Positions 1 to 64,000 of a DNA stretch of 64,000 nt are shown piece by piece (position 1 is the first letter of the stretch; each line of letters begins with the position of its first letter). The position numbers and the translations under genes were made by a program. The notes below the pieces were generated by a model that did not search any database, had not been told where the DNA came from, and saw only the letters and a program-made list of their open reading frames with translations. Source of the stretch: Saprospiraceae bacterium (lineage in GTDB: Bacteria; Bacteroidota; Bacteroidia; Chitinophagales; Saprospiraceae); assembly GCA_013001595.1 (NCBI GenBank), contig JABDMH010000094.1, forward strand, positions 62,001-126,000, in the 5' to 3' direction.

Positions 1-3000
1 TTGCATGAATCCAGACAGTGGTATCTGACACGGTCACATTAAGCCCCTTGTCGCACACCGCTACTGGCCGAGTTCCATCTGTTACTATGATGGTATCTCG
101 AGCTATCGTATCATTATGGCAGAAATCCAACGCTTCGTACAATACTTCGTAGAACTGGACTGCAAGACCATCAGGCAGTTCAATGATCTCACCCAATGGT
201 AGCTTGAATTGCTTGTGACTTTCGTATAGACCTGTGGCCGGATTGTATTCCATTACTGCAGTACCATAGTTCGGAATGGTTGCCTTCACCATCTTAACCC
301 CTGTACAAGTATCAGTCACTCTTACCGGAGGTACATATACATGAGCATAACAATCGTGGCTTCCTGTCGGTACAGATATTAAAGTATCTGCCATCTCTAT
401 AGTCGGTGGCACTGTATCAAACACCATAATCCATTGTACACAGCTATCAAAGGTGCCCTCGCATCCATTCTTAATGAACCACTCTCTTCGAATAGTTGTG
501 GGACATTGATCCTCAAATGCCAGATCCTTGTAGGTCACCAAGATGTCACAGATCTTGTTTGGTTGTGGCCACAATGGTATAGAATCAGCATATGGCACTC
601 CCGTCACCAGTGGTGAGGGATGTCCATTTTCGTCTTTCAGATACCCGGTATGGCAGTACACACTGTCTCTTTCTGGAGGACAAATGATGGTATCTGGCAA
701 GCCCCTGACCGCAATCGTATCCATACAAAAGATCTCTGTCTTATTATATTCAATGCGAAACGTCCTTTTAATTTGCTTCACAATGTCTTCATCGCAATCA
801 CCTAATAAGATGTCGTAATCGTATATCTCACCGACTATGGTATCATAGCAGCCCACCACCATTCGGCAGCCAGGGAAAGTGTCATTTACTAATTGATTAT
901 CAACAAAGGGGTGGGTGCAATCGATGGTATCGGTCTGTCCCGGCAACAACATCGGAGCGCCATCTTGAATCGTAACCACCAGAGAATCTGTAGGATTCAT
1001 ACACGGATCATCTAAAACTGTCAAATAAAGTACCACTTCACCATTAAGCAGATCGGCACTATCGGGACAATACAGACGGGCCCCTGCAAAAGTATTGTCT
1101 TCAAGGAAGGAGCCTCCGCCTATTGTCGACCACATGGCTTGCGTAGCTCCTGATCCATTTGCCATGAAGACGGCATTGACAGCAGTCAGATCAACACACT
1201 CCAATCCACACACGGTCACTGAATCACCAGCATCAACGAATGAGGGTGTCAATGCCTCATACAACATCGATCCCATGATCACGCAACCACCTGCGCCACC
1301 AGTAGCCAGCATTGCACTAAAATAGATGGGTGTGCCAATTGTTGGTGTGTAGTTCATCGGATCTCCCATCAAAGGTATTGTCTTATCCACATCCATGAAA
1401 AACATGGCTGACCCCGGCATGTAGTTTAATCCGAAGTTGATTAGTTCGAGATTGAGATTTAGCACTTCTGAGACACAAATAAAGCGCTCATACATAGGCA
1501 TGGTCATTCCATCTGGATCGATGACCTGCAGCGTAATCTCTGAAATCGCAAAGCACATGGTATCTCCCGGTATGCTGACCCTCGCATAGACCGTGGAATC
1601 TGGACCACAGACTTCAATCATGCCCGGTGCAATCTCATTTCTTAAGCTATCATTGACGAGATCTGCATATATCTGTACTACATTCAGGCCGGAAGGGTCA
1701 GCACAGGCTGCGATACTGTCGGTATCGAAGAAAGCACATCCCATATCTGCACATTCTACCAATATACAGTCATCGGCTACTGGACCTAGGAAGGCAAAAT
1801 CAATGCTGTGGTCATTACTTCCTACTGGACCAGTGCAAAACATAGCCACACTAAATCCAGGAATCATATCAGGATCTCCATTGCTATCTACCAGCGTATC
1901 ACCCCCCTGTAATGGTGGAGGTACGAGGCCTGAAAATCCAAGTGTAACCAATTGCGACAGATCTATCCTGATCGAGTAACAATGATTTGGCAGTACATTA
2001 CTGAAAATAAACTCTCCACCATTCTCCGTCGTCACCATATCCACCTGCTGGCCACTATTCTCTTTATCATGCAATGTCAAGACGATGCCATCTATGCCAA
2101 ATTCCTGCGGATCTTGAATGCCATTGCCATTGCCATCACACCATACGTAGTTGCCCATTTCACCTCCTATAAGTGCCGAGGCAAATTCCATGTCACCTAA
2201 ACCATTGGCCTTCCCCGATCGAAACTGATCTACAAAAAGATAAGCGCGCTCTTTAGCACCATTTTCTGTATCATAAAAATGAATGCCTTGTGTGTATACA
2301 CCCTGATTTACAAAATTGTCGAGGTTAGTGACTACGATTGGATTAAACACTGTATTTACTACTTCTCCACTTCCCGGTAAAATGCCTAGACCACCAGTGA
2401 AAATCTCGCCATGATGCGCAGCACTTGCAACAAAATGGTCATCATAGAAGAACTCACCACTAAAACTTGGTCCATCGTCGCTGCGAAAAAACTGCCCGTT
2501 GTCATTGTCCTCTATCTCCAGCCGCAAGATACCCTGATCGTCAAATGCCTTCAACAAATCACCTGCACCATAGGACACGATCAACGTCTGATCACCCAGT
2601 ACAGACGGGTAATTCCGGTAACCCATCTGATGGGCCCATCTGTCCATCAAACCAATGACCAAATCTCCATCCAAGGTAAAATCTATATCTGAAAGAATGG
2701 GTTGGGGATATGCTGTCAATAATGCCCCAGAAGTGGACTTTTGCTCTTTATCTGTTTGAATGGCCGTAGATTCCCAATCCTGTACCCAAGCTTGCCATTC
2801 TGCAGATCTAAGTGGTTGTGGGGTTGCTAGGTGGGCATTTGATGCTCGTTCTCGAGGATAAGCCAATGGAAAAGCAAGAACCTCAGTAAATCCAGCCTCA
2901 ATGTTATTTGGGTCAAATGACAATACATAACCAAACAGATGGTCTCGTGATTTGGAAACCATACCATCTGAAACCAAACCCAAGTATCCAAGACTACCAT

Positions 3001-4576
3001 GAAATGTCAATCCCCATGGACGCAAAACACCAGATTCCATTACACTTTCACCCATGACCTCAACACCACTGACGATGGCTTCCTTCACCTTTTGACCTTG
3101 TTTTGCTACAAACTCGATGTCTAACTTATCACCTACGCCAGCAATTTCAAATTCGAATGTCGTTGCTGTTCTTGCAGCACCAGCTTTAGCAACGATATCA
3201 AAATTTGCAGCTACTACTTGACCTTCTGCGATGATATCGAAGATCCGATCTCCAACGACATGGGAGGCACTCGGTTCAGCAAAATGGAGTGTTACCGTAT
3301 AACTCTCCTCAGTTGGGATGGGAATGTTGTACGCGAAACTCCCCTTCTTGAATGTGTGATATAGTGGGGCACTCGAAGTCTTTTCTGATGCATTCAATAA
3401 ATTGTTGACGGTGAATGTCCGGTAGGCAAAATCCTGGTTACCGGTCGATGTACTGTATTTATTTTTATCCCAAGCAACTCCATTGGCATCCGTAAAAGGT
3501 TCTGCACCATTGCCATTTAGGTTGCCTCCAGCATTGATGCACATGGCATACCTGAAATTCAAATTAGGCAGGCCGGGAAGATTTGCAATGGGATGGTGCT
3601 TTAAATTATTTGTTGATGGGCTGACTGGACCGGTACCACTGACATCCATCTCTATCAAGGATCGCTGGTTTAGGTTTACCATCCATAAGGAACGCTCATC
3701 AGTAGTTAGATCTATGTCACCAAAGCCAGCCATACCGACCTTTTCAAATGCGTCCATATCATAGGTGGCAGTATTTTCTGCAGTTGTTAATGCATATGGC
3801 ATCGTTTCGTCTACATCGCCGTCTACTATTTCTCTTATTACATTTCCCAAATCGATGGCGGGACCAGCTGAAGGAACCATACCTTGTATGCTCATTCCTG
3901 AAACCTGAGGTTCAGCCCCGCTATAATCGATCACATAGAGTCCACCCTCACGCTGAGGTCCTAATCCGACATGCCGCTTGACTAGTGCTGAGGTAAAAGC
4001 TCTTTGTTGAGCCTGTTGATAGGCAACACCCCAAGTAGAACCAATTTCCTGGATTTCCGCATCTGTTTGGGGAGAGGGTGCGTCGCCACCTTTGTTTGCA
4101 GCTACTCCATCTACTGCGTATGGGAATGAAACAAATCCCGGTGTATTCTTGTCCTTTACCGGTCCACCATCATAACAGGGAATAAGTATTCTCGACCCTA
4201 TTGGATCAAAATTAGGACCAGCACTGACCGGCACCAAAACGTTCGCTCCATCTTCCACAAAAAATACCGATGATGGTCCTGCAACACCTTCCAATAAGGA
4301 ATCATCATAACCAGTCACTCGTACGCGCAACCTCGATTCGATAAATAGACTGGGAAGGGTGAATGAACCTTCACTTACCTCAATAAAGGGCCGAACATTA
4401 CCCAATGCATCAATGGCTTCAACCACCAATCCGGTAATCAATTCTTCACCGTCATCTTTAGAGCCGTTGTTGTTTAGATCTTGAAAAGTCTGAACAATTA
4501 TATCTGCTCGAGTAAAGGAAGCCGTACATAACACTAATAGCACTGTAAGCCAGTGCCTAGAAATGGCATTTCTCAT
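1..4576 (-). CDS. Giant secreted multidomain protein (malectin, SdrD-B-like), partial
   Basis: The reading frame is open from ATG at 4576 to the left edge (about 1525 codons, no stop), so the C-terminus lies outside the window. I spot-checked the frame near 4500, 3470, 2150, 950 and 50 and it never shifts. An N-terminal signal peptide (about residues 1-24) is followed by a Cna-B-like segment with NNNGSKDDGEE, a propeller-like middle, a malectin-like domain (about 360-495, AWDKNKYSTSTGNQDFAY), then an SdrD-B-like domain (about 805-870, GNYVWCDGNGNGIQDPQE). The rest is Cys- and Asp-rich repeats with HYR/Ig-like phrases. Malectin domains bind carbohydrate in other families; an adhesive or polymer-binding surface role is inference. 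It lies in tandem with the next giant gene and probably ends in a T9SS sorting domain, which cannot be seen here. Confidence 0.85.
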   Translation of the reverse strand, partial: MRNAISRHWLTVLLVLCTASFTRADIIVQTFQDLNNNGSKDDGEELITGLVVEAIDALGNVRPFIEVSEGSFTLPSLFIESRLRVRVTGYDDSLLEGVAGPSSVFFVEDGANVLVPVSAGPNFDPIGSRILIPCYDGGPVKDKNTPGFVSFPYAVDGVAANKGGDAPSPQTDAEIQEIGSTWGVAYQQAQQRAFTSALVKRHVGLGPQREGGLYVIDYSGAEPQVSGMSIQGMVPSAGPAIDLGNVIREIVDGDVDETMPYALTTAENTATYDMDAFEKVGMAGFGDIDLTTDERSLWMVNLNQRSLIEMDVSGTGPVSPSTNNLKHHPIANLPGLPNLNFRYAMCINAGGNLNGNGAEPFTDANGVAWDKNKYSTSTGNQDFAYRTFTVNNLLNASEKTSSAPLYHTFKKGSFAYNIPIPTEESYTVTLHFAEPSASHVVGDRIFDIIAEGQVVAANFDIVAKAGAARTATTFEFEIAGVGDKLDIEFVAKQGQKVKEAIVSGVEVMGESVMESGVLRPWGLTFHGSLGYLGLVSDGMVSKSRDHLFGYVLSFDPNNIEAGFTEVLAFPLAYPRERASNAHLATPQPLRSAEWQAWVQDWESTAIQTDKEQKSTSGALLTAYPQPILSDIDFTLDGDLVIGLMDRWAHQMGYRNYPSVLGDQTLIVSYGAGDLLKAFDDQGILRLEIEDNDNGQFFRSDDGPSFSGEFFYDDHFVASAAHHGEIFTGGLGILPGSGEVVNTVFNPIVVTNLDNFVNQGVYTQGIHFYDTENGAKERAYLFVDQFRSGKANGLGDMEFASALIGGEMGNYVWCDGNGNGIQDPQEFGIDGIVLTLHDKENSGQQVDMVTTENGGEFIFSNVLPNHCYSIRIDLSQLVTLGFSGLVPPPLQGGDTLVDSNGDPDMIPGFSVAMFCTGPVGSNDHSIDFAFLGPVADDCILVECADMGCAFFDTDSIAACADPSGLNVVQIYADLVNDSLRNEIAPGMIEVCGPDSTVYARVSIPGDTMCFAISEITLQVIDPDGMTMPMYERFICVSEVLNLNLELINFGLNYMPGSAMFFMDVDKTIPLMGDPMNYTPTIGTPIYFSAMLATGGAGGCVIMGSMLYEALTPSFVDAGDSVTVCGLECVDLTAVNAVFMANGSGATQAMWSTIGGGSFLEDNTFAGARLYCPDSADLLNGEVVLYLTVLDDPCMNPTDSLVVTIQDGAPMLLPGQTDTIDCTHPFVDNQLVNDTFPGCRMVVGCYDTIVGEIYDYDILLGDCDEDIVKQIKRTFRIEYNKTEIFCMDTIAVRGLPDTIICPPERDSVYCHTGYLKDENGHPSPLVTGVPYADSIPLWPQPNKICDILVTYKDLAFEDQCPTTIRREWFIKNGCEGTFDSCVQWIMVFDTVPPTIEMADTLISVPTGSHDCYAHVYVPPVRVTDTCTGVKMVKATIPNYGTAVMEYNPATGLYESHKQFKLPLGEIIELPDGLAVQFYEVLYEALDFCHNDTIARDTIIVTDGTRPVAVCDKGLNVTVSDTTVWIHA

Positions 4577-4868
4577 GGTAGTGTAGTTTTGGTCTACGTA
4601 AGCTATAATTCGTTGTAAGACAGCTTACTATAAATCAGTACTAGTTTCTATTGTTGTATGCATATAACACATATGCACACTTAATCATTAATGAAGGTAG
4701 TCACAAATAGACTAAAAACATATATAAAAAGTATAATTATTTATTATGTTAACCTCTAACATCCATTTCTCGTATACACAACAGGATTCATTAATAATCA
4801 TCACATAATCAAGACAAATATACATAGCAAGTTCAACTATATTTAAATATTTCATATGTATAAATTAT
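4577..4868. other. AT-rich intergenic region upstream of the first giant gene
   Basis: This stretch separates the two giant secreted-protein genes. It is very AT-rich and must hold the promoter of the gene starting at 4576. I could not find a convincing TAnnTTTG element at suitable distance on the minus strand, and saw no ORF or RNA gene in it. Confidence 0.4.
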
Positions 4869-4904
4869 TAAAAAAAAGCCTTGACGTCATTACGCCAAGG
4901 CTTA
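4869..4904 (-). terminator. Intrinsic terminator of the second giant gene
   Basis: On the minus strand an 8-bp stem (AAGCCTTG/CAAGGCTT, arms at 4876-4883 and 4896-4903) can be lengthened inward by CGT/ACG after one mismatch. It is followed by a run of seven or more T residues (A run 4870-4877 on the plus strand). It lies about 30 bases after the stop codon of the 4934-9487 gene, exactly where a factor-independent terminator is expected. Confidence 0.75.
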
Positions 4905-4933
4905 ATATGAGTAATCAAATGGTAATTTCTTTG

Positions 4934-7900
4934 CTAGCCGCCGGTAAAAACCAGCTTTTTTGTACGATTGCCCCAAGGTGTATGAAGTTCGTACAGGTAG
5001 ATTCCAGCAGAGTGAAAGTGTGATCCGTTAATCTCAATACTTTGTCGACCAGGAGTCAATTGGACATCTCTTTCAAGAAGTATCGATCCGTCCATCTGGT
5101 AGATGCGTAGTAACGCAGCTCCATGTTCAGGCGCAAGAACCTCAAATGCTGTTCTAGTGCTAAAGGGATTAGGCGCATTTTGACCTACTTGTAAGCTATT
5201 GTTTCGGTCTAAACTTCGCAATTGTATCGGCAGAGGTCTATCATTTTCATCCGGATAAGCTTCACTCGATATGGTACTGTTATCAATGGCAATTGAATTG
5301 CTCAATCTGCCATCACTTCGGGTGAGAAAAGTAAGTTCTACTATCGTTTGTCCATAGACGCAGTGCTGCAGATCTTCCGAAAATGCGAGCATCCTAGCGC
5401 CATCGTTCGAAATATTTGCATGTAGGTCGCCAAATAAGTTATAATTGGCTTTATCGACAAGTTGCAGGGTACTCTCATCCCACAATAGATTCAGCTGTAG
5501 GCCATGAAGCCAAATTTCTTCGTCTACTTTGAATTGTACATTAACAGTTTCTCCGTATTCAAAAGTAAAGTCATCAAAGGTAAGTTGAAGAACTTCGTCG
5601 AGGTCACTTCTTTTTTGTCGCGATAGTTTACCTGCATCACCATTAATATCTCCCATTTTTACTCCGACAAAATCCCAAAGCTTCTGACTTGATTCTTGAC
5701 CATTGAAAACAGATGTAGACTCCATTTGAGCATTGAAGAACCGCCAAGAAACACCTTCATTCAACTCCTCTGATTTACCGAGAATGAATTTCCTAATCGT
5801 AATCAAATCCGCTACAGAGATGCGTCCATCAGAATTAACATCTGCCGCAATACGCTCAAACGCGGAATTAAAATTGGTTTTGCCTGTAATGTGCTTCGAG
5901 AGTTTCAGGAGATCTAGCGTAGAAACCCCATCAATAGGGTCGTCTTCTTTGCGTGCACTCAACAAATACTCTTCCCCTTGCTGGAGTCTGGTATTGAAGT
6001 TGTATTGGCCTCGATTATTCGTGACTGCATTCCAGGTAGCATTAGGACCCTCCAACTCCATGCTGACATCTGCCAGCGCACCTCCGTTCATCGAATTGAC
6101 TTTCCCGTTCACTTTACCCAATTCACCTTGACATCCCTCGATGGGTTCTTGCACTTTGATCACAACTTGACAGAAGTCCGCATTTCCCCATTTGTCAACC
6201 ACCCAAAATTCTACATTTAGTGTGCCTACATCAAGACAACCTAGTGCAAGTTTTACCTCTGTAGAATCTGGAGGAAGTAGATTCCCCAAGGCATCATTCT
6301 CACCTGTACCATGAACACGGATTCTGTAATCCAGGACTTCTTGGTCACAATTGTCGTAACTACTAACATCCAATTCTTGAGCCCAAATCTCACCGATAGC
6401 AGTATCTATCTGCCCATCGAAATCTAGATCCAACGGCAATAACTTCATGGTCGTGCTACCAAGGCAAATTGGTGAAGGTTTAGTGCAATCCACCACATCA
6501 AAATGGTCTGAGCATTGAGTTCTATTACCACAACCATCTTCCGCAACCCATATCAATTTGTACGGTCCGGCAGTAAGATCTTCCATTTTAATATGTGAAG
6601 AAACTCCTTTACCAAGTGGCAAATAGCCGTTCTCTGATTTTTGATAGATTGACCATGAGATGTCAATTTCGTCAGCCGGAGTGCAATCATCAGTCACCTC
6701 AAGAGTGTAATCGAGCGTGGCCAAACACGTTGGGCCCATACAAAGGGTATCAATGTCACAATTGCTCATAACTGGACCTTCCGTATTTATCACATATATG
6801 ATCTGATCAAACTCATAGTAGTGATAGTTCTGGTCTCCTATCCAATCATCATGGAATTCCGCTGTCTGTCGACACCAATCTATCACAGCCCATTTTCTAA
6901 TGATCTTAAGACATGTGCTATCAGCATTATAGAGTTGGTCTACTATTTCATCTTTGTAATGGATCCCTATTTCCCGGCATTCATCTTCGTACTTCATCCT
7001 TGGAGCCTCTGTTTCTAGATCAACATAACCACAAGCACGTACGGTGGTATCCTTCATTGGCCAGATGATGTCAGATTCATATAGAGGACAATCATTAGTA
7101 ATGTAAATCCGCTGAATGACTTTGGTACTATCGGCTTTTGTTGATTGACAGGCTCCGCGCATTACAAACTGACGTTCAATCCATCCTTCCCCACAGTGCT
7201 CAAAATGTATTTTCTGAGTTTCATCGATGACCAGCTCACAATTTTCCAACACTAGGCCATTGCTGATTGTATCAGTGACATATGTATAATGGTGTTCGCT
7301 GCCTTCCTCATAAGCCCCACAGAGACGATCCTTGATGACTGTCTTTCCAGATGCATATGTATATGGAGTATTGGCAAATAATTCATAGGTACCAAAGACA
7401 TCAAAATTTCCTTGCTCTACTGAATCTCGATAATAGTGATTGTAGGCATAGCAACTGATGTTTAAATCCGGCAAAGGAATCTTAACCTGTGGAGCCGATT
7501 TGTCCTCTACTTCGACATCGACCCAGAGTTTTGAGATGTTACAGCTTGCATCGATAGCGATTATTTCCAAGGTTACTTTTTCGTCACTGCATGCATCCGC
7601 ACAACAGAATGGCACTTGATTTGACCATCCGTACCAGTGAGGAATCGTGTCGTAGTATATAGAATCGTGGTGATGTTTGTCTGCTCGCTCTATGATGGTA
7701 TAGAGAGAATCAAAGCATAGTTCATTATCATTTTGCAACCACTCCCAATATGTATCATAATGTGTTCGCACAGCACTATGAACTGACGTATCTTCGGTAT
7801 ATCCACAGCTAGTATTCCAATCTACTCGTCGAGCCAAAATGGCATATAGGTTACAATTGTCCCATGTTCCTTCATCAAAAACGGAAACATCGACCCAAGT

Positions 7901-9487
7901 TACGTCTGCAAAATCGCCAAGGGTAACTACGGGGTATCGATCAAGTGTGATGAATGGGGCTTTGATATCTTGAGCAACAGCAATGAGTGTGTCGATGGTC
8001 ACGTTATGACACGCATCTCGCACTTTGATCGTTACTATATGTTTACCCTGAGATAGATTGTCAAATTTCAGATGCTCCACATCTTTATCACCTGTCATAT
8101 AATTGATATGCCCGTTGTTCCAAGAAATATCGACGATGATGCTGTCCAAAGATGAGCAGCTGTCGGTTACATAGGGTGTTGGAAAGTAACCATGCGCCAA
8201 ACAGGTATAATCGAGCGTAGGAAAGTACACTGTCTTGTATGTACTATCTGGATTCACCCCAAATAAATCAGGATGACTTTCGATTTTTACTATGGTATCA
8301 TGAAAAGCAATCTTAGGACCGATCGTATCAATCACCTGGATGATCTGATGACAACTGTCATAGGTAACCACCGGTGCCTCCAAATCAGCCAATAACCAAT
8401 CCCTGTATATCGTATAGGTGCCAGGGCAGTGATATGCTATACGATCATCATATTCAATGGCAATGTTGCAAAACGATTTTTCGCTATACACTGGATAGCC
8501 ATCAAATGTGGGTACTCCGGAGGTTAAGGGATCGCTAGGATCAAAATTATCATCTCCACATTGTATGGTTGTATCAGGTGGACAAACAATGGAATCAAAC
8601 ACAATGCGTCTGAGAAAAATCGTATCCATACAGGTTCCAATGTTTCCATATTTATCTTCCGCACGCCAGTTTCTCACCACATAAGCGGCAAAGAATGGGT
8701 CATTGAACAGACTTATCCATTCATAGCCATCTGGTTGGGCGATCAAATCATCTTGACAATTGTCGAGGACACCAGGGCGATTGAATCCGATACTATCATT
8801 AATGAAAAACGGATTCCATGCATAAGGGTCGTTACATATAGTGGTATCGTTTTGGCAAATGAGGGTAGGTTCTGTTGCATCAGTCAGATTGACCAAGGTA
8901 ACACAAGACCTGCCGGAAGGTGGATGCGAAATGGTGGCTGTGATGATTTGGTTGGCGTATGCTATGGTAACAGGGTTGGGAATAGGAATATTACCATCTA
9001 TTGATAGGTTAACTTGGTAGGTTCCTGGACAATCTGGCACGCCACTAGTCAGAAGGTGCTGCGGTTCTATCAGCTTTTCACAATTGTTGTCCAGCGGAAT
9101 GTTTACCTCTGCAAAGCAATTGAAAGGATAGCGTATGAAATCATCGGCGACATCAACGTCTAGTTCAAAGAATCGCATACATGTGGCTAGCTCAATGGTC
9201 ACTCGCAGCGTGAACGGTCCACCATTTTGACTTTGCCAATCAATGGTAACACTCGTGCCATTGGTCGCCCCCACAAACTGACCTCCTCCGGAAAGAAGCT
9301 GCCAGTTATAGGTAGCAGACAGATCCATATCTGGCGTTACGCTATACACCACCTGTGCTCCAGGACAGACTTCGTCAGCCCCAAGGATCGCATTGTCCAT
9401 TGGACATTGGCCTTTGACCAGACCCGAAGCGTATAGGGTTAATATGGTCACTAGGCATATGCTCCATCGTTTAGCTATTCTTGACAT
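4934..9487 (-). CDS. Giant T9SS-secreted protein with dockerin and cohesin-like domains
   Basis: The frame opens at a TTG at 9508, but the ATG at 9487 begins the signal peptide directly (MSRIAKRWSICLVTILTLYA) and is preferred, giving 1517 residues. Order seen: signal peptide; PKD/Ig-like domain (about 30-120); a long Cys-rich series of HYR-like units with recurring D-N-C and V-x-D-x-x-x-N phrases; a carboxypeptidase-regulatory-like domain (about 1119-1180); a dockerin-like calcium repeat (about 1208-1240, ADVNSDGRISVADLITIRKF); a cohesin-like beta domain (about 1300-1420); and a T9SS type A C-terminal domain (about 1430-1517, starting near QNAPNPFS, ending YELHTPWGNRTKKLVF). Known for the last: it directs outer-membrane export and surface attachment in Bacteroidota. 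A scaffold or adhesin role is inference. Finding dockerin and cohesin-like modules in one chain is odd but does occur in this phylum. Confidence 0.9.
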   Translation of the reverse strand: MSRIAKRWSICLVTILTLYASGLVKGQCPMDNAILGADEVCPGAQVVYSVTPDMDLSATYNWQLLSGGGQFVGATNGTSVTIDWQSQNGGPFTLRVTIELATCMRFFELDVDVADDFIRYPFNCFAEVNIPLDNNCEKLIEPQHLLTSGVPDCPGTYQVNLSIDGNIPIPNPVTIAYANQIITATISHPPSGRSCVTLVNLTDATEPTLICQNDTTICNDPYAWNPFFINDSIGFNRPGVLDNCQDDLIAQPDGYEWISLFNDPFFAAYVVRNWRAEDKYGNIGTCMDTIFLRRIVFDSIVCPPDTTIQCGDDNFDPSDPLTSGVPTFDGYPVYSEKSFCNIAIEYDDRIAYHCPGTYTIYRDWLLADLEAPVVTYDSCHQIIQVIDTIGPKIAFHDTIVKIESHPDLFGVNPDSTYKTVYFPTLDYTCLAHGYFPTPYVTDSCSSLDSIIVDISWNNGHINYMTGDKDVEHLKFDNLSQGKHIVTIKVRDACHNVTIDTLIAVAQDIKAPFITLDRYPVVTLGDFADVTWVDVSVFDEGTWDNCNLYAILARRVDWNTSCGYTEDTSVHSAVRTHYDTYWEWLQNDNELCFDSLYTIIERADKHHHDSIYYDTIPHWYGWSNQVPFCCADACSDEKVTLEIIAIDASCNISKLWVDVEVEDKSAPQVKIPLPDLNISCYAYNHYYRDSVEQGNFDVFGTYELFANTPYTYASGKTVIKDRLCGAYEEGSEHHYTYVTDTISNGLVLENCELVIDETQKIHFEHCGEGWIERQFVMRGACQSTKADSTKVIQRIYITNDCPLYESDIIWPMKDTTVRACGYVDLETEAPRMKYEDECREIGIHYKDEIVDQLYNADSTCLKIIRKWAVIDWCRQTAEFHDDWIGDQNYHYYEFDQIIYVINTEGPVMSNCDIDTLCMGPTCLATLDYTLEVTDDCTPADEIDISWSIYQKSENGYLPLGKGVSSHIKMEDLTAGPYKLIWVAEDGCGNRTQCSDHFDVVDCTKPSPICLGSTTMKLLPLDLDFDGQIDTAIGEIWAQELDVSSYDNCDQEVLDYRIRVHGTGENDALGNLLPPDSTEVKLALGCLDVGTLNVEFWVVDKWGNADFCQVVIKVQEPIEGCQGELGKVNGKVNSMNGGALADVSMELEGPNATWNAVTNNRGQYNFNTRLQQGEEYLLSARKEDDPIDGVSTLDLLKLSKHITGKTNFNSAFERIAADVNSDGRISVADLITIRKFILGKSEELNEGVSWRFFNAQMESTSVFNGQESSQKLWDFVGVKMGDINGDAGKLSRQKRSDLDEVLQLTFDDFTFEYGETVNVQFKVDEEIWLHGLQLNLLWDESTLQLVDKANYNLFGDLHANISNDGARMLAFSEDLQHCVYGQTIVELTFLTRSDGRLSNSIAIDNSTISSEAYPDENDRPLPIQLRSLDRNNSLQVGQNAPNPFSTRTAFEVLAPEHGAALLRIYQMDGSILLERDVQLTPGRQSIEINGSHFHSAGIYLYELHTPWGNRTKKLVFTGG

Positions 9488-9662
9488 AATACCATTTGAA
9501 ATACTCAAACTTCAAGCTTCAAATATTATGCCAAATCGTAATATGTATTATACTTTTAATGAATTAACTAAATATTTTAACAAAATTTAATATGAAGGGA
9601 CGTGGAATTACTTCTCAAGGGCCAGTCATAGGAAAAAACCATATAACCTCATCCCTCATCTC

Positions 9663-11204
9663 TTACAAGGGAATATTTCCGTGCTTTTTCTTCGGTAGGT
9701 GCTGTACTTTTTGTTCAAGCATATTGAATCCAGCAATTAGGCGAGATCTGGTTTCTCGGGGAAAAATCACTTCGTCGATGAACCCTCTGGCTGATGCCTT
9801 GTAGGGATGTGCAAATTTTGCAGCATAAATCTGCTCTTTTTCAAGTAGCGCTTTCTCCCTGTCCTCTGACTGTTCGATCTCCTTGCGGAAAATGATCTCA
9901 CTGGCGCCTTTTGCCCCCATGACTGCAATTTCTGCAGTGGGCCAGGCATAATTTAGATCCGCTCCAATGTGCTTTGAATTCATCACATCATAAGCTCCGC
10001 CATATGCTTTACGTGTGATTACCGTAATTCGAGGTACGGTTGCTTCGCTAAATGCGTACAACAGCTTTGCTCCATTACTTATGATGGCATTCCATTCCTG
10101 TTCAGTACCTGGCAAAAAACCTGGTACATCCACCAACACCAACAGAGGGATATTGAAACAATCACAGAAACGCACGAAGCGTCCTGCCTTTTTTGAGGCA
10201 TCTACATCTAAAACTCCAGCCAGGTCTTTGGGTTGATTACCAACTATCCCAATCGATCTCCCAGCCAGTCTACCAAAACCAATTACAATGTTACCTGCAA
10301 AAGTGGGCTGAATTTCGAGAAAAGACCCTGAATCCACGATTTCTTCAACAACCTTCTTTATATCATATGCTAGGACATTACTTGATGGCAACAACGTATC
10401 AAGATTAGGTCTTGATTCATCAGTTGGATCATATATCAGCTGAGGTGGCTTTTCCTCACAATTTTGTGGCAGGTACGAGAGTAATTTCTTGAGCTGTGCT
10501 ATACAATGTACGTCGTTTGATGCTACTAGGTGGGATACTCCAGATTTTCTGGCGTGGGTCTCGGCTCCGCCAAGTTCTTCAGAAGTCACTTCCTCCTTAG
10601 TGACGGTCTTGACGACATTGGGACCAGTGACAAACATATAGGATGATTGATCCACCATGACTATGAAGTCTGTCAATGCTGGTGAGTAAACTGCTCCACC
10701 TGCACAAGGCCCCATTATAGCTGAAAGCTGTGGTATAACACCTGATGCCCGCGTATTTCGGTAGAATATATCGGCATAACCACCTAGTGAATTGACGCCC
10801 TCTTGAATACGAGCTCCACCTGAATCGTTTAATCCAATTATTGGTGCCCCATTCTGCAGGGCAAGGTCTAGTACTTTACAGATTTTTTCAGCATGTGTCT
10901 CAGACAATGATCCTCCGAATACGGTGAAGTCTTGAGCGAACACATATACAAGCCTTCCGGCAACGGTGCCAAAACCTGTCACTACCCCATCGCCCAGAAA
11001 TTGACTTTCACCCATGCCAAAATCTCTGCATCTATGCTCGACAAACATCCCAGTTTCCTGAAATGTATTTTGATCCAGCAGGAGTTTTATACGTTCACGA
11101 GCCGTTAACTTTTGCTTCTCATGCTGCTTTTCTATACGCTCAGGGCCTCCTCCTTGCAAGGCTTTGACTCGCATGGCCTGCAATTGCTGATATTTATCCT
11201 TCAT
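9663..11204 (-). CDS. pccB: Propionyl/acyl-CoA carboxylase beta subunit (carboxyltransferase)
   Basis: 513 residues, the usual length for PccB-type biotin-dependent carboxyltransferases. The N-terminal half carries the family phrases [27 protein letters not shown] and [12 protein letters not shown] (near residue 165). The C-terminal half carries [21 protein letters not shown] (near 400) and [11 protein letters not shown]. These glycine-rich loops form the oxyanion pockets for acyl-CoA and carboxybiotin. It carboxylates propionyl-CoA (or a related acyl-CoA) in the cytosol together with a biotin-carrying alpha subunit, which is not in this window. Substrate choice cannot be fixed from sequence alone. 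It is transcribed alone, divergently from the aminotransferase, and has a perfect 8-bp inverted repeat just before its start codon. A role in propionate, odd-chain and branched-chain degradation fits the cobalamin adenosyltransferase at 27.6 kb. Confidence 0.93.
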
Positions 11205-11210
11205 GTAAAT

Positions 11211-11230
11211 TACATTGTACCGACAATGTA
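11211..11230. promoter_or_regulatory. Perfect inverted repeat just upstream of pccB
   Basis: TACATTGT-N4-ACAATGTA, arms 11211-11218 and 11223-11230, lies 6 bases before the pccB ATG. It may be an operator for a dimeric regulator or an mRNA hairpin that hinders initiation. No regulator gene is adjacent, so the trans factor is unknown. Confidence 0.4.
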
Positions 11231-11356
11231 GTAAAATGTGTCTTTAGCACTGTACATGAAGATTCGCATACTAGCGATTTCCCCCTTTATTACGCATCTG
11301 CTAAAGAGGCCAAATCAGAAATAACAATGAGCTAGATCAAATGCAAGGAATTCTTT

Positions 11357-11364
11357 TAATTTTG
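11357..11364 (+). promoter_or_regulatory. Bacteroidota -7 element for the aminotransferase gene
   Basis: TAATTTTG matches TAnnTTTG exactly and lies 32 bases before the ATG at 11397. No clear -33 TTTG was seen at 17-23 bases upstream, so this is a partial promoter match. Confidence 0.4.
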
Positions 11365-11396
11365 AGCGACTTTTTCAAAGCAAAAATATAAATACA

Positions 11397-12596
11397 ATGA
11401 GTGATACTCGTCTTTCTCAACGGGTGAACAATATGGAAGAATCGGCCACACTAAAGATGACACAGATGGCTAGAGACCTAGCTGCAGAAGGTCATCAAGT
11501 GATTAGTCTAAGTATTGGTGAACCAGATTTTGACACTCCAGATCACATAAAGCAAGCTGCCATTCAAGCCTTAAATGACGGCCATACCAAATACACCCCG
11601 GTTCCCGGTACAATGGATTTGCGAAAGTCAATAGTTAAAAAGTTTAAAGAAGACAATAATCTAGCGTTTCAACCCAATCAAATTGTAGTCAGTAACGGGG
11701 CCAAACAGTCGTTGGCCAACCTTGCATTGGCATTACTAGATGAAGGCGATGAAGTCATTCTTTTCGCGCCCTATTGGGTTTCATACAAAGAGATCGTCAA
11801 GCTCGGTGGTGGAACACCAATCGAGATCAAGGCGACCATTGATCAAGATTTTAAGGTGAATCCTACTCAGCTTGCCAATGCGCTAACTGATAAGACAAAA
11901 ATGTTGATTTTTTCATCACCCTGCAATCCTACCGGATCCGTATACACTGCTGAGGAGCTGGCTGCTCTAGTACAGGTCCTGAAGGATTATCCCAGAGTGG
12001 TTGTCGTGTCAGATGAAATTTATGAGTTCATCAACTTTACCGATCGACATATGAGTATTGGAACATTTGATGAAGTAAAGGATCGGACCGTCACTGTCAA
12101 TGGTTTTTCTAAGGGATTTGCGATGACCGGATGGCGATTAGGATATATGGGAGCACCAGCCTGGATCGCAAGTGCTTGTACGAAAATCCAGGGTCAAGTA
12201 ACTTCTGGTGCGAATTCTTTTGGACAAAAAGCAGCAGCATATGCACTAGGAGCATCTCGTGAGTCAGCAGAAATCATGTGCAAAGCTTTTCTGAGTCGAA
12301 GAGATATTGTCATTGATTTATGTAAACGCATTCCAGGATTCAAAGTAAACAAGCCAACTGGCGCATTTTATGTTTTTCCCGATGTGAGTTCATTTTTTGG
12401 TAAATCTGCCAACGGATCTGTAATTAAAGATGCGAATGACTTTGCGCAATACATTCTCCATGAAGCTCATGTCTCACTAGTATCGGGTTCGGCCTTTGGT
12501 GCTGATGAATGCGTTCGAATATCTTACGCCGCTTCCGAAGATCAGTTGCGTGAGGCCCTTGAACGTATACGCAAGGCTGCCGGTAAAATCCAATAG
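11397..12596 (+). CDS. Pyridoxal-phosphate aspartate/aromatic aminotransferase (class I)
   Basis: 399 residues, typical of subgroup I-gamma class I aminotransferases, which transfer the amino group of aspartate (and often aromatic or prephenate-type donors) to 2-oxoglutarate. Seen: ISLSIGEPDFDTP near residue 40, SNGAKQSLAN, SSPCNPTGS near 177 with the Asn that contacts the cofactor, VVSDEIYE with the PLP-ring Asp, and the Schiff-base lysine in GFSKGFAMTGWRLGY near 239. The C-terminal Arg of the substrate carboxylate pocket is in ECVRISYA. It is monocistronic, divergent from pccB and convergent with the kinase gene that ends 8 bases away. Exact substrate preference (aspartate, tyrosine or prephenate) is not resolvable here. 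Confidence 0.9.
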   Translation: MSDTRLSQRVNNMEESATLKMTQMARDLAAEGHQVISLSIGEPDFDTPDHIKQAAIQALNDGHTKYTPVPGTMDLRKSIVKKFKEDNNLAFQPNQIVVSNGAKQSLANLALALLDEGDEVILFAPYWVSYKEIVKLGGGTPIEIKATIDQDFKVNPTQLANALTDKTKMLIFSSPCNPTGSVYTAEELAALVQVLKDYPRVVVVSDEIYEFINFTDRHMSIGTFDEVKDRTVTVNGFSKGFAMTGWRLGYMGAPAWIASACTKIQGQVTSGANSFGQKAAAYALGASRESAEIMCKAFLSRRDIVIDLCKRIPGFKVNKPTGAFYVFPDVSSFFGKSANGSVIKDANDFAQYILHEAHVSLVSGSAFGADECVRISYAASEDQLREALERIRKAAGKIQ

Positions 12597-12603
12597 CGCA
12601 AAA

Positions 12604-13641
12604 CTAAGTAAGTTCCTTGATCATGGAGTCCAATAGAGCCAGTTGATTTTGCGCCCTTATTAGATTATGTTCATCATTGTGGACTTTGTAATACGTATTG
12701 CCATTAAGATAATCTGAAAAAAAACGAACTGCCTGTTCCATAACCATATATTTTGCTCCCAATGACAAATGATCTATTTCTATTGACGAAAGCGTGCTTC
12801 CTGCTTTTTTCATAAAACCATCTCTTATGGCATCATACATTGTCTTATTAAAGAATACTTCGGAAATATTAGGATGATCTTCGGTAGCAGAACTAGCCAT
12901 GCTTCTTACCATATCTCCAAAATCATGTAGTGAAATACCTGGCATGACGGTATCTAGATCGATAATGCTAATCGGCCTATCATTCAAGTCAAAAAGCACA
13001 TTAGTTATCTTCGGATCATTGTGTACGGTTTTTATTGGAAAGTGCGTCTGCTGCATAGCACCAAAAATATCCTTGTAGCTTCTTAGACGATCAATGGTAG
13101 TGTCGATGGATCTAGTAAAAGATCGACTTGAACTTTCTACAGCCTCTTCAAATTGCATCCACCGAAACAGTGGGTCATGAAATTTTGGTATGGTTATAAA
13201 TAGGCGTGAAGCATCAAGACTGGATAGGGAGGCTGAAAAAGCACCAAAAGAACTGGCAACAGTATAGGCCTGTTCGGAATCTCTTGCCATCTCTATCGTT
13301 TTACTCGAATCGACATATTCCATGCAACGCCAAAAATCACCATTTGTAGAACGGTAAACTAAAGCGCCATTTTGGTCTCTTCTTAGCGAAGGAACCTTTA
13401 GTAAATAATGATCATCATTCTTTAAATGATTATTTACCATTTCAATATTTTCGACAGTTTTGACTGGATTCTTAAAAACATTGACATTAATCGCCTGAAG
13501 AATAAATGCACCATTTTTCACGCTTACCAGACATGTTTGGTGTACATGACCCGTGTTGAGAAATTCTGTAGAGTATTCAGTCTCACCAAAAAACGCCCGA
13601 ACCACTTCGACGGGAATATGTCTTGTATTTTTTCCAATCAT
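12604..13641 (-). CDS. APH-fold small-molecule kinase, NahK-like
   Basis: 345 residues with the aminoglycoside-phosphotransferase/choline-kinase fold. The catalytic loop HNDPKITNVLFD (near 207) and metal-binding IIDLDTVMPG (near 225) are clear. The DLDTVMPG form resembles N-acetylhexosamine 1-kinase (NahK) more than antibiotic kinases. The likely reaction is ATP-dependent phosphorylation of a free sugar or similar hydroxyl compound in the cytosol. The substrate is inference; no lacto-N-biose or amino-sugar operon surrounds it. It starts 10 bases after the dinB stop codon on the same strand, so the two are probably co-transcribed. Antibiotic resistance should not be assumed. Confidence 0.75.
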   Translation of the reverse strand: MIGKNTRHIPVEVVRAFFGETEYSTEFLNTGHVHQTCLVSVKNGAFILQAINVNVFKNPVKTVENIEMVNNHLKNDDHYLLKVPSLRRDQNGALVYRSTNGDFWRCMEYVDSSKTIEMARDSEQAYTVASSFGAFSASLSSLDASRLFITIPKFHDPLFRWMQFEEAVESSSRSFTRSIDTTIDRLRSYKDIFGAMQQTHFPIKTVHNDPKITNVLFDLNDRPISIIDLDTVMPGISLHDFGDMVRSMASSATEDHPNISEVFFNKTMYDAIRDGFMKKAGSTLSSIEIDHLSLGAKYMVMEQAVRFFSDYLNGNTYYKVHNDEHNLIRAQNQLALLDSMIKELT

Positions 13642-13651
13642 AGATTTTGTG

Positions 13652-14719
13652 TCAGATATCTAGCGATAATTGTTTGACCTCTTTTATGGTGTTAAGATTA
13701 GACACGCCAACACCCAATAATCTCACTCCCTTGATTAAGTCTATGTTATGCACGGCTAGATTCTTCAGTGCCTGAAAAATCAGTGTATGATCATCGGTGT
13801 AGAATGAGAAAGTCTTACTTCTAGTTGGTGTCACAAAATCGGGATATCTCCATTTAAGGTGCACTGTTTTACCAATCAGTTCCTGTGTCTTTAATGTACC
13901 GGCAAGTCTTTTCGTCAGCTTTTCAATGATTTCCAATGCCTCTGACTCTTCCTTAATATCCTGTTCAAAGGTACGTTCAACACTTATGGACTTTCGTTCA
14001 CGGCTAGGTTTAACCAATCGATCATCAAGTCCTCTACAAACTTTATAATAATACCTTCCTACTTTGCCGAATACTTTTACAAGTTGAATCTCACTAAACT
14101 GTTGGAGGTCTTCTCCTTTATGCACACCCAGCTTATGCATTTTAGCCAAGGTTGCTTTCCCTACACCAAAAAATTTCTCAATAGCTAGCTCCTTTACAAA
14201 AGCATCTACCTCATGCGGTTTTATAACCGTAAGCCCATCAGGTTTATTTAAGTCGGAAGCAATCTTTGCTAAAAACTTATTAACTGAAATACCAGCCGAG
14301 CAGGTGAGGTTGGTTTTTTGATAAATCAATGCCTTAATTTCCTTTCCAATATTTGTGGCAGAGCCTATTGACATTTTGTTTTCAGTCACGTCTAAATAGG
14401 CCTCATCTAGAGATAAGGGTTCGACCAAATCTGTGTAGGTCCTGAAAACATCGCATATCTGTCTAGATACATCCTTGTAGACATCAAACCGATGAGGTAC
14501 AACCACAAGGTGTGGGCATTTTTGCTTGGCCAGCGCCATTGGCATTGCAGAAAAAATACCATATACTCTGGCTTCGTAACTAGCAGCCGCAACCACAGAT
14601 CTTCTCGATTTCCCGCCAACCACCAAAGGTTTGCCACGGAGCTCCGGCGCATCTCGCTGCTCTACAGATGCAAAAAAAGCATCCATATCCACGTGGATTA
14701 TTTTTCGATGTCCCGACAC
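13652..14719 (-). CDS. dinB: DNA polymerase IV (Y-family translesion polymerase)
   Basis: 355 residues, normal for DinB/Pol IV. Catalytic carboxylates lie in VDMDAFFASVE (residues 10-20) and SLDEAYLDV (about 103-111). The palm, thumb (FFGVGKATLAKMHKLG helix-hairpin-helix) and little-finger regions are all present. It copies past damaged bases with low fidelity. A C-terminal beta-clamp motif of the classic QL-SLF type is not obvious, but the end EVKQLSLDI (the track translation ends there) contains a clamp-like QLSLDI. It heads a likely two-gene transcript with the NahK-like kinase. No LexA box was recognised upstream. Confidence 0.94.
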   Translation of the reverse strand: MSGHRKIIHVDMDAFFASVEQRDAPELRGKPLVVGGKSRRSVVAAASYEARVYGIFSAMPMALAKQKCPHLVVVPHRFDVYKDVSRQICDVFRTYTDLVEPLSLDEAYLDVTENKMSIGSATNIGKEIKALIYQKTNLTCSAGISVNKFLAKIASDLNKPDGLTVIKPHEVDAFVKELAIEKFFGVGKATLAKMHKLGVHKGEDLQQFSEIQLVKVFGKVGRYYYKVCRGLDDRLVKPSRERKSISVERTFEQDIKEESEALEIIEKLTKRLAGTLKTQELIGKTVHLKWRYPDFVTPTRSKTFSFYTDDHTLIFQALKNLAVHNIDLIKGVRLLGVGVSNLNTIKEVKQLSLDI

Positions 14720-14818
14720 AATTGCATAATTACATAAGAAGTCGTACTCTTCTGCAAAATTTGATCATGAATATTCTAAGGGGCTGTACTTAGTGCATAG
14801 TGAACATTATTGCAAATG

Positions 14819-15532
14819 TCATCTCCTGTCAATGACACCTTCAAACTCAAAGACTTGACCGAGGTGGCCAATCAAACAGTTTTTCAACTCAATCATATCT
14901 TGCTCTTCGCCTAGGATGGTTGCTAGGGATGTTACTTCCTTATCCTTGTCAGCTATACCACATGGTACAATCATATCAAAATATGACAAATCTGTATTAA
15001 TGTTAAATGCGAGTCCATGCATAGTTACCCACCTACTAAGGTGCACTCCGATGGCACAAATCTTTTTTGTCCTCTTATATGAGTCTTTAATCCAAACACC
15101 AGTGAAGTCCTTGATGCGTTCTCCATGAATATCATACTTAAATAAGGTCTTAATTACCGCCTCCTCTAGACATCTCACATACTTGTGCACATCGGTAAAG
15201 AAATAATCAAGATCAAAAATTGGATAAAGAACCAATTGTCCCGGACCGTGAAAAGTAATATCTCCACCTCGGTTGATTTCATGATAATCAATCCCATCTT
15301 CTGCCAGCGTTGCCTCAGACACCAAAAGGTTTTCGACTTTCCCAGTTTTACCTAGTGTAAAAACAGGATGGTGCTCACAAACAATCAGATAATGGGTCAT
15401 CTCTCGAGTAACCTGCCCCCCATTGCGCAGCAATCGTTTTCTATCAATGAGTTTATCCCGATATAGTGTTTGCAATTCCCAGCCTTCGGCAAAGCCTACT
15501 TGACCCAAATCATGTATTACAACCTTTTGCAT
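14819..15532 (-). CDS. lipB: Octanoyl-ACP:protein N-octanoyltransferase
   Basis: 237 residues, typical of LipB. It moves octanoate from acyl carrier protein to lipoyl domains of 2-oxoacid dehydrogenases, the first step of endogenous lipoate assembly. Family signature GGDITFHGPGQL is at about 88-99. The acyl-accepting cysteine is in IVPCGI (near 190), and the partner lysine is in KKICAIGVH (near 155). It starts 8 bases after the stop of the FMN reductase gene, so the two form an operon. lipA was not found in the window. Confidence 0.95.
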   Translation of the reverse strand: MQKVVIHDLGQVGFAEGWELQTLYRDKLIDRKRLLRNGGQVTREMTHYLIVCEHHPVFTLGKTGKVENLLVSEATLAEDGIDYHEINRGGDITFHGPGQLVLYPIFDLDYFFTDVHKYVRCLEEAVIKTLFKYDIHGERIKDFTGVWIKDSYKRTKKICAIGVHLSRWVTMHGLAFNINTDLSYFDMIVPCGIADKDKEVTSLATILGEEQDMIELKNCLIGHLGQVFEFEGVIDRR

Positions 15533-15540
15533 ATCCTTTG

Positions 15541-16083
15541 CTAAAATGCCAGAAATTCTTTCAATTGCAAATTGAGTACTTGTAGCGTTTCTCTGTCCTT
15601 AAAAACCCCATCATCATCCTTCAAGTTGGATATTGAAGAAATAGGAAGACGATTAGGATAGACAATTACTTGCAAATAATTTAGGATATTGGTTAGATGA
15701 TCCAGTCCTCTTAAGTTTCCTGCTCTACCGGTAGATATGCCGGTAAGACAAGCTTTTTTCCCTCTAAATGTTTCGGCCAGAGAACGAACAGAAAGTGCAT
15801 CCAAAAATAGCTTCAATATACCTGGCACACCTCCATTGTATTCAGGGAACACGAACCAAAATTTGTCCGCAGGCAGCATGAATTCATTCTGAATGCTCGT
15901 AATGTCTGCATGTTGACCGGATGGCCTGTACATGTCGCTTGATATAAAATCCAAGGGTAAATCTGTTAGGACTAGTAGTTTCACCTCCTCATCGGAAGAT
16001 GTGTTTACTAGATCATATATGATCGCTGCTACTTTTTCCGTTTCACTATCTTGACGATTGGTACCTGAAATAATGGTTATCAT
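15541..16083 (-). CDS. NADPH-dependent FMN reductase family protein
   Basis: The longer frame starts at 16143, but the ATG at 16083 places the flavodoxin-like first strand at the N-terminus (MITIISGTNRQDSETEK), so I use that (180 residues). The phosphate-binding loop SGTNRQDS and the flavin-ring segment FPEYNGGVPGILKLFLDAL are typical of the ChrR/ArsH/azoreductase-like fold. It probably reduces FMN or quinone-like compounds with NAD(P)H. The physiological substrate is unknown. It is first gene of the pair with lipB and is divergent from parA. Confidence 0.8.
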   Translation of the reverse strand: MITIISGTNRQDSETEKVAAIIYDLVNTSSDEEVKLLVLTDLPLDFISSDMYRPSGQHADITSIQNEFMLPADKFWFVFPEYNGGVPGILKLFLDALSVRSLAETFRGKKACLTGISTGRAGNLRGLDHLTNILNYLQVIVYPNRLPISSISNLKDDDGVFKDRETLQVLNLQLKEFLAF

Positions 16084-16307
16084 AGTCTGAGCCTGAAGAT
16101 AAAGATAGCTTATTAAACCCGCCATATAAGCGATTTGTTGCAAGAATGTGTACTTTTGCTAATGCGTGTGATATACATCCATCACGGGTAAAAAGGACAT
16201 CTAAATGACAGATCTGAGACTGCCACGCCCTATGGCGGGTGCTAATATTTCTCATAATGGTGAGATTTTTTGTAAGCCCCATTATTGCAATAAAACAATT
16301 TAACTAC

Positions 16308-17096
16308 ATGGGGAAAGTAATTGCCATAGCAAATCAAAAAGGTGGGGTTGGAAAAACGACTTCAGCCATAAATCTCGGTGCAAGCTTAGCCATTCTTGAG
16401 TTTAAAATATTGATTGTTGATGCAGATCCTCAGGCAAATGCCAGCTCCGGTGTAGGTATCGATCAGCAGGAAGCGGCATATAGCATTTACGACTGTATGA
16501 TTAATGAGGTCCCGGCTAGAGATGTCATTGTATCCTCTGCTACACCTAACCTGGACATCATCCCTTCAAGTATTGATTTAGTTGGTGCTGAGCTTGAATT
16601 GGTTAGTAAATTTCGGCGAGAATACATAATTAAGGAGATGCTCAGCGATATACGTAACGATTATGATTTCATCTTCATAGATTGCTTGCCATCCCTTGGT
16701 CTGATTACAGTGAATGCCCTTACCGCTGCAGATTCAGTACTTATACCAATTCAGTGCGAAATCTTTGCGCTGGAGGGCCTTAGTAAGTTAAAGAATACCA
16801 TCCAATTAGTTAAAGAGCAACTCAATCAAAATCTGAAAGTTGAGGGCATTGTCCTTTCGATGTATGACAAACGTTTACGTATGGCAAACGTGGTCGTCGA
16901 CGAGGTAAAAAATCATGCAGATGACTTTGTCTTTGAGACGATTATACACAGAAATAGTAAGGTCGGCGAAGCACCGAGTATGCATCAGCCTGTGTTGCTT
17001 TATGATGCCAATAGTAAGGGCACACACAACTTCCTAAACCTTGCCAAAGAATTTCTCACGAGAAATAACATAGAACTAAATTTAACATCAAGCTGA
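16308..17096 (+). CDS. parA: Chromosome-partitioning ATPase ParA
   Basis: An earlier in-frame start at 16239 exists, but ATG 16308 ([18 protein letters not shown]) gives the standard ParA N-terminus, so 262 residues. The deviant Walker [11 protein letters not shown], switch DADPQANAS and Walker B IDCLPSLG are all present. It forms ATP-dependent dimers on the nucleoid that pull ParB-parS complexes to segregate the chromosome. parB begins one base after its stop, so they are translationally close. A TACTTTTG -7-like element at 16151-16158 lies in the upstream region, but would give a leader of about 140 nt. Confidence 0.94.
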
Positions 17097-17097
17097 G

Positions 17098-17991
17098 ATG
17101 GCCAAAGTACCAAAGCAAGAATTGGGGAAGGGGATACGGGCTCTACTGGGTAGCAGCGATGCACTAGTGGACACCAAGGGAAAGAAAAAGAAGGCTGGAC
17201 AGAGTGGAATGGCGACCATAGGGCTCCGTCAGATTGAAACGAATCCTTATCAACCTCGCAACGACTTTGACGAAGAAGCCCTACATGAGCTGGCTGAGTC
17301 GATCAAGACTTTTGGTCTTATTCAGCCGGTGACTCTAAGGAAACTAGATGGTGAAAAATTTCAGCTGATTTCTGGTGAGCGAAGATATCGAGCTTCGAAA
17401 ATAGCAGGCCTACAGGCCGTGCCCGCTTACATACGTACAGCGAACGACCAGGAGATGCTGGAAATGGCATTAGTAGAGAATATTCAAAGAGCTGATTTAA
17501 ATGCCATTGAGGTTGCCATATCCTATCAAAGACTCATTGATGAATGTAGTCTAACGCATGAGTCTTTAAGCGATCGGATTGGCAAGAACCGGAGCACCGT
17601 AACCAACTACATCCGACTGCTCAATCTTCCTCCAGCACTTCAACAGGCCCTGAAGCGAGACAAAATAAGTATGGGCCACGCCAGGGCATTGCTTAGTATT
17701 GATTCTAAGGATGGTCAATTGCTGGCTTTACAACGCGTGCTTTTAGATGGACTATCAGTACGTGCCACCGAGAAGTTGGTCAAATCCTATAGCCATCCAC
17801 AGGTAAATTCTCCCACACCTACAAAAGACAACCTAACCCCACTGCACATTGAGGTCAGGGACCACCTTAGCAGAAAATGGGGCACTAAGGTGCAAATGAA
17901 AAGAAAGGCTTCAGGCGTCGGGCAATTGATCATAAACTTCAAATCGGATGAAGAACTCAATCGACTGCTAGATGAAATCGAAGGCAACTAA
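17098..17991 (+). CDS. parB: Chromosome-partitioning protein ParB
   Basis: 297 residues. The CTP-binding/N-terminal domain has ETNPYQPRNDFDEEAL and the arginine patch GERRYRASKIAGL. The helix-turn-helix follows (ENIQRADLNAIEVAISYQR, then SDRIGKNRSTVTNYIRLL), and a C-terminal dimerisation region ends the protein. It loads at parS and spreads as a CTP-dependent clamp. It sits directly after parA. I looked for a parS site in the window and found no convincing match. Confidence 0.94.
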   Translation: MAKVPKQELGKGIRALLGSSDALVDTKGKKKKAGQSGMATIGLRQIETNPYQPRNDFDEEALHELAESIKTFGLIQPVTLRKLDGEKFQLISGERRYRASKIAGLQAVPAYIRTANDQEMLEMALVENIQRADLNAIEVAISYQRLIDECSLTHESLSDRIGKNRSTVTNYIRLLNLPPALQQALKRDKISMGHARALLSIDSKDGQLLALQRVLLDGLSVRATEKLVKSYSHPQVNSPTPTKDNLTPLHIEVRDHLSRKWGTKVQMKRKASGVGQLIINFKSDEELNRLLDEIEGN

Positions 17992-18018
17992 AATCCTATT
18001 GACGACGTTTTTTTCCCA

Positions 18019-18654
18019 ATGCCAGTATTCATCTTCTTACTGCTACTCTTACCGGTACTAGCGATCGGGCAGCAGGATACTATCAAGACCCACGAGACTA
18101 GAGAATCGGTAGGTGATGTGCAAGTTCCAATCCCCCGTAAGAAAGCTAAGCGTAAGAAGAGCAAAACTCCCAAGGAAAAGAATTTTAAGAAAAATTGGGC
18201 CCTGCCATACCCCAATCCTTATCGAGCTGGTATATATTCCATGATTTTGCCCAGTTCAGGACAGATCTACAATAAGCGTTATTGGAAAGTACCCATTGTC
18301 TGGGGAGCTTTTGGTGGCCTTATTTACCTGGTGGGATTCAACAAGGAGGAAAGAGATCGTTTTGACGAAGCCTATGGCAAGAGTGTGCGTAATCTTCCAC
18401 ATGAGTTCAGTGATTTTCCTGGGATCACTCCAGATGCTCTAAGAAACCAGCGAAACCTTGCTGCCAAGAATCTTCAACTTACTTATATAGGATTTGTAGC
18501 AATGTATGCCTTAACCGCCTTAGATGCTTATGTAGATGCTCATTTGAAGTCCTTCGACATCAATGATGACATTTCTATGCAGTTAAAACCAGTGTTTCTT
18601 GACAGCCCTTCTGCCGAGATCGTGGCCGGATTGGGACTTAGACTGAGCTTCTAG
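18019..18654 (+). CDS. DUF5683 family membrane protein
   Basis: 211 residues. A hydrophobic N-terminus (MPVFIFLLLLLPVLAIGQQ) looks like a signal peptide, followed by a very basic linker (KKAKRKKSKTPKEKNFKK). Then comes the DUF5683 core with PSSGQIYNKRYWKVPIVWG and two hydrophobic segments, one ending in LDAYVDAHLKSFD. The function of this family is not known. Its place 27 bases after parB is common in Bacteroidota, suggesting co-transcription with parAB. Whether it takes part in segregation or envelope work is unknown. Confidence 0.8.
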   Translation: MPVFIFLLLLLPVLAIGQQDTIKTHETRESVGDVQVPIPRKKAKRKKSKTPKEKNFKKNWALPYPNPYRAGIYSMILPSSGQIYNKRYWKVPIVWGAFGGLIYLVGFNKEERDRFDEAYGKSVRNLPHEFSDFPGITPDALRNQRNLAAKNLQLTYIGFVAMYALTALDAYVDAHLKSFDINDDISMQLKPVFLDSPSAEIVAGLGLRLSF

Positions 18655-18682
18655 CTTAATTAAGCTGCTAACCAGAAGGCAC

Positions 18683-19000
18683 TTACATAAGGCCAAATAT
18701 TTTGGCGTATTTAAGCATTTCCCCCTGGTTACTGATTTTAAGCTTACCCGTCAGTAGTGCCATGAGCGGGTTAATCTTGCCTCGAAGCACATTCATCAGG
18801 TTGTCTTCCTTGGCCTTTACTACACACTTTGCATCGCCTTGTAATCCTTCTTCTGCTATACAAGCGCCATCTTCTACCTTTACAGTCACTTGGCCACCAC
18901 CCTCTCCATCAATTTCGAAGTGAAAGATGGTCTGAAGGCCCTCCAACGCTTCTGGTCTCACCTTCTCTGGCAGCCCCATGAGAAACTCCTTTGCAGTCAT
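18683..19000 (-). CDS. SCP2 sterol-binding domain protein
   Basis: 105 residues made up almost entirely of an SCP2 domain: FHFEIDGEGGGQVTVKVEDG early, then DAKCVVKAKEDNLMNVLRG and a C-terminal KLKISNQGEMLKYAKIFGLM. Such small stand-alone proteins form a hydrophobic tunnel that can hold lipids or acyl-CoA. The ligand here is unknown. It is convergent with the DUF5683 gene and downstream of the SPOR-like protein gene on the same strand (45-base gap). Confidence 0.85.
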   Translation of the reverse strand: MTAKEFLMGLPEKVRPEALEGLQTIFHFEIDGEGGGQVTVKVEDGACIAEEGLQGDAKCVVKAKEDNLMNVLRGKINPLMALLTGKLKISNQGEMLKYAKIFGLM

Positions 19001-19045
19001 AATATTCTTCGTTTTGCTGATCTTAGATGGAGAGCATTGCCTTAC

Positions 19046-19777
19046 CTACTGATCTACTCGCTTTCCATTTCCACTAATAAACTCAATAATTTTGGCATCA
19101 GGTATCTGGAAAGACACCTTTTCGACCAGGAAATTCTTGGCATCGACAAAACTCGAGAACCTACCTGTGTAGTAATCATAGGACTGGTCATCCTGCTTTT
19201 GCCACATGATTTTATCAAAATGCTTGGTTATTGGATCACTCTTTCTCAGCGCATCGTGGTCGTTACGCAGGAAGATGGTGTATCCTGAAAAATTTATGGG
19301 AACTCGCTGCAGTCTCGAAATCCTTCCACCTCGTTTCTCGGACATAACGAGCAACTCCAATGGATCTTGGTCCACAGGTGCTCTTCTTTGGCTCTTTTGA
19401 CCAACACGTTGAATGGGTTGTCGGTCAAGAATTTTGCCATAATTGGCACTTAATGTCAGTGGTAAGGTATGCCTTGGTCTATCTAGATCGAGAGTGAATG
19501 TATCAGATGCGTAGCCATGGGCAGTTGCCTGGATTTCAATAGTTTGCAATTCATTGAAGTCGATCTGGATCCAACCAGAGGAATCAGTTTTACTTACTTG
19601 TATGTCTTCACCGTGTGGCCACAAAACTTCTAACTGCACATCATTGATAAAAGCAGCAGATGCCTGGTCAATAAAGTTAATACGTATTGATTGTGATTCC
19701 AGTCCGCTATGTTGTGCATTAACCAGGTATAGCATACACAACAAGTATAGGGTCAATGCAACTCGATGCTGCGACAT
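19046..19777 (-). CDS. Secreted protein with Cna-B-like and SPOR-like domains
   Basis: 243 residues, not assigned to a named family. A signal peptide is seen (residues 1-21, ends LVNAQ). A beta-rich region (about 28-110, with TDSSGWIQIDFNEL and TAHGYASDTF) resembles carboxypeptidase-regulatory domains. The C-terminal part (about 190-235) has YYTGRFSSFVDAKNFL and PDAKIIEFISG, close to the SPOR pattern that binds glycan strands lacking stem peptides. A periplasmic or outer-membrane cell-wall role is inference. The architecture matches the larger protein at 52760-53980. Confidence 0.65.
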   Translation of the reverse strand: MSQHRVALTLYLLCMLYLVNAQHSGLESQSIRINFIDQASAAFINDVQLEVLWPHGEDIQVSKTDSSGWIQIDFNELQTIEIQATAHGYASDTFTLDLDRPRHTLPLTLSANYGKILDRQPIQRVGQKSQRRAPVDQDPLELLVMSEKRGGRISRLQRVPINFSGYTIFLRNDHDALRKSDPITKHFDKIMWQKQDDQSYDYYTGRFSSFVDAKNFLVEKVSFQIPDAKIIEFISGNGKRVDQ

Positions 19778-19885
19778 TACTGATCAGATTTAAGAGCAAA
19801 GATAATGGAGCCTCAATTAAGAATCTGTTATCATTGTGCTAAGATTAAAAAATAGCTCACTTTTGGTATTGTTCAAGATTCAACT

Positions 19886-20854
19886 ATGGCAGCGCCCAGT
19901 CAAGTAATAGACGTCGTCTTTATGGGAACACCAGCATTCGCTGTTCCTACCCTCAGGGCCTTGAATGAGCACGGGGAGATTAACATTACGGGAGTAGTCA
20001 CCGCATTGGACAAGCTGGGAGGACGCGGCAGAAAAGAGCTTCAAGAGTCGGAAGTGAAGAGAGCTGCAATTGCTCTTGGTCTACCCATCATGCAGCCAAA
20101 GAATCTAAAATCCGATGATTTTAATCGAACACTTAGGAATTGCAATCCTGATCTCATCGTGGTAGTAGCATTCAGAATGCTACCAGAAAAGGTGTGGAGC
20201 ATACCAAGGCTGGGTACTATTAACCTTCACGCATCACTCCTTCCATCCTATAGAGGAGCAGCACCAATAAATTGGGCCATCATCAATGGAGAAGTAAAAA
20301 CGGGACTAACTACATTTTTTATTGATCGAACCATCGACACTGGACACATTATTGATCAGGTAGCGATGGACATCCTGGAGGAGGACTCTGCCGGACAGCT
20401 GCATGATCGGATGATGGTCGCAGGGGCAGGACTCACTGTGAAGACTGTATTGGCGATCAAAAATGGCACTTTCTCCATCAAAATCCAAGATGATCATAAA
20501 GTGTCAAAAGCGCCAAAAATATTTGTAGAAGATTGTGAGATAGATTTCTCTAAGAAAGCTGCTGATGTTTATAATCTTATTAGGGGCTTAAGCCCTTATC
20601 CTGGAGCCTGGTTTACCTTTCATGATCAAGTTCTTAAGATCTACGCTGCAAAGATTTTTAATGCAAAGCTAGATCTGAGTCCGGGAGTCATCCTCTCAAA
20701 TGGCTCATCTATCTTGCTAGTTGGCACTGAAGATTATCCCATATCATTAGAAATTGTACAATTAGAAGGCAGAAAAAGAATGTCGGTGGGTGACTTTTTA
20801 AACGGTTTTCGACTCAATGAATCTGAAATTACGGCTGAACTAGCTGATCAGTAA
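19886..20854 (+). CDS. fmt: Methionyl-tRNA formyltransferase
   Basis: 322 residues, normal for Fmt. It formylates initiator Met-tRNA using 10-formyltetrahydrofolate. Seen: FMGTPAFAVPTLRAL at the N-terminus; LHASLLPSYRGAAPINWAI (about 114-132) with the catalytic His; DTGHIIDQ (about 151) with the catalytic Asp; and a C-terminal tRNA-binding barrel containing RGLSPYPGAWF. def, its usual partner, is not adjacent. It is divergent from the SPOR-like gene. Confidence 0.95.
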   Translation: MAAPSQVIDVVFMGTPAFAVPTLRALNEHGEINITGVVTALDKLGGRGRKELQESEVKRAAIALGLPIMQPKNLKSDDFNRTLRNCNPDLIVVVAFRMLPEKVWSIPRLGTINLHASLLPSYRGAAPINWAIINGEVKTGLTTFFIDRTIDTGHIIDQVAMDILEEDSAGQLHDRMMVAGAGLTVKTVLAIKNGTFSIKIQDDHKVSKAPKIFVEDCEIDFSKKAADVYNLIRGLSPYPGAWFTFHDQVLKIYAAKIFNAKLDLSPGVILSNGSSILLVGTEDYPISLEIVQLEGRKRMSVGDFLNGFRLNESEITAELADQ

Positions 20855-20907
20855 GTATGCTGATTTATCCTATTTGTCCTCAGGATTTCAGTTATGCACT
20901 TTTGAAT

Positions 20908-21105
20908 TTACCGTATGGTGAAAGTGACTTTTTTCAAAGATTCCATAATAAATTTTGAAATCTTCACATCGGTTAGTTCCGAACTCTTACTGGTTACATC
21001 ACTTAGCATGATTGATTCCGGACTGTAATTCAAATAAATGAAGCTGATGACAGACATTGCAATCAGTAGTACCAGACCTATAACTTTTAGGGTTTTCATA
21101 GACAT
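20908..21105 (-). CDS. Small single-pass membrane protein, unknown
   Basis: 65 residues. One hydrophobic segment near the N-terminus (LKVIGLVLLIAMSVISFIYL) is followed by a short polar tail. Nothing identifies the family. It has an isolated position between fmt (convergent) and the ABC ATPase gene (same strand, ending 126 bases downstream... i.e. upstream of it in transcription order is that operon's end). An internal start at the second Met would remove two residues. The clear membrane anchor and sensible codon use favour a real gene, but no homology was recognised. Confidence 0.5.
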   Translation of the reverse strand: MSMKTLKVIGLVLLIAMSVISFIYLNYSPESIMLSDVTSKSSELTDVKISKFIMESLKKVTFTIR

Positions 21106-21230
21106 TCATTTGGCAACACTAATATATAAGACATCTTTAGCATATAATCTTTCCTCTCTGTTAAAGTTGCCTAAATTATAGACGTATGAATGAGGTAATA
21201 GGTTGCACGTAAACACTTTTTTTATATAAA

Positions 21231-22766
21231 TCACTTCAGTGGATGGACTTGACCTTTATCTAATGACAGAATGTGATGACATGCATGTCGGACCAAATGG
21301 AGATCGTGTGAAACCAAAAGGATGGTAATTTCCCTGTGAGTACAAAGGTCTTTTAATAGTGTTACAATATCCAATTGTACCCGCTTATCCAGGGCAGACA
21401 GTGATTCATCTAAAATTAGGATCCCAGGTTGCTTTGCCAGCGCCCTGGCAATACAAACTCGCTGCTTCTCTCCTCCAGACAACTGACTTCTTTCCTTTGT
21501 CGCCATTTGGGCTGGAAGCTTCACATCGGCAAGTAGTTGGGTAATCCTTTCTTTTATCTCATCATTATGCTTGTAACTAGAAGACTTTAGCACATCCTTT
21601 AGGACTTTCCTGACGCGCTGACGGGGTGGAAGAGCGGTCGCGGCATCTTGCATGATATACTGTACTTTGCTAAAAAAGGCACGTTCATCCCGTAAGATCA
21701 ATTCTCTGATGTCTATCCCTTCGAGAAAAATCGAATCGACTGGTGCTATGAGGAGGCCGGAAACTAGTTTCATCAAGGTGGACTTTCCGCTTCCAGAATT
21801 GCCGACAATGCCATACATTTTTCCTTTGTCTATGTGCAAATTCACATCTTTCAAGATGAGTTCATCATAAGATTTTCTTGCGAGTAGACTCTTCTTCCTT
21901 GATTCATACTGGTAGGAGAGATTCTGTACTCTTAAGATCTCATCTTTCGTAGTGATTTCGGAAGCTTTATCCTTCATGGTGATATAGCTATGGATAAGGT
22001 TTTTGACAGCAATATGGTCTCCCTGATGACCAGCCAGATCATCGTTGCCCTGGCTGATCAGCCCACCTGCATGCAACAAGTACCAATAGTCAGCCAGATC
22101 ATCGGCCAGGGCTAGGTCATGAGTAATCATTAAAATTCCAGCGTTCTCATTCTGCTGTATAAAGAGCCTAAACCGATCGATGAGTAGATCTTGGCTTTCT
22201 TGATCAATGGATGAGAAAGGCTCATCCGCAATGATCAACTGTGGTTGAGAAGCCATAGCCATGGCGCAACAAACTCTCTGAAGCTGCCCTAACGAAATTT
22301 CATGAGGATATGCGCCATAGATTTGATCGGCTTGCTCCAAACCCATGTGTTCCAGCCAGTCTATCGCGCCTAGAGGAGCAATACTCCTATTTTTGTTTTT
22401 CTGCAACCTAAGTACTTCTTCAATCTGTTGACCACAACGCATGGTAGGATTGGTTGCGAGCAATGGATTTTGGGGAATGATGGCAAGCCTTTCTCTACGA
22501 AGATTTCTCATCAGGTCAACTTCTGCCTGCAGTACGTCGACATCGCCCAAATATACCTTGCTGTTAGCCGAAACTTGCGCATGATTTGGCAGAAGGTTAA
22601 ATATAGCTTTGGAGATGGTGCTCTTGCCAGAACCAGTCTCCCCCATCAACAAAGTGATGGTATTGCGTAATACTTGAATGGAAACATTCTTAACCGCAAC
22701 ATACTCTTCACCCCTATTGTGGTACTCAATACTTAGATTTCTTATTTCTAACAACGGCTTGATCAC
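21231..22766 (-). CDS. Double-ATPase ABC transporter protein (DppDF/oligopeptide type)
   Basis: 511 residues with two fused nucleotide-binding domains. Domain 1: Walker A GETGSGKST (about 41), signature SLGQLQRV, Walker B LIIADEP. Domain 2: Walker A GNSGSGKST, signature LSGGEKQRV, Walker B ILILDES, switch His in SHDLHL. Fused DppD-DppF-like ATPases normally energise peptide, nickel or opine importers. No permease or binding protein lies beside it. The start is a GTG, and the gene begins 8 bases after the M1 peptidase stop codon, so the two form an operon. The link suggests peptide uptake after proteolysis, which is inference. Confidence 0.88.
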   Translation of the reverse strand: MIKPLLEIRNLSIEYHNRGEEYVAVKNVSIQVLRNTITLLMGETGSGKSTISKAIFNLLPNHAQVSANSKVYLGDVDVLQAEVDLMRNLRRERLAIIPQNPLLATNPTMRCGQQIEEVLRLQKNKNRSIAPLGAIDWLEHMGLEQADQIYGAYPHEISLGQLQRVCCAMAMASQPQLIIADEPFSSIDQESQDLLIDRFRLFIQQNENAGILMITHDLALADDLADYWYLLHAGGLISQGNDDLAGHQGDHIAVKNLIHSYITMKDKASEITTKDEILRVQNLSYQYESRKKSLLARKSYDELILKDVNLHIDKGKMYGIVGNSGSGKSTLMKLVSGLLIAPVDSIFLEGIDIRELILRDERAFFSKVQYIMQDAATALPPRQRVRKVLKDVLKSSSYKHNDEIKERITQLLADVKLPAQMATKERSQLSGGEKQRVCIARALAKQPGILILDESLSALDKRVQLDIVTLLKDLCTHREITILLVSHDLHLVRHACHHILSLDKGQVHPLK

Positions 22767-22774
22767 GGTTACGA

Positions 22775-24613
22775 TTAAGGAACTTCCATGCGGTTGTTAG
22801 AAAGGTCAAAATCAGCTAATCTCAAGGTTGGATCAATCTCTGCTGCCTTTACACTTTTTCCATCTGCTTTAATCCTCATCAGGTACTGGTTGTCTGTCCA
22901 TGGCCAATCAGGCTCGACTTGATAGCTATACACACCATCCCTAGTCTTTGCATTGCGCATAATTCGCAATGGCACCGTATGCAGGCTGCTGGTACCATCA
23001 CTGTAAAACACCTCCACATCTATGGGCATTGGCACCTCACCTTGGCGATCAATGCGAATAACGGTTTCATCGGCTCCTGGTTCGATGCTGGATATTTTGT
23101 ACTCGATCAACTTGGTTGTGTACACAAAGTACTGAAGATACCAATCCAAAACCATCTGACTTTGCTTTTCAAATATCCTAAGCAGATCGACATCTCTAGG
23201 ATGCCTAAACTTCCATTGCTCATAATATTTGCGCATTGCTGTCTCATAGTGCTCTTCCCCCACAATATATTCCAACTGCTTCAAAAAAATCGCTCCCTTG
23301 TTGTAAGCTGCCATTCCATAAGCTGTATTGCTTCGATAATGATCGGCATGGGTATTCATCGCTTCCTCAATGCCCATTTTTGCGACTTTGCGATAACTAC
23401 TATACAAAATGGTATATGGCTTATCCTGATAGGGCCCACCTAGATGACCACTTTTCCGCAATTCATTCTTTATGGTTACTTCGGCTAATTCAGTGAATCC
23501 TTCATCCATCCATGGGTAAAGCAATTCATTGGTAGCCAGCAGGCCCTGATACCAGGAATGCATAAGCTCATGGATAGAAACACCCACTAGACTACTCAAT
23601 CCACGCTCACCAGTTATTAGGGTCGCCATCGGATACTCCATTCCGCCGTCTCCGCCCTGAATAAAGGAGTACACCGGGTATGGATACTCACCGTGGCGAG
23701 CTACAATAAGTCTATAGGCTTCCTTCATAATTTCAGGTAACTCCCCCCAGGTCTTCCTTGCATTCTTACCTTTTTGATAGAAGAATCGAAAGACCTTGCC
23801 CTCATCGACCTCAATATTCGTATGTGTATAATCAGGATCAGCTGCCCAAGCAAAATCATGCACTCCCTCAGCTTTAAAATGCCAGGTAAGTTTGCCACCA
23901 CGTTTGTGCTTGATATTGCGATTGGAGTAGCCATACCCAATATCCTCGCCATTTTGTAGTACGCCAGTTGCCGCCACAACCAATTGATTATCTAGCGTGA
24001 TCTGTACATCAAAATTTGACCAAACACCATAAAACTCTCTTGCAACGTATGGATCTGGATGCCATCCATCCCTATCGTATTCTGAAATCTTTGGGTACCA
24101 CTGCACCATTGAATACGAGATCCCCTCCTTATTGTCTCTGCCAGATCTTCTGATTTGTAACGGCACCTGGCCTTCAAATTCCATCTCCAGCAAGACTCCC
24201 GCTCTCGGTGGAATCGACCGTTCGAGAACCACCTCTAGAATGGTGCCCTCTACCTCAAAATCTTGAGAACGACCATCCAACGTTAAGCTATAAATCTTCA
24301 GGAATCCTATCTCATTAGGTGCAAGCTGTGAAATGCGATCCGAGACCCGTGCGTCTGGATCTGGAATAGTGCCAGATCGCACGTCCATCATACTACCGGG
24401 CTGAAAAGCATTGTTGTATAGATGATAGTAAAGTCGATATAAAGTATCTGGTGAATGGTTGAAATAAAATAACTGCTGTTGGCCAGTATATCGATGATTC
24501 TCAACATCTAGATCTACTTGTATACGGTAATCTGCTTTTTGCTGCCAAGTGTCTGCAAGACCAGGTACTTGTAGACCACTGTATATAAACAGCAGAGCTA
24601 GGAACTGTTTCAT
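22775..24613 (-). CDS. M1-family zinc metallopeptidase, secreted
   Basis: 612 residues. Signal peptide 1-20, then an aminopeptidase-N-like beta saddle. The substrate amino-terminus motif is GGMEYPM (near 327, a variant of GAMEN). The zinc site is HELMHSW (near 347) with the third ligand Glu in DEGFTELAE (near 370). This is the short Bacteroidota form that ends soon after the helical region. It probably removes N-terminal residues from peptides in the periplasm or at the surface. It is first gene of the operon with the double-ATPase ABC protein. Its upstream leader has strong hairpins (see 24723-24760). Confidence 0.88.
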   Translation of the reverse strand: MKQFLALLFIYSGLQVPGLADTWQQKADYRIQVDLDVENHRYTGQQQLFYFNHSPDTLYRLYYHLYNNAFQPGSMMDVRSGTIPDPDARVSDRISQLAPNEIGFLKIYSLTLDGRSQDFEVEGTILEVVLERSIPPRAGVLLEMEFEGQVPLQIRRSGRDNKEGISYSMVQWYPKISEYDRDGWHPDPYVAREFYGVWSNFDVQITLDNQLVVAATGVLQNGEDIGYGYSNRNIKHKRGGKLTWHFKAEGVHDFAWAADPDYTHTNIEVDEGKVFRFFYQKGKNARKTWGELPEIMKEAYRLIVARHGEYPYPVYSFIQGGDGGMEYPMATLITGERGLSSLVGVSIHELMHSWYQGLLATNELLYPWMDEGFTELAEVTIKNELRKSGHLGGPYQDKPYTILYSSYRKVAKMGIEEAMNTHADHYRSNTAYGMAAYNKGAIFLKQLEYIVGEEHYETAMRKYYEQWKFRHPRDVDLLRIFEKQSQMVLDWYLQYFVYTTKLIEYKISSIEPGADETVIRIDRQGEVPMPIDVEVFYSDGTSSLHTVPLRIMRNAKTRDGVYSYQVEPDWPWTDNQYLMRIKADGKSVKAAEIDPTLRLADFDLSNNRMEVP

Positions 24614-24636
24614 AATGGCTTCGAAGTTAGGGTTTT

Positions 24637-24659
24637 CCAGTCAGTTATTGATTGACTGG
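24637..24659. repeat. Hairpin in the M1 peptidase leader
   Basis: CCAGTCA-N9-TGACTGG forms a 7-bp stem, 24 bases before the ATG at 24613. There is no T tract on the minus strand, so it is not a terminator. It may affect translation or be an operator. Confidence 0.35.
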
Positions 24660-24722
24660 CAGGTAGGTCAATAACAGTTTACCGTGAAGATTGACAATCC
24701 GCTTGATCTGGCTTATCAAATG

Positions 24723-24760
24723 AAAAAGTCCCGCCCACATCGTTTGACAGTGGCGGGACC
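24723..24760 (-). terminator. Strong hairpin with T tract upstream of the M1 peptidase
   Basis: On the minus strand GTCCCGCC/GGCGGGAC (arms 24752-24759 and 24728-24735, extendable by AC/GT past one bulge) is followed by five T residues. By form it is an intrinsic terminator, but no annotated minus gene ends here. It lies about 110 bases before the M1 peptidase start. It could end a small RNA or attenuate the peptidase operon. A second hairpin (ATGGTTTT/AAAACCAT, 24790-24812) lies just upstream. Confidence 0.5.
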
Positions 24761-24878
24761 AAGGTTGGTTTGGTTAATAGACCTTTTGTATGGTTTTAGT
24801 AGCAAAAACCATGTCAGAAATCTTTATATGTTACTTCTAGTGCTCATTTGTACCATAGAGAAGATTAAATTATTCCCT

Positions 24879-24886
24879 TACTTTTG
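24879..24886 (+). promoter_or_regulatory. -7 element for the DUF6580 gene
   Basis: TACTTTTG matches TAnnTTTG and lies 18 bases before the ATG at 24905, implying a leader of about 10-12 nt. A -33 element at normal spacing is not evident. Confidence 0.4.
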
Positions 24887-24904
24887 TACAAAGCATGTCT
24901 TGAT

Positions 24905-25468
24905 ATGAAGCAGAATAGCGTCCATTGGTTTGTAATAGTCGGAATGATCCTTGTCGCGGCCATGAGCAGGTTTATACCACACTGGCACAATTTTACTGCT
25001 GTTGGTGCCATGGGCCTTTTCGGTGCAGCTTACCTCAATAAAAGACACCTATCCTTTATCATACCCTTGTTGGCACTTTGGATAAGTGACCTCATATTGA
25101 ACAATACTGTTTATGGAAGTTTTCATGAGGGGTTTGTGTGGTTTACTGATTTCTCCATCTTCGTGTACGCTGGATTCCTTTTGGTAGTATTAGTAGGACA
25201 TATCCTGCTCAAGAAGATCTCTTTTACCAATGTTCTGGCAGCTTCAGTGGTCGCCTCTTTGGTATTTTTTCTGGTAAGCAACTTCGGTTCTTTCATGTTA
25301 GATCCAATGTATCCGAAAACTGCTTCTGGTCTAGGTGCTGCATATTTGGCGGGTATTCCATTCTTTTGGAATAGCTTGTTAGCAAATATCTTCTACAGCT
25401 TCGTCCTCATTGGTTCCTATGAGTTGATCAGTCAGAAATTCCTTCCAGCCCTTTCTCAAAGTTCTTGA
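24905..25468 (+). CDS. DUF6580 family membrane protein, possible small-solute importer
   Basis: I use ATG 24905 rather than an in-frame TTG at 24884; this gives 187 residues (MKQNSVHWF...). Five or six hydrophobic segments are visible. The conserved-looking N-terminal part is MSRFIPHWHNFTAVGAMGLF, followed by LWISDLILNN and a loop with GSFMLDPMYPK. The size and topology recall ECF-type substrate-binding subunits, and DUF6580 members are usually described only as putative transport proteins. It is convergent with the PgpH/adenosyltransferase pair. A role in corrinoid uptake is speculation based on that neighbour. Confidence 0.75.
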   Translation: MKQNSVHWFVIVGMILVAAMSRFIPHWHNFTAVGAMGLFGAAYLNKRHLSFIIPLLALWISDLILNNTVYGSFHEGFVWFTDFSIFVYAGFLLVVLVGHILLKKISFTNVLAASVVASLVFFLVSNFGSFMLDPMYPKTASGLGAAYLAGIPFFWNSLLANIFYSFVLIGSYELISQKFLPALSQSS

Positions 25469-25523
25469 TTAACAAACAATTGGGTTCATTACAGGAAACT
25501 AACTATCTGAAGTGATTGCAAAT

Positions 25524-27614
25524 CTAAATAGGTTCTGAAGATATATTTGCACTATTTTCCACGGGTTCGGGATATTCCACGCGAATGTGATAAATGCTTT
25601 TGAGAACCTTCTTGAAGGATGAACGTATCATTTCAAGCTCCCGAAATGAAAGATCGGCATTATCAAGTTGGCTTTTTTCCATCTTGTAGGCAATGATCTT
25701 ATCCACCAGCTCATTGATCGATGATTCACTAGGGTCCTTAAGACTTTTACTGGCAGCTTCCAAGCTATCTGCCAACATCAGTATAGCCTGCTCCTTGGTG
25801 GAAGGTCTGGGTCCAGGATATTGAAATTGCTCGTGGGCATCAACGGGCAGATTGCCCTCTTTAAATGCAGCTTGATAAAAGTACTCTACCCTTGTGGTGC
25901 CATGATGTGTCCAAATTAGGTCAATGATTTCCTTTGGCAAACGGTGCTTTTTTGCCATGGCTACACCATTGGGTACATGTTCAATTATCTTTTGAGCGCT
26001 TTCCAGGGGACTTAAATGGTCGTGAGGATTGTGTGCGCTTTGGTTTTCTATGAAGATCTCAGACTCTGCTACCTTCCCTATATCGTGATATAGGGCAGCC
26101 ACTTTCACTAAGAGAGAATCCGCACCAATCTCCTCTGCTGCAGCTTCAGCGAGATTTCCAACTTGTAGAGAATGTTGAAAAGTACCTGGAGCCTGCATCG
26201 ATAGATCTTTAAGTAGAGGCTTGTTTACGTCACTGAGTTCGGAGAGGGTTATGGAAGATGTGAAGCCAAAAATCCTTTCCAGGAGGGGAACCAAAGGATA
26301 GGCCAAAAAAGTTAAGACCACATTGATGAAAAACCAAGTGAACAAGGACCATTCTATGGTCTTAAGATCACCTTCCACGATAAGTGCCAAACCCAAATAT
26401 CCTAGGCAATACGTGAGCAGAATTAGGAGGATCGAATTGAAAAATGTAGACCAGTATCTTGTGATGTGATTACTTAACACGGTTACTATACCAGCTAAAA
26501 TCTGTAGAAAAGTAAATTCGTAGCCCAGTGAAGACAAAAAGCTTGCCACCAAGACAATTACGATTAGAGAGAACAATGCAAGCCGGTCATTATAAAATGT
26601 CTTAATTACAATGGGTGCAATGCAAAAAGGAATCATATATGCACTGAGGGTACCATTGGTCTCTACAACATGCACCAAGTAGCCAAATAACGGCAGCCAC
26701 ATGAGCATGAACAAGAGCTTTCTTGCACTTTTAAATACCTCACGGTTGTGATATTGAAGATAAAATAAATAGACCCCAACAATCAGGCAAGTTAGCAACA
26801 GATAGCCACCAAAAACCACCCAGTAGGACTTATTCTCCGAGATCTGAGATTCATATGCAATTTTGAAGGAGTCCAGTCGTCTCGCAGCATCCTCAGAAAT
26901 AATGGCTCCACCTGAAATGACCAAATCTCCCTCTTGCACCAATCCCTTGGTTCGAGAAATCTTCTGTTGTGCAGTTTCGAGAAACTTTTGTGTAACAACC
27001 GGATCTGCATTGATATTTGGTTGGATTTGACGTTCCAACAAAGTAAATAGAAGTGAGGCATTGTGCAAGCCAGAATTCTGCAGTTTAGATTTGAGCAGCT
27101 CTCCCACTTCCTCAATCGAGTGTGGTTCCAATGTCGACACAATATTCTCTTCAACAACCTTGACCACCCTTTCCTGGTTGGTGCTATCCCTGGCGACGAT
27201 GCCATCACTATAAATCTGCTGCAGAATCTGCTTGCCAACTTCTATATATTTTGTGGGTTGCTGCTGCAGATCAGGGTAGTCTCCTGGCCCAAGATTCTGA
27301 ATAATACGATTGAGATCATCACCGAAAGATTGAGTAGCGATGGATGGAAGTGTCTCGTCACGACTATAAAAAACTCCCATCTCTGCAGCCACCGCATCCA
27401 TCTCACTTTGTACAAGTGAATCGGGCTTGAGAATGGCAAAGTCGAACGGCGCACTAAGATCACCATGATTCCAAAGTTGACCGATCTGATAATCGTACTT
27501 AAAACGGACATTGTCGGGAAAAAGTAAACTGAGCAAAAATATCGTCAAGAGCACTAATGCGTACTTGGCTATGTCACCCTGATTTTCTCGAATGCGTCTG
27601 TATAATTTGCTCAT
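25524..27614 (-). CDS. pgpH: 7TM-HD cyclic-di-AMP phosphodiesterase, PgpH type
   Basis: An in-frame start at 27635 exists, but ATG 27614 overlaps the preceding stop as ATGA and is preferred (696 residues). Order: one membrane helix (about 15-33), a large extracytoplasmic 7TMR-HD extracellular domain to about 270, seven membrane helices (about 275-465), then a cytoplasmic HD domain with QHSLQVGNLAE and the metal pair in ALYHDIGK (near 510), plus HHGTT further on. PgpH relatives hydrolyse c-di-AMP to pApA. The matching synthase gene cdaA is at 47.8 kb. It is translationally coupled to the cobalamin adenosyltransferase upstream. Confidence 0.9.
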   Translation of the reverse strand: MSKLYRRIRENQGDIAKYALVLLTIFLLSLLFPDNVRFKYDYQIGQLWNHGDLSAPFDFAILKPDSLVQSEMDAVAAEMGVFYSRDETLPSIATQSFGDDLNRIIQNLGPGDYPDLQQQPTKYIEVGKQILQQIYSDGIVARDSTNQERVVKVVEENIVSTLEPHSIEEVGELLKSKLQNSGLHNASLLFTLLERQIQPNINADPVVTQKFLETAQQKISRTKGLVQEGDLVISGGAIISEDAARRLDSFKIAYESQISENKSYWVVFGGYLLLTCLIVGVYLFYLQYHNREVFKSARKLLFMLMWLPLFGYLVHVVETNGTLSAYMIPFCIAPIVIKTFYNDRLALFSLIVIVLVASFLSSLGYEFTFLQILAGIVTVLSNHITRYWSTFFNSILLILLTYCLGYLGLALIVEGDLKTIEWSLFTWFFINVVLTFLAYPLVPLLERIFGFTSSITLSELSDVNKPLLKDLSMQAPGTFQHSLQVGNLAEAAAEEIGADSLLVKVAALYHDIGKVAESEIFIENQSAHNPHDHLSPLESAQKIIEHVPNGVAMAKKHRLPKEIIDLIWTHHGTTRVEYFYQAAFKEGNLPVDAHEQFQYPGPRPSTKEQAILMLADSLEAASKSLKDPSESSINELVDKIIAYKMEKSQLDNADLSFRELEMIRSSFKKVLKSIYHIRVEYPEPVENSANISSEPI

Positions 27615-28165
27615 TTTCCGGATCTTCCGATCCACTTTACTTCTGGAGTCTTATTGAATTTGGCAATCGCTCTCGCGAGAATAAATAGATAGTCGGACAA
27701 TCGATTTAAGAATTTGATCACATTCTCATCCAATTCTTCCTTTTGCCTATGAAGGGTCACCACCCTTCTCTCTGCCCGACGGCACACTGTCCGACATACA
27801 TGGCAAGTTGCCACAGTACGATCACCGCCTGGCAGGATAAAGTGCTTGAGTTCTGGTAGATCCTGAGACAATCTATCAATTTGATTTTCAAGGTTAAGTA
27901 TATCTTCTTCATTTACCCCTTCCATACTTACTGCCACACCAGGACGAGTCGCTAGATTAGCACCAATGTTAAAAAGCATGTTTTGAATAAATGTGAGGGT
28001 AGCTTCTTGGTCTGATAAAGGATTATCCACCATCAATGCACCCAGAAAGGAGTTTAGTTCATCAACTGTTCCATAGGCCTCGATTCGGATATCATCTTTT
28101 AAATAGCTACCACCACCATATAGTGAGGTACTGCCGGTATCACCCTTCTTCGTGTATATTTTCAT
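27611..28165 (-). CDS. ATP:cob(I)alamin adenosyltransferase, PduO type
   Basis: 184 residues, typical of PduO/MMAB-type enzymes that transfer adenosyl from ATP to cob(I)alamin. The N-terminal ATP site KIYTKKGDTGSTSLYGG and the C-terminal RTVCRRAERRVV are diagnostic. Its product, adenosylcobalamin, serves methylmalonyl-CoA mutase, linking it to pccB at 9.7 kb. No mutase genes are visible. It shares an ATGA overlap with pgpH, and a TACCTTTG -7 element lies 16 bases ahead of its start. There is no evident functional link between B12 and c-di-AMP; the pairing may be incidental. Confidence 0.93.
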   Translation of the reverse strand: MKIYTKKGDTGSTSLYGGGSYLKDDIRIEAYGTVDELNSFLGALMVDNPLSDQEATLTFIQNMLFNIGANLATRPGVAVSMEGVNEEDILNLENQIDRLSQDLPELKHFILPGGDRTVATCHVCRTVCRRAERRVVTLHRQKEELDENVIKFLNRLSDYLFILARAIAKFNKTPEVKWIGRSGK

Positions 28166-28180
28166 TACGTCCTTGGATTA

Positions 28181-28188
28181 CAAAGGTA
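28181..28188 (-). promoter_or_regulatory. -7 element for adenosyltransferase-pgpH
   Basis: On the minus strand TACCTTTG fits TAnnTTTG and ends 15 bases before the ATG at 28165, giving a very short leader like other genes here. No good -33 TTTG was identified. Confidence 0.4.
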
Positions 28189-28195
28189 TAAAACT

Positions 28196-28306
28196 ATGGG
28201 CACCCCATTGGAGTTTGACCCGGACTTGTTCATCTCAAACGTGCAGCGAAACATGTATTTCGATCCGACGTTGGCCAAACCAGGAAATAGCAGCAGCCTA
28301 ACCTGA
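28196..28306 (+). CDS. Possible 36-residue ORF, unknown
   Basis: An ATG-started frame encodes 36 residues (begins MGTPLEFDPDLFISN, ends GNSSSLT) and stops one base before the stop codon of the opposing ABC ATPase gene. It fills the whole intergenic space. The opposite strand is also open over about 48 codons, so openness alone is weak evidence. It may be a small gene, a gene remnant or chance. Confidence 0.22.
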   Translation: MGTPLEFDPDLFISNVQRNMYFDPTLAKPGNSSSLT

Positions 28307-29005
28307 TCAGGCTACTTTGGGAGGATTTAATTGGTCGCTTTCAATCAATCCATCACGCAATTTAACTACACGCAATGCATGTTCGGCGATATCGGGTTCA
28401 TGAGTAACTACGATTATGGTATTGCCTTCGCTATGTAGTTTTTCGAACATATCCATAATCTCATTAGAGGTCTTGGTGTCCAGATTTCCCGTCGGCTCAT
28501 CGGCCAAAATAATGGCAGGATCATTAACCAGAGCACGAGCCACAGCCACACGCTGTCGCTGACCACCTGATAGCTCATTCGGTTTGTGATCCACCCGATC
28601 TCCCAGACCAACCAAGTCAAGTACCTCTCGAGCTTTTTGGTGACGCGCTTCCTTACTCAACCCTGCATATACCAACGGTAATGCAACATTTTCCAGTGCT
28701 GAAAGTCGTGGTAGTAGGTTGAAAGTTTGAAAAACAAATCCAATCCGACGATTTCTTATTGTTGCTAAATCATCATCGTCCATTTCACTCACTTGTTCAC
28801 CACTTAATAAGTACTCCCCATTGGAAGGTGTATCTAGACATCCCAATAAATTCATTAGGGTAGACTTGCCCGATCCTGAAGGGCCCATTAAGGCCACAAA
28901 CTCATTAGGATAGATATCAAGGTCTATGGTTTGTAATGCTTTCACTACGGTAGATCCCATCTGATACACTTTGGATAGGTTCTTAACTGCAATTACTGGT
29001 TCCAT
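28307..29005 (-). CDS. ABC transporter ATP-binding protein, LolD/MacB type
   Basis: 232 residues. Walker [10 protein letters not shown] (about 39), Q-loop [16 protein letters not shown], signature [15 protein letters not shown], Walker [13 protein letters not shown] and switch His in [12 protein letters not shown]. The LDT phrase after Walker B and the overall length place it with MacB/LolD/FtsE-like ATPases that power export or lipoprotein release through separate FtsX-fold permeases. No permease is adjacent. It appears monocistronic, so its partner must be encoded elsewhere. Confidence 0.92.
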
Positions 29006-29416
29006 GATTTCGGATTTAAATAAAATGATCCATCACGTAAGGTACGGAAACAAAATGCTGGTGCTTTAGAAACACTTGCCAAAGCATGCTTATTGCTTCC
29101 CTGAACATCAATTTCATTCATATCAACACAAATTCATCTCTTTATCTTTGGCTATGCCAGCACTCCATCATTTCTTCTACTACTACCATATCCAATGCTA
29201 GCACAAGATCACGGTAAAAGTGCGCTCGTGCATTGCCAATCGCACATCTAACAGCCACGACAAAAGGTCAATCCATAAAACTAAAGATCATCCTCATTTC
29301 CATCACAAATTTTAGACAAGGTCATGTTTGGATCAGTCTAAAATTATGGTAATCTAGATCAATTGGTTTGAATAGTTGTATTTTCATGCATTCATTCAGA
29401 TTTCCCCTATTTGCAG
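29006..29416. other. Intergenic region with no convincing gene
   Basis: About 410 bases between the divergent ABC ATPase and deoxynucleoside kinase genes. I saw no ATG-started ORF worth calling. A 37-codon minus-strand stretch around 29150-29265 (containing ARAHFYRDLVLALD) is open but lacks a start and flanking context. A 10-bp inverted repeat lies at 29308-29345. The promoters of both flanking genes must lie here. Confidence 0.4.
29308..29345. repeat. 10-bp inverted repeat upstream of the deoxynucleoside kinase
   Basis: AATTTTAGAC-N18-GTCTAAAATT, arms 29308-29317 and 29336-29345, perfect. No T tract follows on either strand, so it is not a standard terminator. It may be an operator or RNA hairpin about 70 bases before the kinase start. 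Confidence 0.45.
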
Positions 29417-30046
29417 ATGCCGCCAAAACCTAAATACATAGCAGTTGCTGGCAACATTGGTGCTGGAAAGACGACATTGAGCACTCAGCTCGCCAAATAT
29501 TTTAATTGGAATGTGCATTATGAAAATGCTGATGACAACCCTTATTTAGCAGATTTCTACAATGACATGAAGAGATGGGCCTTCAATCTCCAGATCTACT
29601 TCTTGAACAGTCGATACAAACAAATTCTAAAAATATTAAAGGGAGAAGATACGGTCATTCAAGATCGAACGATCTATGAAGACGCATATATTTTTGCACC
29701 CAACCTTCATGAAATGGGACTGATTACATCTCGAGATTTTGAGAATTACCTGGATCTATTTACTACGATGTCTTCTCAGATAAGTCCTCCCGACCTTTTA
29801 ATCTATTTGAGGGCAAGCATTCCAACGCTCGTAAGTAGGATCCATGATAGAGGTAGGGACTATGAGGGAAGCATGAGTTTAGATTATTTAAAAAAGTTAA
29901 ACCAACGATATGACCATTGGATAGATGGGTATGATGAAGGGAAGCTGCTGATCATTGATGCCGATCATCTCAATTTCATCAATGATCCTGAAGGGTTAGG
30001 TACCGTAATTGATATGGTTTCTGGCGAATTGCACGGCTTGTTCTAA
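29417..30046 (+). CDS. Deoxynucleoside kinase (dAK/dGK family)
   Basis: ATG 29417 is chosen over a TTG two codons earlier; 209 residues. The P-loop GNIGAGKTT (about 12-20), the DRTIYEDAY motif (the DRS/ERS element) and the arginine-rich LID segment SRIHDRGRDYEG are typical of the deoxyadenosine/deoxyguanosine/thymidine kinase-2 family. It phosphorylates deoxynucleosides in the salvage pathway. Which base it prefers cannot be settled by eye. Its 3' end overlaps by four bases the end of a small gene on the other strand. Confidence 0.9.
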   Translation: MPPKPKYIAVAGNIGAGKTTLSTQLAKYFNWNVHYENADDNPYLADFYNDMKRWAFNLQIYFLNSRYKQILKILKGEDTVIQDRTIYEDAYIFAPNLHEMGLITSRDFENYLDLFTTMSSQISPPDLLIYLRASIPTLVSRIHDRGRDYEGSMSLDYLKKLNQRYDHWIDGYDEGKLLIIDADHLNFINDPEGLGTVIDMVSGELHGLF

Positions 30047-30243
30047 GCGCACCAATCTATGGTATCCTTCGGCAAAATTTGCAAAGTCAATTCCTGGGGC
30101 TGCTCCTCAACAATAGGGTCTTCTCCTTCAACGTCGCTTGAATACCAAAGAGCTGCCGCTGCAGCGCAATGGACAAGAATAGCGATAAGCATAGCAATCA
30201 CTTTGTTGTTTCTGTTCCTTCTTTTTTCTCCGACTGTTTCCAT
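30043..30243 (-). CDS. Small membrane protein, unknown
   Basis: 66 residues: a basic N-terminus (GEKRRNRNNK), one hydrophobic helix (VIAMLIAILVHCAAAAALWY), then an acidic extracytoplasmic tail with EDPIVEEQPQ. The layout resembles the N-terminal anchor of TonB-type proteins, but the rest is missing, so no such function is claimed. It is convergent with and just overlaps the kinase gene. The positive-inside charge pattern supports a real gene. Confidence 0.5.
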   Translation of the reverse strand: METVGEKRRNRNNKVIAMLIAILVHCAAAAALWYSSDVEGEDPIVEEQPQELTLQILPKDTIDWCA

Positions 30244-30365
30244 AATAGATTAATTATATACTCTCCAGGAGGCATTTCTGGTCTCTAAACATCTAACTTG
30301 ACATATAATTGGAAAACGATGATTTCTACTTGAATAGACTTAATAAATGTTTAAATTTTCACTTG

Positions 30366-31025
30366 ATGAAAAATTATAACCTAATTCTCCTGCTTCTTAG
30401 TATGTTTTTGACATCACTACCTGAGATCTCCTCCCAAGACCCGACGAGATTTGCCGATGACATTCAGTCATATAAAGAGGCTCCTGTAGAATATGAAGGA
30501 CGACCCATCGTCTTTGTTGGAAGCTCGAGTATCCGAATGTGGTCAGATATCAACCAGCGATTTCAAGGATTTCCAATTCTTAACCGTGGTTTTGGGGGTT
30601 CACAGATGAGCGATCTTCTGTATTACCTTGATGATCTTGTAATTCAGTATAAACCCGAGCAAGTCTTTATCTATGAAGGTGATAATGATATTGCAAGCGG
30701 AAAATCGAACGACGAAATATTGAAGGATGCGCAAGAAGTAGTAACACGGCTCTTAGGTGCAATGCCAGATGTCGAGGTCGTATTTATTGCTCCGAAACCG
30801 TCTGTTAAACGCTGGGATATGGCGAACCAATACATGGCTTTGAATGCCGCCCTAAGTAAATATGCGGAGGCAACTAAGCAGGTGAGATTTGCAGATGTTT
30901 GGACACCTGCCCTTGGAAGTGATGGTAAGGTCCGCTCCGATATTTTCTTAGATGACAATTTGCATATGAATGCCCAAGGTTATGACATCTGGGAGGAGGT
31001 GGTAAGGCCTATATTAGCAGAATAG
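30366..31025 (+). CDS. Secreted SGNH/GDSL-family hydrolase
   Basis: Start ATG 30366 puts a signal peptide at the N-terminus (MKNYNLILLLLSMFLTSLP), so 219 residues; an upstream TTG at 30309 is less likely. The nucleophile block is FVGSSSIRMW (GDS replaced by GSS), block III has YEGDNDIASG, and the C-terminal DDNLHMNAQGY carries the Asp and His of the triad. Such enzymes remove acyl or acetyl groups from lipids or glycans. The substrate is unknown. It stands alone; a decayed cupin gene ends 8 bases away on the opposite strand. Confidence 0.83.
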   Translation: MKNYNLILLLLSMFLTSLPEISSQDPTRFADDIQSYKEAPVEYEGRPIVFVGSSSIRMWSDINQRFQGFPILNRGFGGSQMSDLLYYLDDLVIQYKPEQVFIYEGDNDIASGKSNDEILKDAQEVVTRLLGAMPDVEVVFIAPKPSVKRWDMANQYMALNAALSKYAEATKQVRFADVWTPALGSDGKVRSDIFLDDNLHMNAQGYDIWEEVVRPILAE

Positions 31026-31033
31026 CTTTGCAA

Positions 31034-31301
31034 TTATTCACCTCCTTCGGGACCATGGAAGAACACACAATTACAAAACTCTTTAGTAAATGGCTCAAAG
31101 CGATGGACTATTCCAGCTGGAATAAAGAGAAAATCTACAGTCTTGCAGGCGGTCCGCTCTTACCCATGCAGGAAACATCCGGAGCCTGCTGCAATCACAT
31201 ACACTTCATCTCGACTATGGGGTTCTCGTAAATCTGTTTTTTCGGTTTTGTCCATCTCATTGCAAGGCTGTCATTATAAATAATTTCACAAAAGGATTCT
31301 C
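31034..31301 (-). pseudogene. Decayed cupin-domain gene
   Basis: The minus strand, read in one frame, gives EPHSRDEVYVIAAGSG, then an in-frame TAA at 31160-31162, then DFLFIPAGIVHRFEPF and VFFHGPEGGE before a proper stop at 31034. This is the core and C-terminus of a small cupin of the type with a DEVYVV-SGSG and AG-HRFE pattern. Further upstream the match moves to another frame (ENPFVKLFIMTALQ, about 31260-31301), so at least one frameshift is present too. No intact start is seen. A plus-strand ORF at 31028-31231 overlaps it and is judged a shadow. The intact relatives are about 110-120 residues long. Confidence 0.7.
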
Positions 31302-31386
31302 ACTTTTTTTGTAAGGCGCCTTTAACTGATATTCTCATAGATGGTCTTGTTGTCAATCAAGTTTCTCTGGAGATCCAAGGATCAAA

Positions 31387-32154
31387 TCAACGAATGAGCA
31401 AGACCAGTGCTGCTAATGCAGTCATCACCAATACAAACTTGCGGTAAAAATCATCCTTTAGTCGACCCACTATCCTCACACCTAGGAAAAATCCAATGGC
31501 AATGGCTGGAATCATTAGCAGATTTACAGAAAGAGTCTGCCAGGTAATTGTGCCCCAAAACATGACATGCATTGGCACCTTAAAAACATTGATTATCATA
31601 AAAAACCAAGCTCCAGTACCAATAAATTGGTCCTTGGGCATATGCATAGTCAAAAGATAAATGGTAACAATAGCTCCTGCTAGATTGCCAATCATAGTTG
31701 TAAATCCGGCAGCGATTCCCATAGCAGCGGCAAACCACCAGAAGTCTGGAACGGCAGCCGATTTACGCCGTTCCCACCAGAACATAATGCCTATGCTGAT
31801 CACAATGAGCACTGCCATCACATTCTTAAAAGCTTCTTCATTCATCTTATCTCCCGCCCATACCCCAAGAACTACTCCGATCATTGTCCACGGAAGAATT
31901 TTAATGAGCACCTTCCATTGTGCATGTCGATTGTAATAGATGACTGCCATAACATCGGCAATAATCAACATTGGCAGAACAATGCCAGTTGAAGGCTTAC
32001 CTCCAAAAACATAAGCCATTATAGGTACTGCAATCGTCGCTACTCCTTTGATCCCCGCTTTGGAGGCTCCCCACAAGATGGAACAGGCAATGACCAACGA
32101 CCAACCTATCAAATTGACATCAAACGATGAGACCGCTTGCAGATAGCTTTGCAT
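31387..32154 (-). CDS. TauE/SafE (TSUP) family membrane permease
   Basis: I use ATG 32154 (MQSYLQAV...), 255 residues. A frame to 32256 adds 34 residues without membrane or family character. About eight hydrophobic helices, with the family-type N-terminal segment ILWGASKAGIKG and the second-repeat segment AGFTTMIGNLAGAIVTIYLL. TSUP members export or import sulfite, sulfonates, sulfoacetate or other organic anions. Substrate unknown. It follows the acetoacetyl-CoA synthetase gene on the same strand, so short-chain organic-anion transport is possible but unproven. Confidence 0.85.
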   Translation of the reverse strand: MQSYLQAVSSFDVNLIGWSLVIACSILWGASKAGIKGVATIAVPIMAYVFGGKPSTGIVLPMLIIADVMAVIYYNRHAQWKVLIKILPWTMIGVVLGVWAGDKMNEEAFKNVMAVLIVISIGIMFWWERRKSAAVPDFWWFAAAMGIAAGFTTMIGNLAGAIVTIYLLTMHMPKDQFIGTGAWFFMIINVFKVPMHVMFWGTITWQTLSVNLLMIPAIAIGFFLGVRIVGRLKDDFYRKFVLVMTALAALVLLIR

Positions 32155-32295
32155 AGATCTTGAATAAGAGCTGCAAGGTATCCATTTGGACCGAATATTC
32201 AGAAAAGAGGAAGGTCCCACCTGGTCATCAAAACCAGGAAGACTGTCTAGGACCACTTCTAAACGCGCTGTGCAGATCTGGAAACGACCTTTGGG

Positions 32296-34284
32296 CTACA
32301 GTCTTGAGAGATGTTGTGCACTAAAAGCTTCGGCCAGGTCCCGAAAGTATTCCAATGCTGCTGGATTGCGCACTGCATCTTTTTGGGCACTTTGCTCTAG
32401 CGATACACCTTGCAATATCTTTTTGACCGGAATTTCCATCTTCTTGCCACTTAATGTGTATGGAATATCTGGGACAGCAAGTACGATATCTGGGACATGC
32501 CGAGGTGAACACGACAAACGCAGTGTCGTGCGAATTTCCTCAATAAAAGAATCTACCAGCTCCGTGCCTGGAGTCAATTGCACAAATAATGGCATGAAGT
32601 CATCACCATTTTTCTTGTCAAGGTTTAAGACCAGTGCATCCTTTATTTCATTGATGGCATCTAAGGCCGCATAGATTTCGGCAGTGCCTATGCGCACACC
32701 TTTACGATTTAAGGTGGCATCTGATCTTCCCAGGATCTCAAGGGAGCCATCTTCATATAGCTGAATAAAATCACCATGCCGCCATTTACCGGGAAAATCT
32801 TTGTAGTAGCTTGCTCGAAGTCTTTGCTGCTGCGGATCATTCCAAAATTTCACCGGCATACTCGGCATAGGTTTTTCAATAATCATCTCTCCGATACCAG
32901 TGTTCAGTCTGCTACCATCGTCTGCATATGGAAAGAGTGCACAACCCAAAGCACGCGACTGTATGCGACCACGTTGTACAGGCAAATAGGGATTGCCTCC
33001 AACAAAGGCGGTGCAAACATCGGTACCTCCACTCATTGAACAGAGCCAAATGTGTGTTCCCACTTCTGCATAGACCCAGTCGAAAGCCTCTGCAGGAAGT
33101 GGTGATCCAGTCGAACCGATGGATCGCAAAGTACCAAGGTCATAATCGCGTCCAGGTGAGATTTGAAGATTCTTGCACGCAATCAGAAATGGAGCACTTG
33201 TTCCAAAATGGTTCAGGTCTATCTCATCAGCTAGCTTCCAAAGACGGTTTAGATTAGGATATCCTGGGCTGCCTTCATAGAGCAAGGGAGTGGCACCAAC
33301 GAGCATACTTGCTTGTAGAAAATTCCACATCATCCACCCCGTAGTGGTGTACCAAAAAAAAGTTTCTCCCTGCCGAACATCATTGTGCAAATGGAGATAC
33401 TTCAGATGCTCCAACAAGACACCACCGTGAGAGTGGGTTATTGCTTTAGGTTTACCAGTAGTTCCTGATGAAAAGAGAATCCATATGGGAGCACTAAAAG
33501 GCAACCGCTCAAATTCCAATACTGATCCATCAGAATTTTCATCAATTACGTGTGAAAGACTTGACCACCCTTCCGGCTCTGATTGCGCTGGATATAAATG
33601 ATTGAAAAAAAGCTTTGTCCTTACGCCATCAAGGGCATCTGCTATACTCAAAGTCTCCGATTTCCTATCATATACTTTGCCATTGTAAGCGTATCCATCA
33701 ACGCCGATGAAGCAAACGGGATCAATTTGGGCGAACCGGTCAATTACTGTTTTACTGCCAAAATCAGGCGAACAACAAGACCAGATGACACCCAACGAGT
33801 TTGCGGCCAGAAAGGCCATGATCGTTTCAGGTGTGTTGGGTAAATAGGCAGCAATGCGGTCTCCTGGTTTTAGCCCATGATCTTTGAAGTACTTGCGTAG
33901 AGCAGAAACCTTCCTTTCTAGTTCTGACCATGAGATGGATTGTATAGCATGCCTTTCAGATCCATATAGAAGTGCTGGCCTCTGGTCTGATTGATGCCGA
34001 AAGATATGTTCAGCATAATTGACTTTGACTCCACCAAACCATTCTACCGCTGGCATATTTTCTCCCTGCAGTACAAACGAGAGATGGCCACTATATTGAA
34101 TATCAAAATATTGCCAAAGGCTTTTCCAAAAATCGGCAATATTCTCTATCGACCACCACCAAAGAGATGCATAATCTTCAAAGCTCAAGTCCTTGTCTGT
34201 CCGGAGCCACTCTATGTAATGATGCAGATTGGAATTGGCCTTAAATGCTTCTTCGGGCTTCCACAAAATCACTTCTTCTCTCAT
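32296..34284 (-). CDS. Acetoacetyl-CoA synthetase
   Basis: 662 residues, standard for acetoacetate--CoA ligase of the ANL superfamily. The N-terminal WWWSIENIADFWKSLWQYF is characteristic of the acetoacetyl branch. The AMP-binding core has ILFSSGTTGKPKAITHSHG (near 270), and SGGTDVC and GRSDATLNRKGVRIG follow. The catalytic C-terminal lysine is in SGKKMEIPVKK. It activates acetoacetate with ATP and CoA, feeding ketone-body or PHB breakdown into acetyl-CoA. It is the first gene of a possible pair with the TSUP permease. A 7-bp hairpin lies just before its start. Confidence 0.92.
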   Translation of the reverse strand: MREEVILWKPEEAFKANSNLHHYIEWLRTDKDLSFEDYASLWWWSIENIADFWKSLWQYFDIQYSGHLSFVLQGENMPAVEWFGGVKVNYAEHIFRHQSDQRPALLYGSERHAIQSISWSELERKVSALRKYFKDHGLKPGDRIAAYLPNTPETIMAFLAANSLGVIWSCCSPDFGSKTVIDRFAQIDPVCFIGVDGYAYNGKVYDRKSETLSIADALDGVRTKLFFNHLYPAQSEPEGWSSLSHVIDENSDGSVLEFERLPFSAPIWILFSSGTTGKPKAITHSHGGVLLEHLKYLHLHNDVRQGETFFWYTTTGWMMWNFLQASMLVGATPLLYEGSPGYPNLNRLWKLADEIDLNHFGTSAPFLIACKNLQISPGRDYDLGTLRSIGSTGSPLPAEAFDWVYAEVGTHIWLCSMSGGTDVCTAFVGGNPYLPVQRGRIQSRALGCALFPYADDGSRLNTGIGEMIIEKPMPSMPVKFWNDPQQQRLRASYYKDFPGKWRHGDFIQLYEDGSLEILGRSDATLNRKGVRIGTAEIYAALDAINEIKDALVLNLDKKNGDDFMPLFVQLTPGTELVDSFIEEIRTTLRLSCSPRHVPDIVLAVPDIPYTLSGKKMEIPVKKILQGVSLEQSAQKDAVRNPAALEYFRDLAEAFSAQHLSRL

Positions 34285-34292
34285 GTGATGCT

Positions 34293-34309
34293 TCTCTTTA
34301 GAAAAGAGA
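34293..34309. repeat. Short hairpin before acetoacetyl-CoA synthetase
   Basis: TCTCTTT-N3-AAAGAGA is a perfect 7-bp inverted repeat 8 bases before the ATG at 34284. It could influence initiation or be a binding site. No T tract follows on the minus strand. Confidence 0.3.
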
Positions 34310-34371
34310 TGAACTACGGTAAATTAAGTATTTGTCATCAATTTGTCGGGCGTGTTTGAATTTTGTCGCTT

Positions 34372-34896
34372 TCACAACTTAGGTGCAAGCACATGCCATA
34401 CTACAATACCCAAACAAACAGATACATTGAGGGAATGCTTGGTGCCAAATTGTGGTATTTCAAGGTATTCATCCATCATTGGAAGAATATTTTCAGAAAG
34501 GCCAGTGACCTCATTTCCAAAAAACAAGGCCAAAGGATCGTCAGCGTGTACGTAATCCTGCAATTGTGTTGAAGCCGACGTTTGCTCAACACCGATGCAC
34601 TGGTACCCATTTTTTTTCAATTCGAGAACGGCAGATGCGGTTCGTTCATAATGTGCCCATTCCATCGATTCCGTGGCACCTATCGCCGATTTCAGGATTT
34701 CCCGATGTGGCGGTTGTGCAGTAATGCCACATAGCATGATCCGTTCCAGCGCAAATGCATCTGCGGTGCGAAAAGCAGATCCAACATTGAGTGCAGATCG
34801 AATATTATCTAAGACGAGGACAATACGTCTCTTTGACATTTCTCGAAAACCTTCAAGGGAAATTCTTCCGAGCTCCTCTAATTTCAGTTTACGCAT
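34372..34896 (-). CDS. SpoU/TrmH-family RNA 2'-O-methyltransferase
   Basis: 174 residues, a minimal SPOUT catalytic domain without the N-terminal substrate-binding domain of TrmH proper. Motif 1 is VLDNIRSALNVGSAFRTADAF with the catalytic Asn/Arg, motif 2 is ALFFGNEVTGLSENIL, and motif 3 is LNVSVCLGIVVW, which forms the trefoil knot for S-adenosylmethionine. It probably methylates a ribose in tRNA or rRNA. The precise site is not assignable. It is monocistronic, 87 bases upstream of the acetoacetyl-CoA synthetase gene. Confidence 0.88.
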   Translation of the reverse strand: MRKLKLEELGRISLEGFREMSKRRIVLVLDNIRSALNVGSAFRTADAFALERIMLCGITAQPPHREILKSAIGATESMEWAHYERTASAVLELKKNGYQCIGVEQTSASTQLQDYVHADDPLALFFGNEVTGLSENILPMMDEYLEIPQFGTKHSLNVSVCLGIVVWHVLAPKL

Positions 34897-34973
34897 AATC
34901 CTATCTTCGGTATTTGATCGAAGGTAAGTTTATAGAACTATACTGAGCACAACTTTTGGCCGAAAACAACCAC

Positions 34974-38135
<3,162 letters not shown>

Positions 38136-38308
38136 TCAGTTACGGCCTCTAAAGGTACCACTACTTACGCAGAATTCATTCTAAAGCCACTTCAAATTAT
38201 AAAATTCTTTAATCCTTCTCGGCGTTTAAATTCGAGCCGTATCATGATAAAATAGGCAGGCCATCAACAACAAAGTGCTGATGGTTACTTATAGTGGTGG
38301 TCTGTTCA

Positions 38309-39154
38309 TCAGGCGCAACAGGAACTTTCGCAACAAGCATCTGCTTTCGTGCTCGATTTACGCGCCGATATAGTGATGCTTTTCAGGCCATTGCCCGCAT
38401 CTCTCCATCTTGAAATTTCTTCTACAGACACGTGTTTTTCTATCAGTGCCTCTGGAATGGGTAATGACTTTTCAGATAAGATCTGTACATCTTCAAAACC
38501 AACATCGGTGATCAAACGGAGGTAGGCTTCTTTAGAGTGAGCCCCAGCCACACAGCCAGTGAAAAGCTCCATATTAGAGCGTATTGCGTCTGGTAACTCG
38601 TCATCGATAATGACGTCGGAAAAACTCATGTGTCCTCCGACTTTGATGATTCTAAATGTTTCTTTAAAGGCTAATACTTTATCGGGTATGAGATTAAATA
38701 CGCAATTGCTAATAACCACATCTGCAAAGTCATTGGGCAAGGGATTGTCCTCTATTTCTCCTAAGGCAAAGCTCACATTTTTAACACCCAATTTTCTTGC
38801 GTTTTCTCTGGCTTTACGGACCATTTCGAAAGTGAAGTCAAGACCAATTACTCGCCCTTCGGGACCGGTTCGTTCTTGAGCCACAAAGCAATCATTGCCA
38901 GCTCCCGAACCCAAATCAACAACAGTATCGCCAGGGTTAATATTTATAAACTCAGTCGGCATTCCACATCCCAACTTCAAATCGGCCTCAGGAAAATATC
39001 CTGCCTTGCCTTCGTAACTATCTGCAAAACAAGTGGCATCTGAAGATGATCCCTCGCAACATTCTACACTTCCTTCTTGGGCAATGGCAGCATAAGTTCT
39101 ATGCACTTCAGTCTTTAGCGCTTCCTTTTTACTTTTTTCCATAACTAACAACAT
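38309..39154 (-). CDS. arsM: Arsenite S-adenosylmethionine methyltransferase
   Basis: 281 residues from ATG 39154; an alternative ATG at 39142 avoids overlap with arsR and is equally possible. The SAM site is VVDLGSGAGNDCFVA, followed by ISNCVFNLIPDK and GGHMSFSDVIIDDELP. Conserved cysteines for As(III) occur in VECCEG, KLGCGMP, ISNCVF and GCVAGAHS. It methylates trivalent arsenic to mono-, di- and trimethyl forms. An extra Cys-rich tail (DACCESSCCA) may bind metalloid. It lies directly after arsR in one transcript. No arsenite pump or reductase is in the window. Confidence 0.93.
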   Translation of the reverse strand: MLLVMEKSKKEALKTEVHRTYAAIAQEGSVECCEGSSSDATCFADSYEGKAGYFPEADLKLGCGMPTEFININPGDTVVDLGSGAGNDCFVAQERTGPEGRVIGLDFTFEMVRKARENARKLGVKNVSFALGEIEDNPLPNDFADVVISNCVFNLIPDKVLAFKETFRIIKVGGHMSFSDVIIDDELPDAIRSNMELFTGCVAGAHSKEAYLRLITDVGFEDVQILSEKSLPIPEALIEKHVSVEEISRWRDAGNGLKSITISARKSSTKADACCESSCCA

Positions 39155-39462
39155 TTTATTTTATTAAATAAAGAATTCAACATTGATCTTGCTTTTTTAC
39201 AGATCGACTCATTCAAGCAGTAACACATCCGTGGTCCATCTATCTCTCCAATAATCAAATTCGCCTGCTTCAAAGCTTTCAAGTGCTGGGACACGGTTGA
39301 CTGCGACAAGGGCAGCTCATCCACGATTTCTCCGCATATGCATGTTTGCCTGGCAGCAAGCACTTTGAGAATAGCGATGCGCGCTGGATGACTAAGGGCC
39401 TTTGCAATGTCTGCCAGTTGTTCATCCTCCCTATTAAAAAATTCTGATTTCGAATATGCCAT
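39145..39462 (-). CDS. arsR: ArsR-family metalloregulator
   Basis: 105 residues with the winged helix-turn-helix LSQSTVSQHLKALKQANLI. The metal-sensing pair is in QTCICGE, next to the recognition region, as in arsenic-responsive ArsR proteins. Additional cysteines are at the end (KIKCC). It should repress its own promoter until arsenite binds. It overlaps the first arsM start by ten bases, so the two are co-transcribed. A dyad around the -7 box lies at 39472-39494. Confidence 0.93.
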   Translation of the reverse strand: MAYSKSEFFNREDEQLADIAKALSHPARIAILKVLAARQTCICGEIVDELPLSQSTVSQHLKALKQANLIIGEIDGPRMCYCLNESICKKARSMLNSLFNKIKCC

Positions 39463-39471
39463 GTTTCATTG

Positions 39472-39494
39472 TATATCGCAAATATACGATAATA
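39472..39494 (-). promoter_or_regulatory. arsRM promoter with ArsR-type operator around the -7 box
   Basis: On the minus strand TATATTTG (39479-39486) is a perfect TAnnTTTG element 17 bases before the arsR ATG. It is flanked by near-symmetric arms TATATCG (39472-39478) and CGATAATA (39487-39494). Repressor bound here would cover the -7 element, in keeping with ArsR autoregulation. Confidence 0.55.
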
Positions 39495-39660
39495 AAACAA
39501 CTTGCCTAGAAAAAACCAAGATTTTGACTTATCCCTAGATCTTAGACTAGCGTGTTGGAACTCTTTGCTTCACGATACCTAAGATAGTTGATGCATTCAG
39601 GAACATGAATCCTGGTTAAATCTTACTTTTAGGATCCTAGATAATTGCAAAGTATCAAAC

Positions 39661-40422
39661 ATGGCAGGACATAATAAATGGTCTAAGATCAAAAGAAAAA
39701 AGGGCGCTGCAGACGCTAAGCGTTCTAAAGAATTTAGTCGCATAATTAAGGAGATCACCGTGGCTGTTAAGGACGGTGATTCAGGTGATCCAGATTTTAA
39801 TCCAAGATTACGTGTTGCGCTATCTAATGCAAAAGGTGTAAATATGCCCAAGGAAAATATTGATCGGGCTATTAAGAAAGCGTTGGATTCAGGTACTGAA
39901 GCACTATTACAGCCGACCTATGAGGGATACGCACCCGGTGGTATTGCCATATTCGTTGAATGTACCACAGACAATCTTAATCGCACCGTGTCAAGTGTCA
40001 GGGCCATATTCAACAAACGAGGTGGCAACCTTGCTACATCAGGATCGGTAGATTTCCTATTTGAGCGCAAAGGTGTTTTTATCCTCCATGAGGCCGGGCA
40101 AGATTTGGAAGAATTAGAATTGGAGTTGATCGATGGTGGTGCTGAAGACATTGAAGTAGATCATGAAAGTAAAGAGATTGCCGTCACTGTTGCCTTCGAG
40201 GATTTTGGCACCATGCAGAAAAAATTGGAGGACCTCAACTTGGAACCGAGAAGTGCCACGCTGGAACGAGAACCAACAAGTACTACTACCCTACCCTGGG
40301 ATGAAGCTAGATCAGTTTTAGCATTGGTAGATGCTCTGGAAGAAGATGATGATGTACAGAATGTTTTTCATAATCTGGAGATGACTGATGAAGTAGAACA
40401 GATGTTGGCCAATGCGGAGTAA
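39661..40422 (+). CDS. yebC: YebC/PmpR family regulator
   Basis: 253 residues, usual for YebC. The N-terminus MAGHNKWSKIKRKKGAADAK and the phrase MPKENIDRAIKKA are diagnostic, and EGYAPGGIAIFVECTTDN follows in domain 2. YebC proteins are described as DNA-binding regulators and, more recently, as factors that relieve ribosome stalling at proline-rich stretches. Which applies here is open. It lies seven bases before dnaG, so the two form an operon. Confidence 0.95.
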   Translation: MAGHNKWSKIKRKKGAADAKRSKEFSRIIKEITVAVKDGDSGDPDFNPRLRVALSNAKGVNMPKENIDRAIKKALDSGTEALLQPTYEGYAPGGIAIFVECTTDNLNRTVSSVRAIFNKRGGNLATSGSVDFLFERKGVFILHEAGQDLEELELELIDGGAEDIEVDHESKEIAVTVAFEDFGTMQKKLEDLNLEPRSATLEREPTSTTTLPWDEARSVLALVDALEEDDDVQNVFHNLEMTDEVEQMLANAE

Positions 40423-40428
40423 CTTCAC

Positions 40429-42384
40429 ATGATATCACAGGAGACTATAGATGCCATCTTTAATGCAGCCCGGATTGAGGAGGTCGTCGAAGAGTTTGTA
40501 CCTCTGAAAAAGCGTGGTATCAACATGATTGGCCTATGTCCATTTCATGATGAGAAAACACCATCCTTCACAGTTTCTCCCACGAGAAATATCTACAAAT
40601 GCTTTGGTTGTGGCAAAGGCGGCAATCCTGTAAATTTCATCATGGAGCATGAAGGAAGTTCTTATCCAGAGGCACTTCGGCACCTTGCAGCTAAGTATCA
40701 AATAGAAATCAAGGAATCAGGACTTCCAGCGGACTATCAGGAAGAGAAGAATGAGCGTGATAGCTTATTTCTACTGAACGAATTTGCTCTGGACTTTTAC
40801 GTGAAGCAACTGCATGAAACAGACTTGGGGAAAAGCATAGGACTTAGCTACTTTAAAGATAGAGGGCTATTGCTGAAGACCATTGAGAAATTTCGATTGG
40901 GCTTTGCACCTAGTGGGCCAGGGGGACTTACGCAAGCGGCTGTAGCCAAAGGTTACAATATTGAATTCTTACGTAAACTAGGACTGACAACGGAAAAGGA
41001 TCGAGATTTCTTTTACAACAGAGTGATGTTTCCCATCCACAATGCCAATGGAAAAGTGGTCGCCTTTGCCGGTCGGCAGCTAACCACTCAGAAGCGATCA
41101 CCCAAGTATATCAATTCGAAAGAATCAGATATCTACCAAAAGAGCAAGGTCCTGTATGCCATGAACTTTGCTAAGCAAGCCATTCGTAAGGAAGGATCCT
41201 GCATCTTGGTTGAAGGTTATACAGATGTACTCGCGCTCCATCAGGCAGGCATTGAACATGTAGTTGCCGCATCTGGAACTGCACTGACGGCAGATCAAAT
41301 ACGACTGATAAAACGATACACAAATACGGTACGTCTACTTTATGATGGAGACCCTGCAGGGGTAAAGGCAGCTCTTCGCGGTATCGATTTAATATTGCAG
41401 CAAGATCTCAATGTTGAAATTGTCATGCTTCCAGAAGGGGAAGATCCGGATAGTTATCTGAGAAGCCAAGGGACAAATACCTTCAAACAATACGTTGAAG
41501 AAAACGCGAAGGATTTTATACTCTTTAAGACAGATCTCGTCCTTGAGGAAACAGGAAAGGATCCAATCAAAAAGACAGAATTAATCAAGGATATTGTGCG
41601 CAGTTTAGCGCATATCACGGATCCAATAAAACGCTCCGTTTACCTGCGCCAATGCTCAGGACAGTTAGATGTTGATGAAGATCTACTGGTTTCGGAAACC
41701 AACCAGGCCATCAACAAGATCAATCGCGATCAGCGAATCGATCAGATGCGTCAAGCTAGGTCTGAAGCAAGGAACCGCCCTTTGGTAATGGACGGCTTGA
41801 CTCCAGACGAAGCTAAATCCAGCAGCAAATCGAAACCCGGCGTTGACTACCAAGAGCGAGACATTGCCAGAATTTTGATTCTACATGGACATAAATTGAT
41901 AGTAAAAGAGCCGGAGCCGGTTCAGGTCGCATCCTATATACTCGCACAGATTCAGGAAGTAATTCCATCGTTTTCCGATGCGTTATCTGCAAAAATAGCC
42001 CTACTTTATGGGCAAAGACTTGCCAATGGAGAAGAAACCGACACTAGCTATTTCATCTATCACACTGATCCTGACATCTCCAAGTTAGCAAGTGACTTCT
42101 GTGCATCTCCCTATGAGTATAGTGAAAATTGGAAGACAATGTGGGATATTCACCTCCAAACTCAGCCCATGCCTGAGGAAAACGAGGTACAAGACAGCAT
42201 TCAAGCGCTATGGCGGTTTATGCTCAAACGATATCAGAAACTCAGCAAAGAAAATATGGAAAAGATCGAGGAGCTGAGGGAAGGAACCAATGAAGATGAG
42301 CTCATAAAACATCTTGAAGTGCAAAGAATGATCGTCACTAAACGAAATGAGATTGCACAGAAACTCAACACAGTCATACTTTAA
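40429..42384 (+). CDS. dnaG: DNA primase
   Basis: 651 residues. CHC2 zinc ribbon: CPFHDEKTPSF and CFGCGKGGN (about 38-66). The RNA-polymerase core follows with AGRQLTTQKRSPKYINS, then the TOPRIM motifs VEGYTDVLALHQAG and LLYDGDPAG. The C-terminal helicase-interaction region is variable. It makes RNA primers for the replication fork. It is downstream of yebC in one transcript. A decayed TPR gene follows about 90 bases later. Confidence 0.96.
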   Translation: MISQETIDAIFNAARIEEVVEEFVPLKKRGINMIGLCPFHDEKTPSFTVSPTRNIYKCFGCGKGGNPVNFIMEHEGSSYPEALRHLAAKYQIEIKESGLPADYQEEKNERDSLFLLNEFALDFYVKQLHETDLGKSIGLSYFKDRGLLLKTIEKFRLGFAPSGPGGLTQAAVAKGYNIEFLRKLGLTTEKDRDFFYNRVMFPIHNANGKVVAFAGRQLTTQKRSPKYINSKESDIYQKSKVLYAMNFAKQAIRKEGSCILVEGYTDVLALHQAGIEHVVAASGTALTADQIRLIKRYTNTVRLLYDGDPAGVKAALRGIDLILQQDLNVEIVMLPEGEDPDSYLRSQGTNTFKQYVEENAKDFILFKTDLVLEETGKDPIKKTELIKDIVRSLAHITDPIKRSVYLRQCSGQLDVDEDLLVSETNQAINKINRDQRIDQMRQARSEARNRPLVMDGLTPDEAKSSSKSKPGVDYQERDIARILILHGHKLIVKEPEPVQVASYILAQIQEVIPSFSDALSAKIALLYGQRLANGEETDTSYFIYHTDPDISKLASDFCASPYEYSENWKTMWDIHLQTQPMPEENEVQDSIQALWRFMLKRYQKLSKENMEKIEELREGTNEDELIKHLEVQRMIVTKRNEIAQKLNTVIL

Positions 42385-42468
42385 CAAGATGGCCCTAAGT
42401 AGCACATCGTAAATTACTTACGGTCATCTTCCTTCGTAGGCAGTAATGGCTTTGACATAGCAATCCTT

Positions 42469-43603
42469 TTGCAAAGGCATGAAAAACTACAATGCAATAA
42501 CGAATGGACCTCCATTCAAAACAGATATGCAAGTTTTACTAAGACACTTAGAGCGCATCCTATGGATCCCGAGGCAACTGCAGCTGGCCCATCTGTTTAT
42601 CCAGGAAGCTCGCATAACGGGAGCGCACAGTCATTACTATCAGGCGGCCATAAGGATACTCGATGACCTACTAAACATCAATAGCGACAAGCTAAGCGCT
42701 GATCAACAGTTTATGACGTTGAGCACGAAGGCTGGAGTACATCTGTCTCTACATCACTTTCAGAAAAACTTAACCCTGGGGCAAGAAGCAATGCAGCTTA
42801 ATAAATATAATGCTCAGATCTACGGTTTACTGGTGGATGCCAACGTCGAACTTGGTCGATATAAACGAGCTGTAGAGCTAGCTGATCAGATGGTCGCCAT
42901 TCGTCCTGATTTGCGATCCTATGCTAGAATCTCTTATCTCAGGGAGATACATGGAGATGTCCGTGGAGCCATTCAAGCCCTGGAAATGGCAGTGGCTGCT
43001 GGATTTCCAATTTATGAAGAAACGGCATGGGCAAGATTAACCTTAGGAGAACTATATGAGAGATATGGCATAGAGAAAGAAGCCTTGATGACCTATGAGT
43101 CAATCTTACAGGACCGACCAAACTATCCCTTGCCCTCGCTGCGTTGGCACATCTTGCCAAGACTAAGGGAAGGTATGCAGAGGCTCAAACACAGCTCGAT
43201 CAAGCGTGCAGCATTATTCCGGAAGTGGGATTCTACATTACCAAAACTGAGATCTGCTTGGAAGCCGGTGGTGAGGAACAAGCCCAGGGCATTACAGATG
43301 AGGTGCTCAACATGTTGGCAGATGATATTAACAACGGACACAATATGGATTTGGAGTACGCTCATGTTTATTGGAAGCTTAGGGAGGACCCCAAGTCAGC
43401 CCTAAAATATTTAGAGCGCTCCTACACTAGTCGACCTGACAACATTGACATTAATCGGGCCATGGCTCGTCTTTATCTGCAAACTGAACGAACCTGAAAA
43501 AGCAAGAAAGCATTTCGAGGTGGCTAGTAGGACTAAATCTGCAGATCCTGAGCTTGTTGGTGTTGCTGAAGAATTGAAGCAAATTAATCACGAGCGCATC
43601 TAG
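42469..43603 (+). pseudogene. Frameshifted TPR-repeat protein gene
   Basis: The coherent TPR protein is spread over frames that require three single-base changes. Upstream frame: TLRAHPMDPEA, then an extra A near 42572 moves to LQLAHLFIQEARITG. A lost T near 43130 moves from DRPNYP to ALAALAHLAKTKGRYAEA. An extra A near 43482 moves from RLYLQ to LNEPEKARKHFEVA, ending at TAG 43603. The longest single frame (42479-43405, 308 residues) has an unrelated tail after residue 217. No signal peptide or clear start remains. TPR proteins act as protein-protein scaffolds; this copy is probably dead, or the assembly carries indels here. Confidence 0.75.
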
Positions 43604-44039
43604 GGACCGATAAAAATAAGTTCACTGTTTATAATGGTTCTTTTGAATTTATACTGCCTTATAAAAATTTACGTAGCTCCACTATGCTTATTTTTTGTGC
43701 CTTTCTTCGGCTCCGCTCAGAACAGGTTGTCTAAATTCAAAATAGCATCATCTAAATCGGGAACTTGTTGTTGAACAATCCTTTAGCTCAAATTAGTATG
43801 TCTGGATCAGAGGATCTCGCTTTGTTAAGTTCATTCAACCGTTTGAAATTTGACAAGGTGAGGTTCCTCAATCTGGATCTAAATACTTTTTAAATAACAT
43901 TCGACGTCAGCTAGAAATTTCCAACCCTGGTCAAGGCGCTTTGTTTCTCACCTATTGAGAAGTCTGTGGGTAAAAAAGAATGAGTCTGCACATCCTTACG
44001 GTGACAGACCCATCCCTTTGGCTAAGATTACTACAAAAT
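43604..44039. other. Intergenic region after the TPR pseudogene
   Basis: About 435 bases. A 31-codon plus frame (43798-43893) exists but has no supporting context, so I do not call it. The string TTCGGCTCCGCTCAG near 43706 resembles a GC-rich intergenic motif often seen between bacterial genes. The rmuC terminator lies at the right end. No RNA gene or mobile-element end was recognised. Confidence 0.4.
43971..44009 (-). terminator. Intrinsic terminator of rmuC
   Basis: On the minus strand GTCTG-T-CAC pairs with GTG-CAGAC (arms 44001-44009 and 43984-43991, one bulge, 9-nt loop). A T-rich tract (A run 43972-43977 on plus) follows after a short spacer. It lies about 30 bases after the rmuC stop. 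Confidence 0.55.
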
Positions 44040-45368
44040 TTATAACACTTTGTCGAGGTGCCCACTGAGTTGTTCTCCTTTGGGCAGCTCTTCGACCTTA
44101 CTTAATCTCCTTTCCACAGCCCGACGCCTAACTCCCGCCTGATCAATGACGTTATTCGCTTCGGATAGCTTTTTCTGTACTTTATCAAGAGCAGTTCCAA
44201 ACTTTCCGAACTCAGACTTTATTTCTGAAAGCAAGGACCAGACCTCACTTGATCTTTTTTCTATCGCCAAGGTGCGAAAACCCATTTGCAAGGAGCTCAG
44301 GAATGCACTGAGGTTATTGGGCCCCGCTACAATGACTTGGTGTTCCGACTTCAGTCGATACAATAAGTCAGGTTGGCGACTTACCTCCGCATATAGTCCC
44401 TCAACGGGTAAAAACATGATGGCAAAATCAGTGGTGTGGGGAGGTGCTATATACTTGGTCTGGATATCTTTGGCTGATGCCAACATCGCACGCTGCAAAT
44501 CTTTGCTGCAGCTCTTTATCTTTTCAGGACAACCATCTTCATAAGCGTCTGACAACTGCTGATAGCGATCCATGGGAAATTTTGCATCAATCGGTAGGTA
44601 CAATGAATCTGCCTGAGTCTGCTTACCTGGCAATTTGATGGCGACCTCAACTCTCGTGTCCCTTCCAGGAACAGGGCTCGCGTTCAACTCATATTGCTCG
44701 ACCGTCATCACCTGTTCAATGATCTTGATCAACTGCATTTCCCCCATCACCCCCCTTGTCTTCACATTTGCGAGCACCTTTTTAAGATCTCCGACACCTG
44801 CAGCCAAATGCTGCATTTCACCCAGCCCCTTTTGCACTTTCTCAAGGTGATCACTCACCATCTTAAATGAATGCCCCAATCGATCTTCCAGTGTCTGATG
44901 CAATTTTTCATCTACCGTCTCCCTCATCTTCTCCAGTTGTTGAGCATTATCCGACTGCATAGATTGTAGGCGCTTATCGACATTGGCCCAAATTTTCTCT
45001 AGTGATTCGGACAATTTATGTTCCAGGAGTACTGATCGCTCCTCTTGGTTCTTAAGGGTAAATTCCACCCGGCTATTGATAGAGTCAAAGACTCGCAACT
45101 GTCGTTCCCCGAATCTGACAAGTGCTGTGTCTATCTCTTCACGACTTTCTTTTGCCACCCGACTCTGCTCAACTCGATTATGCACACTTTCCTGTCTAAT
45201 CAATGTACTTAGCCCCGATTCCTGACGTGAAAAATGATCAGCTAGACTTTTCAATTCTCGTTGCAGGGCATGGCGATTCCTGCCCAAAAGTTGAACTACG
45301 AAATGTAAGGATGACACGACTAGTATGAGTAGCAAGAAGATAAGACCAAGATCAAAATTCATTAGCAT
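44040..45368 (-). CDS. rmuC: DNA recombination protein RmuC homologue
   Basis: 442 residues. An N-terminal membrane anchor (LGLIFLLLILVVSSLHFVV) is followed by a long coiled coil (about 35-195, rich in E/K/Q heptads). The RmuC nuclease-like core has KTRGVMGEMQLIKIIEQV, LPIDAKFPMDRYQ and DFAIMFLPVEGLYAEV. RmuC limits inversions and rearrangements at repeats in E. coli; its biochemical activity is not well defined. A 30-residue membrane ORF with a Fur-like palindrome lies directly upstream on the same strand. Confidence 0.92.
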   Translation of the reverse strand: MLMNFDLGLIFLLLILVVSSLHFVVQLLGRNRHALQRELKSLADHFSRQESGLSTLIRQESVHNRVEQSRVAKESREEIDTALVRFGERQLRVFDSINSRVEFTLKNQEERSVLLEHKLSESLEKIWANVDKRLQSMQSDNAQQLEKMRETVDEKLHQTLEDRLGHSFKMVSDHLEKVQKGLGEMQHLAAGVGDLKKVLANVKTRGVMGEMQLIKIIEQVMTVEQYELNASPVPGRDTRVEVAIKLPGKQTQADSLYLPIDAKFPMDRYQQLSDAYEDGCPEKIKSCSKDLQRAMLASAKDIQTKYIAPPHTTDFAIMFLPVEGLYAEVSRQPDLLYRLKSEHQVIVAGPNNLSAFLSSLQMGFRTLAIEKRSSEVWSLLSEIKSEFGKFGTALDKVQKKLSEANNVIDQAGVRRRAVERRLSKVEELPKGEQLSGHLDKVL

Positions 45369-45403
45369 AATTTTAAGTTAGAAACAAAAGGTGGACAACG
45401 GAC

Positions 45404-45496
45404 CTATTCTGGCCACTGCTTCAGAAAGCTTCCCGCTATGTTCAAGAAGGTCAGTATGCCAAGTGCTACGATCGCAATTAGTAAAAAATGTACCAT
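45404..45496 (-). CDS. Tiny membrane peptide upstream of rmuC
   Basis: 30 residues, ATG 45496 to TAG 45404: begins MVHFLLIAIVALGILTFLNI and ends with LKQWPE. It is one hydrophobic helix with a charged C-terminal end, and looks like other single-pass small proteins. It lies 35 bases before rmuC, so they may share a transcript. No family was recognised. Its small size makes chance occurrence possible, but the helix plus position argues for a real product. Confidence 0.42.
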   Translation of the reverse strand: MVHFLLIAIVALGILTFLNIAGSFLKQWPE

Positions 45497-45565
45497 ATCA
45501 GTTCTAGTTTATGAGTCAATTGATGATACAAGTTTATAGTAGCTTCATGCAATCATTTTGCACGG

Positions 45566-45580
45566 TGATAATTATTATCA
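45566..45580. promoter_or_regulatory. Fur-box-like 7-1-7 palindrome
   Basis: TGATAATTATTATCA is a perfect 7-1-7 inverted repeat identical to the Fur/Fur-family half-site arrangement TGATAAT-N-ATTATCA. It is intergenic, 70 bases before the start of the 30-residue ORF and upstream of rmuC on the minus strand. A TAAACTTG sequence near 45527-45534 on the minus strand is one mismatch from the -7 consensus, placing the palindrome just behind a -33 region. Confidence 0.5.
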
Positions 45581-45690
45581 TATTTTTATTTCGAAATATG
45601 TGGAGATCCATCAGCTGCACAACTGATGTAGGCTCGATGTGACAAGTGTTGGATCGACCACGAAAAGGGTGGCTCCATCAAGCCAATTGG

Positions 45691-46365
45691 TCAATCCAAT
45701 AGATCTGGTCTTTGGCGCTGCGTGTGTTTAAAAGCTTGTTCATCTCTCCAGGATGCTATCGCTGCATCGTCACCGGACAACAATACATCAGGAACAGTCC
45801 AACCTTTGAATGTTGCAGGACGGGTATAAATTGGTGGGGCTAGCATATCATCCTGATAACTGTCAAAAAGTGCCGAAGATTCATCATTTAGTACACCCGG
45901 TATCAATCGACCCACCGCATCAACAAGAACAGCTGCAGCAAGCTCTCCACCGGATAATACGTAATCACCGATGCTGATCTCTAACGTGACCAAATGATCC
46001 CGAATACGTTGATCTATTCCCTTGTAGTGGCCACAAATGATCAGTAAGTTTTCAGCTAGAGACAATCCATTGGCGCGTGATTGATCTAATTGTTGACCAT
46101 CTGGTGTCATGTATATGATGTGGTCATAGGTGCGCTTTTTCTTTAAGTCCGTGATGGCATTGTAGAGAGGTTCTACCATCATCACCATCCCGGCTCCACC
46201 TCCATACTGATAATCATCAATTTGGTGGTGCTTGCCAATTCCATACTTTCTCAAATCAATGACATTCACATTGAGTAGGTTGCGATCCGAAGCCCGTTTC
46301 AGGATCGAATGTTGGAACGGACTTTCAAGCAAGCTTGGTACCGCACATAGTATGTCGATGTACAT
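45691..46365 (-). CDS. trmD: tRNA (guanine-N1)-methyltransferase
   Basis: A GTG at 46374 opens the frame three codons earlier, but ATG 46365 (MYIDILCAVPSLLESPF) aligns with the family N-terminus; 224 residues. The knot region carries CGHYKGIDQRI and YVLSGGELAAAVLVDA, typical of TrmD. It methylates G37 next to the anticodon to prevent frameshifting. It is the last gene of the prolyl oligopeptidase-cdaA-dipeptidase-trmD transcript, starting just after the dipeptidase stop. rpsP, rimM and rplS, its usual partners elsewhere, are absent. Confidence 0.94.
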   Translation of the reverse strand: MYIDILCAVPSLLESPFQHSILKRASDRNLLNVNVIDLRKYGIGKHHQIDDYQYGGGAGMVMMVEPLYNAITDLKKKRTYDHIIYMTPDGQQLDQSRANGLSLAENLLIICGHYKGIDQRIRDHLVTLEISIGDYVLSGGELAAAVLVDAVGRLIPGVLNDESSALFDSYQDDMLAPPIYTRPATFKGWTVPDVLLSGDDAAIASWRDEQAFKHTQRQRPDLLD

Positions 46366-46374
46366 AGCGGCCAC

Positions 46375-47769
46375 TTAATCGTTTTCACCAGCATAATAGT
46401 GATAGAAATAGGGAATCGTGCGAATGCCTTGGTAAAAATTATATAGACCAAAATGCTCATTGGGTGAATGAATATCATCTGAATCTAAGCCAAATCCCAT
46501 AAGGACTGACTTCACACCTAAGACATCTTCAAACAGCGAAACTATCGGTATGCTTCCTCCTCCCCGTGCTGGAATCGGGTCTTTACCAAATGTTTTGTTC
46601 ATGGCTTTGGCAGCAGCTGCGTACTCCGCACTATCGGTCGGTGTCACAGCGGGCTTACCACCATGGTGAGGAGTCACCTTTACCTGGACACTTGAGGGTG
46701 CTATTTTCTTGAAATGCTTGCTGAACAATTCCGTAATCTCATCTGGATCTTGGTTTGGTACCAGGCGCATGCTGATCTTGGCAAATGCCTTCGATGGCAA
46801 AACCGTCTTTGCACCTTCGCCTGTATATCCCCCCCAGATCCCATTGACGTCCAAAGTTGGTCTGATCGCCGTCCGTTCCAAAGTAGTGTACCCTTCCTCA
46901 CCCATCAAATCTGCTACGTTCAGTTCGTTCATATAGGACGCTTCATCATAGGGAGCTTTGTTCATTTCAGCACGCTCTTCAGACGACAGCTCTAAGACTT
47001 TATCATAAAAACCCGGTATGGTGATGCGCTTCTTTTCATCGTGCAGGGAAGCAATCATTTGCGCAAGAACGTTGACTGGATTTGCTACAGCCCCACCAAA
47101 CACGCCAGAATGCAAGTCCTTGTTGGGCCCAGTCACCTCCACCTCTACATAACTCAATCCTCGCAGCCCAGTAGTTATGCTAGGGGTATTATTATCTAAT
47201 ATTGCCGTATCGCTAATCAACACCGTGTCACATGCCAACTCATCCTTGTGTGTTCGACAAAATATTTCCAGATTATCCGAACCGACTTCCTCTTCACCTT
47301 CAAATAAAAATTTCACATTGCACCTTAGTTCACCTGCTTGCATCAAACTTTCAAATGCCTTCACATGCATAAAGAGCTGACCTTTGTCATCACAAGACCC
47401 GCGAGCGAATATGGCACCATCTGGATGAATTTTCGTCTTTTTGATCAACGGCTCAAATGGAGGAGAATCCCAAAGTTCCAGTGGATCAGGAGGTTGCACA
47501 TCATAATGACCGTATACCACGACTGTTGGGTAATCTTTAGCCAGCACATGACTACCCATCACAATGGGATGACCAGCTGTCTCGTGAACGTTAACCTGGG
47601 TAACCCCAGCTTGCAAGAGGTATTGTTTAGTGGCCTCTGCAGCCCTTTGTACATCTTCTTTGTGGGCGGGATCTGCGCTGACAGACGGAATGCGCAAGAA
47701 CTCTATAAGTTCCGTGAGAAAACGATCCCTATTTTTTTCAATATAGGCTTCAACAGCTTCCATGCTCAT
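46375..47769 (-). CDS. M20-family dipeptidase
   Basis: 464 residues. Metal and catalytic motifs of the M20 fold: VVVYGHYDVQPPDPLELW (His and catalytic Asp), GSCDDKGQ (bridging Asp), FEGEEEVGS (catalytic base and ligand), plus the dimerisation lid starting near TGLRGLSYVEVEVTG. It belongs with the CNDP/DapE-like cytosolic peptidases and probably hydrolyses di- or short peptides. No signal peptide is present. The gene begins five bases after cdaA. Confidence 0.92.
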   Translation of the reverse strand: MSMEAVEAYIEKNRDRFLTELIEFLRIPSVSADPAHKEDVQRAAEATKQYLLQAGVTQVNVHETAGHPIVMGSHVLAKDYPTVVVYGHYDVQPPDPLELWDSPPFEPLIKKTKIHPDGAIFARGSCDDKGQLFMHVKAFESLMQAGELRCNVKFLFEGEEEVGSDNLEIFCRTHKDELACDTVLISDTAILDNNTPSITTGLRGLSYVEVEVTGPNKDLHSGVFGGAVANPVNVLAQMIASLHDEKKRITIPGFYDKVLELSSEERAEMNKAPYDEASYMNELNVADLMGEEGYTTLERTAIRPTLDVNGIWGGYTGEGAKTVLPSKAFAKISMRLVPNQDPDEITELFSKHFKKIAPSSVQVKVTPHHGGKPAVTPTDSAEYAAAAKAMNKTFGKDPIPARGGGSIPIVSLFEDVLGVKSVLMGFGLDSDDIHSPNEHFGLYNFYQGIRTIPYFYHYYAGEND

Positions 47770-47774
47770 CTTTT

Positions 47775-48557
47775 TTAATGTATATGTTTACTAAGTAGAT
47801 CTGCGATTCGTTCCATCTCAATATCCATAGTTAATACCCCCTTATAGGCAAAGGAAACTTTTCCAGTTTCTTCAGAAACAATAAATACCGCCGCCTCCGA
47901 TTGTTCCGTTGCACCAAGTCCAGCTCTATGCCTCAATCCCACTTTTGTGGGCAAGCGACTACTCGAGGAAACAGGCAATATGCAACTTACTGCATGAATC
48001 TTACCACCATGGATGATCATTGCTCCATCGTGTAATGGGCTTCTGTGTTCAAAAATCGTCATGATTAATTCCTCCGTAATTAAAGCGTCTATCACCTGAC
48101 CCGACTCTTTTCCAATATCAGAACCCAAGTTTTTGGTCAACACTATCAAAGCGCCTGTTTTCGCCCGAGACATTTTTTCAATCGCCCGAGTGATTTCCTG
48201 AACCTGATTTTCAAATTCAGGTACCATCGTGGTCTTGAACAATCTACGAAAGAAGCCTGCCCGACCCCGCAAAGTTGTATTCCCAAGATAGATGAGAAAA
48301 CGCCTAATCTCTGGTTGAAAAATAATGATCAAGGCAATAAAGCCAACACTAATGAACTGACCCAGTATTTCTGACAATAGCGGCATATCCAAGACACCAA
48401 CAAGGCCCCACAATAGATAAAGCAAAATTACGCCGATGACAATATTAAATGCTATACTACCACGCAGGAGTCTGTAAATGCTATACAGCATAAAACCCAC
48501 AATGAGTATGTCAAGTACATCCCAAATGCGAACAGGGAGAAATCCAATGTCGATCAA
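47775..48557 (-). CDS. cdaA: Membrane diadenylate cyclase CdaA
   Basis: 260 residues. Three membrane helices (about 10-85) precede the DAC domain. The substrate motifs are HDGAMIIHGG (DGA) and GLRHRAGLG (RHR). It makes cyclic di-AMP from two ATP. No ATG exists at the expected N-terminus; TTG 48557 is used here, and an in-frame CTG at 48566 is an alternative giving an IPLIDIGF start. It follows the prolyl oligopeptidase gene by 15 bases. The predicted phosphodiesterase pgpH is at 25.5 kb. Target proteins (potassium, osmolyte or cell-wall functions) are not in this operon. Confidence 0.93.
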   Translation of the reverse strand: MIDIGFLPVRIWDVLDILIVGFMLYSIYRLLRGSIAFNIVIGVILLYLLWGLVGVLDMPLLSEILGQFISVGFIALIIIFQPEIRRFLIYLGNTTLRGRAGFFRRLFKTTMVPEFENQVQEITRAIEKMSRAKTGALIVLTKNLGSDIGKESGQVIDALITEELIMTIFEHRSPLHDGAMIIHGGKIHAVSCILPVSSSSRLPTKVGLRHRAGLGATEQSEAAVFIVSEETGKVSFAYKGVLTMDIEMERIADLLSKHIH

Positions 48558-48572
48558 AGGTATCAGGAGCTC

Positions 48573-50711
48573 TTACTTTTCATGAATGTCTTCGTCTAAA
48601 TTATAAAGCACAAAACTCATCATATCGGTACTCTCTTCAATTAGTTTGCTGGTCGGCTTACCAGCTCCATGGCCAGCACTCTCCTCTATGCGTATCAGCA
48701 CTGGTGCACCTCCCTGATGCTTCTTCTGTAAAGTAGCAATAAACTTAAAAGAATGTGCAGGTACCACTCGATCGTCATGATCGGCGGTCATAACGAACGT
48801 CGCCGGGTAGGCCACCTCTTCGATATTATGCAAGGGCGAATACTCAATTAAATACTTGAAAGCTTCAGGATCATCACTGGATCCATAATCATCTGCCCAT
48901 GCCCACCCGATGGTGAATTTATGGTACCGCAGCATATCAAGCACTCCGACTCTAGGCACGACTACCTTAAACAAATCAGGTCGCTGAGTCATACATGCTC
49001 CTACCAGCAAGCCACCATTAGATCCACCCATAATGCCCAGCTTATCCGATGATGTATATTTCTGGTCAATCAGATACTCAGCCGCAGCTATAAAATCATC
49101 AAAGACATTCTGCTTCTGATCCCGAGTCCCAGCTTTATGCCATTCCTTACCATACTCTCCTCCACCTCGGATATTGGGAACGACAAAAATTCCGCCGTTC
49201 TCAAGTAAGATCAAATTGGTCACAGAAAAACCTGGTGTCAAACTGATATTAAATCCACCATAGCCATAGAGTAACGTAGGATTCTTTCCGTCTAGTTCAA
49301 GACCACGCCGATGTGTAATAAACATTGGAACCTCTGTACCATCGGCACTTGTGTAAAACACCTGCTTGGTTTCGTAGGTCGTCATATCAAATGCAAGCTC
49401 AGGCTTCTTAAATATCTTAGGCTGTAGGTCATCCATCTTGACCTGATATATGGTCGAAGGAACCGTATAGCTTGCGAACGAAAAGAATGCTTCTTGATCT
49501 TCTTTGCGACCGGTAATGGTACTAACCGTGCCAATACCTGGCAACTTCAGCACACGCTCATTTTTGCCCTGTTCATCATAGATTCTGACTACAGATTTGG
49601 CTTCTTCCAGGTATGTAGTAACTATATTTCCCCCAATCAAATGCACATCTGCAAGGACATCCTTTTCTTCTGGAATCAGTTCGACTTTCTCATCAGGTGA
49701 AGAAAGGTCGATTGAAAGTAGCCGACCGTTCTGGGCACTGTCCGTCGAACGTACCAATATCTTTGACTCAAGACTGCCTATCACATCGTTGTCGAAAGCA
49801 AATGATTCAAAGATGGTGAAGAATGGACCATCGGTGGTCAGATCTTTGACATGAAGGGCGTTGCCATCGCTTGATTCGCCTTCAGAGATATAGAGAAATC
49901 GCTCATCCTCGGTAGTACCAGCATAAAGCAGTCGCTTGGGTTCATTTTTATTTTCCATGACCAGGCGATCCTGCTCTTGGGGATCTCCCAATCCATGATA
50001 ATAGACCTTATGGAATTTATTTTCCCCTGATAAGGCAGAGACACTGTCCGGTTCTGGAAAGCGACTATAGTAAAATCCATCTCCATGCCACGCCACTGAT
50101 GAAAACTTCACCCAGTGGATTACATCTGGCAATGTTTTCGATGTCTTAAGATCTAGTACATTCACTTGCGACCAATCTGAACCGGCGGAAGAGGTAATGT
50201 AAGCCAATTTATCGCCGACTTTATTGAAGGCAATGGAAGAAAGTGCTATTGTACCATCTGAGGAAAAGGTATTCGGATCCAAAGCCACTTTGCGCGCTGC
50301 ACCTAAATCATCTTGCACATACAGGACACTTTGGTTTTGCAGTCCGTCATTGTGAAAATAGTAGTACTTGTCTCCTCTTTTAAAAGGTGCACCATAGCGT
50401 TCAAAATTCCACAATTCGGTAAGCCGATCCTTGATTAAGGTTCGAAAAGGAATTTGAGATAAATACTCGTTGGTCACTGTATTTTGAAGGCCTACCCAAG
50501 CTTTTGTTTCCGCCGAGTGGTCATCTTCAAGCCAACGAAAGGGATCACTGACGGTGGTCCCATGATAATTATCTTCGGTACTGTCTTCCCTTGTCTCTGG
50601 GTAGTTCACTTCGTATGCGTTTTTACGGTTGTAAGGGTCACTAGGTAGTTGACATCTAAAAAAGAGCAAAGCTGCCATGACCAACAGAATACTACTTGTA
50701 TACCCTTGCAT
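48573..50711 (-). CDS. Prolyl oligopeptidase (S9A), lipoprotein-like
   Basis: 712 residues. An N-terminal hydrophobic stretch ends in LFFRCQLP, a possible lipoprotein cleavage site with Cys near residue 20. A seven-bladed propeller (about 80-420) is followed by the alpha/beta hydrolase domain with Ser in GGSNGGLLVG (near 565), Asp in TADHDDRVVP (near 643) and His in SAGHGAGK (near 683). It cleaves short peptides after proline in the envelope. It is first gene of the four-gene operon with cdaA, dipeptidase and trmD. Confidence 0.93.
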   Translation of the reverse strand: MQGYTSSILLVMAALLFFRCQLPSDPYNRKNAYEVNYPETREDSTEDNYHGTTVSDPFRWLEDDHSAETKAWVGLQNTVTNEYLSQIPFRTLIKDRLTELWNFERYGAPFKRGDKYYYFHNDGLQNQSVLYVQDDLGAARKVALDPNTFSSDGTIALSSIAFNKVGDKLAYITSSAGSDWSQVNVLDLKTSKTLPDVIHWVKFSSVAWHGDGFYYSRFPEPDSVSALSGENKFHKVYYHGLGDPQEQDRLVMENKNEPKRLLYAGTTEDERFLYISEGESSDGNALHVKDLTTDGPFFTIFESFAFDNDVIGSLESKILVRSTDSAQNGRLLSIDLSSPDEKVELIPEEKDVLADVHLIGGNIVTTYLEEAKSVVRIYDEQGKNERVLKLPGIGTVSTITGRKEDQEAFFSFASYTVPSTIYQVKMDDLQPKIFKKPELAFDMTTYETKQVFYTSADGTEVPMFITHRRGLELDGKNPTLLYGYGGFNISLTPGFSVTNLILLENGGIFVVPNIRGGGEYGKEWHKAGTRDQKQNVFDDFIAAAEYLIDQKYTSSDKLGIMGGSNGGLLVGACMTQRPDLFKVVVPRVGVLDMLRYHKFTIGWAWADDYGSSDDPEAFKYLIEYSPLHNIEEVAYPATFVMTADHDDRVVPAHSFKFIATLQKKHQGGAPVLIRIEESAGHGAGKPTSKLIEESTDMMSFVLYNLDEDIHEK

Positions 50712-50878
50712 AATTCATGATTTCAAGATGCCACTTCCATAAACTAAGCTTACTTCAATGATCCATTGACCTGTACATCAGTCATTTGTCAATTGGCATT
50801 GTGTGATAAGTGTGATCCTGCTTAGCAGATAAAAATTTACTTTTACGCTTGCAATAATAGATAAAATAAGATTTTTCT

Positions 50879-52129
50879 GTGCGCAGGGATAAATCTATAC
50901 TTAGGAGCGAATGGAAAAAGAGATGGCTTTGGCAGTCATGGTTGTGTTGGTCCGTTTGCCTACTCTTTAGTATTGATTTGTCAGCACAAAAGGTCTCCGT
51001 GGACGATCGAGGAGAAATGATTGTAGAATTGGCCGATGGTAGTGTGAAAAAATACGAAATAACAGACTCGTCCATCTTTAGGGAAGGCAGAGCTACTAAC
51101 GGAAATGTACATCCAAGTCGTTATGACTATCGCACCTTTCAACGGTATGCTGTAGCAGCTATTAAATATGAGACCGAAATGCTCTCACGACTTCAGGCTA
51201 CCCAGAGCGAATATGATGATTTGAACGACCGGGTCTTACAGGCAAAGGCAGCTGAGGACTCAGAAAAACTGGCACTCTTGGAACATGAACTATCTAAGAA
51301 ATCTTGGCGACTGAGAGACGACCGCAGGATTCTTTCCTATGCACGAAGATTAATTAAAAACATTCTGCGCATTGGCAAACAGGAGAAGTACCATAAGCTC
51401 GTAAAGGTCTATGTACCTGGTCTGGAAAGAGTGGGTAGAGACCTTGTTACAGAGTCATTTACACCCAGGGAGACATCGCCTGACAGCGTTCTCCAAACCC
51501 ACAAATTTGATTCCGATATGCTACCATCTTGGAAAGTACGGGACGCAAAAGCTGACCATGGTACTGAATTGATCGCTAACCCAGTTTCTATTGCCTTTGC
51601 CTCGGCACTCAATAGAAGACCACCCGTTCAAAAATGTAGTTTTTACTTTGAAGGTAAGGATGAATTGACGGGAAAAGTCAAAACTGAATTGAGTCCGGAA
51701 CTTTGGTTTTCCTTCACCGATCCACGATTAAAACCGCACTTGAAGGAACAAGAATTTCTATCATGCGCTGCTTATCTTTCTAGCTTGGACGGTGGTTTCA
51801 GATATCTCACTCTTAAAATAGATATCTATGCATTGAATGCTAAACATTCCTACGGATATATCCCGGAAGGTAGCTTGCTCAATATTCGTCTGATTGATGG
51901 CAAAACTGTAGCTCTTTTTTCGAGTAGTGAAAGCAGGGGATCCTTTAATAAAGAGGACACCAAGGTGACCTTTCTTGTCCAATATCCCATAGACTATCAT
52001 AAAGAAAGGCAGCTGATAAGGCATGAAGTAGATGAAGTACGTTTGATTTGGTCCAGCGGCTACGAAGATTATCAGGTCACAAATGTGGACCTGTTGGTTC
52101 ACCAGTTTGAGTGTCTAAATAAAAAATAA
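50879..52129 (+). CDS. Conserved-looking secreted protein with coiled coil, unknown
   Basis: 416 residues from a GTG start (no better ATG nearby). A basic N-terminus precedes one hydrophobic stretch (WQSWLCWSVCLLFSIDLSAQ), which reads as a signal peptide. A helical, charged region (about 80-165) is probably a coiled coil, followed by a beta-rich C-terminal half with SYGYIPEGSLLNIRLIDGK. I recognise no family or catalytic motif. It is followed 14 bases later by miaE, so the two may share a transcript. Confidence 0.7.
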   Translation: MRRDKSILRSEWKKRWLWQSWLCWSVCLLFSIDLSAQKVSVDDRGEMIVELADGSVKKYEITDSSIFREGRATNGNVHPSRYDYRTFQRYAVAAIKYETEMLSRLQATQSEYDDLNDRVLQAKAAEDSEKLALLEHELSKKSWRLRDDRRILSYARRLIKNILRIGKQEKYHKLVKVYVPGLERVGRDLVTESFTPRETSPDSVLQTHKFDSDMLPSWKVRDAKADHGTELIANPVSIAFASALNRRPPVQKCSFYFEGKDELTGKVKTELSPELWFSFTDPRLKPHLKEQEFLSCAAYLSSLDGGFRYLTLKIDIYALNAKHSYGYIPEGSLLNIRLIDGKTVALFSSSESRGSFNKEDTKVTFLVQYPIDYHKERQLIRHEVDEVRLIWSSGYEDYQVTNVDLLVHQFECLNKK

Positions 52130-52143
52130 ATCACATTATATCT

Positions 52144-52725
52144 ATGCTCGGTTTAAAATTGCCAACGGACCCAAGGTGGGTCAATCTGGCGGAAAAAGGT
52201 TTGGAAGAAATTCTCACTGACCATGCGTATTGCGAACAGAAAGCAGCCACAGCATGTATTTCCCTGATCCAGCAATATCCAGAAAAGGAGAAGCTAGTTG
52301 AAGAAGTGGCGCCTGTGGTCACCGAAGAATGGGGGCATTTTCGGCAGGTGCTGGCGGAGCTAAAGCGGAGACAATTAAAACTTGGCCGGCAGCGAAAGGA
52401 CGAATATGTGAATGAATTAATGAAAGTGCAACGTAAGGGTGGTAATCGCAATGATCGATTGCTAGAGAAGCTACTCACATGTGCACTTATAGAAGCCAGA
52501 AGTTGCGAACGCTTTCGCCTTCTTTCTTTGCACATTAGTGATGATGATTTAAAGGACTTCTATCACAAATTTATGGTCTCTGAGGCCGGGCACTACCGCA
52601 TGTTCTTAGATTTGGCATATAGATATTGTGATGAGGATAAAGTCAAAGAAAGATGGTCAGAATATTTGAAAGCAGAGGAGACCATTATGGAAAATCTAAC
52701 TTTGAGAGGTGACAGAATGCACTAG
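52144..52725 (+). CDS. miaE: tRNA 2-methylthio-N6-isopentenyladenosine hydroxylase
   Basis: 193 residues, the normal size of MiaE. The ferritin-like diiron ligands occur as EQKAA, EEWGHFRQVL, EARSCERF and SEAGHYRMF. It hydroxylates ms2i6A37 in tRNA using oxygen, the last step after MiaA and MiaB. It lies directly after the secreted unknown gene and is convergent with the SPOR protein gene. miaA and miaB are outside the window. Confidence 0.92.
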   Translation: MLGLKLPTDPRWVNLAEKGLEEILTDHAYCEQKAATACISLIQQYPEKEKLVEEVAPVVTEEWGHFRQVLAELKRRQLKLGRQRKDEYVNELMKVQRKGGNRNDRLLEKLLTCALIEARSCERFRLLSLHISDDDLKDFYHKFMVSEAGHYRMFLDLAYRYCDEDKVKERWSEYLKAEETIMENLTLRGDRMH

Positions 52726-52759
52726 AATCCGCTCTATTTTCCATTTGACATGGCCTTTG

Positions 52760-53980
52760 TCAAGGCACTCTCTTCAACAGATTATCTTTCCACTCAACGA
52801 CATGAGCCGCCATAAAACCTTGATCTTTAGCTGCAGTGCTAGCTTGAGTAGCTTCTTGAAGGTTACCAAATCCCTCGATCAACATAATAGTCCATTCTCC
52901 CTTCTCCAGAGCTTTGACACTGCCAAGATGGGCTAGATTCTTTCCATCGAAAAGTTCTGGGTTTAGATAAGAGGCTAATCTGACCATGTATTGGGGTTTG
53001 ATTTGCTCCTTCCCTTCTGCTGGCGCAGATTTTTTGATGGTTTGGGTGAGGAAGGCATCTTCATATCCTTCTTGTGCTCGAATATCTCGCAGCACTTTTT
53101 CAGCTTTGGTGCGGTTAAAATACTTACCCACCTTTACCTTGCTTATCTCCCCATCCATTTCAATAAATACTTCACCGTATCCATTCAAATGCTGCTTATG
53201 CTCAGCTAAATTAATCTTACCCAATTGGCGAGAAAGAACCTGCACACTAAAGTAGTTATGACCTGTGGACCTACTTGCTCGATTTTTTTTGACGACTGAA
53301 TGACCACGATCTCTCCTCAACTTGGTGACCAAAGGCTTTAACAACATACCTTTCAAAAGATTTGGATCAACTTTGTCCCCTGTCTTGAATTGATAGGTAG
53401 CAGATCGATATGCGCTTCTCTTTAGGTTTAAGGTATACATCTGATTTGGCCTCAGATAGACTGCAAACTCACCATTGGCATTGGAGATGACTTGCTGTAT
53501 TTGCTTATCTGAGTTGCATACAAGCTCTACCTCCGTATCCTCAAGATATAGATGACGATCGAGGCTATCTTTGATGGTACCATGATAGTAGTTGGGAGAT
53601 CTACTCAAGAAAACATTGTAGGTCTTCTTGTCACCATCAATGGATTCATAATCGATTAACAAATCTAGATTTGCGTATCCAACCTTGGTAATTCGAACAT
53701 AGCAGGCAAAGCCCTCCTGAGTCTCCATAGAAAAGACACCCATTTCGCTACTTCGGTATTTGGGATGCCCACAGGAAGAAAAATCTACCGTAAAATAAGG
53801 TACGGTCTTCATCGTGCGCATATCCTTAACATAAATGGAGACTTTCTTGGGCTCAGACACCTCTTTTTCCACAGATGCTAGATCTCTGCCATTCTCTTGC
53901 AGAAAAGCCTCTTGACCGAATGTCATTTGTACAACAATCAGATGAAATAATAGTGTTAAAGTTCGCATTTTTGTAAACAT
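52760..53980 (-). CDS. Secreted SPOR-domain protein with Cna-B-like repeats
   Basis: 406 residues (an inner ATG at 53968 is also possible). Signal peptide about 1-22 (ends TFGQE). Two carboxypeptidase-regulatory-like beta domains (about 45-200, TKVGYANLDLLIDYESIDG and GEFAVYLRPNQMYTLNLKRS). A SPOR-like domain (about 245-325, YFSVQVLSRQ and VGKYFNRTKAEKVLRDI) is followed by a second degenerate copy (about 340-400, QYMVRLASY and IEGFGNLQEATQA). SPOR domains bind denuded septal peptidoglycan. It shares this layout with the 243-residue protein at 19.0 kb. Its exact role is unknown. Confidence 0.75.
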   Translation of the reverse strand: MFTKMRTLTLLFHLIVVQMTFGQEAFLQENGRDLASVEKEVSEPKKVSIYVKDMRTMKTVPYFTVDFSSCGHPKYRSSEMGVFSMETQEGFACYVRITKVGYANLDLLIDYESIDGDKKTYNVFLSRSPNYYHGTIKDSLDRHLYLEDTEVELVCNSDKQIQQVISNANGEFAVYLRPNQMYTLNLKRSAYRSATYQFKTGDKVDPNLLKGMLLKPLVTKLRRDRGHSVVKKNRASRSTGHNYFSVQVLSRQLGKINLAEHKQHLNGYGEVFIEMDGEISKVKVGKYFNRTKAEKVLRDIRAQEGYEDAFLTQTIKKSAPAEGKEQIKPQYMVRLASYLNPELFDGKNLAHLGSVKALEKGEWTIMLIEGFGNLQEATQASTAAKDQGFMAAHVVEWKDNLLKRVP

Positions 53981-54098
53981 ATAGAAATTAATCTGAATTA
54001 CATATAAAAATTAAAACTAATATAAAAGTGACAGATTAGCAACATTTAACGTCTATAAAGTGCTGGTAATATGATGCAAATTGAAATCAACCTCATTC

Positions 54099-54296
54099 TC
54101 AGTTGATCAACCTGCAATCAAAGAAAGGAAATACGTCGATCCCAAGATGATTGCTCAATGGGCTTGGATTTTTCTTGAGTAATACTATTTCGTGACTACC
54201 TTGTATCACTGTCTTGCAGTGAAATGGCATCACTTCAGGGTGATCTTTCCTCACTACTTCAAGGGCACCTAGGGAATACTTGTTAATCTTCTTCAT
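54099..54296 (-). CDS. Small protein, unknown
   Basis: 65 residues from ATG 54296, begins MKKINKYSLGALEVV and ends PFFDCRLIN. It has no membrane segment or known motif. Codon usage looks like its neighbours. It lies alone between the SPOR protein and subtilase genes, divergent from the latter. Confidence 0.4.
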   Translation of the reverse strand: MKKINKYSLGALEVVRKDHPEVMPFHCKTVIQGSHEIVLLKKNPSPLSNHLGIDVFPFFDCRLIN

Positions 54297-54334
54297 CGTC
54301 CTATCAAGGACGACCTAGCGTTGGTTAAAATGTT

Positions 54335-54363
54335 TTTGGATTGCATTATTTCGATTAAATTTG
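54335..54363 (+). promoter_or_regulatory. Bacteroidota promoter of the subtilase gene
   Basis: TTTG (54335-54338), 17-base spacer, TAAATTTG (54356-54363), which fits the -33/-7 consensus. The -7 box lies 35 bases before the ATG at 54398. Confidence 0.55.
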
Positions 54364-54397
54364 ATTCTTTAACTCAATCGCATACAATTCCTTACAC

Positions 54398-57349
54398 ATG
54401 TCAAGAAATGCTTTGCTATTTAGCTTAATGCTGGTCGCCTGTTTTAATCTGCTTCATGGTCAGCAGCTCAATCATAAGCAAGGGGATGTTATCCTATGTC
54501 TCCATCCTGGTAAGACCCCTCTTGACATGATCTCCCGTCACGCCGTATTTGAGAATAGGGCCACAGATTTCAAACTCAACCGATGTTTGTCAAAGCATAT
54601 GAACATCTGGAAAGCTAGTTTTGAACATTCACGGATTCATGAATTGAGATTTATCCAGCGTCTGGTAGAAGATGCTGCTGTATTGATCGCACAGCAAAAT
54701 CATTTTCTATCAAAGAGAAATACCCGGCCTGATGACCCCCTGTTCTCACGGCAATGGCAATGGATTAATTTGGGACCAAATGGCATGATTGACGCAGACA
54801 TTGATGCAGATGAAGCCTGGGATCTGGTCACAGGAGGAATATCTGCCTTAGGGGATACCATTGTTGTTGCTTCTATAGATGTGGGTGTTGATTACGATCA
54901 CCCAGATCTATTCGACAACATTTGGATGAATACTCGCGAAATCCCCAATAATCGTTTAGATGATGACGGTAATGGATACGTGGATGATGTGAGGGGATGG
55001 AATGTGCTCTTAGAAAACGACAACATAGAACCCGAGCTTTTTGGCGGTGGTGTGGAAGAAACCCATGGCACAGAAATCCTTGGTGTGATTGGAGCAATAG
55101 GCAACAATGGAGTTGGAATAGCGGGCCTCAATTGGGACATTAAGATGATGAATGTCTTCTTTAATTCCGATCTAAATGAGGCAGATATGATCGCAGCCTA
55201 TGGGTATATTCTAGAACAGCGAAAGCTATACAATAAATCAGGAGGTGAGCAGGGAGCATATGTTGTGGCTACAAATCTGTCCTATGGTGACGAGGAAATC
55301 ACACCAGATGATGCACCGATTTGGTGTGCAGTCTATGACAGTTTAGGTGCTCAGGGCATACTCAATTGCATTGCTACCTCCAATAATGCCTTAGATCTTG
55401 ATTCTGTTCAAGATGTGCCTTCCTCTTGCACCAGTGATTATATGCTGGCTGTGACTGCCACAGATGAATCAGACGTTCGCTCATTTGCAGCCTTTGGTAA
55501 GCAGGACATAGACCTGGCCGCACCTGGAGACAACCTGTATACGACATCGATACCTGGATACGACTTTGTAACTGGAACATCTTACGCAGCCCCCATGGTA
55601 GCAGCAGCGATCGGTTTGCTGTATGCATCCCCGTGCAGTGATTTGGCGAGTTTGGCAGTGCAAGATCCTGGAGCTGCTGCCATTATGGCCAGGGAAAACA
55701 TCTTGTCTTCTGTAGATCAGATTACACAGCTGCAAAATGAAATAGCTTCGGGTGGTCGATTAAATATGTTCTCTAGCCTCCAAAACTCGATATCCTCATG
55801 TTCATCCTGTGTGGCACCGTTTGGAATCGCGGTAACGCCTTTGAGAGATAGTTTAACAATAGCTTGGTCTGTGACCGACAGTGTCAATCAAGTCGACCTA
55901 GCCTTTAAGCGTTTAGGGGATACCATGTGGCAGACCTTTGAGGATATCCAGTCGCCGTTTTCAATAGGAGGTTTGAGCACTTGCACGGAATATGAATATG
56001 AGTTTTCGGCTACTTGTGCTGATGGATCAAGTGCCGCAGGTGTCAGGACCATAGCATCCACACTATGCTGCGATGCCCCAACCCAAATCATTGCAAATAT
56101 TCTTTCTTCTTCCTCTGCAGCTATTGAATGGGATACCGTGGAAGCCGCAAGTCAGTACCTGGTGAGGTGGTCTCCTGGTACAACCTCAGATTGGGATACA
56201 ATACTTTCAAACACCCCCACTCTTCAATTAGATAATTTAAGGGCCTGTACCGAATATATTGTACAAGTTCAGTCTCTGTGTTTCGGTACAGAGGTGACAC
56301 CAAGTGATACCAGTTCATTCACTACCCTAGGTTGTGGCGCCTGTCTCGATTCAAGCTATTGCGTGCCAGAGATCGATGTAGCTGGTGAAGAATGGATTGC
56401 CAAAGTCACGCTGGGCACATTAGCCAATGAATCGGGATATGAACGCTATGGAGATTTCACCGGCGGTGATCCGCCCATTTTATTCCTAGGTCAGAGCTAT
56501 AAGCTGGCAGTTACACCCGGTTTTGAAAATGATTCATTGATGGATGAACATATATTTGCCTGGATCGACTATGATCATAGTGGAGCATTTGATAACGGAG
56601 AAGAACTTATTTACGCTTCAGAGCAGGCTGATACTGGTACTCAGTCTGCTATTATTGTCATCCCGATGAAAGCTACTGAAGGCCTTACACGCTTGAGAAT
56701 TGCACTTATTTATGAACCCGAGGACTCCGTCAACGCATGCGACGACATTGACTTTGGCGAAATGGAGGATTATTGTGTTTTACTACGCTTTGACTCTCTG
56801 CTTTGTCCCCTACCGACCAATATTGATACAGTAAACTTTGCCGGCACTTCCACAGATGTAACTTGGGATCGGGTAGATTCGGCCATCGCATACACCATTC
56901 GCTATCGAAAAGTGGACGAGGAAGATTGGGAAGAAGCTGCTGACACATCAAACAGCTACACGTTGGAAGGACTTGAAGATTGTGCCGAATATGAGGTGCA
57001 AGTGCAGGCGGTTTGCGCTTTTGATACTTCGGGATATACCGAGTCCTTTGTTTTCTCAACCTTTTGCAGCACAAATGCTGACGAATTATATGCCGATGTG
57101 CATATTGTTGCATTTCCCAATCCTTTTACGGAAAGAATAGCGGTTGACATTCAGTCGGCTTTCCACGGTCCAGCGAGTCTCAACTTGTACGACTTGAATG
57201 GCAAACTGGTAGAGTTCCATGCGGTAAACTTAAGCCAAGGGCGACAGCTTTACAGCTTAGACGACCTATCATACTTGAGCTCAGGCATCTATGTGCTAAA
57301 AGTTAAAAGCAACCACGGTTCGGTGTTTAAACGCATCATTAAGCAATAG
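54398..57349 (+). CDS. T9SS-secreted subtilisin-like serine protease
   Basis: 983 residues. Signal peptide 1-21, then a propeptide-like region to about 120. S8 catalytic residues: Asp in VASIDVGVDYDHPDL (near 161), His in HGTEILG (near 223), Ser in GTSYAAPMVAAAIGL (near 394), with oxyanion Asn in ATSNN (near 327). Two fibronectin III-like domains (about 470-645), a GEVED domain (about 720-797, FAWIDYDHSGAFDNGEE), a third FN3-like domain (about 805-890), and a T9SS type A sorting domain (from about 905, VAFPNPF, ending VFKRIIKQ). It is a surface or extracellular protease for nutrient acquisition. The DUF368 gene follows 15 bases later. Confidence 0.95.
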   Translation: MSRNALLFSLMLVACFNLLHGQQLNHKQGDVILCLHPGKTPLDMISRHAVFENRATDFKLNRCLSKHMNIWKASFEHSRIHELRFIQRLVEDAAVLIAQQNHFLSKRNTRPDDPLFSRQWQWINLGPNGMIDADIDADEAWDLVTGGISALGDTIVVASIDVGVDYDHPDLFDNIWMNTREIPNNRLDDDGNGYVDDVRGWNVLLENDNIEPELFGGGVEETHGTEILGVIGAIGNNGVGIAGLNWDIKMMNVFFNSDLNEADMIAAYGYILEQRKLYNKSGGEQGAYVVATNLSYGDEEITPDDAPIWCAVYDSLGAQGILNCIATSNNALDLDSVQDVPSSCTSDYMLAVTATDESDVRSFAAFGKQDIDLAAPGDNLYTTSIPGYDFVTGTSYAAPMVAAAIGLLYASPCSDLASLAVQDPGAAAIMARENILSSVDQITQLQNEIASGGRLNMFSSLQNSISSCSSCVAPFGIAVTPLRDSLTIAWSVTDSVNQVDLAFKRLGDTMWQTFEDIQSPFSIGGLSTCTEYEYEFSATCADGSSAAGVRTIASTLCCDAPTQIIANILSSSSAAIEWDTVEAASQYLVRWSPGTTSDWDTILSNTPTLQLDNLRACTEYIVQVQSLCFGTEVTPSDTSSFTTLGCGACLDSSYCVPEIDVAGEEWIAKVTLGTLANESGYERYGDFTGGDPPILFLGQSYKLAVTPGFENDSLMDEHIFAWIDYDHSGAFDNGEELIYASEQADTGTQSAIIVIPMKATEGLTRLRIALIYEPEDSVNACDDIDFGEMEDYCVLLRFDSLLCPLPTNIDTVNFAGTSTDVTWDRVDSAIAYTIRYRKVDEEDWEEAADTSNSYTLEGLEDCAEYEVQVQAVCAFDTSGYTESFVFSTFCSTNADELYADVHIVAFPNPFTERIAVDIQSAFHGPASLNLYDLNGKLVEFHAVNLSQGRQLYSLDDLSYLSSGIYVLKVKSNHGSVFKRIIKQ

Positions 57350-57364
57350 CTGACATATTTTACC

Positions 57365-58351
57365 ATGAAGAATGAGTGGAATATTTACCATGCCTTGAAG
57401 GGTATGGCTATGGGCATGGCTGAGGTGGTACCGGGAGTATCTGGTGGAACCATTGCATTCATTACTGGCATCTATATCCGTCTGATTGACGCCATCAAGA
57501 AGATCAGTGGCATACCGCTTGGACGACTTCGTCATACTGGACTAAAAGCTACTTGGAACTACATTGATGGCAATTTTCTAGTCACGCTCGGACTAGGAAT
57601 GTTTATGGGCATCGTCGTGGGTGTATTTGGAATCACCTACTTGCTGGAGCACTATCCAGCGATGCTCTGGGGCTTCTTCTTCGGATTGATCATAGCTTCA
57701 GCAATATACATCGGCAGACAAATAGCCCACTGGACGATGCTAGAGATCATTGGCTTAGTCCTGGGTGTTGCCATCGCTTTCTATATTACCATCGTAAGTC
57801 CCGTTGAGGGAAGTGGAAGTCTACCCTTTGTCTTTATTTCCGGTATGATCGCCATTTGCGCATTGATCTTACCCGGAATTTCTGGAAGCTTCATATTGCT
57901 GCTTTTAGGTATGTATACTTTTATCATCCATTCAGTGAAGGAACTCCTCACAGATCAAAGCTCGTATGCACTCCTAATCACCATCATTTTCGCAGGTGGT
58001 TGTATACTTGGTATTATGATCTTCTCTCGTTTTTTGAGCTGGCTTCTTCATCGTCATCTTTCACCAACATTGGCACTACTAACTGGATTTATGCTCGGAT
58101 CCCTCAATCGCATTTGGCCATGGCGCAACCCTACCCTTTGGCTTGAGGATGCGACAGGAGAACATGTGCGCATTCTCCCACTGAATGTCTCTACTGAGGA
58201 TTACCACATCATTCAGGAAATGAATGTCTGGCCAGCTAATTATGAAGGAACTCCTTTTCTTATTGGCACTATTCTCTGTTTTCTCTTGGGCCTATTTATC
58301 GTGTACTGGCTGGGTAGGCAACAGTCCAACCCAATCGAGATGAGTAGATAG
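57365..58351 (+). CDS. DUF368 polyprenyl-phosphate transporter
   Basis: 328 residues with about eight membrane helices. The family signature is near the start (MGMAEVVPGVSGGTIAFITG), with a repeat-like LILPGISGSFILLLLG in the second half, the internal duplication expected of DUF368. Members (PopT) return undecaprenyl phosphate across the membrane after cell-wall or glycan assembly. The direct role here is by family. It follows the subtilase by 15 bases, an unusual pairing that could be simple transcriptional convenience. Confidence 0.92.
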   Translation: MKNEWNIYHALKGMAMGMAEVVPGVSGGTIAFITGIYIRLIDAIKKISGIPLGRLRHTGLKATWNYIDGNFLVTLGLGMFMGIVVGVFGITYLLEHYPAMLWGFFFGLIIASAIYIGRQIAHWTMLEIIGLVLGVAIAFYITIVSPVEGSGSLPFVFISGMIAICALILPGISGSFILLLLGMYTFIIHSVKELLTDQSSYALLITIIFAGGCILGIMIFSRFLSWLLHRHLSPTLALLTGFMLGSLNRIWPWRNPTLWLEDATGEHVRILPLNVSTEDYHIIQEMNVWPANYEGTPFLIGTILCFLLGLFIVYWLGRQQSNPIEMSR

Positions 58352-58411
58352 TTGGAGTGTAGACACGGAACTTCTTTAGTTCCTGACTTCTAATTCATTC
58401 TGGAAACACTT

Positions 58412-58441
58412 CCATGTAGCTAATGGGTTAGCATGGTTTTT
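58412..58441 (+). terminator. Terminator after the DUF368 gene
   Basis: GCTAA-TGGG-TTAGC (58419-58432) is flanked by CCAT/ATGG (58412-58415, 58433-58436, three-base bulge) and followed by TTTTT (58437-58441). It lies about 60 bases past the stop codon. Another 6-bp hairpin (GGAACT/AGTTCC, 58367-58383) precedes it without a T tract. Confidence 0.5.
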
Positions 58442-58549
58442 GTTCCTATGCTGGCAACGGATGTCTTGCTAGACCTATCTTACCATTTGTAGACCCTTCT
58501 GTCCGATTCTAGAGCCTTAGTTATCTGAAATAACAATACTGCAATACCT

Positions 58550-59782
58550 ATGAAACTAATCTATTTAGTCCCTTTTTGTCTGTTTTTATGTCATTCAGAA
58601 CTACAGGCACAGTGTGAACGTGCAAAGATGGTCTCAGACTATGAGACCTACTATCTGGGCAGCAATGTATCAAGCCAAGATCTCAAATGGACAGGGAATG
58701 CTGATGCCTGTACACCAGGCCAAATATCTCCCCTAGCCATTGACCGTATGATGATCAGGTTGAATTACTTCCGAAGACTAGCACATGTATCCAGCGAAAT
58801 TCATCTTGATACAGCATTGACTAAAATGTGCCAGGAGGCAGCTGTTATGATGCACAAAAACAATAAGTTAAGTCATGATCCACCGGAAAGCTGGACATGT
58901 TATACTGATGATGGGCGGAAGGCGGCCAGTAAGTCAAATCTTGCATTGGGTGCCCACTCCGTTAATGCCTTATCTCTATACATGCGAGATCCTGGTGCTA
59001 AAAATGGTGCCGTAGGTCATAGAAGATGGATTTTGTACAGCAGAGCGAAAGACATTGGTTTGGGATCAACTTCGCGAGCACATGCTATGTACGTTATCCA
59101 CAACAGACAGGATGCTCCAGATGACCTTGACTATGTGACCTATCCAAGTGAGGGCTTTTTTCCCGCAGCTCTACTACCCGAGCGCTGGTCATTTTCTAAA
59201 CCAAGGGCCAAGTTTGGTGATGCATCAGTAATAATGATGGACACCGATGGCAATTCAATACCTGTCACTGTACTTGAGGTAAAAAATGGATTTGGAGATA
59301 ATACAATCGTCTGGGAACCAGAACAGGGCCTCATCGATCGAAATAAACCCTATGATCAAGATTTTGATGTATTCATCGCTGATGTTGGTATTAAAGATAG
59401 TATGATAAGCTTCTCGTACCGGGTCACTTTAGCTCCTGTCGTTCATCCTCCAGAATGCGAGTCAGGCTCAGCGTGGCTTGAAGAGGATTGTGCCTGTGTT
59501 CAGGCCCAAACCACATCGATTACTGGCCGGCAAATCTTGGACATTCACCCATATCCAAATCCAGCATCTGAATACGTGATTATATCTGATGAAGATCTAA
59601 ATCGCCTCACGGAAGAAACGACGGCAAGACTTTACGACATCTATGGAAGAAGTATCCAACAATGGGACAAAGGGACTCTAAAGCGAGGGCTACCGGTCCA
59701 TCAAATTCCAAATGGCATGTATATCCTGAAGATCCAAGACAAACAACTGACAAGCAGTATAAGGCTGCGTATACTGCATTGA
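58550..59782 (+). CDS. T9SS-secreted CAP (SCP/PR-1) domain protein
   Basis: 410 residues. Signal peptide 1-19 (ends ELQAQ). A CAP-like domain (about 65-185) has IRLNYFRRLAHV, NKLSHDPPESW and NGAVGHRRWILYSRAKDIG, typical of prokaryotic CAP/YkwD-like proteins. A beta-rich region follows, then a T9SS type A sorting domain (about 325-410, starting near IHPYPNPASEY, ending SSIRLRILH). CAP proteins bind lipids or ions or act as proteases in some cases; the function here is unknown. It is monocistronic. Confidence 0.88.
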   Translation: MKLIYLVPFCLFLCHSELQAQCERAKMVSDYETYYLGSNVSSQDLKWTGNADACTPGQISPLAIDRMMIRLNYFRRLAHVSSEIHLDTALTKMCQEAAVMMHKNNKLSHDPPESWTCYTDDGRKAASKSNLALGAHSVNALSLYMRDPGAKNGAVGHRRWILYSRAKDIGLGSTSRAHAMYVIHNRQDAPDDLDYVTYPSEGFFPAALLPERWSFSKPRAKFGDASVIMMDTDGNSIPVTVLEVKNGFGDNTIVWEPEQGLIDRNKPYDQDFDVFIADVGIKDSMISFSYRVTLAPVVHPPECESGSAWLEEDCACVQAQTTSITGRQILDIHPYPNPASEYVIISDEDLNRLTEETTARLYDIYGRSIQQWDKGTLKRGLPVHQIPNGMYILKIQDKQLTSSIRLRILH

Positions 59783-59874
59783 TTACAGGATCTGATTGCA
59801 AAATGTTATTCTGCAGCTATTGGTTAGTCGGTACAGGGTTTGCATCTTATTATTGATATCGCTACTTTCGGCAC

Positions 59875-60303
59875 ATGCGAGCGATCGTAATCACATGCCT
59901 CTTAGTGATGCCACTATATGTCCTTGCCCAGGATAACATCATTGGATTTTGGCAAGGGAAGATGAAAAGCACTGCCGGCAACTATATTTTCACACTACGC
60001 ATCAAACCTGATTATGCCGAGAATGCCAAGCAATTGAGCGCCGTGGCTATGCACAATCGTAACGGTGTCAATGAGGTGATCGAATTGATTGGAACCTTGT
60101 ATAGCGATAATTCAGTCTATTTCAGAGAAAAGGGAGATCTACAAAAGCGTGTGGACGATGGCAGTGGCTTTAGCTGTTTGCAGTTTCTGCTAAAATTCAA
60201 CCGTGGAGAACCCGAACTCGATGGACATTGGCAGGCATATCGAGACTTCAAGCGCTATCGCAAGGGTCGCCTATTACTACAACGACACCTTGCAAAGGCC
60301 TAG
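59875..60303 (+). CDS. Small secreted protein, unknown
   Basis: 142 residues. Signal peptide 1-18 (ends VLAQD), then a beta-rich body with GFWQGKMKSTAGNYIFTLRI and LDGHWQAYRDFKRYRKG. I recognise no named family; the first part resembles lipocalin-like folds often seen as single-domain hypotheticals in Bacteroidota. A TACTTTCG element (one mismatch from -7 consensus) precedes the ATG by about 12 bases. A terminator follows at 60376. Confidence 0.7.
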   Translation: MRAIVITCLLVMPLYVLAQDNIIGFWQGKMKSTAGNYIFTLRIKPDYAENAKQLSAVAMHNRNGVNEVIELIGTLYSDNSVYFREKGDLQKRVDDGSGFSCLQFLLKFNRGEPELDGHWQAYRDFKRYRKGRLLLQRHLAKA

Positions 60304-60375
60304 GAGATTGTTGAAATACCAACTCTGCTTCGTTCGCTGCCTCTTTTGCCAGCATACATCACCAAAAATACTCGA

Positions 60376-60403
60376 CATAGCGGGGGCTATGCCTGTGTTT
60401 TTT
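60376..60403 (+). terminator. Intrinsic terminator after the small secreted gene
   Basis: CATAGC-GGGG-GCTATG (60376-60391) is followed after six bases by TTTTTT (60398-60403), about 70 bases past the stop codon at 60303. Confidence 0.55.
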
Positions 60404-60510
60404 GACTCGTCTGCGACCAAAATAAGCTAGCGAGCCAAATCGAGCCAGTAATTCAACAGTCTCCTAGAATGTTGATCTAGTTGGCATTACTATTCGATAT
60501 TCCTGCGCAC

Positions 60511-63483
60511 TTACTTTCCATTGGCATCGGCAGCAGGCATCATCACTACCTCAATATAATTCTCAGGATTGAAAGTCCGCTTTGCCATATCCACGATATC
60601 TTCAGGGCTGATCTGCTCGATCACTGGTAGGTAGTTTTCCAATAAAATCATGTTAGGATCTAGATCGTAGGAGTATAAGCTTTTCAAGGCATTCGCCCAG
60701 TACCTATTTTCTTTGAGATTCTTAATCCGTGATTGCTTGAGGATTTCCCTCACCTTCTGTAGGTCCTCCTCAGACACACCTCCATTCTTAATCTTCTGTA
60801 TGTCATCCAGGGCTGTTTGAATCAATTCATCCACTCGATCGGGATCAGCATTGAACGAGAGGCTGACAGATTGCCCTTCTTTCGGAATCTTTGATACATT
60901 TCCGCGAACTCCTACCCCATACACTCCACCTTTGTCTTCACGCATAGATTCCCGAAGTTTATTCCTCAGCACCTCCATTAACATGTTGTGCTTACGACGA
61001 TCTGCTTCAACATCCCAGTCCATCTCCCCACTCCAACTCATCTCCACCTGCGTTTTTGGAGCTGCTCCATAGGAAAAACGTTCAATATGCTTGCCTTCCG
61101 CTACATGGGCTCCCACATCCTTCCAATCTTCTTCTCTCTCTATATTTGGTAGGCTACCTATGTACTTCTCCACCAATGGACGGATAGAATCTAACGTAAA
61201 ATTACCCACGAATACAAAGCTGAAGTCAGATGCATCAGCAAATCTATCGTTATATACCTCCATGATCTTATCAAGAGAAGCTTCATCCAACTCTTCAGCG
61301 GTCGGGACACCTCGCCGCTTATGATCGCCATATTTGATTTCGCTGACCTTCTCACGGTAATAATTTCTCGGGTCTACCAAGTAGTTTTGGAGGATTTGCT
61401 TTTGTCTGCTTATTATTGATTGATATGCCTCTGGATCTTTACGTGGATCAGTAAAATACATATAGATCAATTGAAACATCGTCTCCAAATCCTTAATGGT
61501 GCTGAAACCCGACATTCCTTCTTCCAACTCACTGATGTAAGGAGAAACATTCAGTTGTTTCCCAGCCATCATCTTTTGCAATTGTATTTGATCAAAATCT
61601 GCAATACCGGACTGATTCAGTATGGCGGACGCCAAAGATGCTGACCGATAGTCTTCATCGGGATAGATGGAATGCCCACCAGGACTGAAGGCATTGAATC
61701 TGATTTCGTCGTTCTGAAAATCACTGGGCTTTAAGATCACTTGAACGCCATTGGACAGCACCCACTCAGTAACTGCCAGATCATCCAATGTTTTTGTATC
61801 AACGACCTTACCTGCGTCCGGGTCTTCTCCTAAGAGGGGCACATTGGCCACTTCATCCTCATAGGGTTCAACCGACTTCATATCGACCTCCTTTAGGAGG
61901 TCGAGGATATCCTCTTCAGCTGGTAGTGGTACATCTTCTTTATCCGGACCTGTAACGATGATTACGCGATTTTCACCATCAGTAATCCAAGATTTCGCCA
62001 AGGCATTGACTTCTTCTAAGCTGATGGTAGGCAACAACGCTTGTGCAAGTTGAAATCTTTGGGTCGGACTAGGCACAGGATTCTCATTCAGGAAATTATA
62101 GACATACTGCATGGCTAAAGTGCCTGACTGAGTCTTATCCTCTTCCTTGGCCGTGGTTTCGGCTTCACTAATCATTTCAATCCGAGTTCGATCTAGTTCT
62201 GATGCCGTGAATCCGTGTTCAAGTACCCGTTTATTCTCGGTCAATACAGACGCCAGTCCCTTCATTACTTCTCCCTCTCCCGAGGTGACATAAGCTGTAT
62301 AGGTATCTAGATTGCCCACAAAACGCCCATATCCCGAATATCCATATAGGAATGGTGGATCTGCTGCCTGTCGCAATTCATTGAGCCGATTATTCAACAT
62401 CCGATTGTACGTATTTCGTACGAGTGAGGTGCGGTAGTCCTTGAGGTCCTTGACGGGCTTGTGGGGATGTTTGTACATCACTTGTGCCGTGGTGAAATTT
62501 GCCTCCTTGTCCTTAGTAATCGACACGAGTGTCTGCTCATGGTCTGGAAATCCATATTTTTCCCTTTCCCGCTCATCATCAGGATTAGCAATTTGACCAA
62601 AGCGCTCTTTGATGTCCTTTTCTACCTCCTCGACATCTACGTCTCCAACCACAACCACGGACATTAAGTCCGGTCGATACCAATCACGATAGAAACGCTT
62701 TAAGGCATCGTAGGGAGCTCCGCTGAGAATTTCTTTGGTACCAATGGGCAAGCGATCAGCATATTTTGATCCATGCAGCAGTGTAGGCAAGTACTGGTTA
62801 CGCATACGTTCCTGTGCACTGAGGCCACTGCGCAATTCTGACAAAACAACACCACGTTCCTTGTCAATCTCTTCATCTTCAAAAGTCACGGCATTGGCCC
62901 AATCCTCTAAAATCAGCATGCCCTTATCGAAAATAGCCTGAGAATCGGTACGTACCTGGAGCATGTAGACCGTCTCATCAAAACTAGTATATGCATTTAG
63001 GTCTGCACCAAAACGTGTACCTACGCTCTGTAAATAATCTATGAGTTCACTCTTTTCAAAATGCATCGTGCCATTGAAGGCCATGTGCTCTACGAAATGA
63101 GCCAACCCTTTTTGGTCATCATCTTCATTGATGGATCCAGCCCTTACGGCGAGACGTATCTCAGCTCTTTCTTCTGGTTTCTCGTTCTTCTGAATATAAT
63201 ACGTTAAGCCATTATCCAGCTTACCAGTAATGACACGAGGATCCAAGGGCACCGATTGCATCATCGGATCTGTGGGAGTTTGAGCGGCCTTCTCCATCTT
63301 TTTGGCTACCGCACCACCCAGCTCAGTCCTCGTCTCCTCGGCTGGCATTGATTTAGGTTCGTCGGAGGTATGTACCACCTCTTCCGTAGGCGCCTGAGGG
63401 GCTTCGATGGTAGTGGCTGTCTTAGGAGTGCAGCCTAAGATGAGTATCAATGTTAAAGTGAAAAGGAAACTGATATGTTTCAT
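60511..63483 (-). CDS. Two-domain M16 zinc peptidase, lipoprotein
   Basis: 990 residues. Lipoprotein signal MKHISFLFTLTLILILGCTP with lipobox Cys near 18, then a low-complexity acidic linker. The first M16 domain has the inverted zinc motif HFVEHMAFNGT (near 128) and downstream ERGVVLSELRSGL. A second M16 domain (about 560-980) lacks HxxEH and is probably the inactive partner that completes the clamshell. It degrades peptides in the envelope and belongs with pitrilysin-like enzymes common in Bacteroidota. It is monocistronic. Confidence 0.92.
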   Translation of the reverse strand: MKHISFLFTLTLILILGCTPKTATTIEAPQAPTEEVVHTSDEPKSMPAEETRTELGGAVAKKMEKAAQTPTDPMMQSVPLDPRVITGKLDNGLTYYIQKNEKPEERAEIRLAVRAGSINEDDDQKGLAHFVEHMAFNGTMHFEKSELIDYLQSVGTRFGADLNAYTSFDETVYMLQVRTDSQAIFDKGMLILEDWANAVTFEDEEIDKERGVVLSELRSGLSAQERMRNQYLPTLLHGSKYADRLPIGTKEILSGAPYDALKRFYRDWYRPDLMSVVVVGDVDVEEVEKDIKERFGQIANPDDEREREKYGFPDHEQTLVSITKDKEANFTTAQVMYKHPHKPVKDLKDYRTSLVRNTYNRMLNNRLNELRQAADPPFLYGYSGYGRFVGNLDTYTAYVTSGEGEVMKGLASVLTENKRVLEHGFTASELDRTRIEMISEAETTAKEEDKTQSGTLAMQYVYNFLNENPVPSPTQRFQLAQALLPTISLEEVNALAKSWITDGENRVIIVTGPDKEDVPLPAEEDILDLLKEVDMKSVEPYEDEVANVPLLGEDPDAGKVVDTKTLDDLAVTEWVLSNGVQVILKPSDFQNDEIRFNAFSPGGHSIYPDEDYRSASLASAILNQSGIADFDQIQLQKMMAGKQLNVSPYISELEEGMSGFSTIKDLETMFQLIYMYFTDPRKDPEAYQSIISRQKQILQNYLVDPRNYYREKVSEIKYGDHKRRGVPTAEELDEASLDKIMEVYNDRFADASDFSFVFVGNFTLDSIRPLVEKYIGSLPNIEREEDWKDVGAHVAEGKHIERFSYGAAPKTQVEMSWSGEMDWDVEADRRKHNMLMEVLRNKLRESMREDKGGVYGVGVRGNVSKIPKEGQSVSLSFNADPDRVDELIQTALDDIQKIKNGGVSEEDLQKVREILKQSRIKNLKENRYWANALKSLYSYDLDPNMILLENYLPVIEQISPEDIVDMAKRTFNPENYIEVVMMPAADANGK

Positions 63484-63542
63484 ATCAACTAGGTGTTTAT
63501 AATCGATAAAAATGGATGTATAAGACAGGACGTCATGCAGTG

Positions 63543-63570
63543 CAAAAATAGTCTATATAAGATCGACAAA
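63543..63570 (-). promoter_or_regulatory. Promoter of the M16 peptidase gene
   Basis: On the minus strand TTTG (63567-63570), 16-base spacer, TATTTTTG (63543-63550). This fits -33/-7 with a spacer one base short, about 60 bases before the ATG at 63483. Confidence 0.45.
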
Positions 63571-63616
63571 TGTACATTTTATGTCAAAAGAACCTGCAGA
63601 TCAAAGATACAAGGTC

Positions 63617-64000
63617 TTACATGCCTGGTTTCTGCATGCCTGCAAATGCATCGTTAAATTTGCCTCTACTCATCATATGCATCATTTTACGCATTTGATC
63701 AAATTGTTTGATAAACATGTTGATCTCGTGAATATTTCGACCACATCCGCGAGCAATGCGACGCTTTCTACTCATATTTAGAACTTCAGGATTCCCACGT
63801 TCAAGCGGTGTCATTGACTGGATGATGGATTCTACCTTATTGAAGGCTTTATCATCAATATCCAAGTTTTTGGTCAATTTACTCATCCCGGGGATCATTT
63901 TCATAAGTGATTTGATGTCACCCATCTTCTTGATCTGCTTGAGCTGGCTTTGAAAATCGTTGAAATCAAATTTGTTTTTCTTGATCTTCTTTTCCAGTCG
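63617..64000 (-). CDS. ffh: Signal recognition particle protein Ffh, C-terminal part
   Basis: The frame is open to the right edge; only the last 127 or so residues are visible. The M domain shows MGDIKSLMKMIPGMSKL, MTPLERGNPEVLNMSRKRR and the RNA-binding ARGCGRNIHEINMFIKQFD, then a methionine-rich tail ending GMQKPGM. Ffh with 4.5S RNA targets nascent inner-membrane proteins to FtsY. The GTPase NG domain lies beyond the window. Confidence 0.93.
   Translation of the reverse strand, partial: RLEKKIKKNKFDFNDFQSQLKQIKKMGDIKSLMKMIPGMSKLTKNLDIDDKAFNKVESIIQSMTPLERGNPEVLNMSRKRRIARGCGRNIHEINMFIKQFDQMRKMMHMMSRGKFNDAFAGMQKPGM

Follow-up and report, generated by a model that had tools for sequence, protein, structure and literature searches.

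A conserved 30-residue membrane micropeptide gene ahead of rmuC and a presumed WYL operator in its promoter in Saprospiraceae

Locus and features

A perfect Fur-type palindrome stands above a 30-residue membrane ORF (ORF30) and rmuC in a 64,000-nucleotide stretch of a Saprospiraceae genome (the window), which raises the question of whether a metal regulator or some other factor controls these two genes. On the minus strand the order is trmD, ORF30 and rmuC, and the features are as follows.

45691-46374, minus strand: trmD (PF01746), upstream of ORF30
45670-45685, minus strand: weak terminator-like hairpin right after trmD (consensus scan, 6 pairs)
45566-45580, plus strand: Fur-like 7-1-7 palindrome, probably coincidental (not conserved)
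45547-45563, minus strand: inverted repeat GTGCAA-AATGA-TTGCAT, presumed WYL operator (kept in five relatives)
45529-45536, minus strand: TAAACTTG, -7 box-like element, exactly 10 bp past the repeat
45404-45496, minus strand: ORF30, gene for a 30-aa single-helix membrane micropeptide (homologues, dN/dS, hydrophobicity)
44040-45368, minus strand: rmuC, presumably the second operon gene (PF02646, 4.9e-70), 35 bp past ORF30

The rmuC product belongs to the RmuC family, scoring 236.4 bits against PF02646 with a cut-off of 26. The hairpin (one found vs 0.3 in shuffles) gives no evidence of function, and an Rfam scan of 45000-46400 returned no match. Sigma-70-type promoter matches were dropped, as three were found vs 1.5 in shuffles, and the Bacteroidota -7 box was used instead. 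Convergent with rmuC lies a TPR protein gene (42479-43603, plus strand) in three overlapping frames, reflecting two frame changes or assembly errors; it is a single frame near rmuC in relatives G003 and G004.

ORF30 and its conservation

The preliminary description saw a hydrophobic 30-residue ORF of no known family followed by rmuC, and proposed that the two are linked; both points are confirmed here. ORF30 encodes MVHFLLIAIVALGILTFLNIAGSFLKQWPE and lies directly upstream of rmuC in four genomes of the same genus (G001-G004, 59-80% identity), and it again precedes rmuC in G116, which belongs to another genus. Of 298 family genomes searched with a profile, five gave a match (the window's own, G001, G003, G004 and G116), while the copy in G002, missing from this list, was found through comparison of the rmuC loci. 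A search with rmuC found a close homologue in G001-G004 and no match in G005, a same-genus genome that is 89% complete. No Pfam or NCBIfam family was matched above cut-off, the lone NCBIfam match being far below it. ORF30 was not found in viral contigs, and among 395 class genomes only the own copy was recovered, two weak partial matches (13-15 positions) not being accepted.

For the five copies from the same genus, dN values of 0.15-0.30 stand beside dS values that range from 1.1 to saturated. All six copies carry a hydrophobic 19-residue stretch (mean KD 2.4-2.9) forming one helix each, eight positions are invariant across them, and the helix and an N-I core are retained in the other genus. 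From these substitution rates and retained residues, ORF30 is a genuine conserved gene under purifying selection.

The association does not extend to every rmuC gene. A second close copy in G003 has neither ORF30 nor the repeat described below, and the same was observed for related genes in G042, G048 and G029. The rmuC alignment in named genomes gave at least 548 relatives, of which 80 were kept (five loci yielded no ORF by the marker used); among these 80, only L178, on a contig matching G002, has both ORF30 and the repeat, and L224 has a one-mismatch repeat without ORF30.

The Fur-like palindrome

The gap between trmD and ORF30 holds TGATAATTATTATCA at 45566-45580, a perfect palindrome of the 7-1-7 form TGATAATnATTATCA of Fur-regulated promoters. 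The preliminary description had reported it as perfect, intergenic and the only such 15-mer in the window, which is correct even when one mismatch is allowed (0.03 matches expected; 3 of 100 shuffles had one). TGATAATNATTATCA has a single perfect match in the 6.2-Mb genome, and a perfect box within the 80 bp of the promoter was reached by 0 of 1000 shuffles, so that it is not expected from base composition. Across 60 genomes (about 280 Mb), 11 carry one perfect site each, vs three sites in the reversed control; since about one genome in five has a perfect site, rarity within a genome is weak evidence.

Promoters of the relatives were aligned on the conserved repeat, and the 80 bp upstream of it were compared. 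The box was absent from this promoter in five of five relatives, whose best matches had 4-6 mismatches, the level of shuffles. The conservation check suggested in the preliminary description therefore came out divided, the ORF being kept upstream of rmuC in five other genomes and the palindrome occurring in the own promoter only, and the proposed Fur-type control gained no support. Eight of the 10 perfect sites outside the own genome lie inside ORFs of at least 60 aa; one of the other two precedes a phosphoglycerate kinase-like gene (by eye) and one lies in another gap, and no iron-related gene was recognised by eye beside any of the ten. The 15-mer is identical to the Fur box, but it is unconserved, single in the genome and outside any recognised iron-gene context elsewhere. 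On these comparisons the palindrome is probably coincidental, and Fur control as the main reading was rejected because the palindrome is missing from all five related promoters.

A conserved inverted repeat and -7 box

Two bases downstream of the palindrome lies an inverted repeat, GTGCAA-N5-TTGCAY (45547-45563), which is conserved as GTGCAA-N5-TTGCAC in five relatives, while the window's own copy has a TTGCAT arm (one arm mismatch). In six of six ORF30-rmuC promoters the repeat is followed by N10 and then TAnACTTG, and the expectation for the whole operator-spacer-box pattern in the window is 0.00. For Flavobacterium psychrophilum a sigma-A box TAnnTTTG is described at -12 to -5 (PMC9723704), which would put the repeat here at about -39 to -23, with its centre near -31.

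The six same-genus genomes contain 11 exact repeats, vs none in the reversed control; at up to one mismatch there are 58 sites vs 19, most of the imperfect ones without a -7 box. A second gene, of 119 aa, has the same promoter layout in all six, with four exact repeats, one mismatch in G003 and G005, and imperfect -7 boxes throughout; its protein has no family match above cut-off. The copy in the window's own genome lies at 3779-4191 of L051 (G000:C121). In this genome the element occurs outside ORFs, at up to one mismatch, in two promoters only, plus one match inside an ORF, and the idea that DNA-repair genes generally carry it was not borne out.

Across 60 genomes, operator-N10-TAnnTTTG at up to one mismatch was found at 44 places vs 9 in the reversed control, 10 of the 44, including four identical ones, being supplied by G054. 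These four (C20, C29, C35, C37) have an ATGCAA-N5-TTGCGT-N10-like promoter, perhaps within a repeated element. Other matches precede, for example, genes for an RNA ligase and for a UvrD helicase, and several matches lie inside ORFs. In G055, of another family, a one-mismatch element stands just before a distant rmuC. The same promoter element precedes a T4-Rnl1-like RNA ligase gene in L176 (G008:C12), a stretch in which no WYL gene was seen. A 54.7-kb contig, G004:C380 (L054, L055, L140), has four repeat sites at up to one mismatch, one of them preceding a gene run that includes a vWA-like protein (by eye), and the four stretches read from it showed no WYL gene.

A WYL regulator family and its operator classes

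A WYL homologue lies next to ORF30-rmuC in divergent orientation in G001-G004. The window's genome encodes its orthologue on contig C39 (344 aa; PF13280, WYL, 1.3e-14; PF25583, WCX, 2.7e-11), whose N-terminal DNA-binding domain has no Pfam match at 0.1 and near whose gene there is no repeat. In this genome ORF30-rmuC with its promoter now sits below trmD and the WYL gene is in trans; in G116 the WYL gene is about 21 kb from ORF30 and has a repeat of its own. The divergent arrangement of regulator and target is seen in G001-G004 and absent from the window's genome and G116.

At E <= 1e-60 the WYL profile has matches in 100 of 199 family genomes, at 123 places, of which 90 were read (30 as loci, 60 fetched), mainly weaker, partial or stop-bearing ones being left out; together with the G001-G004 loci these gave 99 non-redundant upstream regions. 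RYGCAA-N5-TTGCRY is present in 62 of the 99 at up to one mismatch and in 41 at none, compared with 0.76 and 0.06 expected from mononucleotide shuffles. The remaining 37 WYL genes, that of the window's genome among them, have no repeat.

Operators differ at position 2, and so does the seventh residue of a VSKRTVQLD-type motif, which we read as the putative recognition helix. Position 2 is C:G in 42 of the 62 operators, and residue 7 is Q in all 42; it is T:A in 18, with M or K in all 18. Two operators are mixed, so agreement is complete for the 60 unmixed ones. In a tree of 45 WYL proteins built without the DNA-binding part, one branch (99/96) separates the C and T classes, and the agreement therefore records one switch on the tree rather than many; the window's protein, whose own upstream region has no repeat, was labelled T by its helix and the ORF30 operator.

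On the side of the divergent gene, operator-to-box distances (-7 box at 5 of 6 or better) peak at 10 with 33 matches, and spacings 9-11 together give 45 matches for the 62 operators, shuffles giving about 0.8 per spacing. On the WYL-gene side the largest counts are 11 each, at spacings 16 and 17. Of the 42 C-class operators, 28 face a divergent rtcB, and of the 18 T-class operators six face a divergent rmuC: four of the same genus, plus G130 and G205, both outside it, where RmuC was confirmed by Pfam. Among the 37 WYL genes without an operator, rtcB is divergent in two and rmuC in none.

In L085, L158, L162, L171 and L177 an rtcB RNA-ligase gene and a C-class WYL gene diverge from a region with an RCGCAA-N5-TTGCGY-N10 promoter, and the pair likely forms a widespread WYL-controlled RNA repair unit. 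The same WYL family has other divergent neighbours as well, namely genes for DUF2130, reverse transcriptase, Fic and N6-methylase, and one WYL gene lies near a cas1-like gene (by eye), the loci being L337, L341, L343, L090 and L347; defence roles are possible for these.

Comparison with known damage regulators

DriD of Caulobacter is a WYL activator that responds to damage independently of SOS. It is described as binding a pseudopalindrome that overlies a poor -35 and keeps a constant distance to the -10, and as activating the operon that diverges from the driD gene (PMC12340889, preprint). Its regulon as described includes didA, bapE, recJ, dnaG and the divergent CCNA_03891/01149 operon, didA being a division inhibitor (PMC4211646). 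The system here resembles it in the WYL regulator with both WYL and WCX domains (C39 orthologue), in the palindromic site at a fixed distance from the -10/-7 over the -35/-33 (N10 in 6/6 promoters), and in a divergent operon (in G001-G004) and a small membrane protein among the targets, activation here being presumed. It differs in the operator, which is ATACGAC-N7-GTCGTAT for DriD and GTGCAA-N5-TTGCAY here, in the target rmuC, and in the lack of one PafBC-type arginine.

Against solved structures, the WYL profile matched 8tp8, which is DriD (PMC11804915), at 5.6e-6 over profile positions 200-330 only, and PafBC, the mycobacterial WYL activator, at 1.8e-6 over the whole sequence with no single stretch under 1e-4. 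The WYL domains are thus related to PafBC by profile. Unlike the proteins here, PafBC is described as a heterodimer with an arginine pair for ssDNA binding (R211/R214, R201/R204), of which, by our own placement of the positions, the first is alanine and the second is kept in nine of nine aligned proteins, none having the full pair.

SidA is a 29-aa SOS-induced division inhibitor of Caulobacter (PMC4211646). ORF30 encodes a small membrane protein of similar size with a single hydrophobic helix, a likeness of size and helix. As for rmuC, it figures among the known SOS genes of V. cholerae and is induced in E. coli data (PMC5963079, PMC11002266); the gene here is likewise under presumed damage control, and differs in having a presumed WYL operator in place of the LexA control described elsewhere. 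No LexA DNA-binding domain was found in the own and five same-genus genomes (85-99% complete), and of 60 genomes searched seven have a match, five of them above cut-off.

Proposed mechanism and alternatives

From comparative sequence, in which several genus genomes are fragmented, we infer binding, activation, signal, co-transcription and peptide role, and consider that ORF30-rmuC is probably a WYL-activated operon. ORF30 and rmuC would share their own promoter, at which the C39 orthologue would bind GTGCAA-N5-TTGCAY (about -39 to -23), covering the position of the -33, and recruit RNA polymerase as DriD does in Caulobacter. The trigger is likely some product of nucleic-acid damage that the WYL domain binds; activation on damage is proposed from the DriD layout, the SOS status of rmuC elsewhere and the failure to find a LexA domain in the genus. 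A plain copy of DriD or PafBC is disfavoured by the alanine at the first arginine position and by rtcB beside the sister C class, which suggests RNA signals. Induction would yield RmuC and the micropeptide, which may act as a SidA-like division check, inhibitors of the SidA/DidA type acting through FtsW/FtsI/FtsN, or as a partner of membrane-anchored RmuC.

The gene, the repeat, the spacing, the WYL association and the operator-helix correlation, all seen directly, favour this reading. Against it weigh that the operator-helix agreement amounts to one switch, the arm mismatch of the window's operator, the alanine for one PafBC arginine, the two own-genome promoters with the element, and the restricted DriD structure match. 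The rmuC homologues without ORF30 and repeat, including the G003 copy, and the 37 of 99 WYL genes without a repeat also count against it, and indicate that the link is not universal.

The strongest competitor is a WYL repressor of the BrxR and CapW kind, which would cover the -33 region until damage or phage products release it. The operator does overlap that region, defence systems are known to be under WYL repressors (PMC11804915), and other WYL genes of the family stand beside the DUF2130, reverse transcriptase, Fic and N6-methylase genes; however, a repressor does not need an exact distance to the -7 box, so the 33 matches at spacing 10 fit an activator better, and the activators DriD and PafBC rank ahead of CapW and BrxR among the nearest solved relatives by profile. 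We regard repression as rather unlikely. The remaining alternatives appear weaker. A role of ORF30 as leader peptide or as regulatory uORF upstream of rmuC, its product having no function in the membrane, would agree with its shortness, its place immediately before rmuC in six of six loci and its match to no known family, but its amino acids are retained while synonymous sites are near saturation, the helix and N-I core persist in another genus and the distance to rmuC varies among loci, which leaves this reading improbable. Metal control through Fur (or Zur, PerR or Mur) binding of the palindrome is the least credible. The genome encodes two Fur-family proteins, so a species-specific Fur site is conceivable, and the palindrome is perfect, unique in the genome and unmatched in shuffles of the 80 bp; it is nevertheless missing from the five related promoters, and perfect sites elsewhere (the only ones considered) mostly fall inside ORFs, without iron-related neighbours recognised by eye.

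Implications

In searches of open-licence PMC papers no title listed dealt with WYL control of rtcB or rmuC, and none of the papers named WYL, Bacteroid and rmuC together. Beyond the operon itself, we advance as a tentative idea, one that could well prove wrong, that in LexA-less Bacteroidota a WYL family with an operator code (Q or M/K for C or T) runs nucleic-acid damage responses, with rtcB RNA repair in one branch and rmuC with a new 30-aa division inhibitor checkpoint in the other. If so, the family would be a candidate for the role of LexA in a lineage in which no LexA domain was found, and its operator could be scanned for in other Bacteroidota genomes. The spacing of that operator would show the DriD mode of activation at work in another phylum, and a selected 30-aa membrane protein family would join the few damage-linked micropeptides.
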